A DNA stretch of 33,996 nucleotides from Bacteroidales bacterium (GTDB lineage Bacteria; Bacteroidota; Bacteroidia; Bacteroidales; UBA7960). Below are positions 1 to 33,996 of the stretch, piece by piece. Each line of letters starts with the position of its first letter. Position 1 is the first letter of the stretch. A program made the position numbers and the translations under genes. The notes under the pieces are model-generated. The model made no database searches, was not told the DNA's origin, and saw only the letters and a list, made by a program, of their open reading frames with translations. The stretch is taken from positions 1 through 33,996 of the forward strand of contig PWJC01000148.1 in NCBI GenBank assembly GCA_003560165.1. Reading direction: 5' to 3'.

Positions 1-49
1 CTACCTGCTACCTACTACCTACTACCTACTACCTACTACCTACTACCTA
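1..49. repeat. Heptameric tandem repeat (CTACCTA)n
   Basis: Seven consecutive 7-base units: the first is CTACCTG and the next six are exact CTACCTA (TAGGTAG on the other strand). The array starts at the window edge, so it may continue upstream. It ends 13 bases before the stop codon of the fumarase gene, downstream of that gene. Short heptamer arrays of this kind are prone to slipped-strand copy-number change. No function is evident. Confidence 0.9.
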
Positions 50-62
50 CCATCTTCCCCCT

Positions 63-1682
63 TCAAATCATCCGGTAAAAATCCTTCCCTTTATCGTCTA
101 CCAGGATAAAGGCGGGAAATTTTTCCACACGGATGCGGTACACGGCTTCCATCCCCAGTTCGGGGTATTCCAGCAACTCTACCTCCCGGATGTTCTCCTG
201 TGCCAGGATGGCGGCAGGCCCCCCAATGCTTCCGAGGTAAAAGCCCCCATGTTTTTTGCAGGCATCTGTCACGGCCTGGCTCCTGTTGCCTTTTGCGATC
301 ATCACCTTACTGCCACCGTGCTGCTGAAACAGGTCGACGTACGAGTCCATACGTCCTGCCGTGGTGGGGCCGAACGACCCGGAGGGCATGCCTTCGGGGG
401 TTTTGGCCGGCCCTGCATAATAAATGGGATGGTCCTTGATGTATTGGGGCAAACCCTGTCCCGAATCCAACCGCTCTTTCATTTTTGCGTGGGCAATATC
501 CCGGCCAACAATGATGGTGCCGTTGAGCGACAGCCTGGTGCCAACGGGATGCCTGCCCAGTTCTTCCAAAATCTGCGACATAGGCTGATCGAGGTCTATT
601 TCGATGGCTCCGGCCGTATCGTCTTTCTGGCGCAATTCATCTGGAATAAACCGGGCAGGGTTGTCCTCGAGCTTCTCTATCCAGATCCCCTCCCTGTCGA
701 TCCTTGCCTTGATATTCCTGTCGGCTGCGCAGCTCACCCCCATGCCCACAGGGCAGGAGGCTCCATGGCGCGGCAGCCTGATGATCCGGATATCGAGGGC
801 AAAATACTTTCCCCCGAATTGTGCACCAATACCCAGGTTGAAGGCTGCCTCCAGCACTTTTTCCTCCAGCTCCCTGTCGCGAAAAGCCTGGCCGGCTTCA
901 TTGCCTTTTTCGGGCAACCCATCGAGATATCTGGCAGAGGCCAGCTTCACGGCTTTCAGGGTGGCTTCGGCAGAGGTACCCCCGACAACAAAGGCCACAT
1001 GATACGGTGGGCAGGCAGCCGTACCCAGGGTTTTGAGTTTGTCCACCAGGTACTTTTCCAGCCTTTCGGGGCTCAGCAAGGCCTTGGTTTCCTGGAAAAG
1101 CGCGGTTTTATTGGCCGACCCCCCGCCCTTGGCCATCAGCAAAAAATGGTATTCGTCTCCGTCTGTGGCCGAAATCTCGATCTGTGCGGGCAGGTTGTTC
1201 CCGGAGTTTTTTTCTGTAAACATATCCAGGGGAATGATTTGCGAATACCGCAGGTTCTCCTGAGTATATACCTGATAAACCCCATTGGAAAGGGCCCGGG
1301 CATCGCCTCCCCCTGTCCACACCTGCTGGCCTTTTTTGCCCATAATGGTGGCTGTTCCGGTGTCCTGACAGTAAGGCAGCTGACCTTTGGCAGAGATCTC
1401 GGCATTGCGCAACAGAGTCAATGCCACGTATTTATCGTTTTCACTGGCTTCCTTGTCCCTGAGGATGTCCGACAGTTGTTTCAGGTGGTCGCTCCGGAGC
1501 AGAAAGGCGGCATCGCGCAGGGCAGCCCGGGCCATGAGGGTGAGCCCTTCGGGGGCAACCTTCAGCAGGGGTGTGCCGTCGTATTCGGCCAGGGAAACAT
1601 GGTCGGAAGTGAGCAAATAATACCTGGTGTTGTCGGGTTTCAGGGGAAATGCTTCCTGGTAGGTAAAGTCAGGCGTTTTCAT
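63..1682 (-). CDS. Class I fumarate hydratase (iron-sulfur dependent)
   Basis: A 539-residue cytoplasmic enzyme that interconverts fumarate and malate in the TCA cycle or the reductive succinate pathway. It is a single-chain class I enzyme with the alpha and beta parts fused, of usual length for the family. Three cysteines sit where the [4Fe-4S] ligands are expected: Cys105 in LPYCQDTGT, Cys224 in AACPPYH and Cys318 in [10 protein letters not shown]. Their spacings of 119 and 94 residues match the ligand spacing I recall for Leishmania fumarase. The conserved [10 protein letters not shown] and [13 protein letters not shown] segments are present. The frame extends 42 codons further upstream, but the start MKTPDFTYQ at 1682 fits the family N-terminus and lies downstream of a TAGGTTTG promoter box. 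The gene is monocistronic and divergent from rbfA. Confidence 0.96.
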
Positions 1683-1718
1683 AATACAGGTTTTTTTGTG
1701 TGAGGAACAGTTGGCTGT

Positions 1719-1726
1719 CAAACCTA
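1719..1726 (-). promoter_or_regulatory. Bacteroidota -7 box, TAGGTTTG, for fumarase
   Basis: Read on the minus strand, this is an exact TAnnTTTG. Transcription would start near 1713, leaving a leader of about 30 bases before the fumarase ATG at 1682. I found no TTG at the usual distance upstream, so only the -7 element supports the call. Confidence 0.45.
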
Positions 1727-1777
1727 TAAAAGTAAGAGATTCACCTGAACACGCAAAACAAATCGGCCGTTTTATCG

Positions 1778-1785
1778 TATCTTTG
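1778..1785 (+). promoter_or_regulatory. rbfA: Bacteroidota -7 box, TATCTTTG, directly before rbfA
   Basis: This exact TAnnTTTG ends only five bases before the rbfA ATG at 1791. If it is used, the transcript starts at or next to the start codon, giving a leaderless or nearly leaderless mRNA. No -33 TTG is visible at 19-20 bases. Confidence 0.5.
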
Positions 1786-1790
1786 CACCT

Positions 1791-2123
1791 ATGCAATCGA
1801 ACCGTCAAAATCGTATTTCCCGCCTGATCCAGAAAGACCTGTGTGAAATTCTGCAGCTACACGGCAGGGAGTGGGTTCCCGGTGTCATGATCACAGTGAC
1901 CAAGGTGTCGGTTACCAGCGACCTGTCGATCGCCAGGGTATACCTGAGTATTTTCGGTAAAGACCCCAACAAGGTGGTCGGGCAGATCGCTTCGCGAAGC
2001 GGGGAGATCAGAAAGCAACTGGGGCTGCGCGTAAAACATCAGTTGAGGCATGTGCCCGATCTGCAATTCTATGTCGACGACAGCCTCGACTACATCGAGA
2101 ACATTGAAAAACTGCTGAAGTAG
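1791..2123 (+). CDS. rbfA: 30S ribosome-binding factor RbfA
   Basis: A 110-residue protein of the RbfA family (KH-like fold). It binds the immature 30S subunit and supports late 16S rRNA maturation, including at low temperature. Family features visible are the N-terminal helix ([17 protein letters not shown]), the central strand region [20 protein letters not shown], and the C-terminal part with [25 protein letters not shown]. Length and ends fit the family. The start at 1791 is the first ATG and lies immediately after a TATCTTTG box. The gene is followed after 7 bases by a methyltransferase and then an FtsX-like permease; the rbfA-permease neighbourhood is common in Bacteroidota. Confidence 0.95.
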
Positions 2124-2130
2124 CTCCTCC

Positions 2131-2964
2131 ATGCAGTACGATCCCATCAAACAACGCCTTGGAAGGCTTTTTTCGCAGCGGCTGTGGACCCGCAGCCTGT
2201 TTTACCGCCTGCTCGACATCCTTTTGCTCAGAGCCTGGCATATTCACCGCAGCCTGAGAGACTTTGGGGCAAGGAGCCGGGGCCGCCAGAATATCAGGCT
2301 GCTGGATGCCGGCAGCGGCTTCGGGCAGTATTCCTACTACCTTGCAAGGAAGCATCCGGGATGGCAGATCACGGCCATCGACATCAAAGAGGAGGAAGTG
2401 GAAGCCTGCCGCGAATTTTTTGCCCGCAGGGGGAAGACCAATGTGGAGTTCCGGACAGAGGACCTGACTGCCTTTGAGCAGCCGCAAACCTACGACCTGA
2501 TACTCTCGGTTGATGTAATGGAGCACATAGAAGATGACGAATCGGTGCTATCTGGTTTTTACCGCTCGCTCAAGCCGGGTGGGATGCTGCTGGTCAGCAC
2601 ACCTTCGGACAAGGGCGGCAGCGGCATTGAACACCAGGACCAGGAGTCATTCATCGGCGAGCACGTCAGAGACGGCTATGGCAGGGGTGAAATGGAAGAG
2701 AAACTTCGCAGGGCCGGGTTTGACCGCATCGACATCAATTACACCTATGGCAAACCCGGGCGGTTGTCGTGGAAGTTATCGATGAAATACCCACTGCTGA
2801 TGCTCGGGCGTTCGGGGCTCTTCCTTGCCATTCTCCCCCTGTATTATCTGGTATGCATGCCCCTGGTGCTGGGATTGAATGTGGCCGACCTCAACATCAC
2901 CCATAAATCGGGGACAGGCTTGCTGGTCAGGGCCTGGAAACACAACAAAAAGGAAGAAAGTTGA
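2131..2964 (+). CDS. Class I SAM-dependent methyltransferase with hydrophobic C-terminal segment
   Basis: A 277-residue protein. The SAM-binding motif I is LLDAGSGFGQYSYYLA (about residues 57-72), followed by an acidic motif II (ITAIDIKEEEVEAC) and a motif IV-like LILSVDVMEHIEDD. The Methyltransf_11/25-type core ends near residue 205. Beyond it lies a hydrophobic stretch (LFLAILPLYYLVCMPLVLGL, about 230-250) that could be a membrane anchor or a lipid-facing helix. The substrate cannot be told from sequence; a membrane or isoprenoid-linked substrate is one possibility. It sits 7 bases after rbfA, and its stop overlaps the TTG start of the permease, so the three genes are probably cotranscribed. 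Confidence 0.85.
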   Translation: MQYDPIKQRLGRLFSQRLWTRSLFYRLLDILLLRAWHIHRSLRDFGARSRGRQNIRLLDAGSGFGQYSYYLARKHPGWQITAIDIKEEEVEACREFFARRGKTNVEFRTEDLTAFEQPQTYDLILSVDVMEHIEDDESVLSGFYRSLKPGGMLLVSTPSDKGGSGIEHQDQESFIGEHVRDGYGRGEMEEKLRRAGFDRIDINYTYGKPGRLSWKLSMKYPLLMLGRSGLFLAILPLYYLVCMPLVLGLNVADLNITHKSGTGLLVRAWKHNKKEES

Positions 2965-4187
2965 AATTTCCGCTGTACATAGCCTGGCGTTACCTGCTGG
3001 CCAAAAAATCACACAACGCCATCAACATCATCACCCTGGTATCGGTGGTGGGGGTGGCCGTAGGGGCGATGGCACTGGTGGTGGTATTGTCGGTATTCAA
3101 CGGTTTTGAGAAACTGATCCTCTCCCTTTTCAATGCCTTTCATCCCGACATGGAAATTACCCTGGACGTGGGCAAGACCTTTTCCATGGGAGATTTCCCT
3201 ATGGAGGAGGTCAGCAACATACCCGGGGTGGTAAGCTACAGCCAGGTAATGGAAGAAACCGCCATGCTGAGCTACCGCGATCGTCAGCACCTGGTAAGCC
3301 TCCGGGGGGTAGACGACAGTTACCGCCACATTACCGGGTTGGACACCATGATGATACAGGGCGAATACCTGCTGAGCGATGCCGGGCGCGACTTCCTGAT
3401 CCTGGGGCAGGGGGTGGCCTATATGATCAATGCCAGCATCCACGATTACCTCTACCCCATCGACATCTATGTGCCCCGGAGGGGGCGCACCGCAGGGCTG
3501 CACCCTGCACAGGCATTCAATGCTTCCTCCCATTTTGCCAGCGGAATATTTTCGGTCCAGGCCGAATACGACATGGAATACGTTATCGTCCCCCTGGGGC
3601 TGATGCGCCGCCTGCTTGCCTATGACGACGAGGTGACCGCCCTGGTGCTGGGCATAGATCCGGCCTTTAATCACAACAGGGTGCAGCAGCAGATCCGCGA
3701 AGTGACCGGCCCCGACTATGTGGTCAGGAACCGTTTGCAGCAACAGGAGTTTCTTTACCGGGTCATGCAGTCGGAAAAGTGGGCCATCTATTTCATACTG
3801 ACCTTTATCCTGCTGATCGCCGCCTTCAACATTGTCGGTTCGCTGACCATGCTGCTGATCGAAAAACGACGCGACATCTCCGTTTTACGCAGCATGGGGG
3901 CATCCAGGAGATTGGTGCGAAGGATCTTTTTGCTCGAAGGGTTGCTTATCAGCATGGGGGGGGCCGTGGCAGGGATACTGCTGGGCGGGGGGATTGCCTG
4001 GTTGCAGATGCATTACGGACTCGTTCCCCTGCAGGCCGAGGGGGTCTTTATCATTGATGCCTACCCTGTGGTGGTAAAAGTTGCCGACCTGGTCATGGTG
4101 GCCCTTACCGTGTTCCTCATTGGCATGCTTGCCTCAATGATCCCGCTGAACAACATGTGGAAAGCTACCGACAAGGCCCCGGCCTGA
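2961..4187 (+). CDS. ABC transporter permease, LolC/LolE (FtsX-like) family
   Basis: A 408-residue inner-membrane protein with the MacB/LolCDE permease layout. There is one N-terminal membrane helix (about residues 22-45, VSVVGVAVGAMALVVVLSVFNGF), a large periplasmic domain (about 50-270), then three C-terminal helices. The FtsX-like signature RRDISVLRSMGASRRLVRRIFLLEG lies in the loop between the second and third helices. The likely role is releasing lipoproteins from the inner membrane for outer-membrane delivery. It begins at a TTG that overlaps the TGA of the methyltransferase (TTGA), preceded by the purine-rich AAGGAAGAAAG, so coupled translation is likely. No ATPase gene is adjacent. 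It ends 6 bases from the convergent pheT stop. Confidence 0.9.
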   Translation: MKFPLYIAWRYLLAKKSHNAINIITLVSVVGVAVGAMALVVVLSVFNGFEKLILSLFNAFHPDMEITLDVGKTFSMGDFPMEEVSNIPGVVSYSQVMEETAMLSYRDRQHLVSLRGVDDSYRHITGLDTMMIQGEYLLSDAGRDFLILGQGVAYMINASIHDYLYPIDIYVPRRGRTAGLHPAQAFNASSHFASGIFSVQAEYDMEYVIVPLGLMRRLLAYDDEVTALVLGIDPAFNHNRVQQQIREVTGPDYVVRNRLQQQEFLYRVMQSEKWAIYFILTFILLIAAFNIVGSLTMLLIEKRRDISVLRSMGASRRLVRRIFLLEGLLISMGGAVAGILLGGGIAWLQMHYGLVPLQAEGVFIIDAYPVVVKVADLVMVALTVFLIGMLASMIPLNNMWKATDKAPA

Positions 4188-4193
4188 TCAGTT

Positions 4194-6659
4194 TCAGCGG
4201 ATGGAGGCGCCCAGTTCCTTTTCGTAGGCACGGCCAAGCCTGTCCATCACCCTGTCTGCCTCCGCATCGGTGAGGGTCCGTTCTTCGTTCAAAAAAACAT
4301 GGCTCACCGCATAGGATTTTTTGCCCGCTCCCAGTTTTGCCTCGTCTTCGTATACATCGAACAGCCCGACACGGCGAAGGTACTCTCCCCCATTAGCCAG
4401 GGCAATTTGTCTTACTGCGGCAAAACTCACTTCCTTATCGAGCAGCAAGGCCAGATCTCTCCGCATCTCGGGGAAGCGGGGAACTTCCTTTACTCTCAGA
4501 CCGGTACCGGCCGCCATCCCGGCAAGTACATCCCATTCGAGTCCGGCAAAAAATACGGGTTGCCTCAGACCAAAGCGCCTTGATAAACCTGCAGACAACA
4601 GGCCCAGGCTTCCCAGGGACTTTTCCCGGAAAGAAAGCCCGAGGCCGTATTCAAAAACAGGACCGGCGGTGATCTGATCGTGCGTCAGGTTGTGCCCGTC
4701 GATGCCCATGCGGTGGATGATGGCATTGACCGAGGCCTTCAGATCAAAAAAACCGGTTGCCGAATCCGTATCCTGCCAGCTTTCGGGTTGGCGACGGCCT
4801 GTAAGGAACAATGACAGCATCATGCGTTCGGCATAGGCAGACAGAGGATTCCTGGGATCTTCCCGGTGGGGGTCTTTGGCGTAAACATTTCCGAACTCAT
4901 AACACTTCATGTCGGCCACCTGTCGGTTCTGGTTATAGACAAGGGCCTCCAACCCGCCAAACAAAAGCGACTGCCGCATCACGTTGAGATCCTGGCTGAG
5001 CGGATTTACAATATCAACCGAACGGGATGCATCAAAACCAGGCCCCTGATAATAAGAAGCCCTGGTGAGTGAATTATTCATGATTTCGCGAAAGCCACGG
5101 GCCGAAAGCATGTCGGATACCAGGTTGCTCATCTGCTCTTTGTCGGGGCAGGGCAGGCTGACCATCGACGAATGCATTTTCGAAGGAATGTCCACCTGGT
5201 TGTAGCCGTAAATGCGCAGGATTTCCTCTGCCACATCAGCAGGCCTGGTTACATCTACCCTGTAGGCCGGAACACGCAGCCGCAGCAGGTCCTGACTTTC
5301 TTCCAGGAGGTGAAAATCGAGGTTAAACAGGATGTGCTTCATCTCCTGCACCGGGATATCCTGACCGATCAGCCGGCGAACCCCGGAAATGGACAGGTCG
5401 ACAAGGGCCGGTTCAATGGGGTCGGGATACACATCTAACACATCGGAGGCAATCCGTCCGCCTGCCACCTCCCTGATGAGGATGGCGGCCCTTTTCAGTG
5501 CAAAGAGGGTCATACCCAAATCGGCTCCGCGCTCAAAGCGGAAGGAGGCTTCTGTTTTCAACCCATGATGCCTCGACGACCTCCTGATGCTGACCGGATC
5601 AAAATAGGCACTTTCGAGGAAAACATCGGTGGTATCAGAGGTCACCCCGGATCCGGATCCACCCACGATGCCACCCATGCACATGGGTTCTTCTGCATTG
5701 CAGATCATCAGTTCATGGCCGGTAAGTTCCAGTTTCTGGTTCTCAAGGGTTTCAAACACCGTGCCTTTGGGTGGTTTTTTCACAACGACCCGGCCGCCCC
5801 TGATGGCTGCCGCATCAAAGGCATGCAGTGGCTGCCCCAGTTCATGCAGCACAAAATTTGTAACATCCACCACATTGTTTACGGGCTTCAGCCCCACCGA
5901 AAGCAGCCGCTTTTTCAGCCAGCCGGGCGACTCGCTTACGCTGACACCCCGGATGCTCAGGCTGGCATACCTGGGACAGGCCTGGGGGTCTTCAATTACA
6001 ACGGGAATTGAGAGGGTGTTTTCGTCGGGAGCAAAAGAGCCGGTTTCGGGCCAAAGGACACTGAGTTGTTGCCCGGCATGGCGGTGGTTGATCACGGCCA
6101 CAATGTCCCTGGCCACGCCCAGGTGAGAAGCGGCATCGATCCGGTTGGGCGTCAGCCCGATCTCATACACCCAATCTTCGCTCAGCTGAAAATATTCGGC
6201 GGCTGGCATACCGGCAGGGGTTTGCGGCGGCAGCACCATGATGCCCTGGTGGGAGTCGCCCAAGCCAAGTTCATCTTCTGCGCAGATCATGCCTTCGGAA
6301 AGCTGACCGCGTATCCTGGCCTTGTGGATCTTCAGTTCCCCCTTTGGTGTATAGAGGGTTGAGCCAACCAAGGCCACCACCACCTTTTGTCCGGCCGCAA
6401 CATTTGGGGCCCCACATACTATTGACAGGGGTTTGTCCTGCCCTGCGTCTACGGTGGTCAGAAAAAGCCTGTCGGCTTCCGGATGTCTTTCGCAGCTGAG
6501 CACCTGTGCGGTAACAACCCCCTGCAGCCCCCCCCTGACGGTTTCCCGCTTTTCCAGACCCTCTACCTCGAGGCCGCAATCGGTCAGCAGCGTTGCCAGT
6601 GAGTGGGGGTCGTGGGTGAAACCGGCGTATTCTTTTAACCAGTTATAGGATATCTGCAT
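4194..6659 (-). CDS. pheT: Phenylalanine--tRNA ligase beta subunit
   Basis: An 821-residue subunit of the cytoplasmic alpha2-beta2 enzyme that charges tRNA(Phe). The bacterial domain order is visible: MQISYNWLKEY start, an EMAP/OB-like tRNA-binding domain (about 40-150, with RHPEADRLFLTTVD and VCGAPNV), the B3/B4 region (about 215-395, VNNVVDVTNFVLHELGQPLHAFD), the B5 domain (about 405-480), a catalytic-like core (to about 700), and the C-terminal anticodon-binding FDX-ACB domain (FPEMRRDLALLLDKEVSFAAV to the end). Length is usual for the phylum. pheS is not in this window. The gene lies 40 bases downstream of the coiled-coil membrane protein on the same strand and may share its transcript. 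Confidence 0.97.
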   Translation of the reverse strand: MQISYNWLKEYAGFTHDPHSLATLLTDCGLEVEGLEKRETVRGGLQGVVTAQVLSCERHPEADRLFLTTVDAGQDKPLSIVCGAPNVAAGQKVVVALVGSTLYTPKGELKIHKARIRGQLSEGMICAEDELGLGDSHQGIMVLPPQTPAGMPAAEYFQLSEDWVYEIGLTPNRIDAASHLGVARDIVAVINHRHAGQQLSVLWPETGSFAPDENTLSIPVVIEDPQACPRYASLSIRGVSVSESPGWLKKRLLSVGLKPVNNVVDVTNFVLHELGQPLHAFDAAAIRGGRVVVKKPPKGTVFETLENQKLELTGHELMICNAEEPMCMGGIVGGSGSGVTSDTTDVFLESAYFDPVSIRRSSRHHGLKTEASFRFERGADLGMTLFALKRAAILIREVAGGRIASDVLDVYPDPIEPALVDLSISGVRRLIGQDIPVQEMKHILFNLDFHLLEESQDLLRLRVPAYRVDVTRPADVAEEILRIYGYNQVDIPSKMHSSMVSLPCPDKEQMSNLVSDMLSARGFREIMNNSLTRASYYQGPGFDASRSVDIVNPLSQDLNVMRQSLLFGGLEALVYNQNRQVADMKCYEFGNVYAKDPHREDPRNPLSAYAERMMLSLFLTGRRQPESWQDTDSATGFFDLKASVNAIIHRMGIDGHNLTHDQITAGPVFEYGLGLSFREKSLGSLGLLSAGLSRRFGLRQPVFFAGLEWDVLAGMAAGTGLRVKEVPRFPEMRRDLALLLDKEVSFAAVRQIALANGGEYLRRVGLFDVYEDEAKLGAGKKSYAVSHVFLNEERTLTDAEADRVMDRLGRAYEKELGASIR

Positions 6660-6699
6660 TGGCGGGCGAAGTTTACATAAATACCTCCTGACGGCGAAA

Positions 6700-7644
6700 C
6701 TACCTCAAATGCAGTGAGGTTTCACCAAGCCGGAATTCGTCGGTAAACAACGAAATGGAGTATATGCCTGCTTCAAACTCTTCGATGCGCTCCCAGTTAA
6801 GGCATTGGGTCATTTCCATGTTCTGATAGTCAAAACGCCCCCTCACCGAAAACTGAAGGGTGTCGTTCTGGTGGGTAAACGCATGGGCATCGTCTTCGCT
6901 CAACCTGAGAATGTTCCCGTCGGGCCCGGCAATACGCATGTATACATTGTAGGTCCCGGGTGGGGTGATGGGGTTCTCGCCGATGAGGAAACAAACCCGG
7001 ATCTGCTCCACCCTGCCGGCCCTGTCGGTGTGATCTTCCCTTCCCCTGCCGCGCAATCTGAAAGGGGTGGCTTCGATCTGATAGGCCCTCAGGGTGGCAG
7101 CCTCCTCTACCTTCGACTCCAACACCTGCTTGTCCTGGGCAAGCTCGGTGGTGCGCCGCTGCACGATCTGTATCTCTTCGCGCATCTGTATGTTTTCGGC
7201 CTTTAACACCCTGTTCTCGGTATAGAGGCTGTCTATTTCCCTGACATAGTTCTGGGTGACCTCCTGCAGGAGGTTCAGTTGACGGCGTATGCGGTAATAA
7301 TCGGCCTGACGGGTGATCAGCCGCTGGATCTCATCGGCGTTGGCCTGAATGATGGAATCCTTGTCGGCCAATATGCTGTCGTATTCCAGCCTGACCATGT
7401 AATAATCTTCCAGCACCGAATCGAGTTCATGCTGCAATTCACGGCTGATCTCAGCAGCGATCTCCCGTTCTATGGTCACCTCCCTGAGGGTTTGGCGGCT
7501 GGTGAACCACATGATCGCCATGAACACCACCAGGATGCCCAGCACGGCAATGACTATGCGGTAAGTTTTTTCATTTTCCGGTTTTTTCCAGGTTTGGGGT
7601 TGATTGCCTTGTGTTTCCATAAACTGATTCATTTCTCCTTTCAT
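6700..7644 (-). CDS. Membrane-anchored coiled-coil protein of unknown function
   Basis: A 314-residue protein I do not recognise. It has a short N-terminal segment, one hydrophobic helix at about residues 30-47 (IVIAVLGILVVFMAIMWF), then about 140 residues of heptad-like, charged, coiled-coil sequence (52-190). A C-terminal domain of about 110 residues looks rich in beta strands (QIRVCFLIGENPITPPGTYNVYMRIAGPDG onward, ending EFRLGETSLHLR). The topology suggests a single-pass protein with a periplasmic rod and a globular end, possibly an envelope scaffold. The start could be Met1, Met5 or Met9 (METQGNQ). It lies upstream of pheT and is divergent from comF. No function is claimed. Confidence 0.75.
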   Translation of the reverse strand: MKGEMNQFMETQGNQPQTWKKPENEKTYRIVIAVLGILVVFMAIMWFTSRQTLREVTIEREIAAEISRELQHELDSVLEDYYMVRLEYDSILADKDSIIQANADEIQRLITRQADYYRIRRQLNLLQEVTQNYVREIDSLYTENRVLKAENIQMREEIQIVQRRTTELAQDKQVLESKVEEAATLRAYQIEATPFRLRGRGREDHTDRAGRVEQIRVCFLIGENPITPPGTYNVYMRIAGPDGNILRLSEDDAHAFTHQNDTLQFSVRGRFDYQNMEMTQCLNWERIEEFEAGIYSISLFTDEFRLGETSLHLR

Positions 7645-7715
7645 CGTGTTTTAACGGGTGAGGCTTGTTATTAGTTGGCTTTAATCCTAGTTTTATATAA
7701 GAACTCCGTACACAA

Positions 7716-7737
7716 ACCACCGAATACCCGGGGTGGT
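7716..7737. other. Inverted repeat ACCACC-N10-GGTGGT in divergent gap
   Basis: A six-base perfect inverted repeat with a GC-rich centre lies in the 144-base gap between the divergent coiled-coil gene and comF. It could be an operator or a hairpin in one of the two leaders. No exact TAnnTTTG box was found in this gap for either gene, so its placement relative to the transcription starts is unknown. Confidence 0.35.
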
Positions 7738-7788
7738 CTGGATCTCTTTTAGTTAACGGATTGCAAATTTAACTAATTTACCTAACAA

Positions 7789-8499
7789 ATGAAGTCATTA
7801 TTTACAAAGCCGGCCGCCTGCCTTAATCACTTCTTCTCCCTGTTCTTCCCTCCCGTTTGCAATGCCTGCCGTGGCTTGCTGGGCGAAACGGAAGAATTGG
7901 TCTGTGCAGCCTGCCTGGCAAAGCTGCCGCGAACCACCTTCCACCTGCACCCCGAAAATCAGCTGACCCGTGTTTTTTGGGGCCGGGTAACTCTGCAAAC
8001 CGGCACTTCCTTGTTTTATTATACCAAAGGAGGAAGGGTGCAGCGACTGATCCACGAATTCAAGTACAGGGGAAATCTTTCCCTGGGCCTGTATCTGGGC
8101 CGGATGCTGGGAACGGCTATCGGAGGCTCCCCCCTGTACAGTGACCTCGACCTGATCCTCCCGGTTCCCCTGCATCCGGTCAGGGAAAAGGAGCGGGGGT
8201 TCAATCAGAGCGAAGTCTTTTCGCGGGGAATTTCTTCGGTTCTGGGCATCCCCTGCCAGCCGGGCTTGCTGTTGCGCACCCTGGACACCGGAAGCCAGAC
8301 CAAAAGATCCCGTTTCGGACGCTGGGAAAACGTGGCTTTTGGATTTGCCGTGAACGATCAGGAATGGCTTTCCGGGAAAAGGATTTTGCTTACAGACGAT
8401 GTGCTTACTACGGGAGCTACCCTGGAGGCCTGTGCCAACAGCCTGCTGAACGTGGAGGGAGTAAAATTGTGGGTAGCCACCCTGGCTTTTACTCCCTGA
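7789..8499 (+). CDS. comF: ComF family phosphoribosyltransferase-like protein
   Basis: A 236-residue ComF/GntX-family protein. The N-terminus carries a four-cysteine zinc-ribbon-like module: Cys24-x2-Cys27 and Cys39-x2-Cys42. The C-terminal half is a type I phosphoribosyltransferase domain with the PRPP-binding motif ILLTDDVLTTGAT at about 199-211. The family signatures KERGFNQSE and TKRSRFGRWENV are also present. Relatives are linked to DNA uptake in naturally competent bacteria, but the gene is widespread in non-competent ones, so competence is not implied. The TGA stop abuts the stop of the convergent lamin-tail gene with no base between them. Confidence 0.92.
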   Translation: MKSLFTKPAACLNHFFSLFFPPVCNACRGLLGETEELVCAACLAKLPRTTFHLHPENQLTRVFWGRVTLQTGTSLFYYTKGGRVQRLIHEFKYRGNLSLGLYLGRMLGTAIGGSPLYSDLDLILPVPLHPVREKERGFNQSEVFSRGISSVLGIPCQPGLLLRTLDTGSQTKRSRFGRWENVAFGFAVNDQEWLSGKRILLTDDVLTTGATLEACANSLLNVEGVKLWVATLAFTP

Positions 8500-11115
8500 T
8501 CAGCGCATCATGGCGGCCAGCACCGCCGTCAGCCGGTGATGACTTACCCCTCCGTGAGGGTCCACCACTTCCACGTGGATGACATACATCCCAACTGCTG
8601 CTTTTTCGCGGCGGTCGGTAGTGCCATCCCAGCTGAAGGAACCCGAGCTTCCGAGCAACTCCCCGGTAAGCAGGCGGCGTATCATCCTCCCCCGGCTGTC
8701 GAAGATCCTCACATTGGCCACCTTCCCCGGGTTTTCCAGGGCATAGTGAATGTGAAGCAGATCGTCGCGGCCACTTCCATCGGGCAAAAACACCCTGGGA
8801 TGCACTTCAAAGCGGATGTTGTGGACCGCCCGCTGGCCCACGTATTGCGAATTGCGATAGGCAGGGGTGCCATACCCTGCCGACCTTGCCGCCGAATGCC
8901 AGCTCGAAGGGCAATGCGTCGGCCTGTCGGGGTGCAGCCTTTCCAGCGCCACCCCTTTGGGGTTGGTCAGCAGGGGCAGGTGCATGTCTTCGGAAAAGGC
9001 CAGCATATCGATCACCTCATGTCCCCTGCTGGCCAGCACAATCACCCCTGAGGAATGGGTCATCGCCGGCATGGCATCCAGTTCAAGGAAGGCATCGGGA
9101 TTGCTGGTCATATAGGTGTTCTTTACAGCCCCGGTATCGGCTGTGAGCAACAGATAGCTGCCGGGGAAAAACAGATGGCTTTCATGGGCAAGATACTGCA
9201 CATGGGTCAGCACCCCCCTGACGGTATCCTTTGAAGCCAGCACCATGCCGGCCAAATCGACCATTTTTTGCGAACGGTTGTAGATCTCAACATACCGGGC
9301 ACCCCCGGGCGGGGGGTTAAAAAGCACTTCGTTGATCACCACATCCCCGGCCGAAACATCCTGCGGCATCCCTACCCTGGCCGTGGAAGGATGCAGGCTG
9401 TTGCCGGCACAATCGGCAAGCCGTTCAGAGGCCCCGACCCGGTAACCGGAACCCGCCTGCAGGGGCCGGGGCAGGACCAGTTTTACCGATGAAAATACGG
9501 GCAGCAGCGGACGCGCCTGCGAGGGCGGTCCGATGCCCCCATCGATTTCGTAATTGCCGGTATCGGCAAGCAGGAACCTGTTCATTGGTTCGGAGAAGTC
9601 GAGCCTGATGGTCAGCGAATCCACAATTCCTGTCCGGATCAGCCTGGGCCTCGATGTATCAGGATTGTGCCGCTTCACCGAATTGACCATGGCGGGGGAG
9701 CCTCCCCTGACATCCCGTGAAGCCTTCCAGTTTTCCGCCCCCTGGCAAAAGTTATAGGGATCGATCTTTTCAAGCGACCAGCCACCTTCTGCCTTGGCCG
9801 GGTTCCTGTACCAACGATCGGTATAGGCCACGAAAGATACCGGCTCGCCCCGCTCATCCCAAAGTATCAGGGTACCGCCACCCATGGGCAGGGCATTGAC
9901 CGCCAGCCCGGGGATGGCCACCACATTGCCGTAATGGGCAAACAAGGGGTAGGCGGCTTCGCTGGTACACAGCAGGGTTTCGCCGGGCAATATAACCACC
10001 CCCGGGAGCTCCCGCCTTACAGTGCCGTGCTGGAACACCCAGCCTTCGAGGTCAATGGGCAGCCCGGTGGTATTGTAGAGCTCAAACCAGTCATGGGGAG
10101 GGAGGGAAACCACCGGGCGGCTGTTCACCATCAGTTCGTTGAACACCACGTCAAAGGGCCGGGAAACATAGTGCAGGAATTCGCCCTCGAAGGCTTCCAT
10201 GGTTTGGCCATCGGGGCTGGTGACCCCCGAAATCCGGATCGTATAGAGGTGGTTTACTTCCAGGTGCTGCGGAAACAGCAGGCTGACCACATGGGGAATT
10301 GACGGATCAACAGCCGCAACCACCGGGTACAGGGATCCGTCGTTTACCGGGTAGCGAAAGGTCTGCCCAGCTGTTTCAGGGCAAACGGCCCGGCTGAATT
10401 GCACATCCAGCCCCGCAGCAGACACCACTGTAAGGCGAGCCACCCGGGGAGGGGCTTCGGGGATGACGGGGCCCACCCTGAAATCGTCGAAATAGAACCC
10501 CCTGCTGTTGCTCGCCGTATACCGGCAGCGGATACCGAACCAGGAGGTCCGGGTATAGGTGTCGTCGAACACCCCGCCCTGCCAGAGGTAGATATGGCCT
10601 CCTCCGGGATCGAGCATCAGCTCCCAGTTTCCCACCCCGTCTCTGATCACCCTCACCCGCAGGCTGTTGTTTGCGGTTGTGGCAAAGTTCAGGGAACCCG
10701 TCAGCAACAGACTGCTGTCTTCCCCATCCTGACGGTAAAAAAACAGCCTTTTGTTGTCGGTGCCGGTTTTCCCGAGCTGGATGAAATACCCCTTCAGCGG
10801 ACCTGACAGCTCGTGGGTGTCGCTGACCAGGTAGATGCGGGGATGGTTGTTGTCGGATGGGGTGAATGACATCCGTGCCCAGAAATCCCACTGGGTATCG
10901 GCGATCACATGGCTGGGGGTCGCCAGCACGGCCTGCCCGGCCCCCTCGTCATACAGCCTCAGTATTTGCTGTTGAACAATGAATTTTTCGTGGTCCCCGA
11001 CCCAGGACGGGTCGGACGTGAAGTTGCCATTGGAAAAATCGTCGGAGAACTGCGCCGCAAGCCCCAGGGGTAAGAACAGCAGCAGCAGGGGAAAGGATCT
11101 GCGCATACCAAACAT
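8500..11115 (-). CDS. Secreted lamin-tail-domain protein with FlgD-like C-terminal domain
   Basis: An 871-residue exported protein. A Sec signal peptide (MRRSFPLLLLFLPLGLAAQ) is followed by a lectin/LamG-like N-terminal region (about 22-210, starting SDDFSNGNF) and an Ig-like segment. A first lamin-tail domain follows (about 318-430; VFNELMVNSRP, WFELYNTTGLPIDLEGW), then a second Ig-like stretch and a second lamin-tail domain (about 588-700; VVINEVLFNPPPGG, YVEIYNRSQKMVDLAG). The C-terminal 100 residues resemble the FlgD Ig-like fold (VRIFDSRGRMIRRLLTG, SWDGTTDRREKAAVGMYVIHVEV). Such proteins are surface or periplasmic in Bacteroidota and of unknown role. The C-terminus lacks the usual type IX sorting tail signature that I would expect. 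Met4 (MRRSF) is an alternative start. Confidence 0.88.
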   Translation of the reverse strand: MFGMRRSFPLLLLFLPLGLAAQFSDDFSNGNFTSDPSWVGDHEKFIVQQQILRLYDEGAGQAVLATPSHVIADTQWDFWARMSFTPSDNNHPRIYLVSDTHELSGPLKGYFIQLGKTGTDNKRLFFYRQDGEDSSLLLTGSLNFATTANNSLRVRVIRDGVGNWELMLDPGGGHIYLWQGGVFDDTYTRTSWFGIRCRYTASNSRGFYFDDFRVGPVIPEAPPRVARLTVVSAAGLDVQFSRAVCPETAGQTFRYPVNDGSLYPVVAAVDPSIPHVVSLLFPQHLEVNHLYTIRISGVTSPDGQTMEAFEGEFLHYVSRPFDVVFNELMVNSRPVVSLPPHDWFELYNTTGLPIDLEGWVFQHGTVRRELPGVVILPGETLLCTSEAAYPLFAHYGNVVAIPGLAVNALPMGGGTLILWDERGEPVSFVAYTDRWYRNPAKAEGGWSLEKIDPYNFCQGAENWKASRDVRGGSPAMVNSVKRHNPDTSRPRLIRTGIVDSLTIRLDFSEPMNRFLLADTGNYEIDGGIGPPSQARPLLPVFSSVKLVLPRPLQAGSGYRVGASERLADCAGNSLHPSTARVGMPQDVSAGDVVINEVLFNPPPGGARYVEIYNRSQKMVDLAGMVLASKDTVRGVLTHVQYLAHESHLFFPGSYLLLTADTGAVKNTYMTSNPDAFLELDAMPAMTHSSGVIVLASRGHEVIDMLAFSEDMHLPLLTNPKGVALERLHPDRPTHCPSSWHSAARSAGYGTPAYRNSQYVGQRAVHNIRFEVHPRVFLPDGSGRDDLLHIHYALENPGKVANVRIFDSRGRMIRRLLTGELLGSSGSFSWDGTTDRREKAAVGMYVIHVEVVDPHGGVSHHRLTAVLAAMMR

Positions 11116-11137
11116 TTTTTCAGGAATTTAAATGTAG

Positions 11138-11145
11138 TATTTTTG
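11138..11145 (+). promoter_or_regulatory. asd: Bacteroidota -7 box, TATTTTTG, for asd
   Basis: An exact TAnnTTTG, 60 bases before the asd ATG. Transcription would start near 11151, giving a leader of about 55 bases. Its first part contains the small hairpin GACGGG (11155-11160) / CCCGTC (11166-11171) with a 5-base loop. Confidence 0.5.
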
Positions 11146-11205
11146 TTGTGTGAAGACGGGTTCGCCCCGTCATGAAATCGCCGGAAGGCAATAAAATATG
11201 GTTGT

Positions 11206-12195
11206 ATGGTAGTTGCATTGGTAGGCGCCACCGGCCTGGTGGGGCAGGTGATGGTCAGGGTCATGGAAGAACACCAGCTCCCGGTGGATGATTTTATCCC
11301 TTGTGCCTCGGAGCGATCCATTGGCAGGGAGATCAGACTGAACGGGAAGGCTTACCGGGTCAGGAGCATTGATGATGCCTTTGATGCCGGACCGGATCTG
11401 GTCATTTTTTCTGCAGGGGCTGGCATCTCCAGAGAGTATGCCACCCGATTCACCAGCCGGGGGGCCTTTGTGATCGACAATTCCTCGGCCTGGCGGATGG
11501 ACAGCAGCGTACCCCTGGTAGTACCCGAAGTCAATGCCGGCAGCATCGGGCCCGAAACCAGGCTCATTGCCAATCCTAACTGCAGCACCATACAGCTGGT
11601 GATGGCCATAGCCCCCATACACAAACAATACGGGATCAGGCGGCTGGTCATCTCTACCTATCAGTCGGTATCGGGCACCGGGGCAAAGGCCGTAGAGCAG
11701 TTGCACAACGAAAGGGCGGGGATCGGCGGCAAAATGGCCTATCCGCACCCCATCGACCTGAACTGCATTCCCCATGGCGGGGACTTTACCGGGAACGGGT
11801 ATACGGCCGAAGAGATGAAACTCCTGAACGAAACGAGAAAGATACTGGATGTTCCCGACATGAAGATCACCTCCACCGTGGTCAGGATCCCGGTCATCGG
11901 CGGACACTCCGAAGCCGTCAACATTGAGCTGGAAAAGGATTTCGAACTCAGCGGGATACGCAGCCTGCTTGAAAGCACCAGGGGCCTTGTGGTGCAGGAC
12001 GACCCCGCAAACAAGCTCTACCCCATGCCCCTCTTTGCAGAAGGCAGGGACGAGGTGTTTGTGGGGAGGATCCGCAGGGACCATTCGGTTCCCTATGGCC
12101 TGGATCTCTGGGTCGTGGCCGATAACCTCCGGAAAGGGGCTGCGACCAACGCCATACAGATCGCCACCCGACTGTTGGACAGGAAGCTGATTTGA
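11206..12195 (+). CDS. asd: Aspartate-semialdehyde dehydrogenase
   Basis: A 329-residue cytoplasmic NADPH-dependent enzyme that reduces beta-aspartyl phosphate to aspartate semialdehyde, the branch point to lysine/diaminopimelate, threonine and methionine. The N-terminal nucleotide-binding loop is GATGLVG (8-14). The catalytic cysteine is Cys126 in IANPNCSTIQ, and the acid-base histidine is His234 in GGHSEAVNIE. The segment STYQSVSGTGAKAVEQL is also conserved. Length fits the family. The start at 11206 leaves only a few residues before the first beta strand, as is usual. The next gene, a lipid kinase, has its own promoter box at 12207. Confidence 0.97.
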   Translation: MVVALVGATGLVGQVMVRVMEEHQLPVDDFIPCASERSIGREIRLNGKAYRVRSIDDAFDAGPDLVIFSAGAGISREYATRFTSRGAFVIDNSSAWRMDSSVPLVVPEVNAGSIGPETRLIANPNCSTIQLVMAIAPIHKQYGIRRLVISTYQSVSGTGAKAVEQLHNERAGIGGKMAYPHPIDLNCIPHGGDFTGNGYTAEEMKLLNETRKILDVPDMKITSTVVRIPVIGGHSEAVNIELEKDFELSGIRSLLESTRGLVVQDDPANKLYPMPLFAEGRDEVFVGRIRRDHSVPYGLDLWVVADNLRKGAATNAIQIATRLLDRKLI

Positions 12196-12206
12196 ATGTT
12201 TTTTCG

Positions 12207-12214
12207 TATTTTTG
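12207..12214 (+). promoter_or_regulatory. Bacteroidota -7 box, TATTTTTG, for the lipid kinase
   Basis: An exact TAnnTTTG lying 11 bases past the asd stop. It predicts transcription from about 12220 and a leader of about 70 bases that contains the hairpin at 12240-12268. Confidence 0.5.
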
Positions 12215-12239
12215 CCCCTTGCCCGAAAAAGCGGGTTTT

Positions 12240-12268
12240 GGCAAAGGGTGGCAATGCCCCGTTTTGCC
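12240..12268 (+). other. Leader hairpin before the lipid kinase
   Basis: A 29-base imperfect hairpin. An outer stem GGCAAAG pairs with TTTTGCC (including one G-T pair), an inner GG pairs with CC, and a GGC/GCC tip closes on an AAT loop. It ends 22 bases before the ATG at 12291 and lacks a proper T-run after it. It is more likely a leader structure than a terminator for asd. Confidence 0.5.
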
Positions 12269-12290
12269 TTCATTAACTTTCATTCGACCC

Positions 12291-13235
12291 ATGGATAAAT
12301 GGTTGGTGGTGGTCAATCCCAATGCCGGCATCGGCAAGGTGGCCAGAGACTGGAAAAAGATCTCTTCCATTCTGGATCGCAGGGACTTTGACTACCAGGC
12401 TGTGTTCACCCGGGCCCCTTTCCACGCCACCGAACTGGTCAGGGAGCACATTGCAGGGAGTTTCCGTAAGATCGTTTCGGTGGGTGGCGACGGCACCCTG
12501 AATGAGGTGGTCAATGGAATTTTCGGTCAGGACCACTGGCCCACCACTGGCATAACCCTGGGGGTGATCCCGGTGGGAACCGGCAACGACTGGATCAGGA
12601 CCTACAACATCCCCACCGATTACGAAGGGGCTGTCGAAGTACTGAGCAATGGCAGGACCATGCTGCAGGATGCGGGAACAGTCAGCTTTATGAACGGCCC
12701 GGAAAACCTGACGCGGTATTTCATCAACATGGCAGGCCTTGGCTTCGACGGGCTGGTTGCCCAGAAAACCAATGCCGACAAGGCCAGGGGAAGGGGAAAT
12801 CCCTTCCTTTACATAAAGCATCTGTTGAGTTCGCTGTTCGCCTACCGCTCATGTGGCACAACAGTCACCATCGATGGGCAGGTGATCAATAAAAAGGTAT
12901 TCAGTATCGGGGTGGGCATCGGGCAGTACAATGGAGGCGGCATGCACCAGGCCCCCGATGCAAAACCCGACGACGGGCTTTTTGACCTGACCCTGATCCG
13001 TGATCTGTCCAGGTTGTCGGTAATCGCCAACCTGGGGCGTCTGTACAACGGCAGCATAAAAAAACACAAACGGGTAACTGCCTATCTGGGCAGGCATATC
13101 CGCATCGAAAGCGAAAGCCCCCTGTTGCTGGAAGCCGACGGAGAGTCACTGGGTCATTCGCCCCTTGAGTTCCATATCGTGCCACAAAGTGTGAGGGTAC
13201 TCGTAAACAACGGCCGGGTTGCCCCCGGCGGCTGA
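12291..13235 (+). CDS. YegS/BmrU-type lipid (diacylglycerol) kinase
   Basis: A 314-residue protein of the DAGK catalytic family, which phosphorylates diacylglycerol or a related lipid at the cytoplasmic face of the membrane. Motifs visible are VVVNPNAGIGK (7-17), the nucleotide-binding VSVGGDGTLNEVVNG (63-76) and LGVIPVGTGNDW. The C-terminal half has the family beta domain ending LLLEADGESLGHSPLEFHIVPQSVRVLV. The open frame extends upstream into the asd stop, but the family begins at MDKWLVVVN (12291), which also lies after the promoter box and hairpin. The exact lipid substrate cannot be read from sequence. Confidence 0.92.
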   Translation: MDKWLVVVNPNAGIGKVARDWKKISSILDRRDFDYQAVFTRAPFHATELVREHIAGSFRKIVSVGGDGTLNEVVNGIFGQDHWPTTGITLGVIPVGTGNDWIRTYNIPTDYEGAVEVLSNGRTMLQDAGTVSFMNGPENLTRYFINMAGLGFDGLVAQKTNADKARGRGNPFLYIKHLLSSLFAYRSCGTTVTIDGQVINKKVFSIGVGIGQYNGGGMHQAPDAKPDDGLFDLTLIRDLSRLSVIANLGRLYNGSIKKHKRVTAYLGRHIRIESESPLLLEADGESLGHSPLEFHIVPQSVRVLVNNGRVAPGG

Positions 13236-13293
13236 GCCGGCCGGATACCGGGAAGTTCCAATCAGATTAATAAAACTGCAACCAGGCAATATC

Positions 13294-14841
13294 ATGACCA
13301 ACAGGGGAGAAGACAGCTTTAAAAAAATCATCGCGCATTGCAAGGAATACGGTTTTATTTTTCCTTCGAGCGAGATCTACGACGGGTTGAGTGCAGTGTA
13401 TGACTACGGGCAGAACGGGGCCGAGCTGAAAAACAACATCAGGGAGTACTGGTGGAAATCGATGGTGCAGTACCACGAGAACATCGTGGGGCTGGATACC
13501 GCCATCTTCATGCACCCGAAGGTGTGGAAGGCGTCGGGACATGTGGATGCCTTCAACGACCCCCTGATCGACAACAAGGACTCCAAAAAAAGGTACCGGG
13601 CCGATGTGCTCATCGAAGAATACATCGGCAAGCTGGAAGAGAAAATCGCAAAAGAGGTGAGCAAGGCCGCCAAACGTTTTGGAGAGAGCTTTGATGCGGA
13701 ACTGTTCATCGAAACCAACCCCAGGGTGTTGGAAAACCGGAAAAAGATCAGGGACATCACCGAACGCTTTGTATCGGCACTTGAACAGGAACGCCTGGGG
13801 GATATCAAGTCGCTGATCCTGGAGCTGGGAATTGTTTGCCCGGTATCGGGTTCGAGGAACTGGACCGATGTCAGGAAGTTCAACCTGATGTTCGGCACCC
13901 AGATGGGCTCGGCCTCCGACGGTTCCCATCAGGTGTACCTGAGACCCGAAACCGCCCAGGGGATCTTTGTCAACTATTTGAATGTACAAAAAACCAGCCG
14001 GTTGAAACTTCCCTTCGGGATCGCACAGACAGGAAAAGCCTTTCGCAATGAGATCGTGGCCCGGCAGTTCATATTCCGGATGCGGGAATTCGAGCAGATG
14101 GAGATGCAGTTCTTTGTACGTCCGGGCCAGGAATTTGAATGGTTTGAATACTGGAAGAAAGAGCGGCTGCGCTGGCTCCTGGCCCTGGGTATCCCCGCCG
14201 AACGATTCAGGTTGCACAAACACGAGAAACTGGCCCACTATGCCAATGCGGCCGTTGACATTGAGTACGATTTCCCGTTTGGGTTCAAGGAAATCGAAGG
14301 CATTCATTCGCGCACCGACTTCGACCTGGGGGCCCACCAGCAACATTCGGGCAAGAAGCTTCAATACTTTGACCCCGAGATCAACGAAAGCTATGTCCCT
14401 TACGTTGTCGAAACCTCCATCGGGCTCGACCGGATGTTCCTGGCCATTGTCAGCAATGCCTACCGTGAGGAAAAGCTCCCCGACGGAAGCGAGAGGGTGG
14501 TAATGAACATCCCTGCCGCCCTGGCCCCGGTCAAGGTGGCGGTACTTCCGCTGGTCAAAAAGGACGGGCTGCCCGAAAAAGGCAGGGAGGTGTTTAACCG
14601 GCTCAAATACGACTTCAACTGCCACTATGAAGACAAAGACGCCATCGGCAGGCGCTACCGCCGCCACGATGCCATTGGAACCCCTTATTGCATTACCATC
14701 GATCACCAAAGCCTGACAGACAACACGGTGACCATTCGCGAAAGGGACAGCATGGAACAGCAACGCATCCCCATTGAACACATCGACAAGGTGGTGAAGC
14801 AGGGCATCCGGCTGAGGCCCTTGCCTGAGGCTGGCAGTTAA
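13294..14841 (+). CDS. glyS: Glycine--tRNA ligase, dimeric (eukaryote/archaea-like) type
   Basis: A 515-residue class II synthetase that charges tRNA(Gly) as a homodimer; it is not the two-subunit alpha2-beta2 form. Family signatures are IFPSSEIYDGLSAVYDYGQNG at the N-terminus, YLRPETAQGIF (about 215-225), motif 2 FRNEIVARQFIFRMREFEQME (about 250-270), GIHSRTDFDLGAHQQ, and motif 3 SIGLDRMFLAI (about 395). The C-terminal about 100 residues are the anticodon-binding domain (APVKVAVLPLVKKDG, RRYRRHDAIGTPYCITID). The frame runs 25 codons further upstream, but MTNRGEDSFKKIIAHC is the natural start. It lies 58 bases after the lipid kinase. Confidence 0.97.
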   Translation: MTNRGEDSFKKIIAHCKEYGFIFPSSEIYDGLSAVYDYGQNGAELKNNIREYWWKSMVQYHENIVGLDTAIFMHPKVWKASGHVDAFNDPLIDNKDSKKRYRADVLIEEYIGKLEEKIAKEVSKAAKRFGESFDAELFIETNPRVLENRKKIRDITERFVSALEQERLGDIKSLILELGIVCPVSGSRNWTDVRKFNLMFGTQMGSASDGSHQVYLRPETAQGIFVNYLNVQKTSRLKLPFGIAQTGKAFRNEIVARQFIFRMREFEQMEMQFFVRPGQEFEWFEYWKKERLRWLLALGIPAERFRLHKHEKLAHYANAAVDIEYDFPFGFKEIEGIHSRTDFDLGAHQQHSGKKLQYFDPEINESYVPYVVETSIGLDRMFLAIVSNAYREEKLPDGSERVVMNIPAALAPVKVAVLPLVKKDGLPEKGREVFNRLKYDFNCHYEDKDAIGRRYRRHDAIGTPYCITIDHQSLTDNTVTIRERDSMEQQRIPIEHIDKVVKQGIRLRPLPEAGS

Positions 14842-14853
14842 TTCGGAGGCTGC

Positions 14854-14884
14854 TTGCGTTTTTCGTCAACTTAGCCTAAGTTTA
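14854..14884 (+). promoter_or_regulatory. Probable sigma-ABfr-type promoter for the prenyl synthase
   Basis: TTG at 14854-14856, then 20 bases, then TAAGTTTA at 14877-14884, which has one mismatch to TAnnTTTG. The predicted start of transcription is about 14890. That lies past the ATG at 14887, so it favours the ATG at 14908 as the translation start. Confidence 0.5.
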
Positions 14885-14907
14885 CAATGGCAAATAATTC
14901 ATGTCGT

Positions 14908-15879
14908 ATGAGCCTGAATGAAATAAAGGCACCCGTTGACGAACACATCAGGGTCTTTGAGGCCCGCTTCCGTGAGTCGATGAAAAGCAAGGTCCCCCTG
15001 CTGGACAAGATCACCCACTATATTGTGAAGCGCAAGGGGAAACAGATGCGGCCGCTGTTTGTGTTCTTTTCGGCAGGGGTGTTTGGAGAAATCGGCGACA
15101 GAACCTACCGGGCGGCCTCACTGATCGAATTGCTGCATACAGCCACCCTGATCCACGACGACGTGGTTGACGACTCAAACCAGAGGCGGGGCTTTTTCTC
15201 GTTGAACGCCCTGTGGAAAAACAAGATCTCCGTACTGGTGGGCGATTACCTGCTCTCGAGGGGGCTTTTGCTTTCGCTCGAAAACGACGACTTCGACCTG
15301 TTGAAGATCGTCGCCCACTCGGTAAAGGAGATGAGCGAAGGAGAACTGATGCAGATCGAGAAAGCCAGGAAGCTCGACATTGAAGAGGGGTTATATTTCG
15401 AGATCATCCGGAAAAAGACCGCCTCCCTGATCGCATCCTGCATGTCGTGCGGGGCTGCCTCGGCCGGTGCTTCTGAAAAGGAGATCGCCCTGATGCATGA
15501 GATCGGTGAGAAAGCGGGAATCGCTTTTCAGATAAAGGACGACATTTTCGATTTCGAGCGCGACAAGACCAAGGGCAAACCTTATGCATCAGACATCAGG
15601 GAGCAGAAGATGACCCTGCCATTGATCTACCTGATCAACACCTCGTCCTATGCAGAAAAGCGCACCATCATCAACACCGTAAAGAATCACAGCCATGATC
15701 AGGAGAAGGTGGCCGGACTGATCGACAAAGTGGTTGCCTCCGGCGGCATCAATTATGCGACCAGGCATATGCTGGCGTACAAAGAGCAGGCGATCGAAAG
15801 GCTGGGGAGGCTTCCTGATGTGCCGATGCGCGAATCCCTGTGTCAGCTCATTGAGTTCACGGTTGCCCGGGGCGCCTGA
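14908..15879 (+). CDS. Polyprenyl (octaprenyl-type) diphosphate synthase
   Basis: A 323-residue trans-prenyltransferase that lengthens allylic diphosphates with isopentenyl diphosphate, supplying the side chain of menaquinone. The first aspartate-rich motif is HDDVVDDS (Asp84, Asp85, Asp88) and the second is KDDIFDF (Asp211, Asp212, Asp215). GKQMRP and GDYLLSRG segments are conserved. The chosen start MSLNEIKAPV fits the family N-terminus and the promoter position; an upstream ATG at 14887 would add seven residues. The 3' end overlaps the 3' end of the convergent MscS-like gene by 23 bases. Chain length of the product is inferred, not seen. Confidence 0.92.
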   Translation: MSLNEIKAPVDEHIRVFEARFRESMKSKVPLLDKITHYIVKRKGKQMRPLFVFFSAGVFGEIGDRTYRAASLIELLHTATLIHDDVVDDSNQRRGFFSLNALWKNKISVLVGDYLLSRGLLLSLENDDFDLLKIVAHSVKEMSEGELMQIEKARKLDIEEGLYFEIIRKKTASLIASCMSCGAASAGASEKEIALMHEIGEKAGIAFQIKDDIFDFERDKTKGKPYASDIREQKMTLPLIYLINTSSYAEKRTIINTVKNHSHDQEKVAGLIDKVVASGGINYATRHMLAYKEQAIERLGRLPDVPMRESLCQLIEFTVARGA

Positions 15880-16606
15880 GGCTTTCCTGCTCACCTGGTG
15901 CTGGCCTCCATTTTCCCAGAAACTCCCGGATCTTGTCTTCCACCATCATGGCCTGTGTCCCCGAGTGGGTATGGAAGGTAGCCTCAAATACAAATCCCCC
16001 GCCCTGATCGCGGGTCAGTTGCAATTCGGGTGCCGGCTCAATGATCCACGGCAGTGACATCATGTGTTCGAAGGCGGCACGCCTGACCTGCCCGGGATGG
16101 ATATCCCGTGACAATTCCATCCTCAGGTGATGGGGAAGGCTGTCCTCGTCTTCGGGCGGAATGGACAACAGCACATTGCTCAGGCTGGAATAGGGGATGC
16201 GGATCTCTTCGCCCGACTCATTGATCACCATCAGGGAGCGCCCACCCAACCGCTGAATGCGCCCACTGGCAAAAGGGGTTTTGATGTGCTGTCCGGGCTT
16301 CAGGGATTTTTCCGTTCTCAGCAGCACCCCGGCCAGAAAATCGCGAAACACGAACCAGGAGATGCCGAATATCAGCAATACCGCCATGACGCCGGTAATC
16401 AAATCGTAATAGACCATGTTGCCGAACAATACCAGTGCCCCCCAAAAGGCATAGGTCACCCACACACCCAGTTCGAGCAGTGGCAATATCCGCCCCATTC
16501 CTGTTTTTAATGATTTCTTTCCGGGCAGGCTTCTGGACATCAAACACAGCAGGCGGAAGAAAACAAACAGCAACAAACCGGAAACAATGAATATCAGCAG
16601 GCTCAT
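15857..16606 (-). CDS. Small MscS-like mechanosensitive channel domain protein
   Basis: A 249-residue membrane protein. There are hydrophobic helices at about 1-20, 45-65 and 70-90, with FVFRDFLAGVLL at the place of the pore-lining helix end. An MscS-type beta domain follows at about 105-150 (LKPGQHIKTPFASGRIQRLGGRSLMVINESGEEIRIPYSSLSN), then a short alpha-beta C-terminal domain. It is smaller than typical MscS proteins, and the pore helix lacks the usual Gly/Ala-rich pattern, so gating function is uncertain. Its ATG overlaps the TGA of the upstream cotransporter-NTPase gene (ATGA), which implies translational coupling and a shared role, plausibly volume or ion homeostasis. Confidence 0.82.
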   Translation of the reverse strand: MSLLIFIVSGLLLFVFFRLLCLMSRSLPGKKSLKTGMGRILPLLELGVWVTYAFWGALVLFGNMVYYDLITGVMAVLLIFGISWFVFRDFLAGVLLRTEKSLKPGQHIKTPFASGRIQRLGGRSLMVINESGEEIRIPYSSLSNVLLSIPPEDEDSLPHHLRMELSRDIHPGQVRRAAFEHMMSLPWIIEPAPELQLTRDQGGGFVFEATFHTHSGTQAMMVEDKIREFLGKWRPAPGEQESLRRPGQP

Positions 16607-19600
16607 AGGCGTTTTCTCGTTTTGAGTTTATCTACCAGATACAAGTCGAGTCCGGGACGGATCGCGTAAATGCCTTCAAACTTCTCAATGACAACCCCCG
16701 CTCTCAGCAGGCCCTTCAATTCTGCCAGCACCTGATCGATCGGGGTTTCCAGGTTCCGGGCCAGTTTATCGGCCGACAAACGCCTGTTAACGATCAATTG
16801 CCTGACATAGAACATCTGTTCCTTTCCAAGGCGGTCGAACACATCAATGTCAGGCAGGCTGAGGCTTTCCATGACCAGGGTCTTGCCAGTTATTTTTTTT
16901 ACCGACGCCAGCCAGAGCATGGTGGCGGTACCAGGATTGCCATAGGAACGCTCAAACAAGGTGTTGAACAACCTGGCAAAGTCCCATGCGGTCATCCGGT
17001 CTTCTTCCCTGTTGTTGACCATCAGTTTCATGCCACCGGCATGGTGCCTCAGCAAGATCATTTTTTTGAGTTCACGGGCATCGAAGGGGTTGCAGTAAAC
17101 CGTAGTCAGGGCATAGCTTTTGATCCCGCACAACTGGTCAATCAGTTGAAGCGCATGGGTGTTCACGTTGATGATAAAAAGGCATTTATGGCCGAAACGG
17201 TCTATCAGATCCTGTATCAGGCGGACAACGGCATCTCCTCCCGGCCTGCGTTCCCACCACAGGCCCAGGTCCTGGATGATGATAACCTTTCCGGCAGGCA
17301 TGGCCCTGAACACATCGTCAAGGCTGGCATTCTGTGCATTCAGCGACTCCAGCAACTTGGAGGTGAACAGTTCCACATCGGCCGAACACCCCTGGGGTGC
17401 ACGCAGGGAATGGATCTGTTCGCGGCTAAACCTTTTCTCAGCCATTTTTTTTGACAGGCTCGACTTGCCCGAACTCCGCTCACCGGAGATGAGCAGCGCA
17501 CCGGGTATGCCGGCCTTAAAACGTGATATGGCCTGATCGCATTCGCTGATCTCCTCCGACATGCCCACCCAGAAGTCGTCGCCTGTTCCGGATTGCCCCG
17601 AAAAAAGTGAGAAATAATAAAACGGCAGGTCTTTGGTTACCCCGGGCCTGGGAGTCAGGGCATCCACAAAATCCAGCAGTTCCCTGTTCGAGTGGTGGCG
17701 GGCAAACTCTCCCTTTTCCACGTGGCTGATCCACAACTGACCTTCACTCTTTCTGTACAGCAGATCTACAAAACGTTTGCCGGTGGCCTCCCTGGCTTTT
17801 TCCCACTGTCTTCGAATCCGTCCGCCGAATTCTTTCTGATCGGCATTACGGGGCCGTTTCTTGACCGACATGCTGGTCTGGCCGATAATGGAGGAGGAAA
17901 GGGGCTCAAAGCCTTTGTTCAGTCCTGTTTCAAAACCCTTCTCCACCTCTGCCAACACCTCCCTGACGTGTTGCTTCTTCTCAACGATCTTTTTCCTGAA
18001 ATCGGTGATCAGCGCGATCTGCTGCTCCTGCCTGTGCGCCAGTTCGCCGGATTCGTCGTTTTTGCCCTCGTTGTCGAGGCTGAAATTAAGCAGCCGCACA
18101 AGGTCCCTGACCGAAGAAACGATGTCCTGCAGCCTGATCTCGGCACGCCGGGTTGTCTTGATCGACTGGTCGATGAGTTCGGCGCTGATATAATATTCGA
18201 TGGTTTTCCTGAAACTCACCACGATGCGGTCTGCCTCGGCAAAGGCCTCATCATGGATCTTTTCGCCCAACTGCCCGGGGCTTATCTCGAGGGTTTCGGG
18301 CATTTCTTTGACCACTCCCCCTATCTCAGCATAAAGCCCCTGATAGATTTCCGGCACGGGAACCCCTTTCAGGCCAGCGTGGTCAAGCCTCTCCGCCGCC
18401 GAAGGTGGCTGATGGCCCCTTGTTGAGATTTTTTCAGCAAATACATCAAACCTTTCGATTTGGCGAATCAGTTCCACCTCAAGGGTGGTGGCAAAATCGG
18501 CGTGATATTTCCTGATTTTGGCATGGAGCCTGCTTTTCAAAGCCAGGATGTGGAAATCGAGCATGACCTTGTTGACAAATAGCCCGAGATTCTTCTCCCA
18601 TAGGCCGGCAAACTGCCTGATATCTTCTGCCAGGGGAGGGTCTTCTTTAAAATAGGACGAAAAATTGCGACTGCTGATGTTCGCGCCGGTGCTTTCGAGG
18701 TAGTGACTGAATTGATGCAGCCTGCCCATCAGGCCTTCGTAAAGGCGGTTCCCAGCCTGGAAATAGAATTCCCGGTTCCCGGACTCGAGTACGCCTATTC
18801 TGGCGTTCAGGCGGTTGCGTTCCATTTTAATTCGCTCCAGGGCCTTTGAACTGCCTGAAGCATCGATGCGGATCTTTTCGATGAGCACATGCAATCCGGT
18901 CAGCATCTTTCTGACCTCCCCCATTTCAGAAAAGGAATGGAGGGCAAAGTCCCTCATCAGCTGATGCAAAAACTTCAACTGCTGATGGTAGAGGAAGTAG
19001 CGGGCAGAAGGGGTCACCCTCACCCTGTGTGTAACCGGTTTGCGGGTCAGGGTCGCCTCAATGATCCTGCGCACCTTATAAAGCTGGGTTCGGAAGCGAT
19101 CGTGCTTTTTTATACGGAGTTCACCGGGGGTAAGCTTGATGCGTAATTTCTCGGGCATGACATTGATCATGGCGCGCAACTCATCAAGAAAGGCCTCATT
19201 GGCGCCTTCCAAAACCTTCCTGTCATGTGCGATGCGCTCCTGCCTGATCAGCTCCACCAGCCGCTGCGAATAGAAGGAAAAGTCGTTGAGCAGCAAGAGC
19301 AGGGCCGAGGAGTGGTCGGCAGGGCTAACCTCATCGACGATCTTTTGCAATCTGCCCAATGTCCTGTCTGTCAATGTGCTGAGCGCTTCAAACAACTTTG
19401 AGTCCGATGTCCTTAGCCGGTCCAGGCCCTGTTCATAGTATTTCCGGGTAAACCGGCCGGCAGTCTGTCCGATGTTGTTTACCTCGCTGACAATGATCTC
19501 CCTGTCTGCAGGGATCGGTTGATTCAGCACTTCAGGATCGGGGCGTGTTTCGTCGGGCAAACCGGATTCGGGCTTATAAACCGGGGTTTCTGGCAGGCCG

Positions 19601-21816
19601 GCCTCTTCAAAGTTAGAGGAGGCTCCGATCAGCAGCGAAGTGCCGGCTGCATCCGTCAGGGCTTTGGCCCTTTCGATGCCGGCCGCTGCGTCCCTGGGGG
19701 TGATCTCGGGCAATTCCATGATGGTCAGATCGGCATCCCGCGATTCGGCAGCGATGATCTTTTCCTGGGGCAACTGCTCAACCCCATTGTTGATAACCTT
19801 TACCTCCGCCTGCATCCGGTTGTTGTCGAGAAGCTGCCTGACCAGGCTGTAAAGGGTGTCGGTGCGGGAGTTGTCGTTATTGATGATCAGTATCCTTAGC
19901 TCTGCCGTACGCCACTCGTGGCTGGATGTCAAAAAGCGCAACAGGGCCAGCGCAAGGGTAAGGCTGCGTCCATGACCCTTCCACCAGAGATTGATCTGTC
20001 GATAGTTGCCAAAACCCTTTTCCTTGTCGTAGCTCAAAAAAAGCCTGTTATAGTCCTGCCTTTTCAGATTGGCAAGCAGTGTGGAAAATTTTTCGGGATG
20101 CCGGGTGTTTCTGGCCCATCCCATGAGCACGGTATTAGGCTCAAACCCCGAAAACCCGTACACCCTCGATATGATATCGATGCCTTCGTAAATGTCTCTG
20201 CACAGGTGTTTCCTGGTAAAGGGCTCACTTCCGTTCTCTCTGCTGCCAGAGGGCATCGCCTGCTTCAGGCCGAAGAGTATGTCGCCCCCGGGCTGCTCGG
20301 TGAGTTCAAAATTGGTGAACACCCCCATTTTGCCCACCAGGGCCTTGCCCATGGCAACCAGATGGGGCCTGTGCTTTTCCCCCCCGCTAAACAGCATCAC
20401 GTTCGGACGCCAGTTTCGGCTCAGTTTACTTACCCGGTTGAGTTTGGCCAGACCAGTCTTTACCAGCGAAGACCAAACCCCCGACCAGGTATCGCCGGTT
20501 TGCAGGGTCAGCTCTTTTTTCTTCAGGTACAAAAACAGGGCAAACAACAAAACGGCAGCCACAATAAGGGCCAGAATATCCAGCTGTATCATCACCACGA
20601 TACAGGCAAGGGCCCCGACTATTCCCACCACGGGATGAATTCGGAAGGAAGGCCTGAAATCACTGCCGGCCCAGCTTTCGATCACATAGGTGATGTTCAG
20701 AAATCCATAGGTGATGATGAAAAAGATCGACACGATGCGTGCGATCACGTTCAGTTCGCCGATCAGTATGCCGGCCAGAGCAATCAAAAAGGTAATGATC
20801 AGTGCGTTGCGGGGTTCTTTCGAGGCCCCATAGCCTTTGGAAAAAAAGCCCGGCAGGATGCGGTCGATGGCCACTGCCTGCAATATGCGGGGGGCCCCGA
20901 GTATGCTGCCAAGGGCCGAAGAGAGGGTGGCGGCAAATACCCCGGCCGCCACAAGCTGCGGAACCCACGAGATAGTGAACAGCACCCCGGGATCGCCCAG
21001 CAACAGCTCTCTGTCAACGGTATAGGAAAAGAACAGGGCCAGGACAGTGTATATCAGTAAGCCAACCAATATGGCCATCATGGTGCCCAGCGGAATATCC
21101 CTGCGGGGGTTTTTCAGATCGCCCGACATGCTCACCCCGGTGTTGAACCCGGTAACTGCCGGAAAGAAAATGGCAAAAAGAACAATCCATGGCAATGCCC
21201 CCGAGGATGGCAGCCATGTGGGCTGAACCGGGGTGTAGGCATGATCGCCAATAAAAACAGACAATAGCGACAATGCCAGGGCGGCCATGATCAGGAATTG
21301 TATCCGGATGGCAAGAGAAGTGCTGATAAAGGTCACCGCAGCAACCAGCAGCAGGGTAATGGACCCGGTGATCCGTATCGATTGCAGGCTGAGGCCAAAC
21401 CCAAAATAGGACAAAAAGCTTTCGGCAAAACCGATCAGGTACAAGCTGATGCTGAATGAAAAAGCCATGAAAAGGGCAATTCCGAGGGTGCCCCCGATGG
21501 GCAGCCCGAGGCTGCGGGAGATCATGTAGTACGCCCCCCCTTTTTCCACTCGCTTGTCGGTGGCCAGCGAAGATATGCTCAAACCGGTGCTGATCGAAAT
21601 AATATGGGCTACCAGAATGATCCCCAGAGTGGCCCAAAGCCCTGCCTGCCCAACGATCCAGGGCAGGCGCAAAAACATGATCACACCAAGGATTGCCAGC
21701 AACGAGGGCGTAAACACCCCGCTGAAGGCACCGAATTTTTTAGCTTTTCCCACGGCATCCTGTTTTTTTCGACGGGCCGCAGCACAGGGGTCGGCTCTGC
21801 AGCTGCCCGCAGACAA
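16603..21816 (-). CDS. SLC12-like cation-chloride cotransporter fused to helical region, P-loop NTPase and winged helix
   Basis: A 1737-residue single frame. Residues about 27-432 match the cation-chloride cotransporter core of 12 helices: KFGAFSGVF, GVIMFLRLPWIVGQAG (TM1), KGGAYYMISRSLG, SLYLIGFAES (Tyr126 at the K+ site position), and TLSSALGS (Ser299/Ser300, as in Na+-coupled members). Residues about 465-740 match the SLC12 cytoplasmic domain (NWRPNVMLFSGGEKHRPHL). About 775-1350 is long, charged and helical, with no family I recognise. About 1425-1640 is a P-loop NTPase: Walker A GERSSGKS (1445-1452), Walker B VIIIQDLGLWWE (Asp1516). About 1660-1725 looks like a winged helix. It starts at TTG (21816), just after a TATCTTTG box; a GTG at 21753 is an alternative. 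The stop overlaps the MscS-like ATG. A regulatory NTPase for ion cotransport is inferred. Confidence 0.88.
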   Translation of the reverse strand: MSAGSCRADPCAAARRKKQDAVGKAKKFGAFSGVFTPSLLAILGVIMFLRLPWIVGQAGLWATLGIILVAHIISISTGLSISSLATDKRVEKGGAYYMISRSLGLPIGGTLGIALFMAFSFSISLYLIGFAESFLSYFGFGLSLQSIRITGSITLLLVAAVTFISTSLAIRIQFLIMAALALSLLSVFIGDHAYTPVQPTWLPSSGALPWIVLFAIFFPAVTGFNTGVSMSGDLKNPRRDIPLGTMMAILVGLLIYTVLALFFSYTVDRELLLGDPGVLFTISWVPQLVAAGVFAATLSSALGSILGAPRILQAVAIDRILPGFFSKGYGASKEPRNALIITFLIALAGILIGELNVIARIVSIFFIITYGFLNITYVIESWAGSDFRPSFRIHPVVGIVGALACIVVMIQLDILALIVAAVLLFALFLYLKKKELTLQTGDTWSGVWSSLVKTGLAKLNRVSKLSRNWRPNVMLFSGGEKHRPHLVAMGKALVGKMGVFTNFELTEQPGGDILFGLKQAMPSGSRENGSEPFTRKHLCRDIYEGIDIISRVYGFSGFEPNTVLMGWARNTRHPEKFSTLLANLKRQDYNRLFLSYDKEKGFGNYRQINLWWKGHGRSLTLALALLRFLTSSHEWRTAELRILIINNDNSRTDTLYSLVRQLLDNNRMQAEVKVINNGVEQLPQEKIIAAESRDADLTIMELPEITPRDAAAGIERAKALTDAAGTSLLIGASSNFEEAGLPETPVYKPESGLPDETRPDPEVLNQPIPADREIIVSEVNNIGQTAGRFTRKYYEQGLDRLRTSDSKLFEALSTLTDRTLGRLQKIVDEVSPADHSSALLLLLNDFSFYSQRLVELIRQERIAHDRKVLEGANEAFLDELRAMINVMPEKLRIKLTPGELRIKKHDRFRTQLYKVRRIIEATLTRKPVTHRVRVTPSARYFLYHQQLKFLHQLMRDFALHSFSEMGEVRKMLTGLHVLIEKIRIDASGSSKALERIKMERNRLNARIGVLESGNREFYFQAGNRLYEGLMGRLHQFSHYLESTGANISSRNFSSYFKEDPPLAEDIRQFAGLWEKNLGLFVNKVMLDFHILALKSRLHAKIRKYHADFATTLEVELIRQIERFDVFAEKISTRGHQPPSAAERLDHAGLKGVPVPEIYQGLYAEIGGVVKEMPETLEISPGQLGEKIHDEAFAEADRIVVSFRKTIEYYISAELIDQSIKTTRRAEIRLQDIVSSVRDLVRLLNFSLDNEGKNDESGELAHRQEQQIALITDFRKKIVEKKQHVREVLAEVEKGFETGLNKGFEPLSSSIIGQTSMSVKKRPRNADQKEFGGRIRRQWEKAREATGKRFVDLLYRKSEGQLWISHVEKGEFARHHSNRELLDFVDALTPRPGVTKDLPFYYFSLFSGQSGTGDDFWVGMSEEISECDQAISRFKAGIPGALLISGERSSGKSSLSKKMAEKRFSREQIHSLRAPQGCSADVELFTSKLLESLNAQNASLDDVFRAMPAGKVIIIQDLGLWWERRPGGDAVVRLIQDLIDRFGHKCLFIINVNTHALQLIDQLCGIKSYALTTVYCNPFDARELKKMILLRHHAGGMKLMVNNREEDRMTAWDFARLFNTLFERSYGNPGTATMLWLASVKKITGKTLVMESLSLPDIDVFDRLGKEQMFYVRQLIVNRRLSADKLARNLETPIDQVLAELKGLLRAGVVIEKFEGIYAIRPGLDLYLVDKLKTRKRL

Positions 21817-21829
21817 GAACTACAAGAAC

Positions 21830-21837
21830 CAAAGATA
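21830..21837 (-). promoter_or_regulatory. Bacteroidota -7 box, TATCTTTG, for the cotransporter operon
   Basis: An exact TAnnTTTG on the minus strand. Transcription would start near 21824, only some eight bases before the TTG start at 21816. No TTG at 19-20 bases upstream was seen. Confidence 0.5.
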
Positions 21838-21862
21838 AACTAATTTACAATATGGCGTTCGT

Positions 21863-21886
21863 CCGGCCAGGCGGGGCAATGGCCGG
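21863..21886. promoter_or_regulatory. Inverted repeat CCGGCC-N12-GGCCGG between divergent promoters
   Basis: A perfect six-base inverted repeat lies between the opposed -7 boxes of the cotransporter operon (21830-21837) and the large MscS gene (21901-21908). Its position could allow one regulator to control both transcripts. A role is inferred from placement only. Confidence 0.4.
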
Positions 21887-21900
21887 GCAGATAAAATATG

Positions 21901-21908
21901 TATTTTTG
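21901..21908 (+). promoter_or_regulatory. Bacteroidota -7 box, TATTTTTG, for the large MscS gene
   Basis: An exact TAnnTTTG ending 29 bases before the ATG at 21938. It predicts a leader of about 24 bases. No clear -33 element was seen. Confidence 0.5.
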
Positions 21909-21937
21909 AACACCAAACCCGGCAAAAACCACAAGAC

Positions 21938-23584
21938 ATGAAAAAGCTCCTGACGCTGACCGTATTTTTCCTGACCGGGCTGCTGCTGCCCCGGCATTCG
22001 CCTGCCCTCACCAACCAGCCAGCACCGCCACCACTCAACACCGAGCAGGAAAGCGCTGACCTGTCTACCCCCAGGAGGGCATTGCATACCCACCTGTACT
22101 TTTTGCAACCCCAGAGCTATGAGCCCCACAAGGCCGCCCAGGCCTTCAGGCACCCTGGGGTAAGCCTGGAAGAGGCTGCAGAATCGGCCATCCGGCTCAA
22201 ACAGGTATTTGACGGCAGGGGGTTGTTTATCGACGTGGAAGGGGCGCCGGATGAGCCGGATCATTTCGACACCCTCCGCCAGGAAAACATCTATGTGCCT
22301 GCCAAACCCCTGCCCGAAATATACCTCAGCAAACGCAACGGATTCTGGATGTACAGCCAGGAAAGCATCCGCGCGATCGACCGTTTGCACAGGGAGATCT
22401 ATCCTTTCGGTCCCGACCTGCTGATCGACCTCATACCCGCGGTCGGCAGCCGCACTTTTATGGGGCTTTACCTCTGGCAGCATCTGGGGATACTGCTGCT
22501 GATACTGCTGAGTTTTCTGCTGCACAAACTGCTTACGTTTATGTTCAGCAAGATGCTATATAAGGGAGCAAACCGCATGGGCTACGACCGCCTGGTGCGG
22601 CCCTATCTCCTTCCGGTGGCCAGACCGCTTAGCCTTTTCATGGTGTTTGTGTTCGTCATGGTGATGTTTCCGCTGCTGCAACTGCCAGTCGAAATGGGGA
22701 GGTATTTCGTATTTGCCTTCCGTGCCATCCTGCCATTTTTCGCCACCCTGGTGTTCTACAAGCTGGTGGATGTATTTGCCCTCTATCTCGAAAAGCTGGC
22801 CGGACAAAAGGAATCCAGCCTCGAAAACCATGTCGTTCCCCTTATACGGAAGGTATTGCATGTATTCGTCGTCCTTGTTGGCGGATTGTTCATTCTGGCA
22901 AATCTGGATGTCAATATCACCGCCCTGCTGGCGGGTCTGTCCATAGGCGGGTTGGCCCTGGCCCTGGCCGCCCAGGACACCCTGAAAAACTTCTTTGGTT
23001 CCCTGATGATATTTGTCGACAAGCCCTTCTCGGTCGGGCACTGGATCAGCAGCGGGGAAGTCGACGGCACGGTAGAGGAGGTCGGTTTCCGCTCAACCCG
23101 CATCCGCACATTCCGCAACTCCCTGACCTATATACCCAACGGGAAACTCGCCGATTCGACCATCGACAACCACGGCCTCAGACAATTCAGGCGTTTCTTT
23201 ATGCACATTTCCGTCACCTACGACACCCCCCCCGACCTCATCGAGGTCTTTGTCAAGGGCCTGCGGCGGATCGTGGAATCCCACCCCCTGACCCGGAAGG
23301 ATTTCTATATTGTCGAGTTCAACGAAATGGGCAACTTTTCGCTCAACATCATGTTCTATATCTTTTTTGCCGTCCCCACCTGGCCCGAAGAGCTGCGCGC
23401 CCGCCATGAGGTGCTCATTGAGATCGTCCGTCTGGCCGAAAAGCTGGGGGTACGCTTTGCCTTTCCCACCAGCACCCTGCATATGGAGAATTTTCCGGGG
23501 AAGCACAGCCTGACCCCACGGTACGACTTAAACATGGAGGATTTCAAACAGGTGATGGACGAGTATTTCGAAGCCAAAGCCTGA
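21938..23584 (+). CDS. MscS-family mechanosensitive ion channel with periplasmic N-terminal domain
   Basis: A 548-residue inner-membrane channel. An N-terminal signal sequence (MKKLLTLTVFFLTGLLLP) leads into an extracytoplasmic domain (about 25-170), then about four membrane helices (about 175-205, 225-245, 255-280, 300-335). The pore-lining region GLSIGGLALALAAQDTLKNFFGSLMIFVDKP (about 330-362) has the Gly/Ala packing pattern of MscS TM3. It is followed by the beta domain (VDGTVEEVGFRSTRIRTFRNSLTYIPNGKLADSTIDN) and the C-terminal alpha-beta domain. Expected role: opening under membrane tension to release solutes in hypo-osmotic shock. It is divergent from the cotransporter/MscS-like operon. 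Confidence 0.94.
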   Translation: MKKLLTLTVFFLTGLLLPRHSPALTNQPAPPPLNTEQESADLSTPRRALHTHLYFLQPQSYEPHKAAQAFRHPGVSLEEAAESAIRLKQVFDGRGLFIDVEGAPDEPDHFDTLRQENIYVPAKPLPEIYLSKRNGFWMYSQESIRAIDRLHREIYPFGPDLLIDLIPAVGSRTFMGLYLWQHLGILLLILLSFLLHKLLTFMFSKMLYKGANRMGYDRLVRPYLLPVARPLSLFMVFVFVMVMFPLLQLPVEMGRYFVFAFRAILPFFATLVFYKLVDVFALYLEKLAGQKESSLENHVVPLIRKVLHVFVVLVGGLFILANLDVNITALLAGLSIGGLALALAAQDTLKNFFGSLMIFVDKPFSVGHWISSGEVDGTVEEVGFRSTRIRTFRNSLTYIPNGKLADSTIDNHGLRQFRRFFMHISVTYDTPPDLIEVFVKGLRRIVESHPLTRKDFYIVEFNEMGNFSLNIMFYIFFAVPTWPEELRARHEVLIEIVRLAEKLGVRFAFPTSTLHMENFPGKHSLTPRYDLNMEDFKQVMDEYFEAKA

Positions 23585-23602
23585 GCAGTTTCTGCCGAAA
23601 AT

Positions 23603-23632
23603 AAAAAAAAAAAAGGGGCAGTTACCCGCCCC
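23603..23632 (-). terminator. Intrinsic terminator of the encapsulin operon
   Basis: On the minus strand, a GGGGC/GCCCC stem with an 8-base loop (23615-23632) is followed directly by 12 T residues (the A-run at 23603-23614). It lies 24 bases past the encapsulin stop. The plus strand has only three T after the stem, so it acts mainly for the minus-strand operon. Confidence 0.88.
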
Positions 23633-23656
23633 CTTTCGCAAAGCCACTGTTTCCGT

Positions 23657-24448
23657 TTATTTCAAAACCAGGACTGCGGCCGGGTCGATCACCTGGAAAG
23701 TGAACGACTCTGTAAAGTACAACTGGACGGTTTTATTGTTGTGCGACTCATATCCGATGGAGATGTCCTGTCCCAACACCAGGCGGAAGTCCCCGCCCCG
23801 TTCCGAAACCATGTAGGCATCCTTGATGTAGGGGGCCATGATGATGCTGCCGCCCAACAGGTTCTCCAGTTGCTTGCGCAGGGGGTAACCCCTGACAAAA
23901 GAGTTCACCCTCTGCCATTTTTCGGTATTCAGCACCAGGGAATAGGGTCCTTCGACCGAAGCGGTTTTCATTTTTGATACGGCCGTTGAAACCGCTCCCA
24001 GGATCTCCTCCCCCTCTTCGGGAAAGGGGATCGCGGCATAATCGGAGCTGTTTTTCAGGCCTGCGATGTTGGCCTGTTTAAAGCCTTCATAAATGGCCCT
24101 TTCCTCAAATCTGGCGATTTCCCGTGCCGCATCCTCCAGGGCATCCAGGTCGATGTCCTCGGCTCCGCGGACCACATTGTCCAGTTCCCAGATATTGAGC
24201 TCAAAAGGCACCCTGGCCTCCACAAGCGGCAATACCCGGAAGGTGCCGAACTTTACAGGTCCTTTCTGATTTGCCGGAACATCGATGCGGCCCGTCGAAA
24301 GGGCGGCATAATCCCATCCTCTGGGACCTTCCACATCCAGGAACTTCCTGGCCGATAGCACAGACGACAGGACATCCACAGCCGTTTCATTGATTTCTTC
24401 CCATGCTTCCTTTGAGATGGGTGCCAGCGATTTTCTTAAAATATCCAT
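23657..24448 (-). CDS. Family 1 encapsulin shell protein
   Basis: A 263-residue HK97-fold shell protein. Family 1 members of this size form a 60-subunit T=1 nanocompartment of about 24 nm in the cytoplasm. The N-terminus MDILRKSLAPISKEAWEEINE and the segments DVEGPRGWDYAALSTGR, ELNIWELDNVVRGAEDIDLDALEDAA, FEERAIYEGF and the C-terminal QLYFTESFTFQVIDPAAVLVL are all typical, and length matches Thermotoga-type shells. The ATG at 24448 is preceded by a strong AAAGGAGG site. It follows the encapsulated ferritin gene after 12 bases in the same operon, so iron storage is the expected role. Confidence 0.96.
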   Translation of the reverse strand: MDILRKSLAPISKEAWEEINETAVDVLSSVLSARKFLDVEGPRGWDYAALSTGRIDVPANQKGPVKFGTFRVLPLVEARVPFELNIWELDNVVRGAEDIDLDALEDAAREIARFEERAIYEGFKQANIAGLKNSSDYAAIPFPEEGEEILGAVSTAVSKMKTASVEGPYSLVLNTEKWQRVNSFVRGYPLRKQLENLLGGSIIMAPYIKDAYMVSERGGDFRLVLGQDISIGYESHNNKTVQLYFTESFTFQVIDPAAVLVLK

Positions 24449-24454
24449 GGTTTT

Positions 24455-24462
24455 CCTCCTTT
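24455..24462 (-). promoter_or_regulatory. Strong Shine-Dalgarno AAAGGAGG for encapsulin
   Basis: A near-perfect anti-16S match six bases before the encapsulin ATG, overlapping the TAA stop of the ferritin-like gene. It stands out because most genes here have weak or no such site. It may serve to translate shell protein in excess over cargo. Confidence 0.75.
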
Positions 24463-24835
24463 ATTTTTTGATTTTTCCAATATCCAGTGAATCTCCACCC
24501 TTAGCGGGAACTGATCCGCCATGACCCCCGTCATGATCACCCTGATCGTGGCCATGGACTCCCATGATATCGCCTTCCTTGAACAGCCAGTGACGCAATT
24601 CTTCGTCCCAGCCAGGCATGTTCCGCCTGAGCCACTCCAGGGTCATGCAGGCGTGTTCTATCTCCTCATCGCGGTTGTGGGCCATGATAGCGGCCAGTTC
24701 CGGATCGCCGGAGGTGACCACGCGCTGGTGATACCAGTCGACGGCCTCAATCTCTTCCTTTAAACTGTTCAGGGCACGTGAAAAATTGCGGGCCTCCTGT
24801 GATAACTCTCCTACTGGTTCGTGGTAATTTGACAT
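24461..24835 (-). CDS. Encapsulated ferritin-like cargo protein (EncFtn)
   Basis: A 124-residue two-helix ferritin-like protein, a ferroxidase that oxidises Fe(II) inside the encapsulin shell. Against the Rhodospirillum rubrum numbering I recall, every key residue is found with a constant offset of four: Glu28, Trp34, Tyr35, Glu58 and His61 (ferroxidase centre), plus Glu27 and Glu30 (entry site). A Gly/His/Asp-rich linker (about 92-107) leads to the tail SLDIGKIKK, which resembles the C-terminal cargo-loading peptide of encapsulin clients (SLxIGxLK-like). It is the first gene of the operon, 12 bases before the shell gene, with a promoter at 24946-24977. Confidence 0.95.
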   Translation of the reverse strand: MSNYHEPVGELSQEARNFSRALNSLKEEIEAVDWYHQRVVTSGDPELAAIMAHNRDEEIEHACMTLEWLRRNMPGWDEELRHWLFKEGDIMGVHGHDQGDHDGGHGGSVPAKGGDSLDIGKIKK

Positions 24836-24945
24836 AATATTTCGTTTTTAATGATTGAATTATTGATGGATTATACTTACGGAGGCTGTAGCTCCATGCT
24901 GTCGCCTTCGAATGTTTCTGTGGTTTGCAGGGGATGCAGACAAAG

Positions 24946-24977
24946 CAAATATAGTGAATTTGAGTAAATGATCCAAA
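24946..24977 (-). promoter_or_regulatory. Sigma-ABfr-type promoter of the encapsulin operon
   Basis: On the minus strand, TTTG (24977-24974), 20 bases, then TATATTTG (24953-24946). Both elements match the phylum consensus. Transcription would start near 24940, giving a leader of about 105 bases before the EncFtn ATG, with a small GGAG/CTCC hairpin in it. No Fur-type operator was recognised. Confidence 0.7.
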
Positions 24978-24990
24978 CAGCTCCGGGGGG

Positions 24991-25020
24991 TTGATCGTTA
25001 AGCAACTTATCTTAAATTTG
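24991..25020 (+). promoter_or_regulatory. Sigma-ABfr-type promoter of the metallopeptidase gene
   Basis: TTG (24991-24993), 19 bases, then TAAATTTG (25013-25020). Transcription would start near 25026, about 18 bases before the ATG. It stands back to back with the encapsulin promoter, only 13 bases separating the two -33 elements. Confidence 0.68.
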
Positions 25021-25043
25021 CATCAAAACCCAAAAAACCAACC

Positions 25044-27098
25044 ATGAAAAACACCAGTGTATTATGTATTCTTGTTGCCGTCCTGCTGATTGCGGGATGC
25101 TCAAAAGGCAGCCAAAAAACCAGGACCGATATGGAATTCATACCAATAGCCAGCATGGAAGAAGTGACCCGGCAGCTGATCGAACAGCACGGAGAGGAAT
25201 ACGCCGGCCCGATCAGCAGGGGGGCCGCCCAGGTGGCTGCCCTGTGGCAGGGGGGCGACGGAAGCCCCGAAGAATATGTGGCTTTCTGCCTGGAGAACTA
25301 CGCCGGGGGGGAGGCCGCAAGGCACGAACTGTTCACCACCCTGTCGCGCAATTTCGAATACCTGTGGGGGCATTTCAACCAACTGAGCCTTGAGCTCACC
25401 AAACCCCTGCACCTCGACTGGGGTCCGATCAGCCCCGTGGATGTGCTCTTTGGCAGTTACGCGGCAGGGGCGCACCTGGCCGAGGACTTTTACAGGAACC
25501 GCATCGCCTTTATCACCATATTGAATTTCCCATTTTATTCGCTGGAGGAAAAAAACGCCCTGGGGCGGGATTGGGACCGCAGGCAATGGGCCTATGCCCG
25601 GATGGGCGATCTGTTCAACGCAAGGGTTCCGGCCCGGGTCAATCAGCACATTTCGAGAGTTGGCACCGAGGCCGACAACTATGTGTCGGAATACAACATC
25701 GTGATGGGGCAGTTGCGCAATGAGCAGGGAGAACAGATCTTTCCCGACCATCTGAAGCTGATCTCCCACTGGGGTCTGAGGGATGAGCTCAAATCCAACT
25801 ACAGCGAAAGCGAACGCGGTCTGGAAAGGCAGCGCATGATCTATCAGGTGATGCAGCGCATCATCGACCAGAGCATCCCCGAAGCAGTGATCAACAACGA
25901 AACGCTTCACTGGAAGCCTTACTCCAACCAGCTGATTGAAAACGGCGAAGTGGTCGAAGCTTCTCCCGAACCCGACACCCGGTACTGGCACCTTCTTGAA
26001 AACTTCCATGCCCGCCGCCAGGCCGATCCCTACTCTCCCAGCTATCCAACAGCCATTGAGAGGACCTTTCAGCGCGGCCTCGAACTCAGCATAGACGATG
26101 TGGAAGCCCTGTTTATCGAGGTGGTAAGCTCCCCGGTTTTAAAGAAAACCGGCCAATTGATCAGCCACCGCCTGGGTCGTCCACTGGAGGCCTTCGATAT
26201 CTGGTACGACGGCTTCAAGGCCCGCAGCGCCATTCCGGAAACCGAGCTCGACCGCGTTGTGCGCGAAAAATATCCCGATGCCGGAGCCCTGGAGGCCGAC
26301 CTGCCCAACATTTTGGTTTCACTGGGTTACGAACGCAACAGGGCAAATAAGATCGCTTCCCGCATTGTGGTAGAGGGATCCCGGGGTGCCGGCCATGCCT
26401 GGGGAGGGCAGATGCGATCACAGTTCGCCCATCTGCGCACCCGGATCGCCGACGAAGGGATGACGTACAACGGCTTCAACATTGCCGTCCACGAATTGGG
26501 GCATAATGTGGAACAAACCATCAGCCTGCAAGACGTGGATTATTACATGCTGATCGGGGTTCCCAATACCGCATTCACAGAGGCCCTGGCCTTCATATTC
26601 CAGACACGCGACCTGGAATTGCTCGGATTTACGACAGACGACCCCATGTCAGCCCATATGAAAACCCTCGATATCCTCTGGGGGACCTACGAGATCATGG
26701 GGGTTTCCCTTGTCGATATGCAGGTATGGAAATGGTTGTATGAAAACCCCGATACAACGCCTGCCAGGCTCAAGGCACAAACCATCGACATCGCCAGGGA
26801 GGTTTGGAACAACTACTTTGCCCCTGTATTCGGGATACAGGATTCTCCCATTCTGGCCATTTATTCGCACATGATCAGTTACCCGCTGTACCTGAGCGCC
26901 TACCCCCTCGGTCACCTCATCGAGTTTCAGCTGGAGGGGCAAAAGGTTGGGAAAGACATGGCCGTTGAGATCGACCGCATATTTTCACTTGGAAGGCTCA
27001 CACCCCGGCAATGGATGCTGGAAGCTGTGGGCCAGCCAGTATCAGGCCAGCCCCTGCTTGTCGCAGCGGCAGAAGCCTTAACCGCCCTGTCTGAATGA
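25044..27098 (+). CDS. Lipoprotein zinc metallopeptidase with HELGH motif (gluzincin-like)
   Basis: A 684-residue protein with a lipoprotein signal peptide (MKNTSVLCILVAVLLIAGC; lipobox LIAGC), so it is anchored to an envelope membrane. The active site is HELGH (His483, Glu484, His487), with a likely third zinc ligand Glu513 in FTEALAF, 26 residues on. This gluzincin arrangement is like that of M3-type peptidases. The rest is mostly helical, and I cannot place it in a named family with certainty. It lacks the HELLGH/HECLGH hexapeptide type seen in most dipeptidyl peptidase III (M49) proteins. Substrate unknown; cleavage of peptides in the periplasm is inferred. It is monocistronic with its own promoter and followed by a terminator-like hairpin. 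Confidence 0.8.
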   Translation: MKNTSVLCILVAVLLIAGCSKGSQKTRTDMEFIPIASMEEVTRQLIEQHGEEYAGPISRGAAQVAALWQGGDGSPEEYVAFCLENYAGGEAARHELFTTLSRNFEYLWGHFNQLSLELTKPLHLDWGPISPVDVLFGSYAAGAHLAEDFYRNRIAFITILNFPFYSLEEKNALGRDWDRRQWAYARMGDLFNARVPARVNQHISRVGTEADNYVSEYNIVMGQLRNEQGEQIFPDHLKLISHWGLRDELKSNYSESERGLERQRMIYQVMQRIIDQSIPEAVINNETLHWKPYSNQLIENGEVVEASPEPDTRYWHLLENFHARRQADPYSPSYPTAIERTFQRGLELSIDDVEALFIEVVSSPVLKKTGQLISHRLGRPLEAFDIWYDGFKARSAIPETELDRVVREKYPDAGALEADLPNILVSLGYERNRANKIASRIVVEGSRGAGHAWGGQMRSQFAHLRTRIADEGMTYNGFNIAVHELGHNVEQTISLQDVDYYMLIGVPNTAFTEALAFIFQTRDLELLGFTTDDPMSAHMKTLDILWGTYEIMGVSLVDMQVWKWLYENPDTTPARLKAQTIDIAREVWNNYFAPVFGIQDSPILAIYSHMISYPLYLSAYPLGHLIEFQLEGQKVGKDMAVEIDRIFSLGRLTPRQWMLEAVGQPVSGQPLLVAAAEALTALSE

Positions 27099-27108
27099 GT
27101 CATTAAGG

Positions 27109-27134
27109 GCCTGACAGGATGCTGTTCAGGCTTT
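27109..27134 (+). terminator. Terminator-like hairpin after the metallopeptidase gene
   Basis: Stem GCCTGA/TCAGGC with an inner CAG/CTG and a GATG loop (27109-27131, one bulged T), followed by only three T residues. It lies 11 bases past the stop codon. The short T-run makes efficient termination uncertain. Confidence 0.5.
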
Positions 27135-27147
27135 AACGCAACAGAGC

Positions 27148-27783
27148 ATGATATCAGCCAGCCGCCATTGCCCGACAAAAATCCGCCTTGCCCTGATGGC
27201 CTCCGGCGGCGGGAGCAATGTCGCCAATTTTATCCGGTATTTTTCCCGGCATCCGCATATTGAAGTGGCACTGGTGGTTTCTGACAATCCGGGTGCCGGA
27301 GCCCTGCAGCGGAGCAGGGAAGCGGGGGTCCCCTGCGAGGTGATCGGTCCCGGCACCTGGTCCGACGCTGAGGTGCTGGAACAACTCTTCAGCAGCTATG
27401 GCATCGACGCCGTGGTGCTGGCCGGCTATCTGAAGCTGATCCCCCCCCGACTGGTTAACAGGTACGCCGGCCGCATGTTCAACATACATCCGGCCCTTCT
27501 TCCGGACTACGGTGGAAAAGGGATGTATGGCATGCACGTACACCGGGCCGTGATCCGGGCAAACGACAGGCAAAGCGGCATCAGCATCCACCTGGTCGAC
27601 GAAGAATACGACCGGGGTCCAATCATTTTCCAGGACACGGTAGAGGTAGTCCCCACCGACAGCCCCGAGACCCTTGCGGAAAAAATCCGCCAACTTGAGC
27701 ATAGGCATTATCCACGGGTAGTGGAACAATACCTGATGCAGGAAACGGGGAGGAAGGGGGCGGTACGGAATATTCACTCCTGA
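27148..27783 (+). CDS. purN: Phosphoribosylglycinamide formyltransferase
   Basis: A 211-residue folate-dependent enzyme of purine synthesis that formylates GAR using 10-formyl-THF. Visible features are the phosphate-binding LMASGGGSNVANF (16-28), VVLAGYLKLIP, and the catalytic set Asn112 and His114 in FNIHPALLPDYGG with Asp155 in DEEYDRGPIIFQ. Length is usual. The start at 27148 is the first ATG; a few residues precede the first beta strand. It may be read from the upstream promoter through the weak hairpin, or from a promoter I did not recognise. Confidence 0.95.
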   Translation: MISASRHCPTKIRLALMASGGGSNVANFIRYFSRHPHIEVALVVSDNPGAGALQRSREAGVPCEVIGPGTWSDAEVLEQLFSSYGIDAVVLAGYLKLIPPRLVNRYAGRMFNIHPALLPDYGGKGMYGMHVHRAVIRANDRQSGISIHLVDEEYDRGPIIFQDTVEVVPTDSPETLAEKIRQLEHRHYPRVVEQYLMQETGRKGAVRNIHS

Positions 27784-27786
27784 GGC

Positions 27787-27816
27787 TTTGAAAAATGGTT
27801 AATTTCATTATATTTG
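27787..27816 (+). promoter_or_regulatory. Distal sigma-ABfr-type promoter upstream of acpP
   Basis: TTTG (27787-27790), 18 bases, then TATATTTG (27809-27816), both exact. It begins just after the purN stop and predicts transcription from about 27822, some 220 bases before the acpP ATG. Confidence 0.65.
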
Positions 27817-27821
27817 TGTGA

Positions 27822-28002
27822 CAGAGCGACAGAACAATTTAAGCCCCAACTATCATTGCCCATCTGGCAGGACCCGGGCACCCCAATGGAAAGCCCCGGA
27901 GAACTGTGTTTTTTGGAAATTTAGTAAATTCTGCATGCCGGAATATTAAAGCGTTTTAAACAATTTATAAGGCAAAAAGTTGCTTATGACGATTTTAATA
28001 TT
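27822..28002 (+). ncRNA. Long acpP leader or candidate small RNA, unknown
   Basis: About 180 non-coding bases between the distal promoter and the proximal acpP promoter. The first half is GC-rich and structured (a CCGGG/CCCGG stem near 27869-27896) and ends at a run of six T (27909-27914). The second half is AT-rich. A 12-codon frame starts at ATG 27883 (MESPGELCFLEI) without a ribosome binding site. This could be a separate short RNA of about 90 bases, or simply a leader. I could not match it to a known RNA family. Confidence 0.3.
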
Positions 28003-28010
28003 TTTCTTTG
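27980..28010 (+). promoter_or_regulatory. acpP: Proximal promoter of acpP
   Basis: TTG (27980-27982), 20 bases, then TTTCTTTG (28003-28010), one mismatch to TAnnTTTG, in an AT-rich setting. Transcription would start near 28016, about 25 bases before the ATG. Together with the distal promoter it suggests strong, two-promoter expression of acpP. Confidence 0.55.
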
Positions 28011-28029
28011 CAGCCTGTTTAACAAAAAA

Positions 28030-28036
28030 AAGGAGA
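28030..28036 (+). promoter_or_regulatory. acpP: Shine-Dalgarno AAGGAGA for acpP
   Basis: A strong purine-rich site four bases before the ATG at 28041. It is one of few such sites in the window and fits a very highly expressed protein. Confidence 0.7.
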
Positions 28037-28040
28037 AACC

Positions 28041-28277
28041 ATGTCAGACATTGCAACAAGAGTAAAAGCTATCATTGTTGATAAGCTTGGTGTAGATGAA
28101 AAGGAAGTAACACCCGAAGCCAGCTTTACCAACGATTTGGGCGCTGATTCTTTGGACACCGTTGAGCTCATCATGGAATTCGAAAAAGAGTTCAACATTG
28201 CCATTCCTGACGACCAGGCAGAAAAAATCAGCACGGTAGGTGAAGCGATCGCCTACATTGAAAATAACAGCAAGTAA
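28041..28277 (+). CDS. acpP: Acyl carrier protein
   Basis: A 78-residue acidic four-helix protein that carries growing acyl chains in fatty acid synthesis. The phosphopantetheine attachment site is Ser37 in [10 protein letters not shown], followed by the recognition helix [23 protein letters not shown]. Length and charge are typical. It precedes fabF and rnc, a conserved order in bacteria. A long hairpin (28302-28349) separates it from fabF, which may help set the much higher level of this protein relative to its neighbours. Confidence 0.98.
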
Positions 28278-28301
28278 GTCAAGGCTTGCATTTTTTATGG
28301 G

Positions 28302-28349
28302 GCCCACAGGGGTTTGTTCGCCGGTAACGGCAGACAAACCTGTGTGGGC
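28302..28349 (+). other. 48-base near-perfect hairpin between acpP and fabF
   Basis: Two 22-base arms pair with only two mismatches (G-G and C-A) and two G-T pairs. From the base: GCCCACA with TGTGGGC, GGTTTGT with ACAAACC, then GCCG with CGGC, closed by GTAA, a GNRA-type tetraloop. No T-run follows it, so it is not a classic terminator. Its two-helical-turn length suits RNase III recognition. It lies 24 bases after the acpP stop and 32 bases before fabF. Confidence 0.75.
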
Positions 28350-28381
28350 TTCATTGGACATAATAAACTAAACTTTCTCGA

Positions 28382-29635
28382 ATGGAACTCAAAAGAGTAG
28401 TCGTTACCGGAATGGGCGCCCTTACCCCCATCGGAAACACCGTTTCGGACTATTGGGACGCCTTGCTGGCCGGTACTGGCGGGGCCGGCCCGATTACCCG
28501 GTTTGATGCCTCCCAGTTCAAGACCCGTTTTGCCTGTGAAGTCAAGGGCTATGATCCCGCTGACCATTTCGAACGCAAGGAAGCCCGCAAATACGATCTG
28601 TTTACCCAATATGCACTGGTTTCGGCCGCGCAGGCCCTGGAAGACTGCGGCATCGAACTGGGAAAGGCAGACCTCGACCGGATCGGGGTTATCTGGGGCA
28701 GCGGCATCGGAGGACTTGAAACTTTTCTGAACGAGGTATCGGCTTATGCAAAGCATGATGGTCCGCCCCGGTTCAGCCCGTTTTTCATCCCCAAGATGAT
28801 TGCCGACATCGCAGCCGGTCATATCTCGATCAAGCACGGATTGCGCGGGCCCAACTATACCACCACCTCGGCCTGTGCTTCTGCGGCCAACGCCCTGGTG
28901 GACAGTTTTAACCTCATCCGGCTGGGCAAGGCTGATCTGTTTGTTAGCGGAGGATCCGAAGCAGCAGTGAATGCTGCCGGCGTGGGCGGCTTCAGCGCCA
29001 TGCACGCCATCTCGGTGCGAAACGACGACCCGGCCACGGCCTCACGCCCCTTCGATAAGGACAGAGACGGTTTCGTAATCGGCGAAGGCGGCTGCTCCAT
29101 CATATTCGAAGAGCTTGAACACGCCCTGAAACGCGGCGCCAAAATCTATGCAGAGGTTGTGGGTGGAGGCATGTCGGCCGATGCATACCACATGACCAGC
29201 CCCCACCCCGATGGCCTGGGAGCCATCAGCGTGATGCGAAATGCGCTGGACGATGCTGGTATTGCGCTCACCGATGTAGACCATATCAATACCCATGGTA
29301 CGTCCACCCCCCTTGGCGACATTGCTGAGCCCAGGGCCATTGTAAGCCTGTTCAAAGAACATGCCTACAAGATCAGCATCAATTCGACCAAGTCGATGAC
29401 AGGGCATTTGCTGGGGGCAGCAGGGGCAGCAGAGGCCATTGCCACCATACTTGCAGTAAAACACGACATCGTCCCTCCCACCATCAACCATTTTACCGAC
29501 GATCCGGATATAGACAACAGGCTCGATTTCACCTTCTCCAAACCAACCGAAAGAAAGGTAAACGTGGCCCTGTCAAACACCTTCGGGTTTGGCGGACACA
29601 ACGCATGTGTGGCATTTAAAAAGTATACACAATAA
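28382..29635 (+). CDS. fabF: Beta-ketoacyl-ACP synthase II
   Basis: A 417-residue condensing enzyme that extends acyl-ACP with malonyl-ACP in fatty acid synthesis. The thiolase-fold catalytic triad is visible: Cys165 in TTSACASAANALVD, His305 in NTHGTSTPLGD and His342 in STKSMTGHLLGAAGA. The N-terminus MELKRVVVTGMGALTPIGN and the C-terminus LSNTFGFGGHNACVAFKKY are typical of KAS II. It sits between acpP and rnc on the same strand, with 8 bases to the rnc start codon, and probably shares a transcript with both. Confidence 0.98.
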   Translation: MELKRVVVTGMGALTPIGNTVSDYWDALLAGTGGAGPITRFDASQFKTRFACEVKGYDPADHFERKEARKYDLFTQYALVSAAQALEDCGIELGKADLDRIGVIWGSGIGGLETFLNEVSAYAKHDGPPRFSPFFIPKMIADIAAGHISIKHGLRGPNYTTTSACASAANALVDSFNLIRLGKADLFVSGGSEAAVNAAGVGGFSAMHAISVRNDDPATASRPFDKDRDGFVIGEGGCSIIFEELEHALKRGAKIYAEVVGGGMSADAYHMTSPHPDGLGAISVMRNALDDAGIALTDVDHINTHGTSTPLGDIAEPRAIVSLFKEHAYKISINSTKSMTGHLLGAAGAAEAIATILAVKHDIVPPTINHFTDDPDIDNRLDFTFSKPTERKVNVALSNTFGFGGHNACVAFKKYTQ

Positions 29636-29643
29636 GCAGGATT

Positions 29644-30369
29644 TTGCGCTTTTTCCACTTACTGCACCGAAAACGGAATGCTTCAGACGCAGCCTTGTCT
29701 GAGGCCATCAGGAATATTTTCGGGTACAGGCCGTCAAACGTTGCCATCTACCGGCTGGCATTCCGCCATAAGTCGATGGCAACCTTTGTAAGCAACGGGT
29801 TCAGGCACAGCAACGAACGACTGGAGTATCTTGGAGATGCGGTACTCGGATCAATTGTGGCCGATTTTCTGTTCAAAAAATTCCCTTTCAGAGACGAAGG
29901 CTTTTTGACAGAGATGCGCTCCCGCATCGTCAGCCGGAGCAACCTGAACCTGCTTTCCGGGAAACTGGGCCTCGACAGGCTGGTCGAAAGCAGCAAGGAC
30001 AGCGGACTGAACACTTCTTCGATTCTCGGCGATGCTTTCGAGGCCTTTATCGGGGCACTCTACCTCGACAAGGGCTATTTGTTCACAAAAAAAGTCATTG
30101 TCCGGCAAATCATACAGACACACCTCGACATCGAAGAGCTCATTCAGACCGATCTCAACTTCAAAAGCAAGGTGATTGAGTGGGCGCAGAAAGAAAAAAA
30201 GACGGTTTCGTTCCAACTGACTGCAGAAACAGATAAGGGCAAAAGAGGGAAATTGTACACCATCGACTTGGTCATCGGCGACAAGGTTGCGGGAAGAGGT
30301 CAGGATTATAGCATCAAGCGGGCAGAGCAACATGCTGCCCGCATGGCATGGGAAGCAATGAACCAATAG
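29644..30369 (+). CDS. rnc: Ribonuclease III
   Basis: A 241-residue double-strand-specific endoribonuclease acting in rRNA processing and mRNA turnover. The nuclease signature is NERLEYLGDAVLGSIV, with Glu61 and Asp65, and the second metal-binding pair is Asp130 and Glu133 in LGDAFEAFIGALYLDKG. The C-terminal about 70 residues form the dsRNA-binding domain (NFKSKVIEWAQKEKK to SIKRAEQHAARMAWEAM). The start is a TTG at 29644, preceded by GCAGGA; no in-frame ATG exists near the N-terminus. It follows fabF after 8 bases. The long hairpin upstream of fabF is a possible substrate for this very enzyme. Confidence 0.96.
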   Translation: MRFFHLLHRKRNASDAALSEAIRNIFGYRPSNVAIYRLAFRHKSMATFVSNGFRHSNERLEYLGDAVLGSIVADFLFKKFPFRDEGFLTEMRSRIVSRSNLNLLSGKLGLDRLVESSKDSGLNTSSILGDAFEAFIGALYLDKGYLFTKKVIVRQIIQTHLDIEELIQTDLNFKSKVIEWAQKEKKTVSFQLTAETDKGKRGKLYTIDLVIGDKVAGRGQDYSIKRAEQHAARMAWEAMNQ

Positions 30370-30374
30370 ACAGG

Positions 30375-30842
30375 ATGTCAAAAAAACGCAGACTGGAAAT
30401 TTCGTACACCCCCGATTTCAGGGCAGTGGGCATATTTACCGCCCAAAAGGGCTACCGTTTGTGCTGGCTGCTCAACCGACACCTGGGTGTCTCTTTCCGG
30501 CGAATGCCAGAATTTGTGCATAACCCCGACAAACCGTCACGGCAAAGGAAAATCACCGTGTACTCCTATACAAATCCCGGCCAGCTGATCAGGTATTACC
30601 TCATTCCCAACAAAAGCGGCAATGCACCCCTGTTCGAGTCTCCCAACATGGACTACCTTTTTCTGATTAACGCGCCAAGCGATCAATTTGAAATTCTTCC
30701 GCTGATCAAAACGATCAGGAATATCCCCCAGGTAAGCACCGCCATGGAAGCGGGCGAAGTTTTCGACAAGGCCAGTGAGGGGTTTTTCTATGACTTGGAG
30801 CTGTATTTGTCAGGCAGCGGTTGCAATGACAAGGGCGGGTAA
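30375..30842 (+). CDS. IPExxxVDY family protein
   Basis: A 155-residue protein of a small Bacteroidota-specific family usually found just after rnc; its function is unknown. The N-terminal part has the family look (GIFTAQKGYRLCWLLNRHLGVSFRR). The namesake motif appears only in a drifted form, as ESPNMDYLFLI. The assignment rests on position after rnc, length and this partial motif. The start MSKKRRLEISY at 30375 lies five bases after the rnc stop and follows an AGG; the frame is open a little further upstream, inside rnc. Confidence 0.7.
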   Translation: MSKKRRLEISYTPDFRAVGIFTAQKGYRLCWLLNRHLGVSFRRMPEFVHNPDKPSRQRKITVYSYTNPGQLIRYYLIPNKSGNAPLFESPNMDYLFLINAPSDQFEILPLIKTIRNIPQVSTAMEAGEVFDKASEGFFYDLELYLSGSGCNDKGG

Positions 30843-30852
30843 GCACGAAGGG

Positions 30853-31623
30853 CTATTCCGTTTTTTTTGCCTCCTCCCAAAAGACATCCATTTCCGATAG
30901 CTTCATCTTTTTCATTTCCTTCCCTGCCTTTTGAGCCTGGGCCTCCAGGTACTCGAACCGCCGGATGAACTTCTTGTTGGACCTCTCCAGCGCATTTTCC
31001 GGATTAACACCGATAAATCGGGCGTAATTGACCAGGGTGAACAAAAGATCTCCGAATTCCGCCTCTATCCTGGCAGGCTCTTCCCCCCGATCTGCTTCGT
31101 GCTTCAATTCACCAAGCTCTTCCTGCACCTTGGCCCAAACCTCGTCCCGGTGAACCCAGTCAAAACCCACCCCTCTTACCTTGTCCTGGATACGGTAAGC
31201 TTTTACCAGGGCCGGCAGCGCCCCGGGAACACCCGACAAAACGCGTTTTTTTCCTCCCCTGAGCTTGATCTTTTCCCAGTTGTCCTTTACCTCTTCGGCC
31301 GTTTCGGCACTGGTGCCGGCATAAATATGAGGATGCCTGGCAATGAGCTTTTTGTTGATGGTTTCCAGCACTCCGGCCATGTCGAAATCGCCGGTTTCGC
31401 TTCCAATTTTTGCATAAAAAACAATATGCAACATTAAATCACCCAGTTCGCCTTTGATCTCTGCAGCATCGTTGTTGAGTATGGCATCCGCCAGTTCATA
31501 GGTTTCTTCAATGGTAAGATGGCGCAGGCTCTCGAGGGTCTGTTTTTTGTCCCAGGGACATTTGGCCCTCAGCTCATCCATGATGTCGAGCAGTTGCCGG
31601 AATGCTTCGAGTGATCGGTCCAT
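30853..31623 (-). CDS. mazG: Nucleoside triphosphate pyrophosphohydrolase MazG
   Basis: A 256-residue all-alpha NTP pyrophosphatase that removes non-canonical or excess nucleoside triphosphates. Two tandem MazG domains are visible: the first with CPWDKKQTLESLRHLTIEETYELADAI and GELGDLMLHIVFYAKIG, the second with GFDWVHRDEVWAKVQEELGELKHE and FGDLLFTLVNYARF. The metal-binding EExxE and ExxD patterns are present in both. Length is usual. It converges on the IPExxxVDY gene with a 10-base gap and has a clear promoter directly upstream, giving a leader of about 10 bases. Confidence 0.95.
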   Translation of the reverse strand: MDRSLEAFRQLLDIMDELRAKCPWDKKQTLESLRHLTIEETYELADAILNNDAAEIKGELGDLMLHIVFYAKIGSETGDFDMAGVLETINKKLIARHPHIYAGTSAETAEEVKDNWEKIKLRGGKKRVLSGVPGALPALVKAYRIQDKVRGVGFDWVHRDEVWAKVQEELGELKHEADRGEEPARIEAEFGDLLFTLVNYARFIGVNPENALERSNKKFIRRFEYLEAQAQKAGKEMKKMKLSEMDVFWEEAKKTE

Positions 31624-31637
31624 GCGTGAAAATTTCT

Positions 31638-31668
31638 CAAAGGTAGCAACAAATCACAGGATTTCAAA
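31638..31668 (-). promoter_or_regulatory. mazG: Sigma-ABfr-type promoter of mazG
   Basis: On the minus strand, TTTG (31668-31665), 19 bases, then TACCTTTG (31645-31638), both exact. The predicted start is near 31632, about 10 bases before the mazG ATG at 31623. Confidence 0.68.
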
Positions 31669-31880
31669 GCCGTACGTTTCTCCGAAGCCCCATCGGCCCG
31701 GGTGGAAGGGGCAGGCGGGTCACGGCGTACGAAATGATACAGTAACTGACCGCTGGTGGACACTTTTTCGGACAAAAACTCTGGCGAAAGCAGCTTATCT
31801 GTCTGTTTATCTGATGTTTGTTATTATTGGCACAAAATTCGCCATCATGAAGGTGTACCGATAAACAAAAAAAAACACTC
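31669..31880. other. Intergenic region before the adaptor gene
   Basis: About 210 bases without a gene I can support. A GCCCC/GGGGC hairpin spans 31687-31712. The sequence then becomes AT-rich. Near 31814 there is GATGTTTG, a one-mismatch -7 box without a -33 partner, which may belong to the adaptor gene. A short hydrophobic frame ends at 31864 but has no coding support. Confidence 0.3.
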
Positions 31881-33131
31881 ATGGATCGTGCAATTAAAAA
31901 AAAGAAATGGACGGTAAAAAAGCTGGCAGGATTAGCCGCAGTGATGGCATTTGCTGCCTTTATCGCATACCTTCTGTTTTTCCGTGATACCAGCAGCAGG
32001 TTGTATGTCGACATGGACAAGATGTCGATCTCCACTGTTGAACAAGGTCAGTTTCAGGAGTTCATCCCGGCCGACGGGGTGGTACAACCCATTGTCAGTA
32101 TTTATCTGGATGCCGTGTTCGGCGGCCGGGTAGAAGAGGTGTATGTACGCGATGGCGCACAACTTGAAGAAGGGGACAAGATCCTCCGGCTTTCGAACAC
32201 CCAGATGGAACTCAATTACATGCAACAGGAAAATACGGCGCTGGAGGTATTGGACAGGTGGCAAAATACACGGCTGGGGCTCGAACGCAATGCTTTTGAA
32301 CTCGAACGCCTGCAAGCGCAGCTGGAATATCAGCTGGATATTGCCCGCAAGGACTTCGAGAGGAAGCGTTCGTTTTTCGAGCATGGGGTGATCTCCGACC
32401 AGGAATATGAAAATGCGGAAAGGGATTATCAGCTGGCCCTTCGTCAATACGAGATCGGGCAGCGCACCAGGCAGCATGACTCGCTTTATACGGCCACCCA
32501 GATGCAACAGATCAACCGGCATATCGGACGGATCGAGACCAATATCGAGATGCTGAACCAGGCCATTGAAAACCTGATCGTACGTGCCCCCATCGGCGGG
32601 CAGCTCTCTTCCTTCCATTCAGAGCGCGGAGAAACCAAGAGCCAGGGCCAAAACCTGGGACAGATCGATGTACTCGACGGCTTCAAGCTCAGGGCCCGCA
32701 TCGACGAACGCTATGTCAACCGCACCTATGTGGGCCAACCTGCCACCTTCGACTATGGCGGAGAGAATTACCGGCTTGAGATCAGCAAGATCTACAGCAA
32801 TATCACAGGCGGAGCCTTTGAAGTGGACCTGACTTTCGCAGGCAGCGAGCCCCAGGGCATCCGCAGGGGCCAGACCCTCCAGATGAGGCTCCAGTTCAGC
32901 GGGGTGGCCGACGCCCTGATCATACCCAGAGGTGGTTTTTACCAGACCACCGGCGGCAACTGGATCTATGTGCTGGATTCATCCGGTTCCCAGGCCACCA
33001 AACGCCGCATTCGCATCGGGCGCCAGAACATACACCACTACGAAGTGCTCGAAGGACTGGAACCGGGCGAACGGGTTATCGTATCGTCCTACGACAGTTA
33101 CGGAGACAAGGACCGGTTGATCTTCAGATAA
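31881..33131 (+). CDS. Periplasmic adaptor (HlyD/MacA-like) of an efflux system
   Basis: A 416-residue membrane-fusion protein linking an inner-membrane transporter to an outer-membrane channel. A basic N-terminus (MDRAIKKKKWTVKK) precedes one membrane helix (about 17-34). A barrel-sandwich lipoyl-like part follows (GVVQPIVSIYLDAVFGGRVEEVYVRDGAQLEEGDKIL), then a helical hairpin (about 110-235), the second lipoyl half (LIVRAPIGGQLSSF), a beta-barrel domain, and a membrane-proximal end (VLEGLEPGERVIVSSYDSYGD). With the MacB-like ATPase 80 bases downstream it probably forms an ABC-type tripartite exporter; the permease is not in the window. Confidence 0.92.
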   Translation: MDRAIKKKKWTVKKLAGLAAVMAFAAFIAYLLFFRDTSSRLYVDMDKMSISTVEQGQFQEFIPADGVVQPIVSIYLDAVFGGRVEEVYVRDGAQLEEGDKILRLSNTQMELNYMQQENTALEVLDRWQNTRLGLERNAFELERLQAQLEYQLDIARKDFERKRSFFEHGVISDQEYENAERDYQLALRQYEIGQRTRQHDSLYTATQMQQINRHIGRIETNIEMLNQAIENLIVRAPIGGQLSSFHSERGETKSQGQNLGQIDVLDGFKLRARIDERYVNRTYVGQPATFDYGGENYRLEISKIYSNITGGAFEVDLTFAGSEPQGIRRGQTLQMRLQFSGVADALIIPRGGFYQTTGGNWIYVLDSSGSQATKRRIRIGRQNIHHYEVLEGLEPGERVIVSSYDSYGDKDRLIFR

Positions 33132-33211
33132 ATAATGCACCGCATGTAACAAAAAGCCAAGTCCTTACGTCTAGAATTAAAACCATTATCCACGTTTAAA
33201 TCTTATCAATC

Positions 33212-33919
33212 ATGATCAAAACAGTTGAAATGACCAAGGTATTCCGCACCGAAGAAGTGGAAACCACCGCCCTGAACAAGGTATCGTTCGAGATCAGAGA
33301 AGGGGAGTTTGTAGCCATCATGGGGCCTTCGGGCTGCGGCAAGTCGACCTTGCTGAACATCCTCGGGCTGCTCGACAACCCAACCGGCGGAGCCTATAAC
33401 TTCCTGGATTATGAAGTGTCGGGCTATTCCGAGAAGCAACGTGCCAACCTGCGCAAGCGGAACATCGGCTTCGTTTTCCAGAACTTCAACCTCATTGACG
33501 AGCTCAGTGTGTTCGAAAATGTGGAGTTGCCCCTGATATATCTGGGATACAGCACATCGGAACGAAAAAAGCGGGTAGAGGAAGTGCTTGAACAAATGCA
33601 GATCATGCACCGCAGAAACCACTTCCCGCTGCAATTGTCGGGCGGGCAGCAGCAGCGCGTAGCCGTAAGCCGCGCCGTGGTGGCCAAACCCCATATCATT
33701 CTGGCCGATGAGCCCACCGGTAACCTCGATTCGACCCACGGCGATGAAGTGATGAACCTGCTGGAGAGCCTGAACAAGAACGGCACCACCATCATCATGG
33801 TGACCCACTCCCAGCGCGATGCCTCCTACGCACAGCGGATCATCCGGCTGTTCGACGGTCAGATCGTCACCGAGGACAAAACCACCGAATTTGTCCTTGC
33901 CGCGGCCGAAGCCCATTAA
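33212..33919 (+). CDS. ABC transporter ATP-binding protein, MacB/LolD type
   Basis: A 235-residue cytoplasmic ATPase. It shows Walker A GPSGCGKST (38-46), Q-loop FVFQNFNLIDELSVFENVELPL (about 87-108), signature LSGGQQQRV (142-150), Walker B IILADEPTGNLDS (162-174) and H-loop VTHSQRDASYAQRIIRLFDG. The sequence after Walker B and the spacing place it with MacB/LolD exporters, which work with FtsX-like permeases. It follows the periplasmic adaptor on the same strand after 80 bases. A strong hairpin follows it at 33941, so the partner permease may be downstream beyond the window or elsewhere. Confidence 0.95.
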   Translation: MIKTVEMTKVFRTEEVETTALNKVSFEIREGEFVAIMGPSGCGKSTLLNILGLLDNPTGGAYNFLDYEVSGYSEKQRANLRKRNIGFVFQNFNLIDELSVFENVELPLIYLGYSTSERKKRVEEVLEQMQIMHRRNHFPLQLSGGQQQRVAVSRAVVAKPHIILADEPTGNLDSTHGDEVMNLLESLNKNGTTIIMVTHSQRDASYAQRIIRLFDGQIVTEDKTTEFVLAAAEAH

Positions 33920-33940
33920 TGCCTGCCGGAAACAGAAAAG

Positions 33941-33981
33941 GGGTGCGGGCCGGGAATACCTTCCAGGTGCCGCACCCTGTT
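33941..33981 (+). terminator. Strong terminator-like hairpin after the ABC ATPase
   Basis: An eight-base outer stem GGGTGCGG (33941-33948) / CCGCACCC (33970-33977) encloses a second stem (CC, then GGAA with TTCC, then GG) with a TACC loop. It is followed by TGTTT. The stem is strong but the T-run is short. It could terminate the adaptor-ATPase transcript or be a stabilising structure before a further gene. Confidence 0.55.
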
Positions 33982-33996
33982 TAAAACGACCAAAAC

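Follow-up and report, generated by a model that had tools for sequence, protein, structure and literature searches.

The tie between cotransporter activity and cell volume is a long-standing question, one that for animals has been answered in terms of kinase cascades. A locus in a 33,996-nucleotide stretch of DNA from a Bacteroidales bacterium (the window) raises it anew, since a preliminary description proposed that an SLC12-type cation-chloride cotransporter (CCC) and a P-loop NTPase are fused there in a single chain, perhaps with an ATP-dependent switch built in. Is this chain genuine, and could its additional part govern the transporter?

An Intact Fusion Gene

The proposed 1737-codon frame proved real and lies on the minus strand, with the following parts:

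16603..21816, minus strand: fusion protein frame, 1737 codons (TTG at 21816, likely start GTG at 21753)
19597..21753, minus strand: SLC12/NKCC-like cotransporter, residues 22-740 (Pfam/NCBIfam, PDB matches, 9-sequence alignment A2)
17872..19551, minus strand: predicted helical region, residues ~756-1315, ~560 aa (AF2 model)
17686..17871, minus strand: predicted disordered linker, residues ~1316-1377 (low pLDDT in the AF2 model)
16606..17685, minus strand: predicted ORC/Cdc6-like AAA+ domain with C-terminal winged helix, residues ~1378-1737 (AF2 model, fold and profile searches)
17461..17484, minus strand: Walker A GERSSGKS, residues 1445-1452
17263..17283, minus strand: Walker B-like IIIQDLG, residues 1512-1518 (sequence alignment)
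17044..17049, minus strand: Arg1590-His1591

The plus strand of 16603-21816 holds numerous stops. We doubt the TTG at 21816 as a start because BLAST matches of homologues begin at residue 22; translation probably starts at the GTG, giving ~1716 aa.

Within the genus, 19 of 20 genomes gave a strong match to the query, and within the family 13 of 14 did; many of these matches were uninterrupted frames of ~1700 aa and others ended at contig edges. Among 80 related loci, 64 carried the full-length chain, 9 were cut by contig ends, 3 were split (L100, L120, L133) and 4 were without the module, so that the domain order sought in relatives is common and its parts are not always separate genes. The source assembly consists of 184 contigs (2.7 Mb), and this fragmentation, together with the split loci and an internal stop in the homologue of one genome (G032), could point to an assembly join or frame artefact. 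We give that explanation practically no credence and reject it, since the check across homologues revealed no hidden join and the identical chain type is present in the complete chromosome of Desulfoluna limicola (L135), in Fulvivirga marina, in Flexithrix dorotheae DSM 6795 and in the 64 full-length loci.

An NKCC-Type Cotransporter Part

The assignment of the first ~740 residues to SLC12 was borne out. AA_permease matched residues 34-433 with an E-value of 2.3e-42 and 145.7 bits (cut-off 24.6), and the K-Cl cotransporter model TIGR00930 matched at 3.8e-114 but with 382.8 bits, below its cut-off of 953.4; the SLC12 C-terminal model PF03522 reached only 18 bits, below its cut-off of 27. PDB matches to NKCC1/KCC structures (best 7smp, E 9.7e-74) covered both the transmembrane part (~residues 34-433) and the usual cytoplasmic domain (~residues 434-740), so that an APC-fold transporter sequence is joined to a CCC cytoplasmic domain, as in SLC12. 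The Ser-Ser pair claimed for the Na+ site is likewise there, in an ATLSSAL identical to that of NKCC1, where KCC4 has STCGAGL. Both serines (S278, S279) are unvaried among the nine fusions of alignment A2, as are Y105, P198, T201 and Y349, which we take to be the K+/Cl- sites. Judged from this alignment, the Na+ site is of the NKCC/NCC type and not of the KCC type.

Four unfused cotransporters form a single nested clade in a quick tree. The module was found in none of their four genomes, whose completeness is not stated, and no MscS-like gene was found in the examined stretches around them.

A C-Terminal Module with an AAA+ Fold

Residues 741-1737 were modelled with AF2 (mean pLDDT 82.5), and the pTM of 0.53 means that this model does not fix the mutual placement of the domains. 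Within it, the helical stretch expected between transporter and NTPase appears as long helices, the longest of 47-74 residues, with mainly short turns between them. The proposed NTPase fold with a winged-helix end also held in the model: the best Foldseek match was ORC (E 2e-6), the best VIA-align match was A. pernix ORC2 (Z 16.0, 325 residues, rmsd 5.5), and the whole-model matches listed, which include ORC/Cdc6, TnsC and MuB, were all of AAA+ type. Pfam offered no named family for the module, only AAA-type matches (AAA_16/nSTAND-like) below cut-off, NCBIfam gave no match for the module of this fusion, and a C-terminal profile searched against the PDB returned only weak winged-helix and helical matches. 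The C-terminal module constitutes a separate family.

Motif conservation was counted after domain rows of fewer than 250 residues had been dropped, with the split genes L120 and L133 counted as CCC. The Walker A pattern GxxxxGK[ST], including Lys1451, is present in 68 of 68 fusions, as are Arg1590 and His1591, and the equivalent of Arg1590 is also kept in 62 of 62 stand-alone modules. The motif IIIQDLG, previously read as Walker B, is present as well but does not have the usual acid pair: its first acid position is N, H or Q in 60 of 68 CCC fusions, followed by Asp in 67 of 68, unlike the normal hhhhDE pair. This makes hydrolysis uncertain, and our claim is accordingly for an AAA+ fold and not for an active ATPase; of the suggested ATP-dependent switch, conservation upholds the nucleotide site and leaves turnover in doubt.

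An MscS-Like Partner

The preliminary description placed the whole regulator in one chain, which is right as to the fusion but overlooked a neighboring gene. Two MscS-type genes flank the fusion:

15857..16606, minus strand: MscS-like partner gene, 249 aa, overlapping the fusion stop codon by 4 bases
21938..23584, plus strand: canonical MscS channel, 548 aa, divergent from the fusion gene

The partner comprises three N-terminal helices, a beta domain and an alpha/beta domain, and matches PF00924 with 30 bits (cut-off 20.2). Its AF2 model (pLDDT 91.2) aligns with 6pwn at a VIA Z of 11.5 (231 residues, rmsd 10.0), giving it the MscS beta domain and overall fold. We do not file it as a working channel because its pore helix is without the Gly/Ala pattern of a Gly/Ala-rich TM3a. 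A divergent MscS-like gene likewise lies upstream at L077, L080, L113 and L127, and MscS domains occur at only 6 places in the 2.7-Mb source genome.

Distribution and Contexts of the Module

The module was found in 80 of 392 sampled genomes of the phylum. A same-strand MscS-like gene, defined by a match to one of two HMMs built for this analysis, adjoins 131 of 137 distinct module genes, where copies were merged only when their last 60 residues were identical and related rows are not independent. Of these neighbors, 127 came from the gene list and four from re-scanning every frame at eight loci, undertaken because the simple gene caller hides overlapping frames; at L068, L069, L191 and L192 the re-scan uncovered an MscS frame next to the module, and at L031 it recovered the ATPase frame. 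Such a gene immediately follows 63 of the 64 full fusions and is likewise directly downstream in 29 of 29 loci of a further set, and it adjoins the module in 36 of 40 loci by gene list (38 of 40 after the re-scan), these sets overlapping. As an independent check, 57 of 58 CCC-fusion partners matched Pfam PF00924 at E <= 0.01; the partners at L066 and L067 were recognized by a custom HMM only (1.7e-6 and 5.6e-8) and not above the Pfam cut-off. Six modules had no counted MscS neighbor: at L111 and L139 the neighbor is a 111-aa remnant, at L100 the gene is broken, at L223 the module is at the contig start, at L201 a 185-aa membrane protein takes the place, and at L054 the module adjoins a radical SAM gene.

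Besides the CCC fusion, the module occurs alone with a canonical MscS, fused to CPA2-type antiporters accompanied by TrkH/TrkA, and beside separate antiporters (PF00999, at L066, L067 and L201); TrkH/TrkA also lie beside L069. The module is thus independent of the transporter, and, as annotated from their genes, these other contexts are those of monovalent-cation transport. The AAA+ tree omitted 19 of the 149 rows, each of them a CCC fusion, and both trees were quick ones without a mixture model.

The state of the pore and that of the Walker lysine differ between these classes. The mean TM3a Gly+Ala fraction is 0.42 in 60 stand-alone partners, 0.19 in 62 CCC partners and 0.12 in 6 CPA partners, with overlapping ranges for the stand-alone (0.14-0.64) and CCC (0.00-0.50) classes. 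At four Fulvivirga-type loci the partner is reduced to a piece of 111-116 aa without membrane helices, which counts against a common mechanism based on tension sensing. The Walker A Lys is kept in all 74 fused modules (68/68 CCC, 6/6 CPA) and in 36 of 62 stand-alone modules; its loss in the other 26, together with the missing Walker B acid pair, suggests that ATP turnover is perhaps not general.

Proposed Explanation and Alternatives

We propose, with a probability of about 0.5, that the built-in nucleotide-binding module, acting jointly with an MscS-derived partner, sets the activity of the fusion, a cotransporter of the Na-K-Cl type. The regulator probably comprises at least two proteins, because an MscS-like gene overlaps the stop and a gene of this kind is the neighbor of the module in nearly all cases. 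Gating of the transporter by nucleotide is what we infer from the conserved sites. The MscS-like protein would report the osmotic state, through crowding at its cytoplasmic domain or, where helices remain, through membrane tension, or it might instead form a docking ring; the nucleotide state of the AAA+ domain would relay this signal via the helical region, so that salt uptake is opened or braked. With a canonical MscS alone the module presumably controls the channel, whereas when fused to a CCC or CPA2 antiporter it would control the transporter, the MscS pore having decayed.

Alternatively, the AAA+ domain and an MscS-like ring may act as an assembly or scaffold factor that clusters or stabilizes transporters (or the MscS oligomer) without any osmotic response. 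The short partner remnants suit a docking domain, and the incomplete Walker B and the frequent loss of the Walker lysine from stand-alone modules fit as well, but we consider this reading unlikely, given that the invariant Walker A Lys and Arg-His of the CCC fusions argue for a nucleotide-dependent state and that the neighboring systems are osmolyte-ion systems. It is improbable that the chain signals to DNA from the membrane, the ORC-like AAA+ domain and winged helix binding DNA and the transporter acting as an osmo-sensing transcription regulator: the fold matches to ORC/Cdc6, TnsC and MuB and weak matches of the winged-helix part to transcription regulators (best 0.0021) would agree with this, yet the near-constant neighbor is an MscS-like gene, and winged helices of ORC-like ATPases can also make protein contacts. 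An ATPase with a membrane effector is a frequent layout of defense systems, and the sub-threshold AAA_16/nSTAND-like matches would suit a STAND ATPase that kills by way of a membrane channel, the cotransporter fusion being a side use. This is very improbable in view of the core-gene-like inheritance within the genus and the K+/Na+ transporters nearby, and we rejected it when a PADLOC scan of four proteins yielded no credible match, only weak local ones (best 3.2e-4).

Returning to the nucleotide- and MscS-dependent regulator, we tentatively extend it to a widespread, previously undescribed volume-control module, in which an ORC-like AAA+ protein, obligately coupled to MscS-type subunits, would originally have controlled a channel and been plugged at least twice independently into transporters (CCC and CPA2-type), the pore decaying and the sensing cage being kept. 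The arrangement is conserved across numerous bacteria and may be a self-contained control of salt uptake and cell volume. Its presence in about a fifth of the phylum genomes sampled gives it breadth, and it suggests that MscS-type proteins can serve as subunits of ion-transport regulators, beyond release valves. Since two overlapping genes encode the transporter, the putative nucleotide switch and the MscS-derived subunit, the coupling is testable with purified components.

Comparison with Known Systems

Among the papers listed by searches of the open-licence text of PubMed Central, we recognized none on a CCC fused to an AAA+ domain or on an MscS protein paired with one. Animal NKCC/NCC/KCC proteins (SLC12, TIGR00930) resemble the fusion in that they align with its transporter part and with a large share of its cytoplasmic domain, with the Na+-site Ser-Ser common to NKCC1; they differ in that the fusion is longer by ~1000 residues, which include an AAA+ domain, whereas animal cotransporters are controlled by separate WNK/SPAK kinases (PMC11876703) and bind ATP/ADP in the C-terminal domain via a universal-stress-protein-like fold (PMC8280820). 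The latter led us to drop the idea that animal cotransporters are without nucleotide sites, and it limits the novelty claimed earlier: nucleotide binding by CCCs is not new, and the new feature is the P-loop AAA+ domain inside the cotransporter chain. The CCC of Methanosarcina acetivorans (Warmuth 2009), as described in the available portion of PMC4301019, is similarly a prokaryotic cotransporter with a C-terminal domain, of mixed alpha/beta type with two subdomains, and that description includes no AAA+ module. MscS channels share the fold of the partner but not its pore helix without a Gly/Ala pattern, nor the lack of membrane helices in four partners, and ORC/Cdc6 and TnsC/MuB share the AAA+ core and winged helix, from which the module is set apart by its ion-transport context and altered Walker B. 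The system would thus be a bacterial counterpart, reached by a different route, of the crowding-sensing WNK control of animal NKCC/KCC, contained in a single operon and kinase-free.

Conservation and start of the fusion gene

A reading-frame scan of the window gave a minus-strand fusion frame of 1737 codons, and because homologous chains begin at its residue 22 (blast-type sequence matches), the GTG at 21753 is likely the start of the fusion gene. Upstream lies TATCTTTG (21830-21837, minus strand), which we take to resemble the Bacteroidota -7 element; with it, a TTG start at 21816 would receive a very short leader, and the GTG at 21753 is therefore favored. Other genes in the window include:

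21938-23584, plus strand: canonical MscS channel, 548 aa, divergent from the fusion gene
23657-24448, minus strand: encapsulin shell gene (Linocin_M18, 5.7e-87)
24461-24835, minus strand: EncFtn-like ferritin cargo gene adjoining the encapsulin gene (1.4e-40)

A transporter-domain scan of genome contigs yielded 285 confirmed relatives, the best 80 of which were taken and all examined. The full fusion was present in 64 of these 80 loci, among them one from the complete Desulfoluna limicola chromosome; the remainder were cut by contig ends (9), carried a split gene (3) or an unfused cotransporter (4). The hidden assembly join considered in the preliminary description was thus not found, and this conservation rules out an assembly artefact. 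The 80 loci are labeled Bacteroidota, Ignavibacteriota, Rhodothermota, Calditrichota, Latescibacterota, Thermodesulfobacteriota and SAR324, with some MAGs labeled Pseudomonadota. Named relatives place the window itself in the Bacteroidales, where many isolate names point to soda-lake sediments. Strong matches occurred in 19 of 20 genomes of the window's genus and in 13 of 14 other genomes of its family. In the transporter tree the four unfused cotransporters make up a single clade with support 100 that sits inside the fused proteins, and they therefore read as one loss of the module; a search for the module in their genomes found it in 0 of 4.

The cotransporter and its appended module

Judged by sequence, the transporter half belongs to the SLC12 cotransporters. 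TIGR00930 matched the fusion chain at 3.8e-114, yet below the model's cut-off, and NKCC1 matched the transporter half with an E-value of 9.7e-74. The Ser-Ser pair previously read as part of the Na+ site was borne out: it lies within ATLSSAL, which is identical in NKCC1 by pairwise alignment, whereas KCC4 has STCGAGL. Both serines are invariant across nine divergent fusions (alignment A2), as are Y105, P198, T201 and Y349 (A2 numbering), which we take as counterparts of residues at the K+ and Cl- sites of NKCC1. A second, distant group of ~740-aa bacterial cotransporters (L070:3235-5457, L071:4322-6550 and L072:6863-9079; 28-29% identity), without the module, was observed in genomes of the same order.

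An AlphaFold2 model of the roughly one thousand extra residues, built on a 60-sequence alignment (pLDDT 82.5, pTM 0.53), predicts single domains with confidence, but not their mutual arrangement:

residues about 756-1315: long helices
residues 1316-1377: disordered stretch
residues 1378-1737: AAA+ domain with winged helix

The P-loop NTPase with a winged-helix end that had been proposed accordingly appears as a predicted AAA+ fold, with ORC/Cdc6 closest (Foldseek 2e-6; A. pernix ORC2, VIA Z 16.0 over 325 residues, rmsd 5.5). All 68 cotransporter (CCC) fusions compared carry the Walker A lysine and Arg1590-His1591. At the Walker B position 60 of the 68 have N, H or Q, and in 67 the next residue is Asp; nucleotide binding is therefore probable and hydrolysis uncertain.

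An MscS-like companion

A search of the window's phylum that used only the C-terminal part as query found the module in 67 of 394 genomes; a 23-row AAA+ alignment found it in 80 of 392. Of the 64 full fusions, 63 have an MscS-like gene next to the module; a second set shows one at all 29 loci, and a third at 36 of 40 by gene list (38 after re-scanning). Overall, with copies merged, 127 of 137 modules have this neighbor by gene list and 131 once re-scanned frames are added. Among the six for which no MscS-like match was counted, two have a 111-aa remnant (L111, L139), one is itself broken (L100), one is followed by a 185-aa membrane protein without family assignment (L201), one by a radical SAM gene (L054), and one starts at a contig end (L223). 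In agreement with the pairing, 57 of the 58 CCC-fusion partners match the curated Pfam model PF00924 (E <= 0.01).

Six MscS-domain places were counted in the 2.7-Mb genome of the window, and the fusion gene lies between two of them. At L191:4160-8782, the 5' part of a 1540-aa module frame overlaps an MscS frame (4224-5387); a Pfam search of the preceding 1392-aa frame gave no match.

Other transporters linked to the module

Seven ~1500-aa proteins, or six when those with identical last 60 residues are merged, have an antiporter domain ahead of the module. PF00999 matched the antiporter parts of L064 (1.1e-18) and L184 (1.2e-18), and TIGR00932 (CPA2) matched L064 at 2.7e-8, below its cut-off; a PF00999 search of L065 gave no match, and L065 and the remaining antiporter fusions were assigned by an HMM made from L064 and L065. 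These fusions are followed by MscS-like genes and then TrkH/TrkA, with TrkH confirmed in L064, L184 and L187, TrkA confirmed in L184, and equal-sized genes at these places in L065, L185, L186 and L202. Additionally, three loci combine the module with a small membrane gene (MscS-like by an HMM built here in L066 and L067, without assignment in L201) and a separate PF00999 antiporter, and at L069 the module is accompanied by an MscS-like frame, TrkH and TrkA. The transporters found in direct linkage to the module at the loci described here thus move monovalent cations. In the AAA+ tree the antiporter (CPA) fusions group together (support 99), as do the CCC fusions and two split genes in a separate 52-row group (support 98), and the two fusion events therefore look independent.

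Reciprocal loss in pore and nucleotide site

The mean Gly/Ala fraction of the MscS pore helix was 0.42 in partners of stand-alone modules (n=60), where the pattern is kept, and 0.19 and 0.12 in partners of CCC (n=62) and CPA (n=6) fusions, respectively, where it is mostly lost, with overlapping ranges between classes. In four Fulvivirga/Flammeovirgaceae loci (L111, L119, L139, L149) the partner is only 111-116 aa long, has no membrane helices and resembles the C-terminal MscS domain; an MscS-like HMM search of the L111 piece gave no match. Conversely, the Walker lysine is retained in all 68 CCC and all 6 CPA fusions versus 36 of 62 stand-alone modules. The simplest reading is that, on fusion, the transporter took over from the MscS pore as the working output, with the MscS cytoplasmic domain remaining useful to the ATPase.

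Proposed mechanism and comparison with known systems

We infer that an osmotic-state signal would pass from the MscS-derived subunit through the AAA+ domain to the transporter; this inference covers the signal itself as well as its direction and the nucleotide cycle. Rival explanations give the module a scaffold, DNA-binding or defence role. For the osmotic signal, the MscS cytoplasmic cage reportedly senses crowding, as a 2014 title by Rowe has it. The MscS cytoplasmic domain is reported to bind another protein, FtsZ (PMC4440785), and WNK kinases, which activate NKCC1, sense crowding (PMC11876703); together these reports motivate the proposal. In the open-licence literature searched, no paper was recognized as describing a P-loop AAA+ module in a CCC, and to that extent such a chain is undescribed. 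Nucleotide sensing is nevertheless not foreign to the family, since animal CCCs bind ATP/ADP at a USP-like site (PMC8280820).
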